Shown here: positions 1 through 64,000 of the stretch, one piece after another
Layout: each line of letters begins with the position of its first letter
Position numbering within the stretch: position 1 is the first letter of the stretch
Origin: Bacteroidota bacterium
GTDB taxonomy: Bacteria > Bacteroidota > Bacteroidia > Bacteroidales > JABHKC01
DNA: 64,000 bases
Reading direction: 5' to 3'
Assembly (NCBI GenBank): GCA_018692315.1
Contig: JABHKC010000153.1
Span: 1 to 64,000, forward strand
Translations under genes and position numbers: made by a program
Notes under the pieces: model-generated
What the model saw: only the letters and a program-made list of their open reading frames with translations
Told to the model about the DNA's origin: nothing
Database searches by the model: none

Positions 1-1182
1 AATTGGAAAACCGACATGAATGTAATAATTGATGTTGATTTGAATATTGATGGAACTGTGTATGTTTTATCAACTGAAAGTGATGACATTGTTTATCTTG
101 TAGCAAGTTCAGTTAATAAGCAATTAAATGCCAAGATCAATGTAAATAATTCAGTTACTGAATTAAAGATTAGATTCAATGGAGAAGACAAAGTTCTTTC
201 TATTGAAAATGAAACTGTTTCGTGTTCTTTTGCAAACACCACTAAGTCGGCAATGGCTGATAGTGATGGTGATGGTGTGGATGATCTTGACGATGACTAT
301 CCAGCTGATATAACAAGAGCATATGATAACTTTTGGCCAGCAAGTAACTATGGAACTTTAGCCTTCGAAGATATGTGGCCACACGAAGGAGATTTCGATT
401 ATAATGATTTAGTTGTTGGATTTCAGTATCAAACTGTTACAAATGGTTCAAACCAAGTTGTTGAGATATTCTGTTACTTCGATGTTCGTGCAATTGGAGG
501 TATGTACAGAAACGGATTTGGTGTTCAATTTGCTGACATAGATCCAACCGATGTTACTTCAGTAGCTGGTTACGATATGGGAGTTAGCGAAAATTATGTT
601 TCTTTACATGCAAATGGATATGAAGATGGTCATACAGGCGAATTGGTAGTTCTTGCCTTTGAAGATGCATGGGAGATTCTAGTAAAAGGAGATACTACTT
701 TTGGTGTAAATGTTGAACCTCTGCAAAATGATCCTGTTGAATCTGATACAATTACTGTTACAATTACTATGGCAAACACAAATTATACTTATCCAGGTAA
801 TTTTGACGCAGAAGATTCTAATCCTTTTATTTTGGCTAATATCAATGTTTATGATCCAACTGACGCAAATTTAAGAAGAGAAATTCACCTAAAAGATGAA
901 GCTCCGACTGATTTGATGGTAACTGATACATTGTTTGGAGATTTTCATGACACTTCAGTTGTAGCCAATGGAGAATATTATTATTCAATTGCCTACCATG
1001 CACCATGGGCATTGATGATGCATGATGTTGTATTAGACTTTGATTGGACTATAGAAGGGGACTCTTCTATAGCACGTGGATATTTGAAATTTACTTCTTG
1101 GGCAAACTCTGACGGTCTGAGTGATACTGATTGGTGGTCCGGTACTGGTGGATTATACAGAGATGAAGCTTACATTTGGTAG
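1..1182 (+). CDS. LruC domain-containing secreted protein (5' end outside window)
   Basis: The reading frame is open to the first base of the window. An ATG exists at 16, but it lies inside a continuing frame and no signal peptide follows it, so the gene most likely starts upstream. About 80 residues in, there is an Asp-rich, thrombospondin-type-3-like calcium-binding stretch (DSDGDGVDDLDDDYP). It is followed by the features of the LruC (DUF4842) domain: YGTLAFEDMWP, then DFDYNDLVV. LruC proteins are surface or secreted proteins of Bacteroidetes and Leptospira; their molecular role is poorly known. A strong terminator follows the stop codon, so this gene ends its transcription unit. The domain identity is well supported; the function is unknown. 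Confidence 0.85.
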   Translation, partial: NWKTDMNVIIDVDLNIDGTVYVLSTESDDIVYLVASSVNKQLNAKINVNNSVTELKIRFNGEDKVLSIENETVSCSFANTTKSAMADSDGDGVDDLDDDYPADITRAYDNFWPASNYGTLAFEDMWPHEGDFDYNDLVVGFQYQTVTNGSNQVVEIFCYFDVRAIGGMYRNGFGVQFADIDPTDVTSVAGYDMGVSENYVSLHANGYEDGHTGELVVLAFEDAWEILVKGDTTFGVNVEPLQNDPVESDTITVTITMANTNYTYPGNFDAEDSNPFILANINVYDPTDANLRREIHLKDEAPTDLMVTDTLFGDFHDTSVVANGEYYYSIAYHAPWALMMHDVVLDFDWTIEGDSSIARGYLKFTSWANSDGLSDTDWWSGTGGLYRDEAYIW

Positions 1183-1203
1183 AAATACTTATTAATCTTA
1201 TAA

Positions 1204-1239
1204 TAAAAAAAAGGAGGCAAAGTTTGACCTCCTTTTTTT
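1204..1239 (+). terminator. Rho-independent terminator after the LruC gene
   Basis: A run of A precedes GGAGG. A short loop is followed by CCTCC and seven T. The A/T runs extend the stem. It lies 22 bases after the stop codon. Confidence 0.85.
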
Positions 1240-1348
1240 ATTATTTTTAAATTGAAAAATTCAAATTATTTTCTTTTTATTAATTTAAATTATAATTTTG
1301 TCTTTTTGTTGGGTGTTTAAGATAATATTCGAAATATTAATTTTATAG

Positions 1349-2632
1349 ATGAAAGCGTTCTTTGTTATTTTGTTATTGGTATTATTCATTAATAATACAT
1401 TTTGCAATGCATCAGAAAAAGTAATAAATGAAAATAGAATTTGTTCCAGACTATCAAACGAAGGATTTGAGAATGTTGCCGTTCTAATTGAAAAAGAAAC
1501 AATCTATATTACACTTGAAAATAGAATATATAGAAATGAATCAGAAGGAATTATTAAAGCAATAGATCATATCGTTGAATTTTTAAGTAAAACAAATAAA
1601 TTAATTCTTATTACTCAAAAATATGGTATTCCATTTTTAAAGATAAATATGGTTGTGGAAGATTATATTAATTTTAAAATAGGGAAAATAAGTATAAATG
1701 ATTTTCTTAATTCATTTGATATTTCAATTTGCAATTCTGAATCTGAAAAAATTCATAGCATAGAAAAAGTAAATCGAACAAGTGGAAAGTTTGAGTTAGT
1801 AATTGAACCGCAAATAAAATTTATGTTTGGCGATTATGCTGCTCCGTTTAAAAACAAATTAGATATTTTACCATCACTCGAAGCATCGCTTTGGAAAGGA
1901 ATGAATGCAAAATTTCAGTTTGTTTTACCATTATGGAATTATGATTATTCTGAGAAATATGATTATTCAAGATTTGGCTTGTTTACAATAAACCAAACTT
2001 TTAGATTGCCCTGGAAATTCTTTTCAAATTTTACCTTAGGATATTTTACTCAGAATCAATATGGTTATGAATTCGAAATCGGGAAGTATCTCCTTAATGG
2101 CAGCTTATTTTTGCAAGCTAATTATGGAAAGACCGGTGTTTTAAGTTATGTAAAAAATGGATATTCTGGCTTTTACAATGATTTTTACAAGGAATCTACT
2201 ATAGAATTTACAGATATGTATTATAATAGTTGGAATGCTAGCATAGAATTTACTGAAAAAAAATACAATTTACATGTAAATATTGCTTATGGAAAATTTC
2301 TGTACGAAATGAAATCGTGGGAGATAAATGTTTTTCGTCAGTTTAATGAAGTTAAACTTGGATTGAGATCGCTGCTAATGGATGGAGGTGGAAAAAATTT
2401 CGGATTTAATATTTGCATTCCACTTTACCCAAGAAAGTATGCTGGCAACCAGGTATTTAGGCTAAGGACTTCTGAATATATTAGCTATTCTTATCTTGCC
2501 ACTCAAGATATTATATACAAATATGAAACACAAAATAGGCATAATGATATATATGGTTTGATTAATCCAATAACAATAAAAAATCAAATAGTTGATTATT
2601 TAAAAAAAATACGTATTTTTACGACTGATTAA
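1349..2632 (+). CDS. Outer-membrane beta-barrel protein, possibly the C-terminal half of a YjbH-like protein
   Basis: The 427-residue product begins with a clear signal peptide (about 1-22). Residues from about 150 to the end are rich in alternating aromatic and polar residues, typical of outer-membrane beta-strands. The order of motifs resembles the C-terminal part of the YjbH exopolysaccharide family: a region around 'LDILPSLEASLWKG', then a Gly/Tyr-rich barrel, then 'GFNICIPLYPRK'. This is a judgement by eye. Supporting context is a separate YjbH N-terminal-domain protein two genes downstream (3930-4700), with a lipoprotein between. A candidate -7 element (TAATTTTG) lies at 1293-1300. The gene is 18 bases from the next, so they are probably co-transcribed. 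If it is not YjbH-related, it is an uncharacterised barrel protein. Confidence 0.5.
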   Translation: MKAFFVILLLVLFINNTFCNASEKVINENRICSRLSNEGFENVAVLIEKETIYITLENRIYRNESEGIIKAIDHIVEFLSKTNKLILITQKYGIPFLKINMVVEDYINFKIGKISINDFLNSFDISICNSESEKIHSIEKVNRTSGKFELVIEPQIKFMFGDYAAPFKNKLDILPSLEASLWKGMNAKFQFVLPLWNYDYSEKYDYSRFGLFTINQTFRLPWKFFSNFTLGYFTQNQYGYEFEIGKYLLNGSLFLQANYGKTGVLSYVKNGYSGFYNDFYKESTIEFTDMYYNSWNASIEFTEKKYNLHVNIAYGKFLYEMKSWEINVFRQFNEVKLGLRSLLMDGGGKNFGFNICIPLYPRKYAGNQVFRLRTSEYISYSYLATQDIIYKYETQNRHNDIYGLINPITIKNQIVDYLKKIRIFTTD

Positions 2633-2650
2633 TAAATAAAATTTTAGAAG

Positions 2651-3856
2651 ATGAAAAACAGAATTACAATTTTAGGACTTGCATTATTCTTTGGAATATT
2701 GATGACATTTCAATCATGTGAATTTGCAAAAGTTGAATCACCTGAAATAGATCCGACATCAAATATTGAATTTGAAAATACAATTTCCGGATTTGTTAAA
2801 ACAGCAAGCAGCGAAGAAGTAGTTTCAGATGCAAAAGTTTATGTTGGTGATGTATTAGTTGCATTAAACGAAGAAGGTAAATTTTCATATTCTACAAAAA
2901 GTATTGAAATTGGAAGCTACATTATTGTTACAGCCGATGGATATATTGAAAGTAAAATAGCAATAGCAAATCAATTTGATAATTCATTATCATTCCATTA
3001 TGACTTTTACTTAACAGAAAAACAAAGCATACAATCAATTAATGTAGATGATGGTGGTATGCTTCAATTTGATGGTGGTGAAGCTGAATTACCAGCTGAT
3101 AATAACATTACCGTAAATAATAATCCTGTTGAAGATATTGAAATATCTATCACTCCATTAGACAAAAAAACAACATATGGGAAATTTGTTGATGGAGCAC
3201 CAGTTCAAATGTTTAATTTTGAGCCACATGGAGCGGTTTTTGAAAAACCATTGGTTATTACCTTCCAGGCAGATTATATTGATGATGGATCAAATCTAAA
3301 ATATGTAGTGTTGAATGAAGAGACCAATATTTGGGAAGTTCAGACAAATACTGTAAGTTTTGATCCTCAAACAAAAACTGTCAGCGTTGAAGTGTTTCAT
3401 TTCTCAGGTGGAGGTATTATTGACCCAAATATAGATGTTAGCCTTGATACCTTACTATCAAGCATTCGTAAGACTGAATTGTTATCAAATTGTGATTGCC
3501 CGTCAACTCCTCAAATGAAAGAGTTTTGGTATGATTATGTATTACAACTATCATTTGGTGCAGACAATGAAGCTACTTGGACAGAACTTCAAACACTTGG
3601 AATATTTGCCCAATTAGGTATTCCATATTCTCAAAGTTTAGTTGACGGACAAACAATAATTGGATTTGCATTTTTCCCTTTAATGGGATGTACTGCTATT
3701 GAGATGAAATTGTATTCAACTTACAGAGAAATAAAAGGAACATATACCTTTAATGGTGAGATCAAAACATTTCATTTGATATATAATTACGGTTTTTCTG
3801 TAAGCCCAACATTTGATGTTTGTCCTGTATGGTCGGGATGCCATCAAGGGTGTTAA
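2651..3856 (+). CDS. Lipoprotein with a carboxypeptidase-regulatory-like domain
   Basis: The 401-residue product has a lipoprotein signal with the lipid-attachment cysteine at about residue 23 (FQSC). Residues about 40-120 look like a carboxypeptidase-regulatory-like beta-sandwich (ISGFVKTAS, then EGKFSYSTK, then YIIVTADGY). The middle part (about 130-260) resembles a ZU5-like or bacterial-surface beta domain. The C-terminal 130 residues contain cysteines near CDCPSTP and end in CPVWSGCHQGC, which could form disulfides. It sits between two YjbH-like genes, suggesting a periplasm-facing or surface lipoprotein partner of an envelope polysaccharide or barrel system. The lipoprotein call is firm; the partnership is inference. 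Confidence 0.7.
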   Translation: MKNRITILGLALFFGILMTFQSCEFAKVESPEIDPTSNIEFENTISGFVKTASSEEVVSDAKVYVGDVLVALNEEGKFSYSTKSIEIGSYIIVTADGYIESKIAIANQFDNSLSFHYDFYLTEKQSIQSINVDDGGMLQFDGGEAELPADNNITVNNNPVEDIEISITPLDKKTTYGKFVDGAPVQMFNFEPHGAVFEKPLVITFQADYIDDGSNLKYVVLNEETNIWEVQTNTVSFDPQTKTVSVEVFHFSGGGIIDPNIDVSLDTLLSSIRKTELLSNCDCPSTPQMKEFWYDYVLQLSFGADNEATWTELQTLGIFAQLGIPYSQSLVDGQTIIGFAFFPLMGCTAIEMKLYSTYREIKGTYTFNGEIKTFHLIYNYGFSVSPTFDVCPVWSGCHQGC

Positions 3857-3877
3857 ATAATATTCTAAACTAGAAAT

Positions 3878-3910
3878 AAAAAGGGAGTGAAAATAATTCA
3901 TTCCCTTTTT
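3878..3910 (+). terminator. Terminator or attenuator between the lipoprotein and YjbH-domain genes
   Basis: AAAAAGGGAGTGAA pairs with TTCATTCCCTTTTT (one G-T pair) around a 5-base loop, ending in five T. The next gene starts only 20 bases later, so it may act as an attenuator within the cluster. Confidence 0.75.
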
Positions 3911-3929
3911 AGTTTAAGAAATTCTAAGT

Positions 3930-4700
3930 ATGCAAAAAATTGTTATAATATTTTTATTATTAGTTTCATCCATAGAATTTTTTGCTCAAACAACTGGGGA
4001 AAGAAATATTCATTATTCTCCCTCAACAACTGGAAATATTGGTTTAGTGATGATCCCGACAGCTCGGTTTGCTCGGGATAAGGAAGTTATTTTTAGTATT
4101 AACAGTTTGTCAAAGAACCATGCTTTTTTACCAAACAAGGAAGAGAAAATTGGCGAAAAACTTTATTCAGTAAGTGTCAATTTTTTACCATTTGCCGAAA
4201 TTATTGCTACTGTTACACGTCCGGATAATATTGAAGATGTTTTGTGGGGTGTTGGAGACAGGTCTATTAAAGGAAGGCTGAAAATATTATCTGAAAGAAA
4301 ATATATTCCTGCATTTGCAATCGGACTTCATGACGTTTTCTCAGCAAATCATTATCAAAGTGCAGCTTATATAGTTTGCTCAAAAGAAGTTGCAGTTTCT
4401 AAAACAATGATTATTGACAATCATATTGGATATGCTGCAAACTTGTTAAATTCTCCATGGAAAAATATTGAGTTATTTGAAAACTCTCAGCCTTTTCTAT
4501 CCGGATTGTTTTTCGGAACTTCACTATATTATAAAAACTTAGCATTGATGTGCGAATATGATTCTGAAAAGTTTAATTCAGCAATTTCAATATTGTTATT
4601 TAATCACTTTGGTTTTCAGCTAAAAACAATAGGATTTAATTCATTGTCTTTTGGCTTAAATGCAAGGCTAATTCTTGGTGAACCAATTAGCATATTTTAA
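3930..4700 (+). CDS. YjbH domain-containing protein (exopolysaccharide-associated outer-membrane protein)
   Basis: The 256-residue product has a signal peptide (about 1-19, ending FFAQ). It carries the characteristic YjbH/GfcD N-terminal motifs: 'GLVMIPTARFARD' near residue 35-45, a Gly-Asp-Arg-Ser 'GDRSIKGRLKIL' block near 110-120, and 'PAFAIGLHDVF' followed by a conserved '(S/A)xYIVxSK' stretch. Enterobacterial YjbH/GfcD proteins are about 700 residues. This one stops after the first domain, and the barrel-like remainder may be encoded separately at 1349-2632. YjbH-family proteins are linked to exopolysaccharide or capsule production in the outer membrane; no polysaccharide synthesis genes are visible in the window. 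The M1 peptidase gene follows after 14 bases. Confidence 0.75.
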   Translation: MQKIVIIFLLLVSSIEFFAQTTGERNIHYSPSTTGNIGLVMIPTARFARDKEVIFSINSLSKNHAFLPNKEEKIGEKLYSVSVNFLPFAEIIATVTRPDNIEDVLWGVGDRSIKGRLKILSERKYIPAFAIGLHDVFSANHYQSAAYIVCSKEVAVSKTMIIDNHIGYAANLLNSPWKNIELFENSQPFLSGLFFGTSLYYKNLALMCEYDSEKFNSAISILLFNHFGFQLKTIGFNSLSFGLNARLILGEPISIF

Positions 4701-4714
4701 TATTTTGTATAATT

Positions 4715-7700
4715 ATGAAAAAAAGACATGTATTTGTAATTGTAGCTTTATTGATAAATACATTTTTATTTGCTCAAAAATACAATCCACTTCAAAAACC
4801 AAATACATATCAAAATGTTGATAATCCGCTTTACTGGAAAAATAGGAAACCAATAGAAGGGTACTGGCAGCAGGATGTTCATTACAAAATTAAAGCAAGA
4901 TTAGATGAAGAAACTGATATCGTTTATGGTGAAGAAATACTTAAATACACAAACAACTCACCACACGAATTGCATCATGTATTCTTTCATTTATATCAAC
5001 AAGCTTTTCAACCTGGATCGTATGCCGACAATCAGTTGAAAAATGTTGAATATTTCAGACAATATGGAAGCTATGAACAACAAAAACTTGGTTGTATAAT
5101 AGAATTTGTTAAACACGACAACAAAATTCTGAAAACAGAAATAGACAATACAATTATTAAAGTTTTCCTTGAAAAGCCATTAAAATCGGGTGAAACTATT
5201 GAATTCAATATCAAATTTAAAGCATATTTCGAAATAGATACGGAATGGCGAAGAATGGGAGTATATAAAGTTCAAAATTTTAAACATTACAATGGTGGTC
5301 ATTGGTATCCACGGATTGCTGTATATGATATGAAATTTGGCTGGGCTACCGATCAACATTTTGGCAAAGAGTTTTACGGCGACTTCGGAACATACGATGT
5401 TGAACTAACTTTAGCAAGCAATTTTATTGTTGAAGGAACAGGTTTTTTGACCAATCGAGCAGAAGTTTTGCCCGACGATTTAAGAAAAAAATTAGATATT
5501 TTAAATTTTGTAAACAAGCCGATAGGCGAGGCACCATCAGAAATAATCCCATATGAAAAAGGAAAAGTGAAAACCTGGATTTTCCATGCTGAGAATGTTC
5601 ACGATTTTGTGTGGACTGCCGACCCTACCTACAGAATTGATGAAAAAGAATGGAATGGTATAAAAGCCATTGCTTTGGTTCAGGAACAAAATACTGCAAA
5701 TTGGACTCAAGCTGCAAAAACTGCTATTGACGTGATAGAAATGTTTTCAAAAAAATTTGGCATGTATAATTATCACAAAGTAATTGTTGCTGATGCGCGT
5801 CAAGGTATGGAATATCCTATGATTACATTGGATAGTGGTTCTGATCCTAATCATCAATTGTTTGCACACGAAATTGGCCATCAGTGGTTTTTTGGGCAAG
5901 TTGGCTCCAACGAAACCTATCGAGGATTTCTCGACGAAGGATTCACTCAGTTCTTAACAGTTTGGGCATTGCAAGAGTTTAAAAATATAGGGATTGAAAC
6001 AAAAAACTTTAACAGTGATGAACTTAAAAATAAAAATTTCAAAGAATACACGCCTAGATTTGAGTATGTGTATGAAAGATATTTAAAAAAGGCAATAAGA
6101 AATGAGGAGGGCACTCTAAATTCTCATTCCGACGATTTTGACTCTTGGCCAGAATATCGCGTAGTTTATCGAAAAGGAGCAACAATGTTGTTCAATCTTC
6201 AATATGTTTTAGGTGATAGTTTGTTTTTTGAATCGATGAATTACTATTTCGAGAAATGGAAGTTTTGTCATCCATATCCAGAAGATTTCCGCAAGGCAAT
6301 TATTGAATTCACACAAGTCGATTTAAATTGGTTTTTTGACGAATGGTTAGAAACTTCTAAAATTATTGATTATGCAATAAAATCTGTTAAAAGATTGAAA
6401 AAAAACGACAATTACATTGTGAAGTTTAAAAGAATTGGCGAAATGCAAATGCCAATAGACTTTTCTGTGATAGCAAAAAGCGACTCGACATATAATTTCC
6501 ATATTCCAAATACATGGTTTGTGAAAGAAACAGATGCTACAGTTTTACCAAAATGGTTTGGTTGGAGAAAAATTCAACCAGAATATTATGCAAAAATTAC
6601 AGTTCCATCTGGGATAAAAAATATTAAAATCGACCCAAGCTTAAGATTAGCAGATATCAATATGTTAAACAATACCAAAAAATTTCCAATTAAATATTTT
6701 TGGAGAACTCCATATAGCAATACAGATAATTGGACAAAATATATGTTTTATGTTTCCCCCGATGTTTGGTATAATGCAATAGATGGATTTCGCTTTGGGC
6801 TAAATTTGCATGGCGATTATATGAAATATTTACATAAAGTTGATTTCACAATTTGGTATAATTCTCATTTGGCTATACAAAAAAAACTATTCGATGAAAA
6901 TCTGAAATACGAAAAAATTTCTTACAAACTTTCTTATTCCACCGGTTTAAACAAATATTTAGATCAAACTACTTTTAATGTAAATGCCTTATATTCTGAA
7001 GGTTTAGAAAGTTATTCTATTAGTTTTATTAAGAAATTTAATTCAAAGCAAAAGGTCTATTTCCTTTTAAAATCTATGATTCGAGAAGAATCTCAAGATA
7101 TTGCATATCTGATTTATCCGAAAGATTGGGGGGCAGGAAATTATAACAATACTGTGAATTTTGGTTTTGAAATAAATAAAAAATACAAGAAAAGTAAATT
7201 AATCTATAATTTCTATTTTAAAACTTCAGCATTAAGTAGCGACTACAATTTTACTTTTGCTTCATTTTCAACTAAATATTATAAAGAAATAGGAAAGTTT
7301 GATTTGTCGAATCGAACATTTTTTCAATTTGGATTTGGAACGAATTGGGCAAAAGAGTCTTCTTTATATCTTGCAGGTGCCAATCCGGAACAATTGACAG
7401 ATAATCAATTTTTCAGATCAGTAGGCTATTTCGCTCACGATTGGTATGGCTTCGGAGATCAGACAAATCATATTCATAGTGGAGGTGGCTTAAACCTTCG
7501 TGGGTACTCTGGCTATTTTGCAAACTATGAATTAAGTAATGGAGATATTAAGCAAACATATTTTGGTTCAACTGGGGCTTCCACAAGTTTTGAATTAGAT
7601 TTTGATAAATTAATTAAATCTAATTCAACCATTATTAGAAATTTTATAAAATTCGATACTTATCTGTTTTCCGACATAGGAATCATTAACTATAATGAGC

Positions 7701-7894
7701 CAGAAGAGGCTCTAAAATTTGCTGATATTAGAGTAGATGCAGGAATTGGAGCCGATTTGAAATTTTATTCAGAGTCAAGTTCAGCTCCGTTAATTCTACG
7801 TTTTGATGTTCCAATATTTTTGAACCACCCTTCGTATGAAGATAATGATTATATAACATACCGTTGGCTAATCGGTATTGGACGAGCATTTTAA
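4715..7894 (+). CDS. M1-family metallopeptidase with C-terminal outer-membrane barrel-like half
   Basis: The 1059-residue product has a signal peptide (about 1-20, ending FAQ). The M1 aminopeptidase core has the gluzincin zinc site: His385-Glu386-x-x-His389 (HEIGHQW) and Glu408 18 residues after the HExxH, plus a GMEY version of the upstream GxMEN substrate motif. The catalytic region ends near residue 600. The remaining 400 residues are rich in Tyr/Phe/Asn strands and end in aromatic Phe (IGIGRAF), as in outer-membrane barrel proteins. Typical M1 aminopeptidases lack this half, so the enzyme is probably anchored in the outer membrane. It likely removes N-terminal residues from peptides for nutrition. 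The peptidase call is firm; the barrel is inferred from composition. Confidence 0.88.
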   Translation: MKKRHVFVIVALLINTFLFAQKYNPLQKPNTYQNVDNPLYWKNRKPIEGYWQQDVHYKIKARLDEETDIVYGEEILKYTNNSPHELHHVFFHLYQQAFQPGSYADNQLKNVEYFRQYGSYEQQKLGCIIEFVKHDNKILKTEIDNTIIKVFLEKPLKSGETIEFNIKFKAYFEIDTEWRRMGVYKVQNFKHYNGGHWYPRIAVYDMKFGWATDQHFGKEFYGDFGTYDVELTLASNFIVEGTGFLTNRAEVLPDDLRKKLDILNFVNKPIGEAPSEIIPYEKGKVKTWIFHAENVHDFVWTADPTYRIDEKEWNGIKAIALVQEQNTANWTQAAKTAIDVIEMFSKKFGMYNYHKVIVADARQGMEYPMITLDSGSDPNHQLFAHEIGHQWFFGQVGSNETYRGFLDEGFTQFLTVWALQEFKNIGIETKNFNSDELKNKNFKEYTPRFEYVYERYLKKAIRNEEGTLNSHSDDFDSWPEYRVVYRKGATMLFNLQYVLGDSLFFESMNYYFEKWKFCHPYPEDFRKAIIEFTQVDLNWFFDEWLETSKIIDYAIKSVKRLKKNDNYIVKFKRIGEMQMPIDFSVIAKSDSTYNFHIPNTWFVKETDATVLPKWFGWRKIQPEYYAKITVPSGIKNIKIDPSLRLADINMLNNTKKFPIKYFWRTPYSNTDNWTKYMFYVSPDVWYNAIDGFRFGLNLHGDYMKYLHKVDFTIWYNSHLAIQKKLFDENLKYEKISYKLSYSTGLNKYLDQTTFNVNALYSEGLESYSISFIKKFNSKQKVYFLLKSMIREESQDIAYLIYPKDWGAGNYNNTVNFGFEINKKYKKSKLIYNFYFKTSALSSDYNFTFASFSTKYYKEIGKFDLSNRTFFQFGFGTNWAKESSLYLAGANPEQLTDNQFFRSVGYFAHDWYGFGDQTNHIHSGGGLNLRGYSGYFANYELSNGDIKQTYFGSTGASTSFELDFDKLIKSNSTIIRNFIKFDTYLFSDIGIINYNEPEEALKFADIRVDAGIGADLKFYSESSSAPLILRFDVPIFLNHPSYEDNDYITYRWLIGIGRAF

Positions 7895-7912
7895 TATAGC
7901 CTGAGTTAAACT

Positions 7913-7945
7913 AAAAAAACCGTAATAATAAATTACGGTTTTTTT
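7913..7945. terminator. Bidirectional terminator between M1 peptidase and siaC-like gene
   Basis: AAAAAAACCGTAAT pairs with ATTACGGTTTTTTT around a 5-base loop. A and T runs on both sides allow it to act for the converging genes ending at 7894 (+) and 7966 (-). Confidence 0.9.
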
Positions 7946-7965
7946 GTTTTTAAGTAAAAAATATT

Positions 7966-8346
7966 TTATATTTCTATTTCAATCATTTTAAATGGAATTT
8001 TAATAATTGATTGATAATCATCGCCAGCTTCAAGCATGTCTTCATCATCTTCTTCGTAATGCCAATTTATACATACACTTTTGCCATTATTAAAAATCGA
8101 CTCTAATTTTTTAAATACATCCAGAATACATTTCGATGAACTTGTATTAAAATATTCCAATTGGATATTTACATTGGTTTCATCTTGTGGATTTTTTGCA
8201 TACCGGTCAAGCCAATCAATCAATGGGTTATAGAATTCAATCGAATTTTCCGGTATAGATCTACCTTTTATTTCCACCAAGCCTAATTTGGCATCGAATT
8301 TAATACTTGGTGTTTTAGGTGTACCGATTAATGAAATTTGCTCCAT
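7966..8346 (-). CDS. SiaC-family regulatory phosphoprotein (DUF1987)
   Basis: The 126-residue product matches the DUF1987/SiaC family in length and layout. The conserved segment 'EYFNTSSSK' contains Thr68 in the position phosphorylated by SiaB in the Pseudomonas SiaABCD pathway. In that pathway SiaC, when dephosphorylated, activates the diguanylate cyclase SiaD. The fold is similar to anti-sigma-factor antagonists. Here it follows the SiaB-like kinase gene by 18 bases, but no SiaA phosphatase or SiaD cyclase is visible in the neighbourhood. The output is therefore unknown. Family assignment is strong; pathway output is inference. Confidence 0.85.
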   Translation of the reverse strand: MEQISLIGTPKTPSIKFDAKLGLVEIKGRSIPENSIEFYNPLIDWLDRYAKNPQDETNVNIQLEYFNTSSSKCILDVFKKLESIFNNGKSVCINWHYEEDDEDMLEAGDDYQSIIKIPFKMIEIEI

Positions 8347-8364
8347 ATATTAAACATAAAAAAA

Positions 8365-8919
8365 TTAATTATCTATTGAAAGCTTAATATCTAAGCTGAA
8401 GAAAAAATAATCTTTGTTATAGTCATGAAAATTATACTCTAGCTTATTTCCTGTACGTCTTGCAATATCAATTAATCCAAGACCACCACCGCCTTTGTCG
8501 GTATATTCTTCATTTCCTAAAACGTATTTATACAAATTCTTCCTCTCAATTTTGTCAAGAGAATTAACTTGATCCATTCTGTCTTTTAATAACTTTTTCT
8601 TTTCGACTTTTAAAAAATTCCCTGAAGATATTTTGAAAGAGTTTTCGGTTTTTGAAAGAACAAAAATACCAAATCTTTTATCCATCTTATTTTCATCTTC
8701 AGGAGCATCATCAATATGATGATAAAGGTTCTGTAAACTTTCTATGACAATATTAAAAACTTTTTTTATTATGGTAACTTTTACTTTAGTTTCGTATAAT
8801 TTTTCTTCTATCGAACTAAGTACAGAATTTATTGAATCTGTAGAAATACTCCCTTCGTATGAAAAGAGAATTTCTCCATAATTCTTTTTTTTGTACCAAT
8901 CATGAACATTTAAATTCAT
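8365..8919 (-). CDS. SiaB-family protein kinase (GHKL-type, DUF6272)
   Basis: The 184-residue soluble protein has the N-box-like region of GHKL ATPases (IESLQNLYHHI, about 59-69) and a glycine-rich lid (GGGGLGLIDIARR, about 143-155). This is the pattern of SiaB kinases, which phosphorylate SiaC on threonine. There is no sensor or membrane segment. It is first in a two-gene unit with the SiaC gene. A candidate -7 element on the minus strand (TATATTTG, 8957-8964) lies about 40 bases upstream; no matching -33 element was found. Confidence 0.8.
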   Translation of the reverse strand: MNLNVHDWYKKKNYGEILFSYEGSISTDSINSVLSSIEEKLYETKVKVTIIKKVFNIVIESLQNLYHHIDDAPEDENKMDKRFGIFVLSKTENSFKISSGNFLKVEKKKLLKDRMDQVNSLDKIERKNLYKYVLGNEEYTDKGGGGLGLIDIARRTGNKLEYNFHDYNKDYFFFSLDIKLSIDN

Positions 8920-9129
8920 AACAGAATAATCAGTTACATAACAATTTATCAGATGACAAATATATGAATTTTTTTATTAAAATAACTAAAAAATCATATA
9001 CAAAAATATAATCAAATAAATGTTAAATATGTAGATTTTAGATGAAAATAATGCAATTTATTAATTTGCAAAAATTCAAGCTGAAAATTTGAAGTAGGAA
9101 TCGCGGTTTAGGTTTTAAATTGAAATCAT

Positions 9130-9164
9130 AAAAAAATCCGCAATCTTTAGAAAGCGGATTTTTT
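9130..9164 (-). terminator. Terminator of the pyruvate:ferredoxin oxidoreductase gene
   Basis: AAAAAATCCGC and GCGGATTTTTT flank a 12-base loop. It lies just beyond the stop codon of the minus-strand gene. Confidence 0.85.
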
Positions 9165-9171
9165 AATGAAT

Positions 9172-12100
9172 TTATTCTGAAAAGTCCATTTTGCTGAACC
9201 TTTCATAATTTTTATGCCTAAATTTCGCATTCTCCTCGGCAGCTTTGAATAATTCTTCTGCCTCTTTCGGGAAAGCTTTTTGCAATGATGTATATCTTAC
9301 TTCACCAGCCAGAAAATCTTGGAATTTACTCCAATTGGGTGGTTTAGAATCGAGGATGAATGGATTTTTTCCTTCTTTTTCCATTTCAGGATTATATCGG
9401 TAATTAGTCCAATATCCAGCTTCAACTGCTCTTTTTTCTTCGCTTTGTGTTCGTGTCATTCCACCTTTCAAACCATGAGCAATACAAGGAGAATATGCAA
9501 TTATCAATGATGGTCCCGGATATGCTTCAGCTTCTTTTATTGCTTTCAAACATTGGTTTTGATTGGCACCCATAGCTATTTGAGTTACATATACATAACC
9601 ATAAGATATTGCCATCATTCCAAGGTCTTTTTTCCTGATTTTCTTTCCTGAGGCTGCGAATTTTGCAACTGCTCCAACTGGTGTTGATTTAGAAGCTTGT
9701 CCGCCTGTATTTGAATATACCTCTGTATCTAGAACTAAAATATTTACATCTGCTCCAGATGCTAAAACATGGTCTAATCCGCCGTATCCAATATCATATG
9801 CCCAACCATCGCCACCAAAAATCCATGTCGATCTTTTCACAAGGTATTGTTTCAAGGCAAGAATTTCTTTACTGATTGTGCTATTTTCATTTTCTAAGAT
9901 TGAAACAACTTGTGCAGAAGCTAATTTAGAATTTGCTGCATTGTTTTTATTTTCAATCCAACTCGTGAAAGCTTCTTTTAGCTCTTCTGAAATGCCATTA
10001 TTTAAGGCTTTTTTCATTTTCATTTCAATTCTTTCGCGTAGTTTGTCGCTTGCGAGAGACATTCCATAGCCATATTCTGCATTGTCTTCGAAAAGAGAGT
10101 TTGCCCAAGCAGGACCTTGTCCTTTGCTATTTGTACAATATGGTGTTGAAGGAGCAGATCCTCCATAAATTGACGAACAACCTGTTGCATTTGCAATTGT
10201 CATTCTATCGCCATATAATTGGGTAATAGTTTTTACGTAAGGAGTTTCACCGCAGCCTGCACAAGCTCCTGAAAATTCAAATAGCGGTTGTGCAAATTGG
10301 CTATTTTTTACATTTTTCTCTTTTGGTACAACTTCATCTTTATATCCAACTTTGTGGTGCATATATTCCCATCTTTCGATTTCGGAATCTTGTGTTCCAA
10401 GTGGCTTCATTTCAAGAGCTTTTCCTTTTTTATTTCCAGGACAAACTTCAACGCAGTTATTACATCCTGTACAATCGAGAACACTAACTTGAATTCTGAA
10501 TTGATACTCTTTTGTAGCTCCCATACCTTTTAAAGTTTCAGTATTTTCAGGAGCATTTTTAAGTTCTTCGTCTGTAAGTAAAAATGGTCTGATTACAGCA
10601 TGAGGACATACATAGGCACATTGGTTACATTGAATGCAATTTTCGCTTATCCATTCAGGTACATTCACTGCTATTCCACGTTTTTCATACTGTGTTGTTC
10701 CAGCAGGAAATGTTCCATCTTCTCTACCATTGAATGCACTAACCGGCAAGGAATCTCCTTTCAGACTATTGATAGGTTCCATAATATTCCTGATGAAATC
10801 TGGAATATTTCTCTTGTCAATTTCTTCTTTGTCTTCAAGATTTTTCCAATCTTCAGGTATTTCTATTTTTACAACATCGCCTCCTTTGTCAACAGCTGCA
10901 TAATTCATTTTCACTATATGCTCACCTTTCAAACCATACGATTTTTCAATAGCTCCTTTCATTTCGGCTACTGCCGATTCGTACGAAATTACATTTGAAA
11001 CCTTGAAAAAAGCAGATTGCATAATTGTATTTGTTCTTTCGCCAAGACCTATTTCACTTGCAATTTTTGTAGCATTAATTATGTAGAAAGAAATATTTTT
11101 TTCAGCCATGAATTTCTTCATATGTACTGGCAGCCTGTCTTTTGTTTCTTCAATGTCCCAAATGCTATTAAGTAGAAATACTCCATTTTCTTTCATACCT
11201 TTTAGCATATCATATTTGTAGATATATGCTGGAACATGGCAAGCAACAAAATCGGGATTATTTACAAGATAAGTCGATCGAATAATTTTATTGCCAAATC
11301 GAAGGTGAGATGTTGTTATTCCTCCAGATTTTTTAGAATCGTAAGCAAAATAAGCCTGAACATATTTATCAGTAGAATCACCAATAATTTTTATAGAGTT
11401 TTTGTTAGCTCCAACTGTTCCGTCAGAACCTAATCCATAGAATTTTGCTTCGAATGTTCCTTCCGGAACGGTTATCACATCTGGAAGAATTGGCAATGAT
11501 GACATCTTAACATCATCGACTATGCTAATAGTGAAATGGTTTTTTGGATTATCTAATTTCAAATTATTATAAACTGAAACAATATCAGATGATACAGTGT
11601 CTTTCGAACTAAGACCATATCTTCCACCGACTATTATAGGAGCATTTTCTTTATTGTAAAAAATATCGCGTATGTCAAGATACAAAGGTTCGCCATTTGC
11701 ACCAGGCTCTTTTGTTCTGTCAAGTACAGCTATCTTTTTTACAGTTTTTGGAAGTGCCTGCATCAAATGTTTTTCAGAGAAGGGGCGATATAGGTGAACT
11801 ACAATTACACCGACTTTTTCGCCATTTTGATTCATATATTCAACTACTTCTTTTATTGTTTGGGTAACCGATCCCATTGCAATAATGATATTTTCAGCAT
11901 CTTCTGCACCGAAATAATTGAAAATGTGATATGGACGACCTGTCATTTTTGTAATTTCCTGCATAAGTTCTTCAATCATATCAGGAATTGGATCGTAAAA
12001 TTTTGAAATTGCTTCTCTTGCCTGAAAATATATATCAGGATTTTGAGCAGTACCACGAGTAACAGGATTATCTGGATTTAGAGAGTTATCTCGGAATTTT

Positions 12101-12708
12101 TGAAGAGCTTCGAAATCTACAAATTGTTTTAAATCTTCTATTGATAGCGCTTCAATTTTCTGTACTTCGTGCGAGGTTCTGAAACCATCGAAAAAGTGAA
12201 GGAAAGGTATTCTGGATTTTATTGCTGCAATATGAGCCAATCCTGCAATATCCATTATTTGCTGCACGCTTCCTGTAGCGAGCATTGCAAAACCTGTGTT
12301 TCTGGCAGCCATAACATCGCTATGATCTCCAAAAATTGACAATGCCTGCGATGCCAAACTTCTTGCACTTACGTGAAAAACTGCTGGAAGCAGTTCGCCG
12401 GAAATTTTATACATGTTGGGTATCATCAGCAATAATCCTTGCGAAGCAGTATATGTACTGGTGAGAGCACCTGCCTGCAATGAGCCGTGAACTGCTCCCG
12501 ATGCACCGCCTTCCGACTGTAATTCAGAAACTAAAACGGTTTCACCAAACATATTTTCTTTCCCTGCGGCTGCCCACTCATCAATATTTTCTGCCATATT
12601 TGAGGAAGGTGTAATAGGATAAATTGCAGCAACTTCGCTAAACATATATCCAATATACGAGGCAGCATAGTTACCATCGCATGTTATAAAATTCTTTTTA
12701 TTTGCCAT
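9172..12708 (-). CDS. nifJ: Pyruvate:ferredoxin (flavodoxin) oxidoreductase
   Basis: The 1178-residue single-chain enzyme has the domain order of NifJ/PFOR. The N-terminal pyruvate-binding part begins with 'DGNYAASYIGYMFSE' and 'YPITPSS'. Two [4Fe-4S] ferredoxin motifs lie in the middle (CIQCNQCAYVCP, and CTGCNNCVEVCPG). The C-terminal thiamine-diphosphate domain contains 'GDGWAYDIGYGG' and 'NTGGQASKSTP'. It oxidises pyruvate with CoA to acetyl-CoA, CO2 and reduced ferredoxin in the cytoplasm, and points to an anaerobic metabolism. It is a single-gene unit with its own terminator. A -7-like TAATTTTG on the minus strand at 12753-12760 is a possible promoter element. Confidence 0.97.
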   Translation of the reverse strand: MANKKNFITCDGNYAASYIGYMFSEVAAIYPITPSSNMAENIDEWAAAGKENMFGETVLVSELQSEGGASGAVHGSLQAGALTSTYTASQGLLLMIPNMYKISGELLPAVFHVSARSLASQALSIFGDHSDVMAARNTGFAMLATGSVQQIMDIAGLAHIAAIKSRIPFLHFFDGFRTSHEVQKIEALSIEDLKQFVDFEALQKFRDNSLNPDNPVTRGTAQNPDIYFQAREAISKFYDPIPDMIEELMQEITKMTGRPYHIFNYFGAEDAENIIIAMGSVTQTIKEVVEYMNQNGEKVGVIVVHLYRPFSEKHLMQALPKTVKKIAVLDRTKEPGANGEPLYLDIRDIFYNKENAPIIVGGRYGLSSKDTVSSDIVSVYNNLKLDNPKNHFTISIVDDVKMSSLPILPDVITVPEGTFEAKFYGLGSDGTVGANKNSIKIIGDSTDKYVQAYFAYDSKKSGGITTSHLRFGNKIIRSTYLVNNPDFVACHVPAYIYKYDMLKGMKENGVFLLNSIWDIEETKDRLPVHMKKFMAEKNISFYIINATKIASEIGLGERTNTIMQSAFFKVSNVISYESAVAEMKGAIEKSYGLKGEHIVKMNYAAVDKGGDVVKIEIPEDWKNLEDKEEIDKRNIPDFIRNIMEPINSLKGDSLPVSAFNGREDGTFPAGTTQYEKRGIAVNVPEWISENCIQCNQCAYVCPHAVIRPFLLTDEELKNAPENTETLKGMGATKEYQFRIQVSVLDCTGCNNCVEVCPGNKKGKALEMKPLGTQDSEIERWEYMHHKVGYKDEVVPKEKNVKNSQFAQPLFEFSGACAGCGETPYVKTITQLYGDRMTIANATGCSSIYGGSAPSTPYCTNSKGQGPAWANSLFEDNAEYGYGMSLASDKLRERIEMKMKKALNNGISEELKEAFTSWIENKNNAANSKLASAQVVSILENENSTISKEILALKQYLVKRSTWIFGGDGWAYDIGYGGLDHVLASGADVNILVLDTEVYSNTGGQASKSTPVGAVAKFAASGKKIRKKDLGMMAISYGYVYVTQIAMGANQNQCLKAIKEAEAYPGPSLIIAYSPCIAHGLKGGMTRTQSEEKRAVEAGYWTNYRYNPEMEKEGKNPFILDSKPPNWSKFQDFLAGEVRYTSLQKAFPKEAEELFKAAEENAKFRHKNYERFSKMDFSE

Positions 12709-13140
12709 TTTGTATATATTTAATTAAACAAATTTTTCTCTAAAATTTTGCACAAAATTAGAACAAATTATTTAATAAATATATGTTGTTTATCATATAT
12801 TAATCTTTAAACAAGATTTATTGTGGGTGTGATTTTATTTCGATCTTATAGCTTTAATAATAAGCAAATTGTGTGTATTGTAGAGCAATAGTAATTAGTA
12901 ATTATTTTGCTAAATATCTAAATTAATTTCTGAAAATATCATAAGCCTCAAAACCTAAATAATAAATTACAACATAAAGCAGAAACTTCTTGATTTTTGT
13001 ACAAATTTCGAAAGAATATTTGTTAATAGTTTTTATTATTCAATGTAAGAAATGCTATGTTTAGTCAAATATTTATATTGTAATTGGTTTTTAGGGCGTA
13101 ATTTGAGTTTAAGAAGATAAACTTACTTTATGATTGAATA
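12709..13140. other. AT-rich intergenic region between divergent nifJ and the hybrid kinase
   Basis: No open frame or strong hairpin is evident. It presumably carries the divergent promoters. The best nifJ candidate is the minus-strand TAATTTTG at 12753-12760. No convincing promoter was seen for the kinase; a near-match (TAATTTG, one base short) lies at about 13099-13105. Confidence 0.5.
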
Positions 13141-14385
13141 ATGGAAGATACGATTTCTAATTTACAAAATAAAATTGCAATCTTAGAAAAGGAGGTGCAA
13201 ACTTTACAAAATCAGTGCAAAACTCTGCAATCTGAAAAGGAAACTGCAATTGTCCAAAGTAAACAAAAGACACTTTTTTTGGCAAACATTTCTCATGAAA
13301 TTAGAACTCCTTTAAATACTATTTTAGGATTTTCCGATCTTTTGTCAAAAGACAATATTTCTCCCGACGATCGAAAAGAATTTTCTGTTTGTATAAACGA
13401 AGATGGGAAAATGCTATCAAAATTGATCAATGACATAATTGATATTGCAAAAATAGAATCAGGTCAATTTGAGGTGAAGGAAAAGATTTGCGATTTAAAT
13501 AAAACTTTAAAGGAGATTTATTCAACTTTTCAAAAAAACTTGCCGAAACTCAAAAAGGAAAATATTGTAATAAAACTGAACATCCCGAATAGAAATACAA
13601 TAATTAGTATTGATACTCAGCGTATTAGACAAATTGTTTTTAATTTAATAACTAATGCTTTAAAATTTACAAACGATGGAAGCATAGAGTTTGGATATTC
13701 TTTCGATGTGCTTCAAGAAGGTGAAAAACAAAAAATTGCTATTAATTTTTTTGTGAAAGACACCGGTATTGGAATTCCTGAGCATGTAGGCAATAAAATT
13801 TTCGAAAACTTTAGTCAGGTTAAACCAACATCGTCAAAAGAATTTGGCGGAACAGGCTTGGGTTTGTCAATTGCACGCCGCATAGTTAAATTGCTTGGGG
13901 GAAATATTTGGTACGAATCAAAAATAAATGAGGGAACAATATTTTACTTTTCGATTCCTTATAATCCAGTATTGAAAGAGACTTCAAAAAATATTTCTAA
14001 ACAAAAAATCGAATCTTTCGACTATAAAGGAAAAACAATATTGGTTGCTGAAGATGAGGAGGCAAATTACTTCCTGTTAAAGTCTATATTTCAGAGAGTT
14101 AAAGCAGAAGTAGTATGGGCAAGAGATGGACAAGAAGCTATTGATATTTTTAATAGCGAAACAAAATTTGATATGATTATTATGGATATTCAAATGCCAA
14201 ATGTAAGTGGATCTGAAGCTACAAATGTAATTAAAAACAAGGATGACACTGTGCCAATTATTGCGCTAACTGCCTATGCACCTTTAGAATATGAAGATGA
14301 TTTGTTGAAGGTGAAATATGACGGATTTTATACAAAACCAATAACTCCTATTAAATTTTTGAATTATATAAACGAGTATTTCTGA
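13141..14385 (+). CDS. Soluble hybrid histidine kinase with C-terminal receiver domain
   Basis: The 414-residue product starts with an about 40-residue coiled coil. Next come a HisKA domain with the phospho-accepting His52 (NISHEIRTPLN), a HATPase_c domain (DTGIGIPEH; GGTGLGLSIARR), and a receiver domain from about residue 297 with Asp349 (MDIQMP) and the Lys of 'TKP'. There is no membrane segment, PAS or GAF domain. It therefore probably senses through a partner protein or is fed by another regulator. In-frame stop codon TGA lies just upstream of the ATG, fixing the N-terminus. It converges with the FecR gene, whose stop is 13 bases away. No dedicated response regulator is adjacent. Confidence 0.9.
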   Translation: MEDTISNLQNKIAILEKEVQTLQNQCKTLQSEKETAIVQSKQKTLFLANISHEIRTPLNTILGFSDLLSKDNISPDDRKEFSVCINEDGKMLSKLINDIIDIAKIESGQFEVKEKICDLNKTLKEIYSTFQKNLPKLKKENIVIKLNIPNRNTIISIDTQRIRQIVFNLITNALKFTNDGSIEFGYSFDVLQEGEKQKIAINFFVKDTGIGIPEHVGNKIFENFSQVKPTSSKEFGGTGLGLSIARRIVKLLGGNIWYESKINEGTIFYFSIPYNPVLKETSKNISKQKIESFDYKGKTILVAEDEEANYFLLKSIFQRVKAEVVWARDGQEAIDIFNSETKFDMIIMDIQMPNVSGSEATNVIKNKDDTVPIIALTAYAPLEYEDDLLKVKYDGFYTKPITPIKFLNYINEYF

Positions 14386-14398
14386 GAAGGTTCAGTTT

Positions 14399-15409
14399 TT
14401 ATCGAAATGAAAAAATGTTTGAATAATTCTCATTAATTTTTGAAAATTCTCTATTCAAAATATTGATAATATTATCTAAAGATTGTTCAGAAAATCGTGC
14501 TGAAAGAAGAAATTTGTCATTAATGTCCTGATTAACTATTATTTCTTTTTTATATGCTTTTTCAAGATCATCTACAATTTTATTAATTGAAGCTTTTTCG
14601 AAAACAAATTTTTTGGTTTTCCACGATAAGAAGTTTTTGTCTTCGTTTATGCTCTTTTCTATCACATTTATAGACTTTTTCAAGCTAGCTTTTTCGCCAA
14701 ATTGCAGATAAACTTTTTGAGTATTTAAATCGTCTTTTTTATCAAGAAATAATACATTTCCGGTAGCAACAATTACTTCAATCTCGTCTTTTTCTTCAAA
14801 GGAATTTATGCTAAAAGAAGTTCCATGCACTTCAATAATTGCATTCGACAATTGAACTTGAAATGTTTTTACGCCTTTTTTTATATCGAAAAAAGCTTCG
14901 CCATTTAAATGAACTTTCCGCATTTTAGAAAAATCATTCTGATATTCAATTTTGGACTTTGAATTTAGAAAAACTACAGAACTATCGGGCAAAACAACCT
15001 CTTTAGTTATTTCGCTACTGTTTTCTATCACCGTAATTCTATTGTTTGTTGCAATGTCGTCTTTCAGAAAATGCCAAATTCCAATTCCTAAAACAAATAC
15101 CGCTGCTATTCTGAAAAAATAGAATTTCCATGATACAAATTCTTCATTATTTGCATGAGAAGTATGGTTTTGAGTTTTTGATTCAGTTTTTTTGAGATTT
15201 ACATTAAACTTGTCCCAAATTTCATTTATTGATTCTTTTTTATTATATTTCTGAATGTCAGGATTATCCCATATTTTTTTTACTCCTTCGAAAAAATCCT
15301 CGTTTGCTTTATTTTGTTTTTTCCAATCTAATACTTTACTGTTCTCAGAATCAGTGGTTTCTTGAGCCAGAAATCTAATTATTATATCACTATCCTTAAA
15401 ATTTTCCAA
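14399..15409 (-). CDS. FecR-family anti-sigma factor
   Basis: The 336-residue product has a cytoplasmic N-terminus of about 95 residues that should bind the sigma factor, and one transmembrane helix (about 95-114). A periplasmic FecR domain follows (VVLPDSSVVFLNSKSKIEY; HLNGEAFFDI; about 120-220). The C-terminal part resembles the secretin/TonB short N-terminal region seen in Bacteroidetes FecR proteins. It lies 114 bases downstream of the ECF sigma gene and presumably controls it. Unusually, no SusC/SusD-type transporter follows; the next gene is a converging histidine kinase. Confidence 0.88.
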   Translation of the reverse strand: MENFKDSDIIIRFLAQETTDSENSKVLDWKKQNKANEDFFEGVKKIWDNPDIQKYNKKESINEIWDKFNVNLKKTESKTQNHTSHANNEEFVSWKFYFFRIAAVFVLGIGIWHFLKDDIATNNRITVIENSSEITKEVVLPDSSVVFLNSKSKIEYQNDFSKMRKVHLNGEAFFDIKKGVKTFQVQLSNAIIEVHGTSFSINSFEEKDEIEVIVATGNVLFLDKKDDLNTQKVYLQFGEKASLKKSINVIEKSINEDKNFLSWKTKKFVFEKASINKIVDDLEKAYKKEIIVNQDINDKFLLSARFSEQSLDNIINILNREFSKINENYSNIFSFR

Positions 15410-15523
15410 TTTGTTATTTTTTATTCGACAAAATATATGACACTATTTAAATTCTTTACCCTACAAAATATATTTTAATTCTTTCATAAATAATCGATTT
15501 CCTATCCAATTTGTAGTTAAAAA

Positions 15524-16060
15524 TTATCTATTTAGTTTTTTCCTGAGAATTTTAAGTGCTTTAGAAATCTGTGCTTCAACGGTTTTTACCGAAATGCCTC
15601 GCTTTTCTGCAATTTCGTTATATTTTAGAAATTCAAACCGGCTTTGTTCAAAAATTTCTCTGCATTTTTTGGGTAAACTATCGATGGCATTTTGAATTTT
15701 TTTCTCAAGTTCAGGTTCGTAATAGTTGTCAGGAGGATTCAGTTCCAGTTCTTTTAAAACATTGAAATGGAATGATTTATACTTATTTTCAATTTTTTCA
15801 TGATTCAGAAAATTTATTGAAAAATTGTGAGTTGCTTTGAAAAGATAAGCTTTTAGAGAAGTAGTAATTTCAATTTGTTCTCGTTTTTCCCAAAGTTTCA
15901 TGAAAACATCTTGGGTAATTTCCTCTGCAATTTCGTAACTTTTTACAAATTTTTTAGAGTATAAACACAAAGCAAAGTAATACATCTTAAAAACTTGCTC
16001 GAAATATTCTTCTTCTCCAAGTTTAATTTTATTTAATATGAATTTTTCAGATGTTTTCAC
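15524..16060 (-). CDS. ECF RNA polymerase sigma-70 factor (FecI-like, Bacteroidetes type)
   Basis: The 178-residue product carries sigma region 2 (YEIAEEITQDVFMKLWEKR, near residues 40-60) and region 4 with a helix-turn-helix (LPKKCREIFEQSRFE...YNEIAEKRGISVKTVEAQISKAL, about 129-170). It lacks regions 1 and 3, as expected for ECF factors. It pairs with the FecR anti-sigma gene downstream. Targets are unknown; the lipoprotein gene just upstream on the same strand is one possible member of its regulon. Confidence 0.9.
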   Translation of the reverse strand: MKTSEKFILNKIKLGEEEYFEQVFKMYYFALCLYSKKFVKSYEIAEEITQDVFMKLWEKREQIEITTSLKAYLFKATHNFSINFLNHEKIENKYKSFHFNVLKELELNPPDNYYEPELEKKIQNAIDSLPKKCREIFEQSRFEFLKYNEIAEKRGISVKTVEAQISKALKILRKKLNR

Positions 16061-16110
16061 AAATATTCAATTGGTTTTATTAATTTATTGAATAAATACC
16101 TTAAAAAATC

Positions 16111-16767
16111 CTAATAAACTAAATTAAAATTAGTGGTATCGAATGCTTTTATAAAAAAATCATTGGAAAAATTAGAAGGATTTCCATTTTCGTTTACAAA
16201 CCAATCGATAGTGATATTTTGATTCCCGTAGGTTTTACAAACTACATATTCATCAACCTCATTTCCGGTATATTTGTGGTCTGTGTTGTTGCAACAATCA
16301 TTGCAATTTAGTTCTGGTTTGCTAAAATTATATATAAGAATATCAGTAGTATTGTTTGGAAATGTATTTTCGATATGCAATTTTATAAATCCTTCGGGGT
16401 ACATTTCGTATCGCTTAAAGTATTCCGAATTGCTTATTATATCACTATTAAACTCTTCACTAAAATTGAAATAATTATTTTTCTCGAACTCTAATTTGTA
16501 TGCAGGAACGTATGAAACAGGCTGTGAGAAAGAGAATTCACCGTGTTGGTTGGAAGTTGTAGTTTCTACTAACTGAAAATTTGAGCTATAAGCCCCGGAT
16601 TCGATTTTTTGGCAATAAAGATTAACTGTAACATCCTCCAATTCTATTTGATGATTAGGATCTTCGATGGTTCCTGAAATTGAAATATAATTATTCTTAT
16701 CTGTACAAGCATCTATTAATAATATGATAAGCAGTAATTTGAATGGAAAAATAATTTTATTTTTCAT
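16111..16767 (-). CDS. Putative lipoprotein of unknown function
   Basis: I chose the internal ATG at 16767 because it gives a normal lipoprotein signal with the attachment cysteine at residue 21 (LIDAC). A longer frame to 16800 would add 11 residues before the signal. The mature part of about 200 residues begins with a beta-rich region (ISGTIEDPNHQIELEDVTVNLYC) resembling carboxypeptidase-regulatory-like folds. It contains a CNDCC cluster near residue 157. I recognise no specific family. It precedes the ECF sigma/FecR pair by 50 bases on the same strand and may be co-transcribed. Confidence 0.6.
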   Translation of the reverse strand: MKNKIIFPFKLLLIILLIDACTDKNNYISISGTIEDPNHQIELEDVTVNLYCQKIESGAYSSNFQLVETTTSNQHGEFSFSQPVSYVPAYKLEFEKNNYFNFSEEFNSDIISNSEYFKRYEMYPEGFIKLHIENTFPNNTTDILIYNFSKPELNCNDCCNNTDHKYTGNEVDEYVVCKTYGNQNITIDWFVNENGNPSNFSNDFFIKAFDTTNFNLVY

Positions 16768-16903
16768 AATATGGATTTTTATTGGGATTAATAATATCAA
16801 AAATAAATTGTCGGTGCATTAATTATTTTCAGTTATGCCATTTTTTTGAAAAGTGAGTTTTTTTTGTATTGAAAATGAGTTTAAATAATTACTATTAGCT
16901 GCC

Positions 16904-17419
16904 TTATAATGAGTTATTTAAGAAATTCAAAAGTTCAGAAATAAGTGGCTTTTTATTTTCACTAAGTTCATCGAAATATTCAGAAATTTTTTCAATGGAT
17001 TCTTCAATTTCAAATGTGTCAAAGCAATTTTTATTGTTTTCGATAACGGTAAATGCTTCGATAGCGATATCAAGACTATCGTTTAACACAATGTCAATAA
17101 ATACATTAAGGTAGTCGTAGAAATCAATTCCTGATTGCCAACAAGCAGAAACCAGCATTTTTTTTATTTCATTATCTGAATTATTTTCTAATGCATCTAT
17201 GTAAAAATTTACTGCCGAATCGGTTTTTACATCGCAAATTAAATTAAAAACCATATTTTTTATTGCATCTTCATTAGTGGTTTTCAGTAGTTTGAACAAT
17301 TCAGGCATATATTCAATGTTTGCACTTTTGCGAATGGAGTTTATAGCTTTTGTTACCGATTTCTGGTTTTGTGAAAATAAATCACTTATAATTTGTGCAG
17401 AGGTTTTAAGTTTTGTCAT
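16904..17419 (-). CDS. HEAT-repeat-like protein of unknown function
   Basis: The 171-residue soluble protein is made almost entirely of paired alpha-helices (IEYMPELFKLLKTTNEDAIKN; SAVNFYIDALENNSDNEIKKM), a HEAT/ARM-like pattern. No catalytic motif or signal peptide is seen. It begins 20 bases after the rpoD stop codon on the same strand, so the two are probably co-transcribed. HEAT-like proteins usually mediate protein-protein contacts; the partner here is unknown. Confidence 0.6.
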   Translation of the reverse strand: MTKLKTSAQIISDLFSQNQKSVTKAINSIRKSANIEYMPELFKLLKTTNEDAIKNMVFNLICDVKTDSAVNFYIDALENNSDNEIKKMLVSACWQSGIDFYDYLNVFIDIVLNDSLDIAIEAFTVIENNKNCFDTFEIEESIEKISEYFDELSENKKPLISELLNFLNNSL

Positions 17420-17439
17420 AAAAATAATAACTGTTGAGA

Positions 17440-18303
17440 TTATCCTAAATAGCTCTTTAACATTTTATTACGAGCAGTTGATCTAAGTTTTTTTATAGCA
17501 CGTTCTTTTATTTGGCGAACTCTTTCTCGTGTTAATTCAAGCTCATCTCCAATTTCCGAAAGTGTCAAAGAAGTTTTTCCAAACAAACCGTAATACGCTT
17601 TTATTACAAAAGCTTCTCTATAAGTAAGATTTGAAATAGCTCTTTCAATTTCTTTTTGCAACGATTCGTTAAGTAAATTTTTATCAGGACTTATAGAATC
17701 TTTACTAAGTAAGACATCGTACATATTTGCATCTTCTTCCTTCGAAATTGGTGCATCCATTGAGACGTGACGATTGCTGATTCTTAGGGCATCTCTCACA
17801 CTTTTTGGAGCAATTTCTAATTCTTGTGCAATTTCTTCGTGCGTTGGATCTCTCTCAAATTTTTGTTCTAAATTCGACAATGTCCTGTTTATTCTATTTA
17901 TAGAACCAATTTTGTTTAGAGGTAGTCTTACAATTCTGGCTTGCTCAGCAAGGGCTTGTAAAATCGAATGTCTGATCCACCAAACTGCATAGGAAATAAA
18001 TTTAAATCCACGAGTTTCGTCAAAACGATTTGCCGCTTTAATTAAACCTAAATTCCCTTCATTTATTAAGTCTGGAAGGCTAAGTCCTTGATTTTGATAT
18101 TGTTTTGAAACGGAAACAACAAATCGCAAATTTGCTCTTACAAGTCGATGCAATGCAGCCGAATCGTTTTTTCTAATTCTTTTTGCTAACTCTACCTCTT
18201 CTTCAACAGTAATTAATCCGACTTTACTAATATCTTGCAAATATTTATCGAGAGAAGGAGTGTCTCGATTGGTAACTTGCTTCAATATTTTTAATTGTCT
18301 CAT
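17440..18303 (-). CDS. rpoD: Primary RNA polymerase sigma factor RpoD (short Bacteroidetes type)
   Basis: The 287-residue protein has sigma region 1.2 (PSLDKYLQDI), region 2 (LVRANLRFVVSVSKQYQNQGLSL and the -10 recognition segment FKFISYAVWWIRHSI), region 3 (RDPTHEEIAQEL) and region 4 (LSEIGDELELTRERVRQIK). It lacks the long region 1.1 and non-conserved insert of proteobacterial RpoD, as in other Bacteroidetes. It should direct transcription from TTTG / TAnnTTTG promoters, several of which are visible in this window. It is divergent from rho across a 475-base gap. Confidence 0.96.
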   Translation of the reverse strand: MRQLKILKQVTNRDTPSLDKYLQDISKVGLITVEEEVELAKRIRKNDSAALHRLVRANLRFVVSVSKQYQNQGLSLPDLINEGNLGLIKAANRFDETRGFKFISYAVWWIRHSILQALAEQARIVRLPLNKIGSINRINRTLSNLEQKFERDPTHEEIAQELEIAPKSVRDALRISNRHVSMDAPISKEEDANMYDVLLSKDSISPDKNLLNESLQKEIERAISNLTYREAFVIKAYYGLFGKTSLTLSEIGDELELTRERVRQIKERAIKKLRSTARNKMLKSYLG

Positions 18304-18778
18304 TACTATATTTTTACAATGAATAATTTTTTCAGAAAACTGTCAAAAAAATGTACTATAAATATTTTAACTTAAATTTTAAGTTTTAAAGAAACTAAAA
18401 ACTTTTTTATTAATAAAATGTTTATAACTATTTTGAAATAAAAATGCAATTTATTTTGCTTTTATAAAACAAAAGTATTACTATTGCAAAGAATTATCCA
18501 AATAGTTTTCGTAAGACAAGTTTTATTACATAACATTATCAATAAATTATATTGAAGTGTTAATTTGAAAAAAGAAAAAATTGTAGCGACTTTATTCTTT
18601 TTCAGTCAAGTATTTTATGAAAATGTAATAATTTATTACATTTAATATTAATTTAGAGTATGAAATTTAATACTTCAAACAAAAATATCAATCTGCCAAA
18701 AATCTATCACATGCCTTATTGTTAAGGTGTTAATGTTAAATTTAGCATTAAATAAACTTAAAAATTAAATTTGTAACT
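18304..18778. other. Divergent regulatory region between rpoD and rho
   Basis: Very AT-rich with no open frame. It contains the candidate rpoD promoter (18470-18502, minus strand) and a perfect 11+1+11 palindrome at 18621-18643. A TAAATTTG element at 18766-18773 lies only five bases before the rho start, which would make a nearly leaderless transcript if used. Confidence 0.5.
18470..18502 (-). promoter_or_regulatory. Candidate rpoD promoter (Bacteroidetes type)
   Basis: On the minus strand TTTG (18502-18499) is followed after 21 bases by TACTTTTG (18477-18470), matching TTTG...TAnnTTTG. It would give a 5' leader of about 160 bases. Confidence 0.5.
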
Positions 18779-20728
18779 ATGTATAATATTTTAGAGCTTA
18801 AAGAAAAAAAGATTCCTGAATTAAAAGCTATTGGGAAAGAATTGGGTCTCAGAGGCTTGAAAGATCAAAGAAAACAAAGATTAGTATATTTGATAATTGA
18901 CAAACAAGCTGAAAATATGTCTTCGGGTGCTTCTCAAACCAAAGCTAAGGGTAAGAAAATTAAATCTGATGCACCTAAAAAACCCATTATTGAAACCATT
19001 GTAGAGCCTGAAATACAAGCAAATATTGAGAATGTTGAAACAGAAACCAAAAGTACTCCAAAGAGGAGTAGAAGGAAGAAAGAAAAACTAGAAAAAGGAA
19101 CTGTAATTCAGGAAGATAAAAACGAAACTTCTTCTGAAACAGAGGTTTTAGCAAAAGAACAAATAAAAGAAACTCAAACGAAAATTTGGGACGAGGAAAT
19201 CCCTTTGCAGGAAGAAATTCTATCAACAGATGATAAATTTAAAAGAAGAAGGCGTAGAACAAAGGTTAAAATTGATGTTTCAAGTTTAATTAAGGAACAA
19301 GGTTCTAAAACTCAAAAAAATGATGAGAAAACGCCTTTGAAGCCTGAAGTAAAAAAGGAAAATGAAATTGTAGATAAAGATGCTAAAAGTGAGGTTGTTA
19401 GCCCAAAAGCTGATTTAGCTAAAAACATCACAGAAAAAGTAGATGCTCCTGAAGAGACTGTAAAAGAGCAAGAAGTAGTAAAAGTTGAAAAAACTAAAAC
19501 TAAAACTAAATCAAAAGAAAAATCGAGAGAAAAAGAAAGCTCTTCTGAAAATGCAAAACCTCAAAAATATGAAAAACACCAGAGAGGAGGAGATAGCGAT
19601 TTTGAATTTGGCGGGATTGTTTCTAATTCGGGTGTTTTAGAAATTATGCCCGATGGATATGGTTTTATGCGTTCTTCTGATTTTAACTATCTGACATCGC
19701 CAGACGATATTTATGTATCTCAATCTCAAATTAAACTTTTTGGCTTAAAAACAGGTGATACAATTCACGGAATAGTGCGACCACCAAGAGATAACGAAAA
19801 GTATTTTCCACTTGTAAAAATCGATAAAATAAATGGTTGTGATCCGGATGTTGTTCGCGACAGAGTTCCATTTGAGCATTTAACCCCTTTGTTCCCTGAT
19901 GAAAAATTCAACCTTACAACAAGAGGAAGGTCAAACTTATCAACTCGAATTGTCGATATGTTTTCACCTATAGGAAAAGGACAACGCGGACTAATTGTAG
20001 CTCAACCAAAAACGGGTAAAACTGTTCTTTTACAAGATATTGCGAATGCTATTTCGGCAAATCAACCGGAAGTTTATCTTATCATTCTCTTAGTTGACGA
20101 ACGCCCGGAAGAGGTTACAGATATGGCAAGAAGCGTAGATGCCGAAGTTATATCCTCAACTTTTGACGAACCTGCAGACCGACACGTAAAGATTGCAAAT
20201 ATTGTTCTCGAAAAATCTAAACGAATGGTTGAGAGTGGGCACGATGTTGTAATTCTTCTTGATTCGATAACCCGATTGGCGAGAGCATATAACACTGTTT
20301 CGCCGGCTTCAGGGAAAGTTTTGTCAGGTGGAGTAGATGCTAATGCTTTGCACAAACCGAAACGATTTTTTGGAGCAGCCAGAAACATCGAAAATGGAGG
20401 TTCGCTAACAATAATAGCCACTGCCCTTACCGAAACTGGCTCAAAAATGGACGATGTGATCTTCGAAGAGTTTAAAGGAACCGGTAATATGGAACTTCAA
20501 TTAGATAGAAAACTTTCGAACAAAAGAGTATATCCTGCCGTTGATATTGTTGCTTCGAGCACACGTAGAGAAGAATTGCTTCTCGAAGACGATTTCTTAA
20601 GCAAAATGTGGGTTCTCAGAAACTATTTGTCTGATATGTCGTCGGTTGAAGCCATGGAATTTCTGAGAGATAGATTAAGAAGAACAAAAACAAATGAAGA
20701 ATTTCTAATTTCTATGAACGATAGATAA
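18779..20728 (+). CDS. rho: Transcription termination factor Rho
   Basis: The 649-residue protein has the Rho N-terminal SAP-like helix region ([21 protein letters not shown], 6-26). A long, highly charged Lys/Glu-rich segment follows (about 45-275), far longer than in E. coli Rho (419 residues in all). Next come the RNA-binding cold-shock-like domain ([15 protein letters not shown]) and the RecA-like ATPase core with Walker A near residue 410 ([10 protein letters not shown]), [13 protein letters not shown] and [12 protein letters not shown]. It is a hexameric RNA-dependent ATPase that releases transcripts. Such charged insertions are common in Bacteroidetes Rho and may bind RNA or drive phase separation; that is inference here. 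Confidence 0.97.
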
Positions 20729-20750
20729 AAGATTTTTTTAAACAATATTT

Positions 20751-20788
20751 AAACTCTCGTATTATCTTAATACGAGAGTTTTTTTTTA
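20751..20788. terminator. Terminator shared by rho and the CotH gene
   Basis: AACTCTCGTATTA pairs with TAATACGAGAGTT around a three-base loop, followed by a T run on the plus strand. The stop codon of the converging minus-strand gene lies in that T run, so the hairpin probably serves both genes. Confidence 0.85.
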
Positions 20789-23700
20789 TAATGAAGGATA
20801 AATCAATGTGTTAGATAAAATCATTTTGATTTGGTATCCCTTGCCTGGATATAAATTTCCAATCTGATTTATGTTCAATTGAGGGGAGAAAATATTCCCA
20901 TTCTCATCCTTTACTATTTCAACATCAGTTAAAATATTGCTTAACATATTTGCAATTGGTGCAGGGGTAGAATGTAAATAGGGTATAAATCTCCAACCTG
21001 TTTCAATAAAAATTGGAGTATTTTGAACATCCACTCTAGTACCAACAATTTGCAGATTTGTGGCAGAATTAGTTTTTATATTATATCCAGTAGTATTTAA
21101 AATATTCCCAATTTGATTTATTGTGTATTGCGGATAAAAAACCTTTCCATATTGACCTTTTATTAGCACAATATCACTTTCTATTGCCATAAAAACAGAT
21201 TCTAAATTTAATTGATGCGGCTTTATATAAGTCGAAAAAATGCCCCAGTCAGCCGGCAAACTTATTTCCTGATTTTCGAAAGATAAGCTATTGCTCTTTT
21301 CAGGACTGGGATTGTGAAAAAAATACCAGTTTGTGTCAGCATCGGGAATTCTGCCAAATGATGTATCGGCAAACTGGATAGAAAAACTTATCGTATCTAT
21401 TATTAAAGTATCAATTTCGGTAATATTATATAATCCAATTTGTTCACCGGTAGAACTTAGCTTAAAATTCAAATGATTATTGCCTTGAATAGTTTCATTG
21501 TCTGCCCATAGAATCAAAAAATCTTCAGCTTGAATGGTAGTTGAATTTGGCTGAGTTTCAGGAATTTGCCATTTATTTGGAATGCTAAAATCGTCAGTTA
21601 TGTATAATCCACCTATATTTATAGGAATAGAATCGGCATTATAAATTTCAATCCAGTCTTCGAATTCTCCAAAATTGTCTGTTGTGTCCGAATTGTTTTT
21701 TGCCAAAAATTCATTTATATAAATATTTGAAAATGAATAAGAATGCTCAAATACTGCCGTAATTGATGTGTCGATAAAAAGCTCTATCGAGATAGTATCA
21801 TTGTTTGAAATTCCTTCCCATTCTAAAAAACTATAGCCAGGATTTGGAATAGCTACAAGTCTCAAAGGGATGCTATCGAAATATAAACCAGAATCGGGGA
21901 AGCATGGAATTTCTACATCCTGAACTAAAACTTTCCCAGCCAAACTATCGGAAATATTGATTTTCAATTGAGACATTGTTGAAAGTGAAAATTTGTCGTT
22001 TATGTGCTGACGAACATTTGCAGCTCTGTTATTTGCAAATTCATACATTATATTTATATTTTCATTCCACTCTTGCTTCGAAGCGATTGATGCTCCTCCT
22101 GAAACGTTTTCCCATAGGGAGATGTGGCTTGGCATTGTACTTTCAATATTCGACTTCAGGCTATCAATTATTGAAATTACTCGTGTCGAATCAAAGCTTA
22201 TGTTCATATGAGCTGCAAATCGTTGAATAAATTCATTTTTAAATTCATTAGAGTTGAGAAGTGCTGCAAATAGAAAAGTTGCAAGCGGTGGATTGTAGGG
22301 AAAATTACCTGCAAAAGTTGAAGCATGATCTAATGTGTTTGTAGTATCGCCTCCGGCTAAGCCAAAACCCCAATCCGTATCAAAAATAATCCATCGCCAT
22401 TTTCCATCGGAAGTATTTGGTCGCCAATATTTTATGTTGTTCGCAGGCCAATCAAGATTATTGAAATAAATTTCAGCAATTTGATAATTAATATATTCAT
22501 TAACATCCATTTGAGTTTTTATATAATCATAATTGGATTGGAGAAACAGATTATTTGTTCCCATAAAAGCAATCATACTATGATAATGTGAACGAGTTCC
22601 ATTTATCACACCATTCAAGTTTTCCAACATGTCGAATTCGTTCAGCCCTAAATTGTAATTCGAAACAATATAATATTCATCATGCTTTTCGCGAAGATTG
22701 TATATTCCCCAAAAAATATTGTTTAAGAAAACTATGGAAGGTTTGTAGCTTTGATAATCAATATCCATTTGGTCTATTAAAAGTGTTTGCATCATCCCAT
22801 CTCTAAACATTGTATAAAGGAAGTCGTTCCCACTATTTCGAAGTTTTAAATTCGTGAAGTTATTTATTGACTTGTGGTCAAAAAATTGGTAATTAAATCC
22901 AGTATTTTCATATTTTGCACCTGAATAAATCGAAAACGATTTTTGAATAAATAGTCGAGACATGCCCCCCGATATACTAATTCCTGCCTGTTTATTAATT
23001 ATCTGCAATTTGTTTTCATCGAAGTATTCAATGTTAATCGGTCTCTTCCAATTTTTGCCAAAATTTGCTGTTTCAGGATTACCAAGAATATAATTTGGTC
23101 CTTCGGCGTATATTCCAAAATCGCTACTATACAAGTTTGAAGGATTTGTTGATATAGAAAAAACAGGCAAATCGAAATTTTCATTTATAAAATAAGTATG
23201 AGTTACAATCTTTCCAGGCAACTTTTCGACATTAATTACTCTTGCCCGAATTACTTCAGTTTGTGAAATTACAATCGGTAAATTATAAGTAGCAGAATTG
23301 GAGCTTGGAATTGAGCCATTTGTGGTGTATTTTATGATGTCAAGAGAATCACTCGAACTTAAAACGACATATTGCGGGGATGAAAAAAAGCCACCATTCA
23401 ATGAAAAATTAACTGAGCTGGCTCTCACCGTATCACTATAACACAATGCGAAATTTGCAGCATCAGGAGTTGTAAGTCCAAAATAACACCATTCTTGTAA
23501 ATTTGTAATTTTTCTGCCAAAAGAAATATCAGTCAATTGTTCACCAAAAGTTATTGAGTCAATTAAAACTCCGTTGCTGTCAAATAAAGCAAGTGATTCG
23601 CCTGCCCTACTTAGCTTAAAATTTGTATGAAGACTTGTTAGAACAGTGTCTTCATTGTCGGCATATATAAGTAAAAAATTATGAGCTTGAATTATTGTTT

Positions 23701-23941
23701 GAGATGGTATTTGCCATTTTTGGGCTTCGTTCAGATTATCTGTTATGAAAAATCCACTCAAGTCTATTGAATCATTAGTGGAATTGTAGAGTTCTATCCA
23801 ATCTGAGTGCTCTTTGAAGTCATTATCAATAATATCGCTAGCATTCGAAGCCATAAACTCATTGATATAAATCGTTTGTGCCTCAATTTTTGTAAAATTT
23901 GATAGGATTATTAAAAATAATAATATAATATTTTTTAACAT
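20786..23941 (-). CDS. CotH kinase-like / lamin-tail domain secreted protein
   Basis: The chosen ATG at 23941 gives 1051 residues with an immediate signal peptide (about 1-22, ending KIEAQ); upstream in-frame starts are only TTG. The domains in order are a lamin-tail domain (INEFMASN...WIELYN, about 24-150), a chitobiase-like beta domain (about 172-245), a CotH kinase-like domain (about 290-640, with WRWIIFDTDWGFGL), and a second lamin-tail domain (about 735-875). A tandem of two about 78-residue units follows (895-1051), each with a 'G(Y/K)xIK' turn. Proteins of this kind are secreted in Bacteroidetes; CotH domains can phosphorylate proteins. No classical T9SS end domain is present. The C-terminal units recur at 28137-28385 and 36561-38162. 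Confidence 0.85.
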   Translation of the reverse strand: MLKNIILLFLIILSNFTKIEAQTIYINEFMASNASDIIDNDFKEHSDWIELYNSTNDSIDLSGFFITDNLNEAQKWQIPSQTIIQAHNFLLIYADNEDTVLTSLHTNFKLSRAGESLALFDSNGVLIDSITFGEQLTDISFGRKITNLQEWCYFGLTTPDAANFALCYSDTVRASSVNFSLNGGFFSSPQYVVLSSSDSLDIIKYTTNGSIPSSNSATYNLPIVISQTEVIRARVINVEKLPGKIVTHTYFINENFDLPVFSISTNPSNLYSSDFGIYAEGPNYILGNPETANFGKNWKRPINIEYFDENKLQIINKQAGISISGGMSRLFIQKSFSIYSGAKYENTGFNYQFFDHKSINNFTNLKLRNSGNDFLYTMFRDGMMQTLLIDQMDIDYQSYKPSIVFLNNIFWGIYNLREKHDEYYIVSNYNLGLNEFDMLENLNGVINGTRSHYHSMIAFMGTNNLFLQSNYDYIKTQMDVNEYINYQIAEIYFNNLDWPANNIKYWRPNTSDGKWRWIIFDTDWGFGLAGGDTTNTLDHASTFAGNFPYNPPLATFLFAALLNSNEFKNEFIQRFAAHMNISFDSTRVISIIDSLKSNIESTMPSHISLWENVSGGASIASKQEWNENINIMYEFANNRAANVRQHINDKFSLSTMSQLKINISDSLAGKVLVQDVEIPCFPDSGLYFDSIPLRLVAIPNPGYSFLEWEGISNNDTISIELFIDTSITAVFEHSYSFSNIYINEFLAKNNSDTTDNFGEFEDWIEIYNADSIPINIGGLYITDDFSIPNKWQIPETQPNSTTIQAEDFLILWADNETIQGNNHLNFKLSSTGEQIGLYNITEIDTLIIDTISFSIQFADTSFGRIPDADTNWYFFHNPSPEKSNSLSFENQEISLPADWGIFSTYIKPHQLNLESVFMAIESDIVLIKGQYGKVFYPQYTINQIGNILNTTGYNIKTNSATNLQIVGTRVDVQNTPIFIETGWRFIPYLHSTPAPIANMLSNILTDVEIVKDENGNIFSPQLNINQIGNLYPGKGYQIKMILSNTLIYPSL

Positions 23942-23986
23942 AAAACAGTTTATTTTTTCCAAATATACATTTTTCAAATAAAATCC

Positions 23987-23994
23987 TACATTTG
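23987..23994 (+). promoter_or_regulatory. Candidate -7 promoter element for the thioredoxin-like gene
   Basis: TACATTTG fits TAnnTTTG and lies 26 bases before the ATG at 24021. No clear TTTG is found 19-21 bases upstream. A minus-strand TATATTTG (23967-23960) similarly precedes the divergent CotH gene. Confidence 0.4.
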
Positions 23995-24020
23995 TGAAAG
24001 TTAAATTTAAAAAATTTATT

Positions 24021-25193
24021 ATGAAAAATATTTCAATAGTTCTGTTTTTAATGTTATCGTTTTTCTTGTCGGAAACAATTGTTTCTCAATCGGTGAATTT
24101 CTATGAAGGAAGCTGGGAAGAAGCACAAGAGGAAGCAGCAAATGTAAATAAATATATACTTGTTGATGCTTATACTGACTGGTGCAGTTGGTGTAAAGTG
24201 ATGGATAAAAAAACTTTTTCCGATTCACTTACAGGAAGTTTTATTAATGCAAATTTTGTTTCATTCAAAATGAATATGGAGGAAGGAATTGGCATCAAGT
24301 TAGCTATAAAATACAGAATCACAGGTTATCCATCTTATATGTTTTTCAATAGCAAAGGAATATTAGTTTATAAATCGTCAGGTTTTCAGCCACCTGAAAA
24401 GTTTCTTGTTACGGTGAAAGATGCAATGGATGAAAAAAAACAGTTTAAGTATCCTGGCGATCCTAAAATGATTGATCTGGAACTTCCGGAATTTTACTAT
24501 AATGCCTATAAAAAAGGTAAGGATAGAAAATGGCCATCGAGAGAAACTGTTTCCGAATTTCTCGAAACCCAGGAAGATCTTTTTTCCGAAAAAAACTGGA
24601 CAATCATGTTTCGTTTAAATACCAACGATAAGTACACTAAATTTTTCCTCGAAAATCAGAAAAAATATGCCGAATTGTATGGCTGGAATGAAGTTAATTC
24701 TAAAATTGATAAAATACTTTATAAAAAAATTCAAGCAGCTATTAAAAACAAGGATAAAGAAAAATTAGATGAGGCACTTGTTTTTATTGATAAATATAAA
24801 ACAGAAAACCCTGAGAATATTAAGTTTATCTATAAGAATCATTATTATGAAAAAATTGAGGACTTTGGAACTCTGATAAACTCAATTAATGAGATGATAG
24901 TTTTTTCCGGATTTGAAAATCACAGCAAAATAAATTCTTATTGCTGGAATATTTATGAAAATGTAGATGATAAGAGCATTGTTGAAGGTGCGGCGGAAAT
25001 TATGAAAAGCATGATAAAAAAACATACGGAATATGCCTATGTTGATACATATGCAGCATTACTTTTTAAATCGGGAAATTTTAAAGACGCAACAAAATAT
25101 GCTTTAAAAGCAATTGAAATAGGCAAAGCAAATGGCGAAAAAGTAGAATCGACCGAAGAACTTTTAAAGAAAATTGCTGAGAGTAGGAAATAG
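24021..25193 (+). CDS. Periplasmic thioredoxin-family protein
   Basis: I chose the ATG at 24021 (390 residues) over an upstream GTG because it puts the signal peptide at the N-terminus (about 1-22). The thioredoxin fold (about 27-140) has the redox pair Cys55-Ser-Trp-Cys58 (DWCSWC) and the cis-proline segment ITGYPSYMFF. The C-terminal 230 residues are helical, with TPR-like patterning near the end (AYVDTYAALLFKSGNFKDATKYALKAIE). It probably acts in the periplasm on disulfides, or as a scaffold; the substrate is unknown. It converges with valS with 20 bases between stops. Confidence 0.82.
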   Translation: MKNISIVLFLMLSFFLSETIVSQSVNFYEGSWEEAQEEAANVNKYILVDAYTDWCSWCKVMDKKTFSDSLTGSFINANFVSFKMNMEEGIGIKLAIKYRITGYPSYMFFNSKGILVYKSSGFQPPEKFLVTVKDAMDEKKQFKYPGDPKMIDLELPEFYYNAYKKGKDRKWPSRETVSEFLETQEDLFSEKNWTIMFRLNTNDKYTKFFLENQKKYAELYGWNEVNSKIDKILYKKIQAAIKNKDKEKLDEALVFIDKYKTENPENIKFIYKNHYYEKIEDFGTLINSINEMIVFSGFENHSKINSYCWNIYENVDDKSIVEGAAEIMKSMIKKHTEYAYVDTYAALLFKSGNFKDATKYALKAIEIGKANGEKVESTEELLKKIAESRK

Positions 25194-25213
25194 GATTTGT
25201 TGTTAGCTTTTGG

Positions 25214-27868
25214 CTATTTACTCCCCAAACTCAAAATTCTTTCTTCAAGGGTTTTTATCTTTTGCTCAGCGTCTTTCTGTTTTTTCAACTCGATATTTAC
25301 GACCTTTTCAGGAGCATTCTCAACAAATTTTTTGTTGCTAAGTTTTTTGTTTACAGATGTAAGGAATTTTTTAGAGTATTCTAAATCTACTTCCAATTTC
25401 TTAAGCTCTTCTTCTGTATCGACGAGATTTCCAAGTGGCACATAAAATTCATTATTTTTTACTATAAACGAAATTGCACCATCAATTTTTTCGGTTGTGA
25501 AGTTTATATTTTCTAAGATGGCTGATTTTTGAATTATCGGATTAAAAGTTTTGTTATAACTATTTTCCTCAGTTTTTATCAACAATGATAATTTTTCTTT
25601 ATTTGGAAGATTTTTGTCTTTTCTTATTTTTCGAATATTGGTGATAATCTCTTTAGTATCCTCAAATTTCGCAACAAACGAATTGTCATAGCTTTTTGCT
25701 TCCGGCATTTTTTCAATCATTATGCTTTCTCCGTTTTTTCTTTCCTCAATTAGTTGCCAAATTTCTTCACTAATAAAAGGCATAAATGGGTGCAAAAGTT
25801 TTAAAAGCTTATCGAAAAATCCTATAGTTGCAAAATAGGTTTTGCTATCAATTGGTTTTTGATATTGCGGTTTTATTAATTCGAGATACCATGACGAAAA
25901 TTCGTCCCAAAATAGTTTATATACAAGCATAAGTGCATCTGAAAGCCTGAATTTTGAAAAATGCTCATCTATAAGTTTTATGTTTTTATTCAACTGATTT
26001 TCGAACCATTCGATAGCAATTTGTGCCGATTCGGGCTGTGGAATATTTTCGTCAATTTCCCAATTTTTGATTAGTCTGAAAGCATTCCATATTTTGTTCC
26101 CAAAATTTCTGCCTTGCTCGGTAAGGTTTTCGTTAAACAACAAATCGCCACCGGCTGGTGAACATAATAACATCCCAACTCTCACACCATCGGCGCTATA
26201 TTTTTTTATCAATTCTAATGGATCTGGTGAATTTCCCAGAGATTTCGACATTTTCCTTCGCAAGTTATCTCGAACAATCCCTGTCAGATATACATTGCTA
26301 AATGGTTTTTTGCCAATATATTCGTATCCTGCAATTATCATTCTAGCCACCCAAAAAAACAAAATTTCGGGAGCAGTAACCAAATCGTTTGTAGGATAAT
26401 AATACTTAATATCTTCATTTTCAGGATTTCGTATCCCATCGAAAACCGAAATTGGCCAAAGCCAGGACGAAAACCATGTGTCTAAAACATCATCGTCTTG
26501 CCGAAGGTCGTTTGCCGAAATTTCAGGATTTTCAATTCCTTGAGAAACAAGTTTTTCTTTTGCAAGAATCAGAGCCTCATCAATATTTTTTGCAATAACA
26601 TATTCGTTACTATTTGGGAGAAAATATGCCGGAATACGATGTCCCCACCAAAGCTGCCGCGAGATGCACCAGTCTTTCACATTGTCCATCCAATGTTTAT
26701 ATGTGTTTTTGAATTTCGCAGGATAAATTTTCACATTATCGTTCATCACATTTTCAAGTGCGGGTTGCGAAAGTTCTTGCATTTTTAGAAACCACTGCAT
26801 CGACAGTTTTGGTTCTATCACAGCATCGGTTCTTTCAGAAAATCCTACCTTATTTATATAGTCCTCAATTTTTAGGATTTTTCCGTTTTTCTCTAATTCT
26901 TTATAAACCAAATCTCTTGCTTCTGCTCTGTCTTTTCCGATAAAAATTTGGGCATTTTCATTGAGTGTCCCGTCATCGTTCAGAATATCAACAGTTTCCA
27001 AATTGTGTTTTATACCGATTTCATAATCGTTAATATCGTGAGCAGGCGTAATTTTTAATGCTCCTGTTCCAAATTCCATATCAACGTATTCGTCCAAAAT
27101 AATTGGGATTTCTCTGTTAATTAAAGGAACAATTGCACGTTTTCCGGCAAGTTGTTTGAAGCGGTCGTCATTTGGATTTATGCAAACTGCTGTATCTCCG
27201 AGAATAGTTTCGGGGCGAGTAGTTGCAATTGTAATGTGCCCATCCAAGCCAACTATGCTGTAATTTATATAATAAAGTTTCGATTGAACTTCTCTATGAA
27301 TTACCTCTTCGTCTGAAACGGCCGTCTGAGCAGATGGATCCCAATTTACCATTCTCACTCCACGATAAATTCTATCTTTTTTGAAAAGGTCGATAAAAAC
27401 ATCAATAACACTTTCCGACAGGTCTTTGTCCATCGTAAATTTTGTTCTGTCCCAATCGCACGATGCACCAAGCTTTTTCAACTGCTCAAGGATAATTCCA
27501 CCATGTTTTTCTTTCCATTCCCAAGCATGTTTTAGAAATTCTTCTCTCGAAATATCGTTTTTCTCAATACCCATTTCTTTGAGTTTTGCTACAACTTTTG
27601 CCTCGGTAGCAATAGATGCGTGGTCGGTTCCGGGAACCCAGCAGGCATTGTATCCCAACATTCTGGCACGTCGTACCAAAATATCCTGAATGGTGTTGTT
27701 TAACATATGACCCATATGCAAAACTCCTGTTACATTCGGTGGTGGAATTACATTAGTATATGCTTTTCTTTCATCGGGTTTCGATTTGAAAAAACCTTGC
27801 TCCTGCCAGAATTTATACCATTTTTCTTCAGTTTTCGATGGCTCGTATTTAGTTGGAATATTCATCAT
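25214..27868 (-). CDS. valS: Valyl-tRNA synthetase
   Basis: The 884-residue class I synthetase has the HIGH signature as HMGH (residues 51-54, after PPPNVTGVL) and KMSKS near residue 535 ([17 protein letters not shown]). The editing (CP1) domain ([13 protein letters not shown]), an anticodon-binding helical domain and a C-terminal coiled coil ([21 protein letters not shown]) are also present. It charges tRNA-Val with valine and hydrolyses mischarged Thr. Length and domains are normal for the family. A possible -7 element (TAGTTTTG, minus strand, 27904-27897) lies about 30 bases upstream. Confidence 0.97.
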
Positions 27869-28136
27869 TTTCTGCTTTGTAAATTCTAAAAGTTTGCAAA
27901 ACTAATAATTATTATAAAATGTAGATTTAATATTATTAAAACTTGCAATGGAACGGGAAAACCAAGTTTAAGAAGAAATGTTTTTTTTCTATCTTATACA
28001 TAGATGTTTACGGGAGATATTTTAAAAAATGCAAAAATACTCTCAAAAAACATGAAAGACTTTTAGTGTTTGTATTAAAACAATATGAAAGGCATTAGTT
28101 TTTTGAAACTATTTTATAAAAAAAATAGAATATAGA

Positions 28137-28385
28137 ATGAAAAATATACTAAAGATATTAGAATTTCTTGTTTCGTTTGCAGCTTTGTCAAAGTTCAAAA
28201 CTTTAACAAAGCTATGGTTAGCAATACTTACAACAATTTCTTCTAACATCACAATGGTTAAAAACAGTAATGGTTTAGTATATTGGCCAATCTATGGAAT
28301 CAACAACCTAGGAAACATGAACCCCGGCGAAGGCTACCAAATAAAAATGCTGGCTGCTGATACTTTGGTTTATCCGGCTAATTAG
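28137..28385 (+). pseudogene. Remnant of the tandem C-terminal domain found in the CotH protein
   Basis: An 82-codon frame whose last 50 residues align by eye with the end of the CotH-family protein at 20786-23941. Shared elements are KN-or-KD-x-(N)G, (V/I)(Y/F)xP, IN-x-(L/I)GN, PG-x-GYQIKM and a final L-x-YP before the stop. The first 30 residues have no match and no proper signal peptide, so this looks like the 3' end of a lost secreted-protein gene. It could instead be expressed as a small protein. Palindromic elements begin right after it. Confidence 0.55.
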
Positions 28386-28396
28386 ATTCTTACATC

Positions 28397-28429
28397 AGTC
28401 CCTGCGGGTTTTCAAAACCCGCAGGGACT
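28397..28429. repeat. Perfect GC-rich hairpin (REP-like)
   Basis: A 16-base arm starting AGTCCCTGCGGG pairs perfectly with its complement around a single base. It is much more GC-rich than its surroundings. There is no T run, so it is more like a repetitive extragenic palindrome than a terminator. Confidence 0.6.
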
Positions 28430-28471
28430 TTCTACGATACCAAAATATAATTCACTCCTTTTTTATAATGA

Positions 28472-28636
28472 TAGTGTCATGTCAAGCATAATCTTTCAGC
28501 CCAAGTTTTGTTCTTCTCCAGTTTTGCTTTATAAAAAAAAGACTCACTTAGCTACGGCTATTCTTACTTTTTTTTATTTCGTAAAACAGAAAAATAACTG
28601 CAACTTAACCGAAACTTTATGCTTGACATGACACTA
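28472..28636. repeat. MITE-like imperfect palindrome with 20-base terminal inverted repeats
   Basis: The ends (28472-28491 and 28617-28636) are perfect inverted repeats of 20 bases beginning TAGTGTCATG. The interior is also partly self-complementary through to the centre near 28554 (for example, the GTTTTGC arm against GTAAAAC, and A8 against T8). No coding frame or obvious target duplication was seen. The pattern suits a non-autonomous mobile element or a very long RNA hairpin. Confidence 0.65.
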
Positions 28637-28707
28637 GCACAAGTTGCAAACTTGCAGTAGTATCGGGTATTTTATGAAATATACTAATCCATCATTTATA
28701 ATGTGAA

Positions 28708-31700
28708 TTAAAAATTATTATAAAAATATTTAGTAAGCCCATCGCAGCCATAATTAAAAGCTTTGTTCATATTATCGGAATCTGTTGATTTAAACTCAAA
28801 TTTTTCTTTTTCTTTTTCAGTTTCGGTTGGAAGAAGGCTAATTGCTTCTTTCATAATATCCTCGAACGAAGAAATTCCATTTGAATTAAATTTCAGCAAT
28901 AAATCGACAAATTGTTGATGATTTAATTTTTCAACTTTAGGTTCTAATCCGCTCTCAAATTGCTGAATTACTTTTTGAGTATTTGTGAAACTACCGGAAG
29001 ATTCGGAAGGTAAAGACGCTGGTAAGATAAGATCGGCAATTTGGGCAGTTTCTGTCATAAAACTATCTTGAACAAGCACAAATTTAGTTTTTGCAAAAAG
29101 TTTTTCGATTTGGTTTTTATCCATGGCACAACCAATTGGGTCTTCACCAAAAATGAACATATTTTTAATTTTGCCTTTTTCTAATAGCTCTGTTTGAGAA
29201 CTTTTACCAATTTCGGGAATATTTTCTTCGCCCCATTTTTCTTTCAGTTTAGAATTGTAGTCTTCATTGCTGATGCATTGAGTTCCTACACCATAGTGCT
29301 CGAATGCCCCCATATCTATCAATCCTTGCGAATTGCAATTTTCTTTGAGTGAAATTAAACCATTTGCAGTTTTTCCAAGTTTCCCTGTGATCAATGCGAG
29401 ATTTCGCAACTCCAAACTTGTATTTGCAGAAATTTCATTTTCTGAGAAAATTAGTATCGCATTCATTTCATTATTATAGCCCTTTGCAAAAGTTTCAATT
29501 GCTTTTGCTGATAATCCTGACTGTTTTACTAATTCTTTAAAATCTTCAGCAATAATTTGTTTTTTGTAGTCATCAAAATTATGACAATTATCGTCGATAA
29601 ACATCTGGTTTTGAAGATTATTAGAAAGAAGAAAATGATTAACTGCCTTCACAAAACCATAGTAAGATTTAATAAATAAGGTATCGTCAACCTTGTTTAT
29701 CATTGGGCTATTTTGATTTGTGCTAACTAAATCGATACTTAATTTTTCGCTCGATTTTGCTTTTTGAACCATATAGCTGACCACTGCATTATTGCTTTCG
29801 TTAAAATCCGAACCAACAAAATACACTTTGCCGGCATCGCCAATTTGCTCGAATGGAACATTTGCAAGAGAATTTCTTAGATATCCTTTCCCTCGGAAAA
29901 GGTAATGGAAACTTCCAACATTGTTTGTTTTTGCACCTGCTCTTGCCAGTTTCTGAATTAGATAAATCTCCTCGTTCGATAATCTGGCTCCGCAGAAAAA
30001 CGAATTTTCATCGGCTTTTACGCTTTTAATTTTTTCAGCAATTATATCATATGCTTCTTCAAAACTAATTTCTTTGAATTTTTTCTTAACTTTCAACAGA
30101 GGTTTTGTAATTCTTGAATTATCATTTAAATAATGATAACCGAATTTTGCAAACCTGTCGATATTTCCGTCTTTGTTAACCAAACCTTTTGTTCCGGAAA
30201 CTCGCATTACAAAATTGTTTTTGTGATGAACAGTTATTTTTTCACCCGAAGAACCATAATTGTTTATCGTTTCGAAACTTTCCATTTCTACCGGTCCAGG
30301 CTTGAAAGGAACATTCTCGGAAATTGCACCGGTCGGACAAGTTGAAATACACATTCCGCAGGACTCGCAATTTGTTTCAGTAAGAGAATTTCCCATTGCC
30401 GGCGCTACATATGTTTCAAATCCTCTATCGACTAAACCTAATGCCGAAGCACCTACAATATCGCTACAAATGCGAATACATCTCGAACATAATATACATT
30501 TATTATTGTCAATCTCAATGTATGGATGGTCAAAATCAACCGAATATTCTTTATAGTCGCCGGCAAATTTTTTCTGGTCAATTTCATATTCAGTTGAATA
30601 TTTTTTCAAATCGCAGGTAAAATATTCCGAGCAACCACATTCTAAGCATCTGTGAGATTCTTTTTTCGTAACTTCCTCGCCTTCGTAGCCAAGTTCAACT
30701 TCATTGAAATTAAGTCTGTGGTCGGTAGCCAAAGTTGGCATTTCTTTTCTTAGCTGTTTTAAATAATTTCCGAGATAATCGTCAGAAATCTGTTTTTTGA
30801 AATTGTCTTTTTTACTGATAAATTCTTTTTTCTCTTCTTTGATTTCTTCGCTCATCAAAAACTGATGACAACTTCTCGAAGCAATTTTTGCCTGAGCAAT
30901 GGCTTCGATTATTGTTGCTGCACCTGTAACTCCATCACCGGCAGCAAAAATTGAATCAACTCCGGTTTGAAGGGTTTTCGGATTTGCATCAATATCGCCC
31001 CATCGATTAACTTTTAATTCACCTTCGGAAATATTATCGTTGATGTCGTTTATGAAATTAACATTTGTTTTTTGACCAATGGCAGCAAGTGCAAAATCTA
31101 ATTCGAGCTCAAAGTTGGAGCCCGGAATTGGCATAGGTCGTCTTCTTCCTGATGAATCAGGTTCGCCAAGTTTCATTTTCAGGCAAGTCATCGATTTTAG
31201 TTTGCCATCCTCGTCTTTATTAACCTCTGTAGGATTTGTTAAGAATAAATATTCAACATTTTCGAGTTTCGATTCGTGAATTTCGATAGGATTAGCAGGC
31301 ATTTCTTTTTCGGTACGACGATAAATAACTTTTACATCCGTACTTCCGCATCTAATCGATGTTCTGCAACAGTCCATAGCGGTATTTCCTCCACCAAGAA
31401 CTGCGATTTTTTTTCCTGTAAAATCTGGCCTTTTTCCAGTGATTTCCATGTTTTTTAGAAAATCAATCCCTGAAAATACATTCTCTGCATCGTCTCCTTT
31501 AATTCCGATTTTAGTTCCTTTTTGCGAACCAATTGTTAGAATTGTAGCATTATATTTTTCGCTAATTTCTTTATAGCTAAGGTTTTTACCTAATTTTTTA
31601 TTGTAAAAAATATTTACACCAATTTCGGTAATGGTATCAATTTCTTTTTGAAGAATATCATTTGGCAATCTATATTCCGGGATACCATACCTAAGCCAAC

Positions 31701-32400
31701 CGCCACCAAGTGGAGCAGCTTCGTAAATATCGCACTGGTGTCCTTTTTGCTGGAGAAAATATGCTGCTGAAAGTCCGCCCGGGCCTGCACCAATAATTGC
31801 GATTTTTTTATTTGTTGAAGGAGAAATTTCAGGAATGAAATGATTTTCGGACATCAAATCCTGGTCGGCAGCGAAGCGTTTCATATAGTCGATTCCTACG
31901 GGAGATCCTTCGTCTAACAAGTTTCTGCGGCATGCAATTTCGCAAGGTCTGACGCAAACACGGCCGCAAATTGCAGGAAGTGGATTTACCTCTTTGATAA
32001 GTGCTACTGCTTCTGAATATAATCCTTTTTCTATTAACGAAATATAGCCTTGCACATCGACATTTGCAGGACATGTTTGTTTGCAGGGGGCTTCGCAATC
32101 GGCATAATGGTTCGACAGAAGTAGTTCTAAAGCTGCTTTTCGCGATTGTTTTACTTTGTCGGTATCGGTATATATGCTCATACCATCAGTAACTTTGGTT
32201 GAGCAAGCTGTTTGTAATGTTCGTGCACCTTCTACTTCAACTACGCACAAAAAACAAGAGGAATACGGCTCTAATCGAGGATCGTGGCAAAGTGTAGGTA
32301 TTTCAATTCCGTTGCGTTTGGCCAGACCAAGAATTGTTTCATTTGCTATACCTTCAACTTGTTCTCCATTTAAAAAGGCATTTATTTTATTATTATTCAT
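28708..32400 (-). CDS. Fused NuoG-like / GltD-like flavoprotein / formate-dehydrogenase-like subunit
   Basis: The ATG at 32400 is used (1230 residues); upstream in-frame starts are TTG. The domains in order: a [2Fe-2S] domain with Cys38, Cys49, Cys52 and Cys66; a GltD-type Cys-rich segment (CEAPCKQTCP; ICGRVCVRPCEIAC, about 98-165); an FAD/NAD(P)-binding oxidoreductase (IAIIGAGPGGLSAAYF; IAVLGGGNTAMDC, about 190-500); two [4Fe-4S] motifs (CILCSRCIRIC; CESCGMCISTCP); and a molybdopterin-oxidoreductase-like domain (about 730-1150). The last domain keeps the formate-dehydrogenase 'NSQGLIDMGAFEH' segment. Where FDHs have the catalytic Cys/Sec (xCHSP), this protein reads SFHYLF. It is probably an electron-relay subunit acting with the NuoE/NuoF-like proteins, moving electrons between NAD(P)H and ferredoxin; the true substrate is unknown. 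Confidence 0.75.
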   Translation of the reverse strand: MNNNKINAFLNGEQVEGIANETILGLAKRNGIEIPTLCHDPRLEPYSSCFLCVVEVEGARTLQTACSTKVTDGMSIYTDTDKVKQSRKAALELLLSNHYADCEAPCKQTCPANVDVQGYISLIEKGLYSEAVALIKEVNPLPAICGRVCVRPCEIACRRNLLDEGSPVGIDYMKRFAADQDLMSENHFIPEISPSTNKKIAIIGAGPGGLSAAYFLQQKGHQCDIYEAAPLGGGWLRYGIPEYRLPNDILQKEIDTITEIGVNIFYNKKLGKNLSYKEISEKYNATILTIGSQKGTKIGIKGDDAENVFSGIDFLKNMEITGKRPDFTGKKIAVLGGGNTAMDCCRTSIRCGSTDVKVIYRRTEKEMPANPIEIHESKLENVEYLFLTNPTEVNKDEDGKLKSMTCLKMKLGEPDSSGRRRPMPIPGSNFELELDFALAAIGQKTNVNFINDINDNISEGELKVNRWGDIDANPKTLQTGVDSIFAAGDGVTGAATIIEAIAQAKIASRSCHQFLMSEEIKEEKKEFISKKDNFKKQISDDYLGNYLKQLRKEMPTLATDHRLNFNEVELGYEGEEVTKKESHRCLECGCSEYFTCDLKKYSTEYEIDQKKFAGDYKEYSVDFDHPYIEIDNNKCILCSRCIRICSDIVGASALGLVDRGFETYVAPAMGNSLTETNCESCGMCISTCPTGAISENVPFKPGPVEMESFETINNYGSSGEKITVHHKNNFVMRVSGTKGLVNKDGNIDRFAKFGYHYLNDNSRITKPLLKVKKKFKEISFEEAYDIIAEKIKSVKADENSFFCGARLSNEEIYLIQKLARAGAKTNNVGSFHYLFRGKGYLRNSLANVPFEQIGDAGKVYFVGSDFNESNNAVVSYMVQKAKSSEKLSIDLVSTNQNSPMINKVDDTLFIKSYYGFVKAVNHFLLSNNLQNQMFIDDNCHNFDDYKKQIIAEDFKELVKQSGLSAKAIETFAKGYNNEMNAILIFSENEISANTSLELRNLALITGKLGKTANGLISLKENCNSQGLIDMGAFEHYGVGTQCISNEDYNSKLKEKWGEENIPEIGKSSQTELLEKGKIKNMFIFGEDPIGCAMDKNQIEKLFAKTKFVLVQDSFMTETAQIADLILPASLPSESSGSFTNTQKVIQQFESGLEPKVEKLNHQQFVDLLLKFNSNGISSFEDIMKEAISLLPTETEKEKEKFEFKSTDSDNMNKAFNYGCDGLTKYFYNNF

Positions 32401-32436
32401 TTTATAGATATTTGTCAAATTTTCAATTAAAATAAT

Positions 32437-34215
32437 TTATGATAACCTAATTGCTTCAAATTTGCATTTTGTGTAGCAAACACCGCATTTTATACAAGCT
32501 TTTTGGTCGATGAAATGAACTTCTTTTCTGGCTCCGGAAATTGCATCTACCGGGCAGTTTTTTGCACAAACAGTACATCCGGTACATGGATCAGGAATTA
32601 CTGTGTAGGTAAGCAGTTTTGTGCAATTTTTTGCTGGACATTTCTTATCAAAAATATGAGCTTCGTACTCATTTCTATAGTATTTTATTGTAGTGAGAAC
32701 AGGATTTGGTGCTGTTTGCCCCAATCCGCAGAGAGAACTATCTTTGATATGATATGCTAATTCTTCTAATTTTTCAATATCGTCTGCTTCGCCTTCGCCT
32801 TCGGTGATTCTTGTGAGAATTTCCAACATCCTTTTAGTTCCGATACGGCAGAATGTACATTTTCCGCAAGATTCTTTCTGTGTAAAATCAAGGAAAAATC
32901 GGGCAATATCAACCATGCAAGTAGTTTCGTCCATTACAACCATTCCGCCAGAACCCATAATTGCACCTGTTGCATTTACCGAGTCGTAATCTACTTGTGT
33001 ATCAGATAAATATTTTGGAATACAACCACCAGAAGGACCACCAAGCTGAACAGCTTTGAATTGTTTGCCATCTGGAATTCCACCACCTAATTTAAAAATA
33101 ATGTCTCGAATAGACATTCCCATAGGAACTTCAACTAAGCCGCCATTATTGATTTTTCCTGTTAAAGCAAAAACTTTCGTTCCTTTACTTTTTTCAGTAC
33201 CATATTGTGAATATTCGTTTGGTCCTGAATAAATTATCCAAGGAATATTTGCAAATGTTTCAACATTATTGATATTGGTTGGTTTTTTCCAAAGTCCTGA
33301 AGTTGCCGGAAAAGGAGGCCGTTTTCTTGGCATTCCTCGTTCGCCTTCTACCGAGGCTATAAGAGCAGTTTCTTCGCCACAAACAAAAGCTCCGGCTCCT
33401 TCTTTCACATAAATGTCGAAATTGAATCCTTCAATACCACAAATATTTTCGCCAAGATAGCCTTTTTCGCGAGCCTGATCAATTGCTATATTCAGCCTAA
33501 CTATTGCCAGAGGATATTCTGCACGACAATAAATAACACCACCAGTGGCTTTTATCGCATATGCTCCAATAATCATTCCTTCGAGAACTGCATGTGGATC
33601 TCCTTCGAGTAAAGACCTGTCCATGAATGCCCCTGGATCGCCTTCGTCTGCATTGCAAATTATATATTTTTCTTCGTTTTGGTTTTGATTAGCGAACATC
33701 CATTTCAATCCTGTTGGGAAACCACCGCCTCCTCGACCTCTAATTCCGGAATCTAAAATTGTTTGGATTACTTTTTCTGCTGAAATTTTTCTATCTGTAA
33801 TTTTTTTAAGTGCAGCATAAGCATTTCGGCTTTCGGCTTCATCAATAGATTCCGGGTCAATATATCCGCAGTTTCTGAGAGCAATTTTTCTTTGGCCTTG
33901 AAAAAAGTTATCTTCAACCGTTTTGAATAAGCTACTTTTTACGATATAATCTTTTAGTGGTTCTTCTCGCTCGATATGATGTTCAACAATTTCAAGAGCT
34001 TTATCTTCGTCTATGTTTCCATAAAGAAATGAACCATCTTCGTCAATAATCTCTACCAATGGCTCTTTATAGCACATTCCGATACAACTTGTCTTTTTTA
34101 ATTCGAAATCAAGATTTTCGGCTTTTTTTATTGCAGCAATTTTTTTGTAAGTTTTGTTCGCTCCGGCAGCAATTCCGCAACTACCCATACCTACAATAAC
34201 TTTTGTTTTATTCAT
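32437..34215 (-). CDS. NuoF/HydB-like NADH-binding flavin iron-sulfur subunit
   Basis: The 592-residue product has an N-terminal thioredoxin-like [2Fe-2S] domain (CIGMCYKEP, about 1-90) and the NuoF core. That core has the NADH/FMN-binding glycine loop GRGGGGFPTGLKW and CNADEGDPGAFMDR, then EGAGAFVCGEETAL, and the N3 [4Fe-4S] motif ESCGKCTFCRIG. At the C-terminus are two ferredoxin-type [4Fe-4S] clusters (CTGCTVCAKNCP; CIKCGVCYTKC). This architecture is that of HydB/BfuB-type subunits rather than of respiratory complex I NuoF. It should be the NAD(H)-oxidising and possibly flavin-bifurcating unit. It starts 5 bases after the NuoE-like gene and is followed after 36 bases by the fused subunit. 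Confidence 0.9.
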   Translation of the reverse strand: MNKTKVIVGMGSCGIAAGANKTYKKIAAIKKAENLDFELKKTSCIGMCYKEPLVEIIDEDGSFLYGNIDEDKALEIVEHHIEREEPLKDYIVKSSLFKTVEDNFFQGQRKIALRNCGYIDPESIDEAESRNAYAALKKITDRKISAEKVIQTILDSGIRGRGGGGFPTGLKWMFANQNQNEEKYIICNADEGDPGAFMDRSLLEGDPHAVLEGMIIGAYAIKATGGVIYCRAEYPLAIVRLNIAIDQAREKGYLGENICGIEGFNFDIYVKEGAGAFVCGEETALIASVEGERGMPRKRPPFPATSGLWKKPTNINNVETFANIPWIIYSGPNEYSQYGTEKSKGTKVFALTGKINNGGLVEVPMGMSIRDIIFKLGGGIPDGKQFKAVQLGGPSGGCIPKYLSDTQVDYDSVNATGAIMGSGGMVVMDETTCMVDIARFFLDFTQKESCGKCTFCRIGTKRMLEILTRITEGEGEADDIEKLEELAYHIKDSSLCGLGQTAPNPVLTTIKYYRNEYEAHIFDKKCPAKNCTKLLTYTVIPDPCTGCTVCAKNCPVDAISGARKEVHFIDQKACIKCGVCYTKCKFEAIRLS

Positions 34216-34220
34216 AGCGT

Positions 34221-34742
34221 TTAATTATTTTCCTTAATTTTAATTTCTTTAATGACTTTCGTGGTCAGTTTGGTAGTAAGTTTTCCGTATGTTTCATCGC
34301 CAATCATCATGACCGGTGCAAGCGAACAACAGCCAAGACAAGCTACCGACTCTAATGTGAACAATCCATCTTCTGTTGTTTCGCCGTCTTCAATTTTTAG
34401 GGATTCTTTCAAAGATTCTGTTATAGCTTTTGCGTTTTGAACGTGGCAAGCTGTTCCATGACAAACTTTAACGATATGTTTTCCAACAGGGTTTAATCGA
34501 AATTGAGCATAAAATGTTGCTACTCCATACATATCACTCAAATTTAAGCCAACTTCTTTCGAGATTTTCTCAAAGGCAGGCCTTGGCACATAGCCGTATT
34601 CTTCCTGAGTTCCTTGCAAGAGCGGAATCATATTACCTTTTTTGTTCTTATACTTTTTAATAAGAGGATCGATTAAACTCAAATCAATTGTGCTTGTATC
34701 AAGCGTTTCATCAATTACTTTTTTGATTCTTTGTATTCGCAT
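34221..34742 (-). CDS. NuoE/HydC-like [2Fe-2S] subunit
   Basis: The 173-residue protein has a helical N-terminal part (EEYGYVPRPAFEKIS) and a thioredoxin-like fold with the four cluster cysteines Cys94, Cys99, Cys135 and Cys139 (CHGTAC; CLGCC). It is the usual partner of NuoF-type flavoproteins. It is the first gene of the three-gene redox unit. A possible -7 element (TACTTTTG, minus strand, 34780-34773) lies about 30 bases upstream, without a good -33 match. No hydrogenase large-subunit or H-cluster motif exists in the unit, so a plain HydABC hydrogenase is not supported. Confidence 0.9.
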   Translation of the reverse strand: MRIQRIKKVIDETLDTSTIDLSLIDPLIKKYKNKKGNMIPLLQGTQEEYGYVPRPAFEKISKEVGLNLSDMYGVATFYAQFRLNPVGKHIVKVCHGTACHVQNAKAITESLKESLKIEDGETTEDGLFTLESVACLGCCSLAPVMMIGDETYGKLTTKLTTKVIKEIKIKENN

Positions 34743-35018
34743 TTCAATAGCTTTTTATTTTCAAAAATTATCCAAAAGTATATAATCCTGAATTAATTAT
34801 AAATGATATTTCTCTTTTTTATGGAATATTTTGGTTTAATTTTTCTTTAAGATTATTTGATTGCATAAATGGCATATAATCAGTTGTTTATATGTGGAGG
34901 CAAAGTTCGCAGAAAACAGGTTTATGAGTGTATTAAATTAATCTTTCTTTATTAATATTAATAAAAACAAAGATTCAATATATAATTGAAAATTGTAAAA
35001 TCAATGGATTAAGATTAA

Positions 35019-36440
35019 CTACAAAACATCCTTAACCAGCAATTTAGACTCCATCATTTCAGCAATTGAATATTTAACTCCTTCTCTGCCAAAACCCGAA
35101 TTTTTAATTCCTCCATAGGGCATATGATCGACTCTGAAAGTTGGGACATCGTTTATTATTACACCACCCACTTCCAATCTGTCGAATGATAAATTCATTT
35201 CTTTAATGTTGTTCGTGAAAACGCCAGCCTGCAAACCATAATCAGAGTTGTTTACATTTTCGATTGCAGTTTCAAATTCATCGAATTTTTCTATACTCAC
35301 AACCGGTCCGAAAATTTCCAAAGCACAAACTTTCATTTCATTTTTTGTGTTAGTAAGAACTGTAGGTTCGTAAAAAGTTCCCTTGCGTTTTCCGCCGCAA
35401 AGGATTTTTGCTCCTTCCTGAACTGCATCTTTTACCCAAGACTCTACTCTTTGTGCATTTGTTTTGTCAATCATTACTGAAATATCTGTGGAAATATCGG
35501 CAGGATTTCCAGCTTTTAGTTTTTTAACTTTTGATACAAATTTTTCTGAAAATTCATCGAACTTATTAGAATGAACATAAATTCGCTGCACATGAATACA
35601 AACCTGGCCGGAATATGCAAAACTTCCTGAAATACATTTCTGAACTGCCGCTTCTATATCGGCAGATTGCGAAACTATAACTCCTGCATTTCCTCCTAAT
35701 TCGAGAACAACTTTTTTCTTTCCGGCATCTTTTTTCATTTTCCATCCAATTTCTGGCGAACCTGTAAATGAAAGCATTTTAAACCTTTCGTCTGTAACTA
35801 ATTGATTTCCGGTTTCTCTATCCATTGGTAAAATGGATACGCTACCTTTTGGCAAAGAAGTTTTGTCGATAATTTTTGCTAATTCGAGAACAGAAAGAGG
35901 AGTTGAGCGAGCAGGTTTCAAAATAATTGGATTTCCGCTGGCAATTGCCGGAGCAATTTTATGAACTGCCAAATTCATTGGGAAATTGAAAGGTGCAATT
36001 CCGGCAATCAGTCCAATTGGAAAATGCTTTATCCATGCTTCTTTTCCGTTTCCTGCCGTTGTCCAATCTATTGATAAATATTCTGCTGGAAGCCGTTTTG
36101 ATTCTTCTGCAGCCACAAGGAATGTTTGCGATGAACGCTCAATTTCTCCGAGTGCATATTTTTTTGGTTTGCCAGATTCAGCTGACAATACATCAGCAAG
36201 ATATCCTTTATTGTTGGCAAGCTCTGAAGAAATATACATTAGTGCCTCATATTTTTTGTAGGCAGACATATGTTTTAGTTCATCACTTGCCATCTTTGCT
36301 TTGTTTATCGCCGTTTCGAGCTGCTCCTTTTCGGCAAGAAATGTTTCTGCGAAGGTTTCATTGTTGAAAGGATTTTCGACCTTGATTTTTTTTGAGGTTT
36401 CAAGAAATTCTCCACCAACATATATTTTGTATTGCTTCAT
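35019..36440 (-). CDS. NAD(P)-dependent aldehyde dehydrogenase
   Basis: The ATG at 36440 gives 473 residues, the normal family length; the two-codon longer version needs TTG. Catalytic elements of the ALDH superfamily are visible: Asn152 in FNFPMN, the cofactor loop FTGSPEIG, the general base Glu247 (ELGGN) and the nucleophile Cys281 (GQVC). Sequence style resembles lactaldehyde or non-phosphorylating glyceraldehyde-3-phosphate dehydrogenases, but substrate cannot be told from sequence alone. It lies between the redox operon and a T9SS cargo gene and appears to be a single-gene unit. Confidence 0.92.
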   Translation of the reverse strand: MKQYKIYVGGEFLETSKKIKVENPFNNETFAETFLAEKEQLETAINKAKMASDELKHMSAYKKYEALMYISSELANNKGYLADVLSAESGKPKKYALGEIERSSQTFLVAAEESKRLPAEYLSIDWTTAGNGKEAWIKHFPIGLIAGIAPFNFPMNLAVHKIAPAIASGNPIILKPARSTPLSVLELAKIIDKTSLPKGSVSILPMDRETGNQLVTDERFKMLSFTGSPEIGWKMKKDAGKKKVVLELGGNAGVIVSQSADIEAAVQKCISGSFAYSGQVCIHVQRIYVHSNKFDEFSEKFVSKVKKLKAGNPADISTDISVMIDKTNAQRVESWVKDAVQEGAKILCGGKRKGTFYEPTVLTNTKNEMKVCALEIFGPVVSIEKFDEFETAIENVNNSDYGLQAGVFTNNIKEMNLSFDRLEVGGVIINDVPTFRVDHMPYGGIKNSGFGREGVKYSIAEMMESKLLVKDVL

Positions 36441-36560
36441 AATCAATAAATCAAGTTAGAGTTTAGAATTACAAAATTGTTATAATATTATAAATATTCA
36501 ATAATCAATAGAAAATAGTATTGTTTTTCTACTTTTGAGAATTATTTTATCAAACGGTTT

Positions 36561-38162
36561 ATGTTCAATTGGGATAGATATTTTTTCAAATTATTCTTAT
36601 TTCTGACTATTTTTCAAAGTTATACATCATATGGTCAAAAAGGAAATCCAAAATGGTATGTTCAGAATACTGGCACGAACCATACAATTTTAATTCCTGA
36701 GTGGGCAAATATTACTATTGATGATGATACAATTTCTGTGGGAGATTTTATTGGAGTTTTTTTCGACTCATCTGGTTTTTCGGCTTGTGGTGGCTACTTG
36801 AAATGGGAAGGTGGGAATTCTGCAATTTCGGCTTGGGGAAGTGAAGAAGGTAACGATGGCTTCGAATCTGGCGAAGAGTTTAAATGGAAAATCTGGGATG
36901 CCACAAAAGATATTGAATTTTCAGCAATTGCCATTTTTAATGAAATAGATTTCCCAAATGGTTCGCAATATCATACAAATGGAATTAGTGGTATTTCAGA
37001 ATTGGATGGATATATTTTCGAAACTCAGCAATTGATTTTAGAAGCTGGCTGGGATTTGTATTCGATTAATACTAAACCATTTGAAAATAGTACTGAAGTT
37101 TTATTTTCTGATATTTCAGGAAATCTTATAATAGCCAAAAATATTTTTGGTGAAATATTTTTTCCGTCCGGAAATGTACATAGTATTTCTAATTTGAATT
37201 ATACCGATGTTCTGATTGTGAAAATGGAAACTACTGATACCTTAAAAATTCAAGGGCGAAAAGTAAAACCTGAATTTCATCAAATTGCACTAAATTATGA
37301 TTGGAATTTAATTCCGTATTTAAGACATGCGAATGCGGCAATTGCAGAAGTTTTTAGCAATTTTTATGACAAATTCTTTTTGCTGAAAGATGGAGCTGGT
37401 AAAGTTTTTTGCAATTATTATCATGTTTCTGACCTGAAAAATCTTGAAGTAGGGAAAGCGTATAATTTATATAGTGAGTTTCAGGAAAACTTTTTTTATG
37501 TATCTGATACCATTGAATTTGAAGAGTTTTCTTATGAAAATATTTCTTGCAAACATTTTGTTGATTTAGTAAAAACAGATTATAATCAGACAGTAATAAT
37601 TCTTGAAACTGCAATTGATAGTTTTGCACAGGAAAACGACGAATTTGGTGTTTTCAATGAAAATGGGAAACTTGTTGGTAGTCAGATTTATATAGGAGGA
37701 AATATTTCAATAACTGTTTGGGAAAACGATACTGTAAGTCAGGAAAACGATGGAATATTTGATAACCAGAAATTTATTGTAAAGCATTGGTCTTCAGCTA
37801 ATCAAATTGAAGAATGGTTGATTGTTGAAAATTTTGTTTCAGGTTCGGATATTTATAAAAGAAACCAAATTTCGGTAGTCGATAAAATTTCTTTGTCAGG
37901 AACCGATGAGACACAAGCATTTTCAATTTTAAATTTGCAAAATGGAGAAATTCAAATTGATTTTTTTATTTCTGAAAATTCGCTGGTTAAATTATACCTA
38001 TTTAATATAGAGGGAAAATTAGTAGAAAAGATTGTTGAAAATAACCTACAGGCTGGAAAATTTCAAAAACATCTCAATATTAAAAAGTTTCAGAGTGGAG
38101 TATATTTCATATATTTTAGCTCACTAAACAATTCTGACAGCAAAATTTTTGTCATTATTTAG
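36561..38162 (+). CDS. T9SS-exported protein with C-terminal sorting domain
   Basis: The 533-residue protein has a signal peptide (about 1-26, ending SYGQ). A beta-rich N-terminal domain follows (about 30-150; DTISVGDFIGVFFD, then FKWKIWD). A tandem of about 78-residue units (about 153-315; ILEAGWDLYSINTKP, LNYDWNLIPYLRHA, LLKDGAGKVF) matches the C-terminal units of the CotH protein at 20786. The last 80 residues form a type A type IX sorting domain (FFISENSLVKLYLFNIEGK, then FQSGVYFIYFS). It should cross the outer membrane by T9SS and be released or surface-anchored. Its function is unknown. A TACTTTTG element at 36530-36537 may be its -7 promoter box. Confidence 0.85.
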   Translation: MFNWDRYFFKLFLFLTIFQSYTSYGQKGNPKWYVQNTGTNHTILIPEWANITIDDDTISVGDFIGVFFDSSGFSACGGYLKWEGGNSAISAWGSEEGNDGFESGEEFKWKIWDATKDIEFSAIAIFNEIDFPNGSQYHTNGISGISELDGYIFETQQLILEAGWDLYSINTKPFENSTEVLFSDISGNLIIAKNIFGEIFFPSGNVHSISNLNYTDVLIVKMETTDTLKIQGRKVKPEFHQIALNYDWNLIPYLRHANAAIAEVFSNFYDKFFLLKDGAGKVFCNYYHVSDLKNLEVGKAYNLYSEFQENFFYVSDTIEFEEFSYENISCKHFVDLVKTDYNQTVIILETAIDSFAQENDEFGVFNENGKLVGSQIYIGGNISITVWENDTVSQENDGIFDNQKFIVKHWSSANQIEEWLIVENFVSGSDIYKRNQISVVDKISLSGTDETQAFSILNLQNGEIQIDFFISENSLVKLYLFNIEGKLVEKIVENNLQAGKFQKHLNIKKFQSGVYFIYFSSLNNSDSKIFVII

Positions 38163-38183
38163 ATGCACTATTTAAGCTATAGG

Positions 38184-38606
38184 TCAGATATTTCGTATGA
38201 TATAAACATCATAGTCGCCCAAGTATTGAAACCCCATACTTTTATATAACTCAATTGCTGGCAAATTTTCTTTATGAACTTCTAATTTTATTTGAATCCC
38301 TTTTTCTTTGGCAAAACTCAATGAAGCTTCAGTTAAAGCTTTTCCATATCCGTGTCGTTGATGTTTCGGGTCTATTCCAAAATGATGCAAATGAAGTCTT
38401 CTTCCATCGAAAGTCATCCACGAAGTTCCTATAACTTTTGAATTTCTAATGTCTTCGATTACAAGAAATTTTCCGCCAATTTTTAACGAATTTTCAATAA
38501 TTTTCTGATTATCGCCACGTATCGCTCCTCCTAAACCTGTAATTTTCCATAATAGTTCAATTTGAGGATAATCACCTGATATATAATCTCTTATGATTAT
38601 TTTCAT
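38184..38606 (-). CDS. GNAT-family N-acetyltransferase
   Basis: The 140-residue protein has the GNAT acetyl-CoA-binding motif A (HHFGIDPKHQRHGYGKALTEASLSFA, about 74-99), with Q/RxxGxG/A as QRHGYGKA, and the C-terminal NLPAIELYKSMGFQ motif B. It acetylates an unknown amine substrate. It begins 22 bases beyond the stop of the upstream minus-strand nfeD-like gene, so both may be on one transcript. Confidence 0.88.
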   Translation of the reverse strand: MKIIIRDYISGDYPQIELLWKITGLGGAIRGDNQKIIENSLKIGGKFLVIEDIRNSKVIGTSWMTFDGRRLHLHHFGIDPKHQRHGYGKALTEASLSFAKEKGIQIKLEVHKENLPAIELYKSMGFQYLGDYDVYIIRNI

Positions 38607-38628
38607 AATTTATGAAAAATCAACTATA

Positions 38629-40014
38629 TTAAGATTTTATAACATAAACTTGTCCGGTTTCATGTCTGACAACTTTAATCTTTTCTCCATTTTCAATAAA
38701 ACCATATTCTGCTTTAGCATCAAAAATATCATTGTCAATCATCACTTTTCCGGAAGGTCGAAGAATTGTTGCAGCAACACCGGTTTTTCCTAACAAACTA
38801 TCAAATTGATTATCTCCAACTACAAAACCATCATTTTTATCCTGTTTGGCATTTAGAACTAAATATTTGAACGAATTTGAGGTTAATAACTTTTTGCTCA
38901 AATAGATAGATCCAGCAATTGATAGAAAAATGGAGAAAATTACAATGAACAGTGCTTTGATGATAGGTTCGATATGAGGCAAGGTAAATTCGAAATCCAA
39001 ATTATCTACCATGCTTAGTGTAAGTCCAAAAATCACCAAAAATATTCCAGAAACTCCTGCAACTCCAAATCCTGGAAAGGCAAAAACTTCGAGCGCAATC
39101 AGAATTATTCCGACAATGAAAATAATTATTTCCCAATTTTCTGCTAGTCCTTCGAGATATAATGGAGCAAAATATAATAGTGCAGCAACAACCGATGCCG
39201 CTGATGGAAAACCAATGCCGGGTGATTGAAGCTCGAAATATATTCCACCTATTATTATCATAATCAATATTCCATGAAAATATGGATTCACTAAAAATCC
39301 TATTGTTTTTTCTAATGGAGTGATAAAATATTCTTTAATTTCATAATTCTCAATGCCTTCTATCTTTAATACTTCTTTTATGTCTTCAGCTTGACTATCG
39401 CAAAAACCATGTTGCATAGCTTCAGTAGTTGTAAAAGTTAGAACTTTGCCGGTATCAATCACACCTTCTATGTAGATGCTTGGATCTACCATTGCTTGTG
39501 CAATATTTGGATCTCGTTTCCACAAAAAAGTTGTGTCGGAGCCATTTATTATTGTGTCTTGTCCGTGGGCTTGAGCTGTTGAACGCATCATGGAACGCAT
39601 AAAAGATTGGTATTTGTCAGGGACAACATTTCCTGATTGGTCAACAACAGTAGCTGCACCGATATTTGCTCCTTTTCGCATATAAATTTTGTCGCAGGCT
39701 ATAGAGATTAATGCTCCGGCAGATGCTGCATTATTATCAATAAAAACGATTACCGGTATATTGCTGTTAAGAATTTTGGTTCTTATAGAATCGGCGTCAT
39801 CAACGGTTCCTCCATAGGTGTTCATGTGAATTAGAACATAGTCGGCATTAATTTTTTTTGCTTCATCGAAACTTTGCTGAGTATGTCGCCATACGGCCGG
39901 ACCAATTTCTTGTTTAATATTAAATTTATAAACCAAAATACTATCGACAGGGTTTTCTGCTTTCGCAAATATTGATAAGAATAATATAATGCTAATAATG
40001 CCTATTTTTTTCAT
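38629..40014 (-). CDS. NfeD-family membrane-bound serine protease (ClpP-like)
   Basis: The 461-residue protein has a signal peptide, then a ClpP/SppA-like protease domain (about 25-220). Ser98 (NNAASAGALIS) is the likely nucleophile, and Lys134 is a candidate partner by analogy to archaeal 1510-N proteases. Four or more membrane helices follow (about 235-370), and the C-terminal NfeD OB-fold domain (about 390-461) ends FGFIENGEKIKVVRHE. Members of this family (long NfeD) usually pair with stomatin-like proteins; no stomatin gene is visible beside it. A minus-strand TAATTTTG (40045-40038) may be its -7 element. Confidence 0.9.
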   Translation of the reverse strand: MKKIGIISIILFLSIFAKAENPVDSILVYKFNIKQEIGPAVWRHTQQSFDEAKKINADYVLIHMNTYGGTVDDADSIRTKILNSNIPVIVFIDNNAASAGALISIACDKIYMRKGANIGAATVVDQSGNVVPDKYQSFMRSMMRSTAQAHGQDTIINGSDTTFLWKRDPNIAQAMVDPSIYIEGVIDTGKVLTFTTTEAMQHGFCDSQAEDIKEVLKIEGIENYEIKEYFITPLEKTIGFLVNPYFHGILIMIIIGGIYFELQSPGIGFPSAASVVAALLYFAPLYLEGLAENWEIIIFIVGIILIALEVFAFPGFGVAGVSGIFLVIFGLTLSMVDNLDFEFTLPHIEPIIKALFIVIFSIFLSIAGSIYLSKKLLTSNSFKYLVLNAKQDKNDGFVVGDNQFDSLLGKTGVAATILRPSGKVMIDNDIFDAKAEYGFIENGEKIKVVRHETGQVYVIKS

Positions 40015-40124
40015 AATTATTGTTTTGTTTAGTCTTACAAAATTAGCTAAAACTTTTAAAACTATTGAATATATTCATTCTCAACATTCCAAAAATCTGA
40101 AATTTGCAAATAAAAAAAATGTAA

Positions 40125-40178
40125 ATTTGCGATTGTAAACGCAAAATTAATATTAAATTTGCGTTTATAAACGCAAAT
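40125..40178 (+). promoter_or_regulatory. Two palindromic operator-like sites overlapping the ATPase promoter
   Basis: Two 22-base sites of the form ATTTGCG-N8-CGCAAA lie at 40125-40146 (imperfect) and 40157-40178 (perfect palindrome). Their centres are 32 bases apart, close to three helical turns. The second contains a TAAATTTG -7 box (40154-40161) with TTG 18 bases upstream inside the first. It ends three bases before the ATG at 40182. A third related half-size palindrome (ATTTGCAAAT) lies at 40102-40111. Confidence 0.6.
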
Positions 40179-40181
40179 GTT

Positions 40182-41315
40182 ATGATAAATAGAATTCTTG
40201 AAAGGATAATTTATTCACATCTTGACAAAGGAAAAATTATACATATCCCTGGTCCACGGCAAGTTGGCAAAACTACTCTCCTAAAAAAAATTGAAAAGGA
40301 GACAAAGTTAAGGAGTTTATGGTTGAATGGAGACGAGGCAGAGGTTCGAGAAATGTTATCGGATAAAAGTTCTAAATTTCTGAAAAGTATTATTGGTAAA
40401 AATGAAATAGTAATAATTGATGAAGCTCAAAGAATTACTAATATTGGTATCACCTTGAAATTAATTATGGAGAATTTTCCTGATTTGAAAATTTTAGCCA
40501 CTGGTTCTTCAGCCTTTGATTTAGCAAACAAGATTAATGAACCATTAACAGGTAGAAAGATTGAATCATTTTTATTTCCATTATCTTTTTCAGAGTTGGT
40601 AAAACATACAAACATTTTAGAAGAAATTGGGATGCTTGAAAATAGAATGATTTTTGGTTATTATCCTGAGGTAGTAACATCTCCAGGCGATGAAAAGGAA
40701 GTATTGAAGAGGTTATCAGACGCTTATTTGTATAAAGATTTGTTAGCTTTTGAGAACCTGAAAAAATCTAATAAGATAGAAAAACTACTGCAAGCAATAG
40801 CTTTGCAAATTGGTAGTGAAGTTTCATATAACGAATTGGGAAGAATTGTAGGTTCTGATAATGAAACTGTTGAACGATATATTGATTTATTGGAAAAAGC
40901 CTATATAGTTTTTCGTCTTTCGTCTTTGAGTCGAAATTTAAGAAATGAACTAAAGAAAAGTAGGAAAATATATTTTTATGATAATGGGATTCGCAATGCT
41001 CTAATTCGGAACTTTAATCCTTTAAGCTTAAGGCAAGATACCGGAGCTTTATGGGAAAATTTTCTTATAGCTGAACGAATGAAAATGACAAGTTATTCAG
41101 GAAGGTGGATGAATAAGTATTTTTGGCGAACACATGCTCAACAAGAAATTGATTATATTGAAGATTACGGTGGAAAATTGTATGCCTATGAATTTAAATG
41201 GAATAAAAATCGGAAAGTTCGATTTTCAAAAACTTTTGTAAAAGCATACCCTAATAGCGAAACCAAATCAATTTCAACTGATAATTTTGTAGATTTTATT
41301 ATGGAAGCTGAATAA
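40182..41315 (+). CDS. AAA+ ATPase with C-terminal DUF4143 domain
   Basis: The 377-residue protein has Walker A at residues 24-31 (GPRQVGKT), Walker B near 78-86 (IVIIDEAQR), and a sensor-1-like 'LATGSSAFDL'. The C-terminal DUF4143 region follows (about 180-340), including a winged-helix-like 'YNELGRIVGSDNETVERYIDLLEKAYIV' and a PD-(D/E)xK-like strand (EIDYIED...LYAYEFKW). Members of this family are widespread, often horizontally spread, and of unclear function. The nuclease-like C-terminus suggests nucleic-acid handling, but this is inference. Two palindromes overlap its promoter, and the winged helix makes autoregulation possible. Confidence 0.85.
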   Translation: MINRILERIIYSHLDKGKIIHIPGPRQVGKTTLLKKIEKETKLRSLWLNGDEAEVREMLSDKSSKFLKSIIGKNEIVIIDEAQRITNIGITLKLIMENFPDLKILATGSSAFDLANKINEPLTGRKIESFLFPLSFSELVKHTNILEEIGMLENRMIFGYYPEVVTSPGDEKEVLKRLSDAYLYKDLLAFENLKKSNKIEKLLQAIALQIGSEVSYNELGRIVGSDNETVERYIDLLEKAYIVFRLSSLSRNLRNELKKSRKIYFYDNGIRNALIRNFNPLSLRQDTGALWENFLIAERMKMTSYSGRWMNKYFWRTHAQQEIDYIEDYGGKLYAYEFKWNKNRKVRFSKTFVKAYPNSETKSISTDNFVDFIMEAE

Positions 41316-41366
41316 GTCAGATTTTTATAACAGTTGCTTATTTGATAATAAAAAACAAAATTATAA

Positions 41367-41489
41367 AGGGGACTTCTAAAAATGCAAATTTCTTCGTTGC
41401 TTCAAAATTTCAAAATCCTCATTTACAATAGTAAACTGCGGTTTTGAAATTTCTTACGCCTTGAAATTTACTATTTTTAGAAGTCCCCT
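41367..41489. repeat. MITE-like 123-base imperfect palindrome
   Basis: Perfect 17-base terminal inverted repeats (41367-41383 and 41473-41489, starting AGGGGACTTCT) enclose an interior that is itself partly self-complementary (AAATTTC blocks on both arms), with its centre near 41428. It has no coding capacity. It fills the gap between the converging ATPase and SRAP genes. Confidence 0.65.
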
Positions 41490-41499
41490 ATAGGAAATT

Positions 41500-42321
41500 T
41501 TAATTCAAGTGCCTGCCCCAAGTAGGAGCATCGGTAGTTCTTTTGTTGCTCCCCATTCCTTGAAGTTGAAGTTCTTTTGTCGATTTTATCTCAAATTCAG
41601 TTTCTATTCTTTGACCGATAGGTTCTATCAAAATTTTTCCTTCTGCTTTTGGGTTTTTAATTGTGGGGGTAATAGGGTAGGCGTTCATCAATTCGGAAGG
41701 GTATGCCCGCAAAAGTCTAATTATATCGCTTAGAGGAGTTTTATTATTTAACCATTTTTTTTCATTATGTTGGTGCAAAATTACCGGTGAACGTTGATGT
41801 GGTAATTTTTGTATTAGCGAATTTGCAACAGTTGTAATTATTGAAAATGATTCAACCAATTCACCTGTTTCGCTGTTTTGCCAGCTATCCCAAATTCCTG
41901 CAAAAGCAAAAGGTCTTTTTTTGTCCCTTAAATATATAAGGTATGGTTTGCTTAAGCCTTCATTTGTTGTTCCTTCGATAAAAGCATCAGCAATTACCAG
42001 ACATCTGCGACTACGTATAGGTTTTCTGAATGCTGGCTTTCTGACTATTTCACAAGATCCACTATAGTTTGAGTCATTTTCTTTATTTTTATCTCCTTCT
42101 ACACGAGCATTAAAAAGGTACATTTGCTTTTTTGCCCAAAATGGTGTTAATCCAAATTTGAACATTTGCAAAATGTTTGGATCTTCATTAGTAATAATTG
42201 GTGCTAACTGTCCGGGCGAAATATTGTAGCTTGTTTTATACTCAATTTCATTTGGGATTTTAATGTTAAACCGCTTTTCTATGACTTCAACTTTCTGAAC
42301 TTCAATATATCTTCCACACAT
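41500..42321 (-). CDS. SOS response-associated peptidase (SRAP / HMCES / YedK family)
   Basis: The start is set to the ATG at 42321 because SRAP enzymes need Cys2 at the mature N-terminus (MCGRY), which the longer frame to 42333 would block. The other active-site residues are present: Asn71 (FNARVEG), Glu116 (ADAFIEG) and His183 (SPVILH). The protein is 273 residues, slightly longer than YedK. HMCES/YedK forms a DNA-protein crosslink with abasic sites in single-stranded DNA, protecting forks. The usual FYEW motif is changed here to FIEG, keeping the Glu. No LexA box was identified. Confidence 0.9.
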   Translation of the reverse strand: MCGRYIEVQKVEVIEKRFNIKIPNEIEYKTSYNISPGQLAPIITNEDPNILQMFKFGLTPFWAKKQMYLFNARVEGDKNKENDSNYSGSCEIVRKPAFRKPIRSRRCLVIADAFIEGTTNEGLSKPYLIYLRDKKRPFAFAGIWDSWQNSETGELVESFSIITTVANSLIQKLPHQRSPVILHQHNEKKWLNNKTPLSDIIRLLRAYPSELMNAYPITPTIKNPKAEGKILIEPIGQRIETEFEIKSTKELQLQGMGSNKRTTDAPTWGRHLN

Positions 42322-42665
42322 AAAAATTATCAATTAAAAAAAACTCAAGATACAAAATCTCAAACTAATTTTTCGACCTTGCTATTAGAATATAATTTTA
42401 TCAAAAATATTTAATTTTACTATAAAATAATTGGAAAAATGTCGATTTGTATAATTTAATTTTACAAGATTATTTTTCTTACTTAAAAACAAATTTTTAG
42501 TTTTAATGTAAATCCTGAGCTTTTTCGCACATTATCAGGCGATTATATATTTTGAATTTATATTAATTAGAGATATTTATATTAATATTTTTTTTTCAAA
42601 TAATTTTGAAAATCAAATTTCGAATTAATATCTTTGCCGCTCATTTTTAAAATAAAAAATTTGGT
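42322..42665. other. Intergenic region upstream of rpsU
   Basis: 344 AT-rich bases without an open frame or convincing hairpin. Its only supportable content is the rpsU promoter at 42605-42637. Confidence 0.5.
42605..42637 (+). promoter_or_regulatory. rpsU-xerC-hpf promoter (Bacteroidetes consensus)
   Basis: TTTG (42605-42608) is followed after 20 bases by TATCTTTGC (42629-42637). This is a full match to TTTG-N19/20-TAnnTTTG. Transcription should begin near 42644, about 20 bases before the rpsU ATG. Confidence 0.75.
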
Positions 42666-42857
42666 ATGATAGTAATTCCTATAAAAGAAGGTGAAAATAT
42701 TGATAGAGCGTTGAAACGTTTCAAAAGAAAGTTTGAAAAAACTGGTGTAGTGAAGGAACTTAGAGAAAGACAAGCATTTAAAAAACCATCAGTTTGCAAA
42801 CGTGAAGAAATGATTCACGCTACTTATATTGAGCAATTGAAAAGAGAAGACAATTAA
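42666..42857 (+). CDS. rpsU: 30S ribosomal protein bS21
   Basis: The 63-residue basic protein has the family pattern 'ENIDRALKRFKRKFEKTGVVKELRERQAF.KPS'. It belongs to the small subunit platform, near the anti-Shine-Dalgarno end of 16S rRNA. It is followed by a xerC-like gene and hpf, the usual Bacteroidetes order. It has its own consensus promoter. Confidence 0.95.
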   Translation: MIVIPIKEGENIDRALKRFKRKFEKTGVVKELRERQAFKKPSVCKREEMIHATYIEQLKREDN

Positions 42858-42931
42858 TTATTTCTTTTTAATTGTATTAATGTAAATATATTTATATATT
42901 TACAAATGATTATTAATTTTGTTTTCTTTAC

Positions 42932-43816
42932 ATGAATAGGGATAAGTTTATTAAATATCTTCAATTCGAAAAAAGATATTCATCACATACTATTCGTTCA
43001 TATGATATTGATTTGAAGCAATATTTTACTTTTTGTAAAGAAAAGTATAATTGTCAAGACGATTTTATACCTGCCAATCATCTTTATATTCGCAATTGGA
43101 TAATTTCACTGCTAACTAAAAATTATTCAACAAAATCGATAAACCGAAAAACCACATCATTAAAATCATATTTTAAATATCTATTGAAAGAGAATGCGAT
43201 AGATGCAAATCCGATGGAAAAAGTAATTTCGCCAAAATCAGGAAGGAAATTACCATGTTTTGTTGATAAAGAGCAAATTAATAATTTATTGGATGAACAC
43301 GACTTTTCCAATGATTTTGAAGGATTTAGAGACAAAATGATTATTGAACTTTTTTATGTTTCAGGAATAAGACTTTCGGAATTGATAAAGTTGAAAGTTT
43401 CCGATATAAATTTCCATTCATTAAGTTTAAAAGTTCTTGGCAAAAGAAATAAAGAGAGAATTATTCCATTCAGTTTGAAACTAAAAGCAAACATTTTAGA
43501 ATACCTGCAAAAACGTCAGGAAGTTGCATTAGAAAAAACAACAGAATTTTTTGTAACAAAAAAGGGAGAGAAAACCTACGAGAAATTAATCTATAGAATT
43601 GTCAATAAATACTTACAGCTATCAACAACTATTGAACAAAAAAGCCCACATGTTTTAAGACATACTTTTGCTACACATATGCTTAACAATGGTGCCGACT
43701 TAAATGCAATAAAAGAGTTATTAGGACATTCAAATTTATCAGCAACTCAAATATATACCCACACAACTTTTGAGAAATTAAAAAATATTTATAAACAAGC
43801 TCATCCGAGAGCATAA
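42932..43816 (+). CDS. xerC: Tyrosine recombinase XerC
   Basis: The 294-residue protein has the SAM-like N-terminal core-binding domain (about 1-90) and the tyrosine-recombinase catalytic domain. Visible catalytic elements are Arg in SGIRLSELI, the Lys-containing beta-hairpin (LGKRNKERIIP), the HxxR box HVLRHTFATHM, LGHSNLSATQIYTH with the following His, and the nucleophilic Tyr in that same segment. XerC/D resolves chromosome dimers at dif during division. Its position between rpsU and hpf is the standard chromosomal locus, so it is a housekeeping enzyme rather than an integrase. Confidence 0.93.
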   Translation: MNRDKFIKYLQFEKRYSSHTIRSYDIDLKQYFTFCKEKYNCQDDFIPANHLYIRNWIISLLTKNYSTKSINRKTTSLKSYFKYLLKENAIDANPMEKVISPKSGRKLPCFVDKEQINNLLDEHDFSNDFEGFRDKMIIELFYVSGIRLSELIKLKVSDINFHSLSLKVLGKRNKERIIPFSLKLKANILEYLQKRQEVALEKTTEFFVTKKGEKTYEKLIYRIVNKYLQLSTTIEQKSPHVLRHTFATHMLNNGADLNAIKELLGHSNLSATQIYTHTTFEKLKNIYKQAHPRA

Positions 43817-43834
43817 TTTTTAGGAGGAAATGAT

Positions 43835-44134
43835 ATGAATATAAAAATTCATTCTGTTCGCTTTGATGCAGATGCAAAACTCGTAGAATTCGTAGAAGCA
43901 CGTATTAACAAATTGATTCAGTTATATGATAATATAATAGGTGTAGAAGTTTTTTTACGTTTAGTAAATAATCAAAATCAAGAGAATAAAGTTACTGAAA
44001 TCAGAATTGAAATTCCAGGAAACGATTTGTTTGCCAAAAAGCAGGAAAAAACATTTGAAGCTGCAACCGATTCTGCAATAGAGGCTCTCCGTCGTCAAAT
44101 TAAAAAACACAAAGAAAAACAACGAGGCGTTTAA
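43835..44134 (+). CDS. hpf: Ribosome hibernation-promoting factor (short HPF/RaiA family)
   Basis: The 99-residue protein matches the beta-alpha-beta-beta-beta-alpha fold family of RaiA/HPF (IKIHSVRFDADAKLVEFVEARINKL; IRIEIPGNDLFAKKQEKTFEAATDSAIEALRRQIKKHKEK). It lacks the C-terminal dimerisation domain of long HPF. It binds the 30S decoding centre in stationary phase. A good Shine-Dalgarno-like AGGAGG lies 12 bases before the ATG, unusual in this lineage. It is the last gene of the rpsU unit. Confidence 0.92.
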   Translation: MNIKIHSVRFDADAKLVEFVEARINKLIQLYDNIIGVEVFLRLVNNQNQENKVTEIRIEIPGNDLFAKKQEKTFEAATDSAIEALRRQIKKHKEKQRGV

Positions 44135-44586
44135 GCAAGTTAGTTTTTTGATTTTTACAAGAATTATTTTTAGTTAAAGTTTTTCATTATATAATGAATG
44201 GAAAACAGAATTAAATGATTATTTGAAATTTATTAAATTCGAAAAAAATCTACTATTTTGCAGATAAATCATCAAATGAAATTTTGTTCAAAAAAGAGCT
44301 ATCATTATTCTATTGAAAAAAAAATAATGCTTTTCTAAATATCTTTTTTTAGAATTTTCATAAATAATTCATTAACTTCAATTAATTTATAAGCATTGAT
44401 CTATATCTAAAAATATCTGCTCAAATATATCTTGCTGATTATCTGTGCGTTTCACAAAAAAAATGAAACAAACAAAAATGCAAATAATTAGAAAAAAAAT
44501 GCAATATTTATTTTGATGTTAAAAATTAAGTATATACATTTGCAAACTATTTTGAAAAAAAGAAATAGGAGTTCTTTTATAGTAAT
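44135..44586. other. Intergenic region between hpf and the tRNA cluster
   Basis: 452 AT-rich bases without a credible open frame or terminator hairpin. It contains the promoter at 44512-44543 that should drive the tRNA-tuf transcription unit. Confidence 0.5.
44512..44543 (+). promoter_or_regulatory. Promoter of the tRNA-tuf transcription unit (Bacteroidetes consensus)
   Basis: TTTG (44512-44515) is followed after exactly 19 bases by TACATTTGC (44535-44543), a perfect match to the primary-sigma consensus. The predicted start near 44550 is about 37 bases before the first tRNA. Confidence 0.8.
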
Positions 44587-44660
44587 GCCGATGTAGCTCA
44601 GTTGGTCAGAGCAGCTGATTTGTAATCAGCAGGTCGACGGTTCGAATCCGCCCATCGGCT
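44587..44660 (+). tRNA. tRNA-Thr (TGT)
   Basis: 74 bases with a full cloverleaf. Acceptor GCCGATG pairs with CATCGGC. The anticodon stem GCTGA/TCAGC carries loop TTTGTAA with anticodon TGT. The T loop TTCGAAT is intact. CCA is not encoded. Confidence 0.96.
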
Positions 44661-44679
44661 CTATTACTTTTTATTGAAA

Positions 44680-44761
44680 GGGGGGATACCAAAGCGGTCA
44701 AATGGGGCAGACTGTAAATCTGTTGGCAGCGCCTTCGGAGGTTCGAATCCTCCTCCCCCCA
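44680..44761 (+). tRNA. tRNA-Tyr (GTA)
   Basis: 82 bases with the long variable arm expected of bacterial tRNA-Tyr. Acceptor GGGGGGA pairs with TCCCCCC. The anticodon loop is CTGTAAA with anticodon GTA. CCA is not encoded. Confidence 0.96.
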
Positions 44762-44776
44762 CGGTTGAATTAAAAA

Positions 44777-44849
<73 letters not shown>

Positions 44850-44860
44850 CTTTTTTATTA

Positions 44861-44932
<72 letters not shown>

Positions 44933-44990
44933 CTAAACTGTGGATTGTTACTTGAAATAATAAACTTTAAATTTTTAATATATTTGAATT

Positions 44991-46178
44991 ATGGCTAAAG
45001 AAAAATTTGATAGGTCGAAACCGCACGTTAATATTGGCACAATAGGCCATGTCGATCATGGTAAAACAACATTAACCTCTGCTATTACAATGATATTAGC
45101 AAAAGATGGTCTTGCGGAAGTGAAAGATTTTGACTCAATTGACAATGCTCCTGAAGAAAAAGAAAGAGGTATTACAATTAATACTGCACATGTAGAATAC
45201 TCAACAAAAAATCGCCATTATGCTCACGTTGACTGTCCAGGTCACGCCGATTATGTAAAAAACATGGTTACTGGAGCAGCTCAAATGGATGGTGCTATTT
45301 TGGTAGTTGCTGCTACAGATGGTCCTATGCCTCAAACAAGAGAGCACATCTTATTAGCACGTCAGGTAAATGTTCCTAAAATAGTAGTTTTTATGAACAA
45401 AGTTGATATGGTTGACGATGAGGAGTTGTTAGAATTAGTAGAGATGGAAGTTCGTGAACTATTAGAATTTTACGAATTTGATGGCGATAATACTCCTGTT
45501 ATTCAAGGTTCTGCACTTGGTGCAATGAATTTGGAACCAAAGTGGGTAGAAAAAATTTATGAATTATTAGAAGCTGTAGATACATTCATCCCAATTCCTC
45601 CAAGAGAAAATGAAAAACCATTCCTTCTTCCTGTCGAAGATGTATTTTCAATTACAGGACGTGGTACGGTTGCAACTGGTAGAATCGAAACAGGTGTTGT
45701 TAATACCGGAGACGAAATAAGACTTATTGGTTTAGGTGCAGAAGGACGTAAAACGGTTTGTACTGGAGTAGAAATGTTCCGAAAAATTCTTGATAGAGGA
45801 GAAGCCGGTGACAATGTAGGTCTATTACTCAGAGGTGTAGATAAAAAAGAAATTAAAAGAGGAATGGTAATTGCTAAACCAGATTCTATTACACCACATA
45901 CAGAGTTTAAAGCAGAAGTTTATATCTTGAAAAAAGATGAAGGTGGTCGTCACACACCATTCCATAATAATTACCGACCTCAGTTTTATCTTAGAACACT
46001 TGATGTAACAGGTGAAATTTTACTACCTGAAGGAATGGAAATGGTTATGCCAGGTGATAATGTTACAATTACTGTGAAATTAATCTACCCTGTAGCCGTA
46101 AATAAAGGTCTTCGATTTGCTATCAGAGAAGGTGGAAGAACTGTTGGAGCTGGACAAGTAATCGAAATTACTGTATAA
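44991..46178 (+). CDS. tuf: Translation elongation factor Tu
   Basis: The 395-residue GTPase has the G1 motif [11 protein letters not shown]2 RGITIN, G3 DCPGHADY and G4 NKVD. Domains 2 and 3 are complete, ending '[11 protein letters not shown]'. It delivers aminoacyl-tRNA to the ribosome. It lies directly behind four tRNA genes and is probably transcribed with them. A weak hairpin follows before tRNA-Trp. Confidence 0.98.
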
Positions 46179-46199
46179 AAACCTGTATAATATATAAGT

Positions 46200-46235
46200 A
46201 AAAAGATTTGGTAGTTTATTCTATTAAATCTTTTT
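46200..46235 (+). terminator. Possible terminator after tuf
   Basis: AAAAAGATTT and AAATCTTTTT form an AT-rich 10-base stem with a 16-base loop, ending in T. It is weak, so read-through to tRNA-Trp and secE is likely. Confidence 0.45.
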
Positions 46236-46259
46236 ATATATATAATTATTAAGAAATAG

Positions 46260-46332
46260 ACGGGTGTAGCTCAGTTGGTAGAGCACTGGTCTCCAAAACC
46301 AGGTGTCGGGCGTTCGAGTCGCTCCTCCCGTG
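46260..46332 (+). tRNA. tRNA-Trp (CCA)
   Basis: 73 bases. Acceptor ACGGGTG pairs with CTCCCGT, with one T-T mismatch at the sixth pair. The anticodon loop CTCCAAA carries CCA, and the discriminator G fits Trp. It sits between tuf and secE, the usual Bacteroidetes arrangement. Confidence 0.93.
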
Positions 46333-46362
46333 CGAATATCTAAACTGCAAGAAAGTAAGATA

Positions 46363-46575
46363 ATGAAAATAATATTATATTTTAAAGAAGTAATAGAAGA
46401 ATTGACGCACAAAGTCTCTTGGCCAACAAGAGCCGAACTTCAAAGTAGTGCAGTAGTTGTAATGGTTGCCTCTTTAATAATCGCATTTACAGTTTTTTTA
46501 ATGGATTTTGTATTAGGAATAAATTCAAATTCTGTTTGGAAAGGATTATTAGGTTTTATTTACGATATGTTATAA
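46363..46575 (+). CDS. secE: Preprotein translocase subunit SecE
   Basis: The 70-residue protein has the SecE amphipathic region (FKEVIEELTHKVSWPTRAELQ) and a single transmembrane helix (about 31-54). The ATG at 46363 is used; the open frame extends upstream into tRNA-Trp and is not credible there. It clamps SecY in the inner-membrane translocon. nusG follows after 16 bases. Confidence 0.95.
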   Translation: MKIILYFKEVIEELTHKVSWPTRAELQSSAVVVMVASLIIAFTVFLMDFVLGINSNSVWKGLLGFIYDML

Positions 46576-46591
46576 ATAACATTTTTTTATA

Positions 46592-47140
46592 ATGGGTGAG
46601 TTCGAGAAAAAGTGGTATGTCCTAAGGGCAATTGGCGGAAAGGAAAAAAAGGTAAAAGAATATATCCTAAGTGAAATTAGCAGATTAAACCTTGAAGATT
46701 ACGTTTCTCAGATTTTAATACCAACTGAAAAAATATATCAAATCAGAAAAGGAAAAAAAATTAGTAAAGAACGAAGTTTTTTTCCTGGGTATATATTAAT
46801 TGAAGCTGCACTTGTAGGAGAAATACCACACATTATTAAAAATATTACAAATGTAATTGGCTTTTTAAGTACAACAAAAGGTGGAGAACCTACTCCTCTA
46901 CGATTGTCGGAAGTAAATAGAATATTAGGTAAAGTTGATGAGTTGGCAGAAAGCGATGAAGAAATCAATGTACCTTTCTGCGTTGGAGAAGCAGTTAAAG
47001 TTACCGATGGGCCGTTTAACAATTTCTCTGGAATAATTGAAGAAGTAAATGAAGAGAAAAAGAAACTAAAAGTAATGGTTAAAATATTTGGAAGAAGAAC
47101 ACCATTAGAACTTAGTTTCATGCAAGTAGAAAAAGAATAA
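46592..47140 (+). CDS. nusG: Transcription termination/antitermination factor NusG
   Basis: The 182-residue protein has the NGN domain ([30 protein letters not shown]) and a C-terminal KOW motif ([22 protein letters not shown]). It binds RNA polymerase and links it to Rho or ribosomes. It is part of the secE-nusG-rplK cluster. Confidence 0.96.
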
Positions 47141-47159
47141 AAATTATATATTTAGAAAT

Positions 47160-47600
47160 ATGGCAAAGCAAATTGAAGGACTAATAAAATTACAGATCAA
47201 AGGTGGTGCAGCAAATCCATCGCCTCCAGTAGGTCCCGCCTTAGGTGCAAAAGGTGTGAATATAATGGAATTTTGTAAGCAGTTTAATGCCCGAACTCAA
47301 AACATGGCCGGAAAAGTACTACCGGTAATAATTACTGTTTATAAAGATAAATCATTTAATTTTATCATTAAACAGCCACCTGTAGCAGTTCAATTACTTG
47401 AAGCGGCTAACTTAAAATCAGGTTCAGCAGAACCAAACAGAGACAAAGTTGCTTCAGTTAGTTGGGAAGATATAAAAACTATTGCAGAAGGAAAAATGCC
47501 AGATTTAAACGCATTTAAAATTGACTCGGCAATGAAAATGGTTGCCGGAACTGCCAGAAGTATGGGAATAACAGTTAAAGGTGAATTTCCAAATTTATAA
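47160..47600 (+). CDS. rplK: 50S ribosomal protein uL11
   Basis: The 146-residue product carries the L11 signature: the Pro-rich N-terminal hinge '[12 protein letters not shown]' and the C-terminal RNA-binding domain '[24 protein letters not shown]'. It forms the ribosomal stalk base. Confidence 0.98.
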
Positions 47601-47617
47601 TATACAATTACTGAAAA

Positions 47618-48313
47618 ATGGGAAAGCTTACAAAAAACAGAAAAAAAGTATCAGATAAAATTGAAGTTGGTAAAATACATTCAATTGAAGAAGCAAGTAC
47701 AATATTAAAAGATATTACAACAACCAAGTTTAATGCTTCAATTGATATGGATATCAGATTAGGTGTTGATCCTCGAAAAGCAAACCAAATGGTTAGAGGA
47801 ATAACAACTTTACCACATGGTACTGGAAAAGAAATTAAAGTGCTTGTGCTATGTACGCCTGATAAAGAAGCAGAAGCAACAGAAGCTGGTGCCGACTATG
47901 TAGGCTTAGATGAATACGTTCAAAAAATAAAGGACGGCTGGACAGATATAGATGTTGTAATAACAATGCCACCAGTAATGGGAAAAGTTGGACAACTTGG
48001 TAGAATTTTAGGACCACGTGGTTTAATGCCAAATCCGAAAAGTGGAACTGTTACAATGGAAGTTGGAAAAGCCGTAAAAGAAGTTAAACAAGGAAAAATT
48101 GATTTTAAAGTTGATAAATATGGAATAATTCACGCTTCCATTGGCAAAGTCTCATTCTCTGCTGAGCAGATAGTTGACAATGCCAGAGAATTAATCCAAA
48201 CAATTGTCAAGTTGAAACCTACATCAGCCAAAGGAACATATATTAGAAGTGTTTTCATTTCGAGCACTATGAGTGCTGGCTTGCAGATTGATACAAAATC
48301 AATATCAGAGTAG
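47618..48313 (+). CDS. rplA: 50S ribosomal protein uL1
   Basis: The 231-residue product has typical L1 features: [19 protein letters not shown], then [14 protein letters not shown] and GKVSFS. It forms the L1 stalk. In many bacteria L1 also represses its own operon by binding the mRNA leader; that is not tested here. Confidence 0.98.
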
Positions 48314-48335
48314 TAATCTATTATTAATTAAATTT

Positions 48336-48367
48336 TAAGAAAACAAATTGTTACTAATGTTTTCTTA
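48336..48367 (+). promoter_or_regulatory. Candidate L10 leader hairpin between rplA and rplJ
   Basis: TAAGAAAAC pairs with GTTTTCTTA (nine base pairs) about 20 bases before the rplJ start, with no T run. Its position suits autoregulation by L10. Confidence 0.4.
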
Positions 48368-48388
48368 ACTAAATGAGATTATGTAAAC

Positions 48389-48907
48389 ATGAAAAGAGAG
48401 GAAAAAAATAAAATTATTGATAGTTTAATAGAGCAAATAAACAAAACAAACCATTTCTATTTGACCGATATTTCAGAATTAAATGCTGAAAAGACTAGTT
48501 CATTAAGAAGGGCTTGTTTCGAACAAGACATCAAACTAACAGTTGTAAAAAATACACTGCTTAAAAAAGCAATGGAAAAAGCAGAGCTTGAATACGACGA
48601 ATTGTATGAAGTTCTTAAAGGCTCAACTTCTATCATGTTTACTGAAGTAGGTAACCAACCTGCAAAACTGATTCAAGAGTTTAGAAGAAGTAATGACAAA
48701 CCAATCCTTAAAGGTGCATTTGTAGAAGAAGGTTGCTACATTGGCGATGATCAATTAGATGCCTTAATTAATGTTAAATCACGAGACGAACTCGTTGCTG
48801 ACATTATTGCTCTACTTCAATCACCTGCGAAGAATGTTATTTCTGCATTACAATCAGGAGGTAGTATCCTACATGGTGTTCTTGAAACACTTTCAGAAAG
48901 AGAATAA
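48389..48907 (+). CDS. rplJ: 50S ribosomal protein uL10
   Basis: The 172-residue product shows the L10 N-terminal RNA-binding part (KNTLLKKAMEKA) and the conserved 'YEVLKGSTSIMFTE'. The C-terminal helix binds L7/L12 dimers. Its gene lies in the standard rplA-rplJ-rplL order. Confidence 0.97.
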   Translation: MKREEKNKIIDSLIEQINKTNHFYLTDISELNAEKTSSLRRACFEQDIKLTVVKNTLLKKAMEKAELEYDELYEVLKGSTSIMFTEVGNQPAKLIQEFRRSNDKPILKGAFVEEGCYIGDDQLDALINVKSRDELVADIIALLQSPAKNVISALQSGGSILHGVLETLSERE

Positions 48908-48941
48908 TAAAGTAATTAATTAAATTAAAACAAACTAAAAA

Positions 48942-49313
48942 ATGGCTGATTTAAAAGCGTTTGCAGAGCAATTAGTTAACTTAACCGTAAAAGAAGTTAA
49001 TGAATTAGCAGAAATATTAAAAAGTGAATACGGTATTGAACCAGCTGCTGCCGCAGTAGCAGTTGCAGGACCAGTTGCTGAAGAAGCAGCAGAAGCAGAA
49101 CAAACTGAATTTAATGTTGTTCTTGTTTCTCCGGGTGGAGCAAAGCTTCAAATTGTGAAATTAGTAAAAGAACTTACAGGACTTGGACTAAAAGAAGCAA
49201 AAGCACTTGTAGATTCAGCACCGAAAGAAGTAAAAGAAGGTGTAACCAAGGAAGAAGCAGAATCATTAAAAGCAAGATTAGAAGAAGCAGGAGCAGAAGT
49301 TGAACTTAAATAA
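48942..49313 (+). CDS. rplL: 50S ribosomal protein bL12
   Basis: The 123-residue product has the L7/L12 N-terminal dimerisation helices, an Ala/Glu hinge (about 37-52) and the C-terminal domain with '[22 protein letters not shown]'. It forms the stalk that recruits elongation factors. Confidence 0.98.
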
Positions 49314-49341
49314 GCATTGCCTTAAAATATTTAGGATGATA

Positions 49342-49374
49342 GGTTTAGAGTCTAATTGACTCTAAGCCTTTTTC
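49342..49374 (+). terminator. Attenuator/terminator between rplL and rpoB
   Basis: GGTTTAGAGTC pairs with GACTCTAAGCC (one G-T pair) around a five-base loop, followed by TTTTT. Such partial terminators between rplL and rpoB reduce polymerase-subunit expression relative to ribosomal proteins in other bacteria. Confidence 0.8.
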
Positions 49375-49414
49375 TTGTTATATTGTATTTAAGATTAACT
49401 AATAGCCTTTTAAC

Positions 49415-52400
49415 ATGTCATTATCAAATTCAAACGAACGAATTAATTTCGCTTCAATAAAAAATAAGCTTGAATATCCAGATTTTTTAGAAATTCAACT
49501 TAAATCATTTGCAGACTTTTTTCAACTCGAAACTACTCCTGAAAACAGAAGAATTGAAGGTTTATATCGAGTTTTTACAGAAAATTTTCCAATAACCGAT
49601 ACCCGAAATAATTTTGTGTTGGAGTTTATCGACTATTTTGTAGATCCTCCAAGATACACAATACTCGAATGTATTGAACGAGGAGTTACATATTGTGTTC
49701 CTCTTAAAGCAAAATTGAAGTTATATTGCACAGACCCTGAGCATGAAGATTTCGATACAGTGATTATGGATGTTTATCTTGGTGTAATTCCATATATGAC
49801 ACCAAAAGGAACATTCGTAATTAATGGAGCTGAACGTGTAATAGTATCACAACTTCACAGGTCTCCCGGTGTTTTCTTCGGTCAAAGCTTGCATGCAAAC
49901 GGAACAAAACTCTATTCGGCTCGAATAATTCCATTTAGAGGTTCATGGATAGAATTTGCTACAGACATAAATAATGTCATGTATGCATATATCGACAGAA
50001 AGAAAAAACTTCCGGTAACAACCCTGCTTCGTGCAATTGGATATGAAAGCGATAAAGATGTTTTAGAAATATTCAACCTTGCCGATGAAGTAAAAGTTAG
50101 CAAAACCGGTTTGAAAAAGGTTGTTGGAAGAAAACTTGCAGCACGTGTTCTTAAAAGTTGGGTAGAAGATTTTGTTGATGAAGATACTGGAGAAGTAGTT
50201 TCTATTGAAAGGAATGAAGTTATAATTGACAGAGAAACAATAATTGAATTAAATCATATAGATGCAATTATTGATTCTGGTTCAAAATATATTCTTATTC
50301 ATAAAGAAAATCAAAATCTAAGCGATTACGCAATAATATACAATACACTGCAAAAAGATCCTTGTAATTCTGAAAAGGAAGCAGTACTGCACATTTACCG
50401 ACAACTTCGAAACTCTGAACCACCAGACGAAGCAACTGCTCGCGATGTAATAGACAAACTATTTTTCTCCGATAAAAGATACGACTTAGGTGAAGTAGGA
50501 AGATACAGAATTAACAAAAAGTTAAATCTGAACACTTCCATGGATACCAAGGTGTTAACAAAAGAAGATATTATCGAAATAATAAAATATCTTATTGAAT
50601 TGATAAATTCAAAAACAGATGTTGATGATATTGACCACTTAAGCAACAGGAGAGTAAGAACAGTTGGAGAGCAACTTTCAAATCAGTTTGGAGTTGGCCT
50701 TGCAAGAATGGCAAGAACTATCAGAGAGCGAATGAATGTTAGGGATAATGAGGTTTTTACACCAATTGACCTGATAAATTCAAAAACATTATCATCTGTA
50801 ATAAATTCATTTTTTGGTACAAACCAATTGTCCCAATTTATGGATCAGACAAATCCACTTGCCGAAATGACTCATAAACGAAGAATGTCGGCATTAGGTC
50901 CAGGCGGACTATCAAGAGAAAGAGCAGGATTTGAGGTAAGAGATGTTCACTATACTCACTATGGAAGACTTTGTCCTATTGAAACACCTGAAGGTCCGAA
51001 TATTGGATTGATTTCATCTCTCTGTGTTTATGCAAAAATAAATAAACTTGGTTTCATTGAAACACCTTACAGAAAAGTTGAAGAAGGAAAAGTTTATACC
51101 TCAATAAAAGATGTTATATATTTAAGTGCCGAAGAAGAAGAAGACAAAATTATTGCTCAGGCAAACGCAATAGTTGGTGAGGATGGTTACTTCGTAAACG
51201 ATAAAATCAAGTCGAGATACGATGGTGATTTTCCTTTAATTGAAAAAGATAAAGTAGATTTGATGGACGTTGCTCCAAACCAGATTGCTTCTATTGCCGC
51301 ATCTTTAATACCATTTCTTGAAAATGATGATGCAAATAGAGCACTTATGGGCTCAAATATGATGAGACAAGCAGTGCCTCTTCTTTGTCCTGAAGCTCCA
51401 GTTGTTGGTACAGGAATTGAGGGCAAAACTACTCAGGATTCCAGAATAATGCTTATGGCAGAAGATAATGGAGTAGTGGAGTATGTCGATTCTAAAAAGA
51501 TAATAATCAGATATTTAAGGTCAGAGGAAGAAGAATTTTTACTTTTCGATGATAATCTGAAAGAATACGAAATTCCGAAATATCATAAAACAAACCAAAA
51601 CACCTGTTTAAATTTACGTCCAATAGTTTCGAAAGGAGACGAAGTTGTTAAAGGTCAGATTTTGACAGAAGGATATGGAACAGAAAATGGTGAACTTGCA
51701 TTAGGAAGAAACCTGAAAGTAGCATTTATGCCATGGAAAGGATATAATTTTGAGGATGCAATTGTAATTTCTGAACGAGTTGTTCGAGAAGACTTTTTTA
51801 CTTCTATTCATATCGATGAATACAATTTGGAAGTAAGAGATACAAAACGTGGTTTGGAGGAGCTTACTGCAGATATTCCAAATGTAAGCGAAGAAGCAAC
51901 AAAAAATCTTGACGAGAATGGACTAATTCGCATAGGTGCCGATGTTCAGCCAGGTGATATTCTAATAGGAAAAATTACTCCAAAAGGCGAGTCGGATCCT
52001 TCACCAGAAGAAAAATTATTGAGAGCAATTTTTGGCGATAAAGCTGGCGATGTTAAAGATGCGTCTTTAAAAGCCTCTCCATCTTTAAATGGAATTGTTA
52101 TAAAGAAAAAATTATTTGCTCGCTCAATAAAAGATAGGAAGGTAAGAAATTCTGATTTGCCAATTATCGAAAAAATCGAAGCAACTTTCGCTGCCGATGT
52201 AAATTCTTTAAACAACAGATTGATTGAGAAATTGTTTAGCATAATAAATGGCAAAACTTCTCAAGGTGTAAAAGATTATTTAAGTAAAGACTTAATTCCA
52301 AAAGGCACAAAATTCACCTTAAAACTTTTACAAGAAATTGACTTTTTGAATGTAAATTCGAATAGGTGGACAACCGACAAGAAAAAAAATGCAGTAATTC

Positions 52401-53230
52401 AAAGATTGCTTCATAACTATGTAGTAAAATACAAAGATCTTGACGGTGACGTTAAAAGGGAAAAATATAATATTACCATTGGTGACGAATTGCCTGTTGG
52501 GATTATTAAACTTGCGAAAATCTATATCGCCAAAAAGAGAAAATTAAAAGTTGGTGATAAAATGGCTGGTCGTCATGGAAACAAAGGAATTATTGCTAAA
52601 ATTGTTGCAGACGAAGATATGCCATTCTTGGCCGATGGAACTACCGTTGATATTGTTCTAAATCCGCTTGGAGTACCATCAAGAATGAATTTAGGACAGA
52701 TTTACGAAACTGTTTTAGGTTGGGCAGGTCAGAAACTTAACCTAAGGTTTGCTTCTCCAATTTTCGATGGAGCTACAACCGAGCAAATAAATGGATATAC
52801 CGACAAAGCCGGCCTTCCAAGATATGGAAAAACCTACTTGTACGATGGTGGAACTGGCGAAAGATTCGACCAACCTGCAACTGTTGGTGTAATCTATATG
52901 ATAAAATTAGGACACATGGTCGATGACAAAATGCACGCCCGTTCAATTGGTCCTTACTCACTTATCACTCAGCAACCATTAGGCGGAAAAGCACAATTCG
53001 GTGGACAACGATTTGGAGAAATGGAAGTTTGGGCTCTCGAAGCTTTCGGAGCATCAAATATCTTACAAGAAATTCTTACTGTAAAATCTGATGATGTTAT
53101 TGGTAGGGCAAAAGCTTATGAAGCTATCGTAAAAGGTGAACCTATGCCTTCGGCAGGAATTCCCGAATCCTTAAATGTACTATTGCACGAACTTAGAGCT
53201 TTAGGGCTTAGTGTCAATCTTCATAAATAA
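49415..53230 (+). CDS. rpoB: RNA polymerase beta subunit
   Basis: The 1271-residue protein has all the core beta regions. Examples are the rifampicin-binding cluster near residue 470-505 ([33 protein letters not shown]), the GNKG and [14 protein letters not shown] segment, and the C-terminal [12 protein letters not shown]. Gln/Asp/His at the usual rifampicin positions (QLSQFMDQ...HKRR) match the susceptible form. It lies in the rplL-rpoB-rpoC operon. Confidence 0.99.
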
Positions 53231-53235
53231 GCTTG

Positions 53236-53256
53236 GTTCATTTTCATAAAATGAAC
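53236..53256 (+). other. Intercistronic hairpin between rpoB and rpoC
   Basis: GTTCATTTT pairs perfectly with AAAATGAAC around CAT. There is no T run, so it is more likely an mRNA processing or stability element than a terminator. Confidence 0.4.
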
Positions 53257-53304
53257 TAGTTGAACTTGTGTTTAATTTATTAGAATAATCCTAAAAATAA
53301 AAAT

Positions 53305-56300
53305 ATGGCTTTTAGAAAAGAAAATAAAGTAAAAAACGATTTTACTAAAATTTCTATTGGCTTGGCATCACCAGAAGAAATTCTTGAAAAGTCAGCCGGG
53401 GAAGTAATGAAGCCCGAAACTATAAATTACAGAACATATAAACCAGAAAGAGATGGATTATTTTGCGAAAGAATTTTTGGTCCTGTAAAAGATTTCGAAT
53501 GTCATTGCGGAAAATATAAAAGAATTAGATATAAAGGAATAGTTTGCGATAGATGTGGTGTTGAAGTAACAGAAAAAAAAGTCAGACGTGAACGAATGGG
53601 GCATATCGGGCTTGTGGTTCCGGTTGCACACATCTGGTATTTCAAATCGCTTCCGAACAAAATTGGGTATTTGTTAGGATTGCCTACAAAAAAACTCGAT
53701 ACCATAATTTATTACGAAAGATATGTTGTAATCAATACTGGTGTAAAAGAAGCTGATGGAGTAAAATATTTAGATTTTCTTACAGAAGATGAATACTTAG
53801 ATATTCTTGAAACTCTACCAAAAGACAACCAACTTCTTGACGATAGCGATCCAAATAAATTTATAGCAAAAATGGGTGCAAATGCACTTTTTGAATTGTT
53901 GTCGCGCATCGACTTAGACGCTCTTTCATATTTTCTTAGAGACAAAGCAAACAATGAAACCTCTCAGCAAAGAAAAAATGAAGCGCTTAAAAGACTTCAA
54001 GTTGTTGAAGCCTTTAGAGGTTCTAAAAAAGTGAACAAGCCAGAATGGATGATAATTAAAGTAGTGCCGGTAATTCCACCAGAACTACGTCCGCTTGTAC
54101 CTCTCGATGGAGGAAGATTTGCAACTTCAGACCTTAACGACTTGTATCGTAGAGTAATAATTCGTAACAATCGACTAAAAAGGCTTATTGAAATTAAAGC
54201 ACCTGAAGTTATTCTTCGTAATGAAAAAAGAATGCTTCAAGAATCTGTCGATTCATTGTTCGATAATTCAAGAAAAGCTAATGCAGTTAAAACAGACGCT
54301 AACCGTCCACTTAAATCGCTGAGTGATAGTCTAAAAGGAAAACAAGGTAGATTCCGTCAGAATCTTCTTGGAAAAAGGGTAGATTATTCGGCTCGTTCGG
54401 TTATTGTTGTAGGTCCTGAATTGCTACTTCACGAGTGTGGAATACCGAAAGATATGGCAGCAGAACTTTACAAACCTTTTATTATTAGAAAATTAATTGA
54501 AAGAGGTATTGTAAAAACTGTAAAATCTGCTAAGAAAATTGTTGACAGAAAAGATCCTGTAATTTGGGATGTTTTAGAAAATGTTTTAAGAGGACACCCA
54601 ATTTTGCTTAATAGAGCTCCAACGCTTCATAGGCTTGGAATTCAAGCATTTCAGCCTAAGCTGGTAGAAGGAAAAGCTATTCAACTTCACCCTTTGGTTT
54701 GTACAGCTTTTAATGCCGATTTCGATGGCGACCAAATGGCTGTACATTTACCACTTGGCAATAATGCGATTCTTGAAGCTCAAATGCTTATGCTAGCTTC
54801 TCATAACATTTTGAATCCTGCAAATGGAGCACCAATTACGGTACCTTCTCAAGATATGGTTCTTGGATTATATTACATAACCAAAGAAAAGAGAAGTACT
54901 GAAACCGAAAAAGTAAAAGGTGAAGGTTTAGTTTTTTATTCTCCTGAAGAGGCAAATATTTCATATAATGAAGGAAAAGTTGATCTTCATGCAATAGTAA
55001 AAGTAAAAATTAGAGAATTAAAAGACGGAATAGAAGTAGAACGTCTGATAGAAACTACTGTAGGAAGAATACTTTTTAACGAAAGTGTCCCACCAGAAGT
55101 AGGATACATCAATGAACTTCTTACAAAAAAATCATTAAGAGATATAATTGGAAAAGTGCTAAAAATTGCCGGTACCTCTGCCACTGCCAACTTCTTAGAC
55201 AAAATCAAGAGTTTGGGTTACAAAATGGCTTTCAAAGGCGGATTGTCATTTAATCTCGACGATATTTTAATTCCAAGCGACAAGCAAGATATGGTAAACG
55301 AGGGATACGATCAGGTCGATGAAGTTCTCTCGAATTATAATATGGGTTTCATTACTAACAATGAAAGATACAATCAGATTATTGATATTTGGACACATAC
55401 AAATGCTCGACTAACAAAAACACTTATGTCGCGTTTATCTACAGATAAACAAGGATTTAACTCTGTTTATATGATGTTAGATTCTGGCGCAAGGGGTTCG
55501 AAAGAGCAAATTCGTCAGCTTTCCGGAATGAGGGGACTGATGGCGAAACCACAAAAATCTGGAGCAACAGGTTCAGAAATTATTGAAAATCCAATTTTAG
55601 CGAACTTTAAGGAAGGTCTATCAGTATTAGAATATTTTATTTCTACTCACGGTGCAAGAAAAGGTTTGGCTGATACGGCTTTGAAAACTGCCGATGCAGG
55701 ATATTTGACAAGACGATTGGTTGACGTATCACAAGATGTGATTATTCAGGATACCGATTGTGGAACACTTCGTGGGCTGAATGCAACAGCATTGAAAAAT
55801 AATGAAGAAATAGTTGAATCTTTATACGAAAGAATTCTTGGTAGATCAACAGTTCACGATGTTTTTAATCCATTGACCAACGAAAAAATTGTTGATGCAG
55901 GTATTCAAATTACTGAAGAAATTGCAAAATTGATAGAAGATTCTCCTGTTGAGCAAGTCGAAATTCGTTCGGTTTTAACTTGTGAATCCAAAAAAGGAGT
56001 TTGTGCAAAATGTTACGGAAGAAATCTGGCAACAGGACGCATGGTTCAGAGGGGCGAAGCAGTTGGAGTAATAGCTGCTCAATCTATTGGAGAACCCGGA
56101 ACTCAGCTAACACTTAGAACATTCCACGTTGGTGGTACAGCCTCGAATATTACAACTGAATCTAGCATTATTTCTCGCTTCGATGGAATAGCAGACATAG
56201 ACGAACTCAGAACAGTTGAATATGTTGACGATGAAGAGAACAAATTTGATATAGTGATTGGACGATTGGCAGAGCTTAGAATTATTGATAAAACTACAAA

Positions 56301-57612
56301 TGTAGTTCTCTCAACGCATTTCATACCATATGGATCCAAAATGTTTATCAAGAATGGTGCAACTGTCAAAAAAGATGAAGTAATCTGTGAATGGGATCCA
56401 TACAATGCGGTTATTATTTCTGAAGCTTCTGGTTTTGTCGATTTCGAACATATGATCGAAGGCATAACCTATAAAGTAGAATCGGACGAACAAACTGGTC
56501 TGAAAGAGAAAGTTGTTGTTGAAACAAGAGATAGGACTAAAAATCCAAGTGTAAATATTGTTTCTGAGGATGGTGAAATATTGAAATCGTACAACTTGCC
56601 GGTTGGTGCCCACGTAATTGTTGAGGAAAGAGATGCAGTTAGGAGTGGTCAGATTTTAGTAAAACTTCCGCGAGCTACAGGAAAATCTGGTGATATCACA
56701 GGTGGACTTCCAAGAGTTACGGAATTATTCGAAGCAAGAAATCCATCAAATCCAGCGGTAGTTTCCGAAATTGATGGAGAGGTTGCATTTGGAAAAATCA
56801 AACGAGGAAATAGAGAAACTATAGTTACATCAAAAACAGGAGAAGTCAAGAAATATCTCGTCTCGCTTTCTAAACAAATTTTAGTTCAAGCAAACGATTA
56901 TGTAAAAGCCGGAACTCCACTATCTGATGGAGCAATAACTCCGGCAGATATACTTGCGATTAAAGGTCCAACAAAAGTTCAGGAATATATTGTAAATGAA
57001 GTTCAAGAAGTGTATCGTTTGCAAGGTGTAAAAATTAATGACAAACATTTCGAGGTTATTGTTCGCCAGATGATGCGTAAAGTAAATATTGTTGATCCTG
57101 GTGATACAAAATTCCTTGAAAAACAAATCGTTGATAAATGGGCTTTCCAGGAAGAAAATGACGATATTTACGGTAAAAAAGTTATATCCGATCCGGGAGA
57201 TTCTATTCTATTTAAATCTGGTCAAATAATTTCGGCAAGAAAACTTCGGGATGAAAATTCAATTCTTCGTCGAAAAGATTTAAAATTGATTGAATCTCGC
57301 GATGTTGTACCTGCTACTGCCAGTCAGGTTTTGCAAGGAATTACTCGGGCTGCACTTCAAACAAAAAGTTTTATGTCGGCAGCCTCCTTCCAGGAAACTA
57401 CAAAAGTTCTGAACGAAGCAGCAATCCGCGGTAAAGTTGATGATTTGGAAGGTTTGAAAGAAAATGTAATTTGTGGACATTTGATTCCTGCAGGTACTGG
57501 TGTAAGAGAATACAACGATATAATTGTAGGTTCTATGGAACAGTATGAAAGTTTACTCGGTCATGCCAAACAAGGTGATGAAGACGAACCTGAAGAAGAT
57601 ATCATTGAATAG
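53305..57612 (+). CDS. rpoC: RNA polymerase beta' subunit
   Basis: The 1435-residue protein has the N-terminal zinc-binding cysteines ([20 protein letters not shown]), the catalytic Mg-binding NADFDGD ([14 protein letters not shown]), the trigger-loop region ([21 protein letters not shown]) and the second zinc site ([13 protein letters not shown]). Length is normal for Bacteroidetes. Confidence 0.99.
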
Positions 57613-57644
57613 TAAACATGTTTTAAATTTTAGATATTGAAATT

Positions 57645-57968
57645 ATGAGCGATAAAAATAAACCATTACCAAACCAAATAAATATTGAGTTAAGTGATGA
57701 AGTGGCACAGGGTACATATTCAAATTTAGCTGTAATTACTCATTCAGCATCAGAATTTGTAGTTGATTTTGTGAGAATAATGCCTGGAATTCCTAAAGCA
57801 AAAGTTAAGTCCAGAATAGTTCTTAGTCCTGAAAATGCGAAACGATTAATGCTCGCTCTAAACGAAAATGTTAAGAAATTTGAATCGATACATGGCCCCA
57901 TAAAAGAGGTCAAACAGGGCGGTCCAGCAATGCCGATGAATTTTGGCGGTCCTACTGCACAAGCATAA
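57645..57968 (+). CDS. DUF3467 family protein
   Basis: The 107-residue protein matches DUF3467: 'IELSDEVAQGTYSNLAVITHSASEFVVDFVRIMPG', then 'KAKVKSRIVLSPENAKRLMLALNENVKKFE'. It is regularly found directly downstream of rpoC in Bacteroidetes, as here (32 bases), which suggests a link to transcription; its role is unknown. A terminator closes the rpoBC unit after it. Confidence 0.9.
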   Translation: MSDKNKPLPNQINIELSDEVAQGTYSNLAVITHSASEFVVDFVRIMPGIPKAKVKSRIVLSPENAKRLMLALNENVKKFESIHGPIKEVKQGGPAMPMNFGGPTAQA

Positions 57969-57975
57969 ATATTTT

Positions 57976-58006
57976 AAAAAGTCTCAACATTTGCTGAGAC
58001 TTTTTT
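57976..58006 (+). terminator. Terminator of the rpoBC-DUF3467 unit
   Basis: AAAAAGTCTCA pairs with TGAGACTTTTTT around an eight-base loop. Confidence 0.88.
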
Positions 58007-58066
58007 AATTTTTACCATGATTAGTTTAAACAATGTAAATATTTATTATCGGAATAAATATCTATT

Positions 58067-58318
58067 ATGATTAAGTTTCTGACATATGTATTTTTCTTAT
58101 TTATGTTTTTTTATTTAATGAAACATGTAGGAAGGTTATTGTTTCCTTTTCTAATGAAGCGATTTGTGAAAAAAATGACTAATTCTTTTCCAAATCAAGC
58201 TTCACAAGCAGAACAAAAAAGAAAAGGAGAAGTAACAATAGATCATAAACCAAAATCTGCAAAAAAAGTAAATAAGGACGAAGGCGATTACATTGATTAT
58301 GAAGATATAAAGGAATAA
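58067..58318 (+). CDS. Small membrane protein (DUF4834-like)
   Basis: The 83-residue protein has one N-terminal membrane helix (about 3-20), a basic amphipathic segment (MKRFVKKMTN) and an acidic tail (GDYIDYEDIKE). Length and layout match DUF4834 proteins of Bacteroidetes, whose function is unknown. It has its own terminator. Confidence 0.65.
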   Translation: MIKFLTYVFFLFMFFYLMKHVGRLLFPFLMKRFVKKMTNSFPNQASQAEQKRKGEVTIDHKPKSAKKVNKDEGDYIDYEDIKE

Positions 58319-58337
58319 AATTAATAATCTATAAAAC

Positions 58338-58373
58338 TAAAAAAGTCCGGCAAAAATTTGTCGGACTTTTTTT
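58338..58373 (+). terminator. Terminator after the DUF4834-like gene
   Basis: AAAAAAGTCCGGCAAA pairs with TTTGTCGGACTTTTTTT, with one G-T pair and a short AT loop. Confidence 0.88.
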
Positions 58374-58689
58374 AATGCAATTATTTCGGTTAAAACTATT
58401 TTCAGCACAAATTTTTGTTTAGGCTTTGCTACGAAATAAGTTGATCAAAGTAAGCGAAGTTATTTTGTGCAATAACAAGGCAATAACATAGGCAGCCATT
58501 AGCTACGGCGAGTATTTTTAAGGAAGTTTGCGTGCAAAATAGCAGCTTGAATGGGCAAGCTATTTCTTAGCAATGTCTTAGTTATATTTCTTTATCTAAG
58601 CAATTTGCTGGGATTTGAAAAATCAGATTCTGTTAAAGCCACGAATTTCTGTTTAATAATCCGTGGCTATTAGAACTGTTTATTTTCGT
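58374..58689. other. Intergenic region with repeat-family remnants upstream of fba's end
   Basis: No open frame of note. It carries, in the same order as the reverse strand of the palindrome at 28472-28636, the words TTTCGGTTAA (58384), TACGAAATAA (58430) and AAAGTAAG (58447). TTAGCTACGGC at 58499 is also shared. A hairpin (AAATAG...CTATTT with CTTG/CAAG) lies near 58537-58567. Confidence 0.45.
58637..58668 (-). terminator. Probable terminator of fba
   Basis: AGCCACG and CGTGGCT form a seven-base stem with an 18-base loop just after the minus-strand stop codon. The T run is short, so it is a weak candidate. Confidence 0.45.
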
Positions 58690-59766
58690 TTACAGGGTAT
58701 CAAGGCAATTTAGATCTTCAAAAGCTAATTTAAGACGCTCAACCATAGATTTTTCTCCTTCGCGAACCCAAGCTCGTGGATCGTACTTTTTCTTGTTGGG
58801 TTTATCAGCACCGTCAGGATTGCCAATCTGGGCCTGAAGATAATCGTGGTTTTTATTTTCGTACTGACGCACACCATCCCAAAATGCCCACTGAGTATCT
58901 GTATCAATGTTCATTTTTATAACACCATAACTTATTGCTTCACGAATTTCTTTACGGCTGGAACCTGATCCTCCATGGAAAACAAAGTTTACTTCGTTAT
59001 GATTTGTGTTATATTTTTCCTGAATATATTCCTGTGAGTTCTTTAAAATTTTTGGAGTAAGCTTTACGTTTCCAGGCTTATAAACTCCATGAACATTACC
59101 AAAACTTGCTGCAATGGTAAACCTGTTGCTAACTTTGCTTAACTCTTCATATGCATATGCTACTTCAGATGGTTGGGTATAGAGCAGTGCATTATCCACT
59201 TCAGTATTATCAACGCCGTCTTCTTCACCACCTGTAACACCTAATTCTATCTCTAAAGTCATACCGATTTTATCCATCCGTCTAAGGTATTCTTTACAAA
59301 TTGCAATATTCTCTTCGATTGGTTCTTCTGAAAGATCTAGCATATGAGAGCTGAACAGTGGTTTGCCATATTCGGCAAAGTGTTTCTCTCCAGCTTCCAA
59401 CAATCCATCTATCCAGGGTAGGAGTTTCTTTGCTGCATGATCGGTATGAAGAATTACAGGTACATTATAAGCTTCAGCTATAACATGACAATGTTTGGCA
59501 AAAGCAATTCCACCAAAAATGGCAGCTTTTTGATTTTCGTTGTTCATTCCTTTGCCGGCAAAAAATACAGCACCGCCATTTGATACTTGTATAAAAACAG
59601 GTGAGTTTACTTCACGTGCTGCTTCCATTACTGCATTGGCTGAATGTGAGCCTATTACATTTACAGCGGGTAGTGCAAATTTATTTTCTTTAGCAATTTT
59701 GAAAACTTCCTGAACATCATTTCCGGTAATCACGCCAGCTTTTACTTTATTAAATATTTTATTCAT
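58690..59766 (-). CDS. fba: Class II fructose-bisphosphate aldolase
   Basis: The 358-residue zinc enzyme has the zinc-binding His in ILHTDHAAK, the GVTGGEEDG loop, the His of NVHGVYKPGNV and FHGGSGSS. It cleaves fructose-1,6-bisphosphate to dihydroxyacetone phosphate and glyceraldehyde-3-phosphate in glycolysis and gluconeogenesis. It appears to be a single-gene unit. A weak TAATTTTG element lies upstream on the minus strand. Confidence 0.97.
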   Translation of the reverse strand: MNKIFNKVKAGVITGNDVQEVFKIAKENKFALPAVNVIGSHSANAVMEAAREVNSPVFIQVSNGGAVFFAGKGMNNENQKAAIFGGIAFAKHCHVIAEAYNVPVILHTDHAAKKLLPWIDGLLEAGEKHFAEYGKPLFSSHMLDLSEEPIEENIAICKEYLRRMDKIGMTLEIELGVTGGEEDGVDNTEVDNALLYTQPSEVAYAYEELSKVSNRFTIAASFGNVHGVYKPGNVKLTPKILKNSQEYIQEKYNTNHNEVNFVFHGGSGSSRKEIREAISYGVIKMNIDTDTQWAFWDGVRQYENKNHDYLQAQIGNPDGADKPNKKKYDPRAWVREGEKSMVERLKLAFEDLNCLDTL

Positions 59767-60259
<493 letters not shown>

Positions 60260-60270
60260 AATAAAGTTCG

Positions 60271-60303
60271 GCAAAGATAGAAAAATCATTTTTTCGTAAC
60301 AAA
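60271..60303 (-). promoter_or_regulatory. tRNA-Ser promoter (Bacteroidetes consensus)
   Basis: On the minus strand TTTG (60303-60300), 20 bases, then TATCTTTGC (60279-60271), ending about 11 bases before the tRNA. The -7 box is identical to that of rpsU. Confidence 0.8.
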
Positions 60304-60358
60304 AATATTTTTAAAATTTATTTACTTTTGTTCGGTTCATAAAATTAATAAAAATAGA

Positions 60359-62809
60359 ATGAAGATTTCTTATAATTGGGTAAAGCAATATGCTGATATT
60401 GAGTTAGATGTTGAAAGTGTTTCGGAAATTTTGACCGATACTGGGTTGGAAGTTGAAGGAATAGAAAAATTTCAATCGATAAAAGGTGGGCTAGAAGGCA
60501 TAGTCATAGGTGAAGTAAAAACCTGCTTCAAACATCCTGATGCTGATAAACTTAGCCTAACTACGGTAGATATTGGAAAAGATAATTTGCTGAATATTGT
60601 TTGTGGAGCACCAAATGTTGCTGCCGGACAAAAAGTTGTGGTTGCAGGAATTGGAACTACATTATTTATCGGCGATGATCAGATAAAACTAAAAAAGAAT
60701 AAAATCAGAGGACAAATTTCTGAGGGCATGATTTGTGCCGAAGATGAAATTGGACTTGGAACTTCACATGATGGAATTTTGGTTTTAGACGAAAATGCTA
60801 AAGTAGGAGAATTAGCAAAAAATTATTTCAAAATTGAAAATGACACAATATTTGAAATCGGACTCACTCCAAACAGAATTGATGGAGCTTCGCACTATGG
60901 AACAGCTCGAGATATTGTTGCTTTTCTGAAACAAACTCGCAAAATTGATCTTGTAAAACCATCTGTTGAGAATTTTAAAATAGACAACCGGAATTCAAAA
61001 ATTGAAGTTTTTGTTGAAAATCAGGGGGCTTGTCCGCGATATTCTGGCATAACTATCTCAGGACTTGATGTAAGAGAATCGCCCGATTGGTTGAAAAATC
61101 GATTGCTTTCAGTAAATCAGAAACCCATAAATAGTGTTGTTGATATTACGAATTATGTAATGCTCGAAACCGGGCAACCTCTCCATGCTTTCGATGCCGA
61201 AAAAATTTCAGGAAACAAAGTAATTGTTAAAACTCTTCCGAATAAAGCCAAATTTACAACTTTAGACGAAACCGAAAGAGAACTTTCTGAGCAAGACTTA
61301 ATGATTTGTAACGAAGAGCTGGGAATGTGCATTGCCGGAGTTTTTGGTGGAATTGACTCTGGAGTTACTGAAAAAACAAGAGATATTTTCCTCGAAAGTG
61401 CACATTTTAATCCAGCATTTGTCAGAAGAACTTCAAAGCTTCATAATTTAAATACCGATTCTTCTTTCAGATTTGAACGAGGCTCCGATCCAAATAATAC
61501 TATTTATGCACTTAAACGTGCCGCACTTTTAATTAAAGAATTAGCCGGAGGAAAAATTAGCTCCGATATTATTGACATTTACCCTGAAAAAATTGAGCCT
61601 ATCCAACTGAAAATTACATATTTCAATATATGGAGACTTATAGGAAAATCTATTCAGAAAAATGAGATAAAGAAAATTCTTGAATCGCTTGACATAAATA
61701 TTCTTAGCGAAAATGAAGAAGAATTAAATATTGAAATTCCTACTTATAGGGTTGATGTTCAGCGAGAAGCAGATGTTGTTGAAGAAATATTGAGAATATA
61801 CGGTTATAATAATATCGAAATCTCAAATCATGTAAATTCTTCACTGCAATTTGCTCAAAAACCTGACAAAGAGAATATTAATAACAAAGTAGCCGAATTT
61901 TTGGTAAGCAACGGATTTAACGAAATGATGGCAAATTCGCTCACAAAAAAGGATTACTATGAAAATATAGAAAATTTTGATAGTTCAAAAAATGTTAATA
62001 TTTCAAATCCTTTGAGTCGAGATTTAAATACTATGCGAAGATCTTTGTTGTTCGGTGGACTTGAGGCAATTGCATACAATTCTAACAGGAAAAAATTCGA
62101 TCAAAATTTATTCGAATTTGGTTTTTGTTATTCAAAAATTTCCGATAATTTTAATGAAGAAATTAAAAAACAATTTCTCGAAGAAGAACATCTTGCACTG
62201 TTTCTTTCCGGAAATAAGACAATGGCAAGTTGGAATTTGAAAGTTGAGCCAACAAATATATTTTATCTAAAAGGCTATGTTGAAGGGATTTTGGCAAAAA
62301 TTGGTATAAATATCAATGCTATAAATATTGAAGAAATCAACAATCAATTTTTCAATTCTGGGCTGAACTATTCTTATCAAAAAAAGTCAATTGTTGAATT
62401 CGGTGTGGTTTCAAAAAAACTACAGAAAAAATTTGATTTAGAAAATGAAGTATTTTATGCCGATTTTCATTGGAATAATATTATTTCATCAATAGGAAAA
62501 AATAAAATTCTATTTACCGAAATTCCAAAATATCCTGAAGTTAAAAGAGATTTGGCATTATTGATAGATAAAAATATCAAATTTGAACAAATAAAAAATC
62601 TTGCCTACAAAACTGAAAGAAAACTTTTGCAAAATGTTTCGCTTTTCGATGTTTACGAAGGCAAACAAATTGCTGACAATAAAAAATCATATGCAATTAG
62701 TTTCATTCTGCAAGATATGTACAAAACGCTAACTGACAAGCAAATAGATAAAATTATGAAAAAATTCATTTTTGCTTTCAAGAATGAATTTGATGCTGAA
62801 ATTAGATAA
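60359..62809 (+). CDS. pheT: Phenylalanyl-tRNA synthetase beta subunit
   Basis: The 816-residue protein has the N-terminal EMAP-like tRNA-binding OB fold (VIGEVKTCFKHPDADKLSLTTVDIG, about 50-75), the B3/B4 editing domain (TPNRIDGASHYGTARDI; MLETGQPLHAFDAEKI), the B5 and core domains (EILRIYGYNNIE), and the C-terminal anticodon-binding FDX-ACB domain (KYPEVKRDLALLIDKN). It works with PheS, which is not in the window. A TACTTTTG box at 60323-60330 may be its -7 promoter element, but no -33 match was found. Confidence 0.97.
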   Translation: MKISYNWVKQYADIELDVESVSEILTDTGLEVEGIEKFQSIKGGLEGIVIGEVKTCFKHPDADKLSLTTVDIGKDNLLNIVCGAPNVAAGQKVVVAGIGTTLFIGDDQIKLKKNKIRGQISEGMICAEDEIGLGTSHDGILVLDENAKVGELAKNYFKIENDTIFEIGLTPNRIDGASHYGTARDIVAFLKQTRKIDLVKPSVENFKIDNRNSKIEVFVENQGACPRYSGITISGLDVRESPDWLKNRLLSVNQKPINSVVDITNYVMLETGQPLHAFDAEKISGNKVIVKTLPNKAKFTTLDETERELSEQDLMICNEELGMCIAGVFGGIDSGVTEKTRDIFLESAHFNPAFVRRTSKLHNLNTDSSFRFERGSDPNNTIYALKRAALLIKELAGGKISSDIIDIYPEKIEPIQLKITYFNIWRLIGKSIQKNEIKKILESLDINILSENEEELNIEIPTYRVDVQREADVVEEILRIYGYNNIEISNHVNSSLQFAQKPDKENINNKVAEFLVSNGFNEMMANSLTKKDYYENIENFDSSKNVNISNPLSRDLNTMRRSLLFGGLEAIAYNSNRKKFDQNLFEFGFCYSKISDNFNEEIKKQFLEEEHLALFLSGNKTMASWNLKVEPTNIFYLKGYVEGILAKIGININAINIEEINNQFFNSGLNYSYQKKSIVEFGVVSKKLQKKFDLENEVFYADFHWNNIISSIGKNKILFTEIPKYPEVKRDLALLIDKNIKFEQIKNLAYKTERKLLQNVSLFDVYEGKQIADNKKSYAISFILQDMYKTLTDKQIDKIMKKFIFAFKNEFDAEIR

Positions 62810-62875
62810 GGACCGAACTTTTTAAAAAGACAGGATAAGTTGTGCATATTATTTATCAATAGTTAAATTTACAAA

Positions 62876-63664
62876 ATGGAACTTGAAAAAATATACAATG
62901 AGGATTGTTTAATTACAATGCGCAATATTCCGGACAACTTCATTGATTTTATAATAACATCGCCACCTTACGACGATATTAGAAATTATAATGGTTATAA
63001 ATTTGAATTTGAGAAAATAGCATGTGAATTATTCAGAGTATTAAAAAATGGGGGAATAATTGTTTGGGTTGTTGCAGATGCAACAATTGCAGGAAGTGAG
63101 TCGGGAACATCATTCAAACAAGCATTGTATTTCAAAGAAATTGGCTTCAGGCTTCACGACACTATGATTTATTATAAGAATAACCCAATGCCACAAACAG
63201 GAAAAAGGTATCATCAACACTTTGAATATATGTTTGTATTATCAAAAGGAAGTCCAAAAACATTTAATCCATTGACTGAACCAACAAAATATCAGGGACT
63301 TGCCAATATGAAAAACAGAGGGCAAAAAGGTTCCTTAAACTATGAAAAAGTTGAACGGACAACTGAAAAAAAAGTTGGTAATGTGTTTTTTTATTCGATA
63401 GGTGGTGGAATTTCAACCAAAGACAAGATAGCATATAATCATCCTGCAATATTTCCCGAAAAATTGGTAGCTGACCAGATTAATACATGGACTAATGAAT
63501 CAGAGCTTATATATGATCCATTTATGGGAAGTGGAACAACTGCAAAAATTGCACATATATTAAATAGAAGGTGGATAGGTTCTGAAATTTCTAAAACATA
63601 TGTAGAAATTGCTGAAAAGAGATTAAAATTGCATACGATGAATAACTTGTTTACAGAGAAATAA
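62876..63664 (+). CDS. Site-specific DNA amino-methyltransferase (TSPPY type)
   Basis: The 262-residue protein has motif IV TSPPY at residues 28-32, near the N-terminus, and the AdoMet-binding motif I DPFMGSGTT at about 214, near the C-terminus. This order (catalytic before AdoMet motif) marks the beta class of amino-methyltransferases, making N4-methylcytosine or N6-methyladenine. SPPY favours N4-cytosine. It is 66 bases after pheT and is followed after one base by the HinP1I-like endonuclease gene, so it should protect the same sites. No control (C) protein gene is visible. Confidence 0.9.
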   Translation: MELEKIYNEDCLITMRNIPDNFIDFIITSPPYDDIRNYNGYKFEFEKIACELFRVLKNGGIIVWVVADATIAGSESGTSFKQALYFKEIGFRLHDTMIYYKNNPMPQTGKRYHQHFEYMFVLSKGSPKTFNPLTEPTKYQGLANMKNRGQKGSLNYEKVERTTEKKVGNVFFYSIGGGISTKDKIAYNHPAIFPEKLVADQINTWTNESELIYDPFMGSGTTAKIAHILNRRWIGSEISKTYVEIAEKRLKLHTMNNLFTEK

Positions 63665-63665
63665 C

Positions 63666-64000
63666 ATGGATTTAGTTGAAAAAGGTTCACAAACTGCAAA
63701 GAACGGTTTCAGAAATGAAGACGATATTGTGAAAAAGTTTAACGAATGGGAAATTGATAAAGATGCTCAGAATTGGTTAATTTTGATGCAGTATGAACTT
63801 TCAGAAATTGAATTTGTTGAAGCTGTAAAAATTTCTGGATATAAAACTGATGTTCAAGTTCAAGTAATTATTAAATTGAAAAAAGCAATTGATGTTGAAA
63901 ATATACAAGTTAAATTAGTAAGTAATTCGAAAGGATATAATCAAATAGATAAACGTTGGGTTGATAAATATGCAGAAATGTGGGATATTCCAAAGAATAT
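63666..64000 (+). CDS. HinP1I-like type II restriction endonuclease (3' end outside window)
   Basis: The visible 111 residues resemble R.HinP1I (247 residues, cuts GCGC) along the whole length: 'LVEKGSQTAKNGF' at the start, 'VKISGYKTD' and 'NIQVKLVSNSKGYNQIDKRW'. The nuclease residues Asp62, Gln81 and Lys83 (TD...QVK) occupy the same positions I recall for HinP1I. It starts one base after the methyltransferase stop, so translation is likely coupled. Recognition of GCGC is inferred from this resemblance only. Confidence 0.85.
   Translation, partial: MDLVEKGSQTAKNGFRNEDDIVKKFNEWEIDKDAQNWLILMQYELSEIEFVEAVKISGYKTDVQVQVIIKLKKAIDVENIQVKLVSNSKGYNQIDKRWVDKYAEMWDIPKN

What the first reader, a model, noticed from the sequence alone, without database searches (positions are those of the whole stretch)
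40102..40182. Phased palindromic operators at the start of an AAA+ DUF4143 ATPase gene
Seen: two 22-base ATTTGCG-N8-CGCAAA palindromes with centres 32 bases apart, plus a smaller ATTTGCAAAT. They overlap a TAAATTTG -7 box and end three bases before the ATG. Inference: a dimeric repressor covering the promoter, possibly the ATPase itself through its winged-helix-like segment. This would give a rarely described autoregulated member of a very large, poorly understood family.
Basis: partly seen in the sequence, partly recalled or inferred. Interest (0 to 1): 0.55.

Follow-up and report, generated by a model that had tools for sequence, protein, structure and literature searches.

The report
ATPase gene with its private operators
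A very common but uncharacterised bacterial ATPase gene carries, just before its start, its own private set of evenly spaced DNA sites, and three residues of the protein predict three bases of those sites, so the protein almost certainly reads its own switch.

Summary
The palindromes are real: two copies, centres exactly 32 bp apart, array score reached by 0 of 5000 shuffles. They are not an oddity of this gene. Across homologues, 183 of 246 genes carry such an array upstream of the ATG, against 7 of 188 control genes from the same stretches. The spacing is 32 bp (161 of 183) or 33 bp (22 of 183), while the sequence differs from gene to gene. The operator core covaries with residues 226-228, at the N-terminus of the recognition helix of the protein's own winged helix. 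A residue-to-base code written down beforehand predicted held-out operators: 55/61 (residue 228), 55/63 (226) and 49/69 (227) bases right, against permuted means of 32, 45 and 51%. The window protein (DNE) and its operator (GCG) fit all three. No neighbouring gene is conserved. So the ATPase most likely binds and represses its own promoter. The protein is PADLOC candidate PDC-S01, called the fourth most common defence system in prokaryotes and experimentally uncharacterised (PMC12988326, passages). Binding, repression and any defence role remain untested.

The parts
40125..40146 (+). operator copy 1, imperfect palindrome ATTTGCGATTG|TAAACGCAAAA
   Evidence: 32-bp array architecture seen in 183 of 246 homologues
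40157..40178 (+). operator copy 2, perfect 22-bp palindrome ATTTGCGTTTA|TAAACGCAAAT, 3 bases before the ATG
40122..40129 (+). TAAATTTG, Bacteroidota -7-type box (motif recalled), overlapping operator 1
   Evidence: in family TAnnTTTG in 134 of 183 upstream regions versus 44 of 188 controls
40154..40161 (+). TAAATTTG, second -7-type box, overlapping operator 2
40102..40111 (+). small palindrome ATTTGCAAAT, out of 32-bp register; role unresolved
40182..41315 (+). AAA+ - winged helix - PD-(D/E)XK-like protein, 377 aa (PF13173 + PF13635; PADLOC PDC-S01)
40230..40598 (+). AAA_14 ATPase domain (residues 17-139), Walker A K30, Walker B D80 E81
   Evidence: K30, D80 in 183 of 183 and E81 in 182 of 183 aligned homologues
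40806..40925 (+). winged helix-turn-helix, about residues 209-248; recognition helix 227-239
   Evidence: model m8768044aedbe, mean pLDDT 93; limits of the segment are my reading
40857..40865 (+). codons of residues 226-228 (D-N-E), the specificity triplet
   Evidence: covariation with operator half-site positions idx7, idx5, idx6
40734..41204 (+). DUF4143 match (residues 185-341); PD-(D/E)XK-like residues E298, D324, E337, K339
   Evidence: conserved in 180, 183, 181 and 182 of 183 homologues

Best explanation
The gene encodes a solitary AAA+/STAND-like ATPase with a winged helix and a PD-(D/E)XK-like C-terminal domain. The protein binds, through the first three residues of its recognition helix (226-228), to two or more palindromic operators phased at 32 bp (three helical turns) that overlap its own promoter, and thereby represses its own gene. 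Each gene of the subfamily has its own operator sequence; residues 228, 226 and 227 read half-site bases idx6, idx7 and idx5 (N->T, K/H->G, E/Q->C; D->G, S->C; K/N->G, S/T->T). Shown by computation: the arrays, their constant spacing, their private sequences, the residue-base covariation and the held-out predictions. Inferred: physical binding, repression rather than activation, cooperative oligomeric binding along one face of the DNA, and that release from the operator couples to nucleotide state and nuclease action.
For: Arrays upstream of 183 of 246 homologues versus 7 of 188 control genes, 11 of 243 regions after the stop codon, 1 of 246 inside the gene. Direct repeats at lag 32: 49 of 83 versus 2 of 188 controls. 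Covariation after correction for overall identity: idx6 with residue 228 r=0.54 (next column 0.16), idx7 with 226 r=0.66 (next 0.28), idx5 with 227 r=0.26 (next 0.19), 100 genes, all 377 columns tested. Frozen code on held-out genes: 55/61, 55/63, 49/69 right; 1000 permutations at most 0.49, 0.65, 0.64. Array-free test: 68 held-out genes, mean 1.09 predicted palindromes per gene versus 0.29 permuted (max 0.50) and 0.02 in control genes. Closest disjoint pairs that differ in predicted base: both right 55 of 66 (228), 34 of 44 (226), 28 of 55 (227); exchanged 0 in each (includes training genes). No conserved neighbour gene: the largest cluster covers 5 of 40 loci. Two operators searched genome-wide occur exactly only in their own promoters.
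Against: No binding or expression data. 63 of 246 homologues have no array above threshold. The 227/idx5 rule is weaker, and N226 goes with any base. All three bases are right together in only 37 of 54 held-out genes with a full prediction. Half-site register was chosen by a heuristic that I corrected once on the training set, before the held-out test. Held-out genes were not thinned among themselves; 17 of the 71 share the triplet SKN. Operator-promoter overlap is by consensus box only. More distant DUF4143 subfamilies show a different arrangement (3 of 18 with a 32/33-bp array).
Confidence: 0.82

Rival explanations
1. The protein reads its own sites but as an activator or architectural factor rather than a repressor.
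For: STAND-type regulators such as IniR (PMC5760070, passages) activate; arrays extend upstream of the -7 box in many homologues.
Against: In the window both operators overlap the -7-type boxes and end 3 bases before the ATG, a repressing position; but this is inference from position.
Confidence: 0.12
2. The array is an iteron-type replication origin read by an Orc/Cdc6-like initiator.
For: AAA+ plus winged helix with structural likeness to Cdc6/Orc1 (2qby Z 12.9) next to iterated sites.
Against: The gene is hardly found on replicons: 10 of 72,556 plasmid records and 9 of 50,697 phage records match; up to 16 DUF4143 matches per genome; best structural matches are SSO1545/PAB2304 and NLR-type STANDs; C-terminal nuclease-like residues conserved.
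Confidence: 0.03
3. A different DNA-binding protein of the cell recognises the arrays.
For: Operators overlap promoters, where host factors bind.
Against: Operator sequences differ among genes of one genome and track residues of the ATPase encoded next to them; no conserved neighbour gene.
Confidence: 0.02
4. The palindromes act as RNA hairpins or terminators in the leader.
For: Terminator-like stem-loops are called on these sites.
Against: Palindromy is kept over 2 or more copies in constant 32-bp register, which a hairpin does not need; the core follows the protein's residues.
Confidence: 0.01

Closest known systems
PDC-S01 (PADLOC phage defence candidate; DUF4143/AAA_14 ATPases)
   Same: The window protein matches the model over 374 of 375 positions, E 3.4e-166; ATPase plus PD-(D/E)XK as described in PMC12988326 (passages).
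   Different: The passages I read name no operator, regulation or DNA specificity; defence activity is untested there and here.
Archaeal AAA+ ATPases SSO1545 (2fna) and PAB2304 (2qen)
   Same: Best structural matches of the model, Z 16.8 (rmsd 3.2, 252 aligned) and 17.2 (rmsd 3.2, 250 aligned).
   Different: No private operators known to me for these; the SSO1545 paper was not held.
STAND regulators and NLRs (IniR, MalT, CED-4, plant NLRs)
   Same: NB-ARC-like ATPase core followed by a winged helix; DNA binding reported for IniR and Rx1 (PMC5760070, PMC4599002, passages).
   Different: IniR's DNA-binding domain is described as a separate C-terminal domain; here the winged helix itself carries the sequence code.
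RepA autorepressors of repABC plasmids (PMC4492784, search listing only)
   Same: Paralogous proteins each specifically autorepress their own operon.
   Different: Plasmid partition proteins of the ParA family; not solitary ATPase-nuclease-like genes.
PF09820/DUF1703-type AAA ATPases (PDC-S27-like, recalled link)
   Same: AAA+ joined to PD-(D/E)XK (PMC1913061, passages), multicopy in one genome.
   Different: 1 of 26 with an array above threshold and no repeat at lag 32 among the lags listed.

Membership tests
DUF4143/AAA_14 ATPases, PADLOC PDC-S01 | PF13635 and PF13173 matches above gathering score; PDC-S01 model over full length | tested here: met
   143.5 and 97.4 bits; PDLC04789 550.9 bits, 1-374 of 375
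DUF4143/AAA_14 ATPases, PADLOC PDC-S01 | protection against phage | not testable with these tools
   experimental question; [quoted passage not shown]
PD-(D/E)XK nucleases | conserved E, D, E-x-K residues | tested here: met
   E298 180/183, D324 183/183, E337 181/183, K339 182/183
PD-(D/E)XK nucleases | fold match of the C-terminal domain | tested here: inconclusive
   model of residues 250-377, pLDDT 90.5; Foldseek hits include ACE1, McrC, Can2, Hjc but best E is 0.048
PD-(D/E)XK nucleases | nuclease activity | not testable with these tools
   none
SSO1545-like/STAND AAA+ ATPases | ATPase core plus following winged helix in the same arrangement | tested here: met
   2qen Z 17.2, 2fna Z 16.8, NLR/CED-4 Z about 14
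Autorepressors with their own operator | operator at own promoter | tested here: met
   (promoter by consensus box only)
Autorepressors with their own operator | operator sequence follows the protein's DNA-reading residues | tested here: met
Autorepressors with their own operator | measured binding and repression | not testable with these tools
   needs gel shift and reporter assays
Iteron replication initiators | located on an autonomous replicon | tested here: not met
   neighbouring window ORFs look chromosomal (EF-Tu-like and NuoF-like, recognised by eye); plasmid matches in 10 of 72,556 records

The most novel reading that the evidence does not exclude
A huge class of prokaryotic NLR-like ATPase-nucleases uses the winged helix, which in eukaryotic relatives locks the inactive state (recalled), as a sequence-specific DNA reader with a simple three-residue code. 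Each protein waits docked on its private 32-bp-phased operator; a trigger (for example phage inhibition of host functions or a change of nucleotide state) releases it, which at once derepresses the gene and frees an oligomer that can activate the nuclease. The operator is thus both thermostat and inhibitor, and the family is a natural library of DNA-binding specificities.
Probability: 0.25. Interest if true: 0.92.

Novelty: new variant of a known kind. Interest (0 to 1): 0.82.

Why it matters
PDC-S01 is described as the fourth most common defence (candidate) system in prokaryotes (29,494 bacterial and 9,986 archaeal instances, PMC12988326, passages) and the most frequent individual locus in rumen genomes (PMC13356809, passages), with no mechanism given in what I read. 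A private operator and a residue-to-base code give a directly testable handle: bind, swap three residues, switch the operator. They also suggest that the winged helix of NLR-like ATPases can be a sequence-specific DNA reader, and offer a large natural set of related DNA-binding specificities.

Tried and rejected
Shared-motif idea: an exact GCGATT palindrome pattern gave 0 matches in 395 genomes, so homologues do not share one operator. Reverse search with a GTGA-type palindrome gave 3 sites in 390 genomes (the reversed control pattern gave 2); 2 of the 3 lie before DUF4143 genes (triplets DKN and DKT), 1 lies near unrelated genes. So the pattern count alone is no evidence; only the position is.

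Orthogonality: pairs of genes in one genome share residues 226 and 228 in 5 of 80 cases versus 10.4% of 3748 between-genome pairs; at matched identity there is no clear difference, and one genome (G202) has two SKN genes. Active selection for non-overlapping specificities is not shown.

Other signals: residues 217 and 216 against idx3 and idx4 gave only weak, mixed correlations. Literature: DUF4143 occurs in 1 held paper (a table row in PMC4406477), COG1373 in 7 (listing only), PDC-S01 in 3; the searches turned up nothing on operators of this family in their listings. Only openly licensed papers are held, so this is no proof of absence.

Rows dropped before counts: ORFs in which my script found no Walker A or start (L012_0, L079_12, L080_5, L019_0; L190_3, L174_2, L105_2); L049_2 as a duplicate of L090_10, and L147_2/L147_3, which looked like copies of L022_2/L022_3. 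The 83-gene set still holds the duplicate L049_2. In one search, 14 of 107 new ORFs were dropped as at least 80% identical to a seen protein or with too short an upstream region. The genome-contig scan kept the best 80 of 519 relatives.

Full report
Observation. The two palindromes, the TAAATTTG boxes and the 3-base distance to the ATG are as described. The second copy is a perfect 22-bp palindrome, the first has 16 of 22 symmetric positions, and their centres lie 32 bp apart. No shuffle of 5000 reaches the array score. Exact copies of the arms are found nowhere else in the 5-Mb genome. With up to 2 mismatches the genome holds 189 matches (both strands) against 56 for the reversed pattern; I draw nothing from these loose matches.

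The gene. The 377-aa protein has an AAA_14 ATPase domain and a DUF4143 domain. A model built on 74 sequences has mean pLDDT 93 and shows an ATPase core, a winged helix with recognition helix 227-239, and a C-terminal alpha/beta domain (domain reading is mine). Closest solved structures by VIA-align are the archaeal ATPases 2qen and 2fna (Z 17.2 and 16.8), then NLR/CED-4-type STAND proteins; Foldseek itself ranks RuvB first. Residues of an ATPase site (K30, D80, E81) and of a PD-(D/E)XK site (E298, D324, E337, K339) are conserved in at least 180 of 183 homologues. The C-terminal domain alone finds PD-(D/E)XK proteins only at weak E-values (0.048 and above). PADLOC lists the family as single-gene phage defence candidate PDC-S01.

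Homologues. The genome has 12 DUF4143 matches, and the upstream regions of several carry repeats, each of a different sequence. In 83 homologues from this and other genomes, direct repeats at lag 32 occur in 49, versus 2 of 188 control genes of the same stretches; no other lag from 12 to 70 stands out except 33 and the multiples 64 and 66. In 80 ORFs from loci of a separate collection, whose record titles name several phyla, 46 exceed the 99% shuffle level. Over all 246 genes examined, 183 have an array, versus 7 of 188 control upstream regions, 11 of 243 regions after the stop and 1 of 246 inside the gene. A -7-type box TAnnTTTG is present in 134 of 183 upstream regions versus 44 of 188 controls, most often 16-17 bp after, or 12-14 bp before, the operator centre. 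More distant DUF4143 subfamilies often have long palindromes next to the ATG, or pairs about 53-54 bp apart (by eye), but rarely the 32-bp array (3 of 18). A control family of AAA+ ATPase genes (PF09820) has 1 of 26.

Who reads the operators. Half-sites were aligned from outside to centre (window: AATTTGCGTTTA, positions idx0-11). With 100 non-redundant genes, partial correlation over all 377 columns gave residue 228 for idx6 (0.54, next 0.16), residue 226 for idx7 (0.66, next 0.28) and residue 227 for idx5 (0.26, next 0.19). A first run with poorer registers already put residue 228 first; I then corrected the register rule on the same training genes. The contact rules are chemically sensible (K/H to G, E/Q to C, N to T, that is A on the other strand; chemistry recalled). 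These residues sit at the start of the recognition helix, beside the nearly invariant T229 (179 of 183) and the invariant Y233 (183 of 183).

Held-out test. I wrote the code down and then fetched new genes (some loci are included). Of 93 genes under 80% identical to anything seen, 71 had an array called blind to the protein. Correct bases: idx6 55 of 61, idx7 55 of 63, idx5 49 of 69; permuted pairing gave means 0.32, 0.45, 0.51 and maxima 0.49, 0.65, 0.64 over 1000 rounds. All three right: 37 of 54. Without any array call, the predicted palindrome occurs 1.09 times per upstream region in 68 held-out genes, against 0.29 permuted and 0.02 in control genes. Among closest disjoint pairs whose residues predict different bases, both are right in 55 of 66, 34 of 44 and 28 of 55 pairs, and exchanged in none. 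In pairs under 42% identical, the same residue goes with the same base in 89, 71 and 72%, different residues in 11, 10 and 28%. Shared ancestry alone therefore does not explain the link.

Alternatives. No neighbour gene recurs in more than 5 of 40 loci, so a co-inherited separate regulator is unlikely. The gene is rare in plasmid and phage records (10 of 72,556 and 9 of 50,697), which speaks against an iteron-type initiator. Whether a genome keeps its copies mutually non-overlapping could not be shown.

Mechanism and limits. I take the protein to sit as an oligomer on successive operators on one face of the DNA and to repress its own promoter; the residue-base code is shown by computation, the binding is inferred from it, and repression is inferred from position. 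How this serves a defence-type function is open: a conserved ATPase and nuclease-like site suggest more than a repressor. I rate self-recognition about 0.9 and autorepression about 0.8. Literature was limited to openly licensed papers; within the searches named under Tried and rejected I saw no report of operators or a recognition code for this family.

Noticed in passing
window 41367-41489: A 123-bp element with 17-bp terminal inverted repeats (AGGGGACTTCTAAAAAT) follows the ATPase gene; the repeat end occurs 65 + 63 times in the genome with up to 2 mismatches (reversed control 0), often in pairs about 123 bp apart: a MITE-like family.
   Followed up: partly
L015 upstream region (G000:C78:12372-12453): A paralogue in the same genome has three exact copies of TTTCCAG-N4-CTGGAAA at 32-bp steps; exact matches occur nowhere else in the genome.
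   Followed up: yes
L324, L325, L326, L334 (upstream of ATG): Distant DUF4143 subfamilies carry single long palindromes directly before the ATG, also of gene-specific sequence; probably the same principle in another arrangement.
   Followed up: partly
L331, L337, L347: DUF4143 genes with CACGGTA...TACCGTG palindromes in two copies roughly 54 bp apart (about five helical turns).
   Followed up: no
L012: A degenerate-looking DUF4143 copy in the window's genome: the open frame is only 288 aa and starts after the Walker A region.
   Followed up: no
L265 (G419:C10:85575-88348): Two DUF4143 genes arranged head to head with about 550 bp between them and different triplets (DSK and NKV).
   Followed up: no
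window 41500-42333 minus strand: SRAP-family gene downstream of the ATPase in opposite orientation; no sign of a functional link.
   Followed up: no
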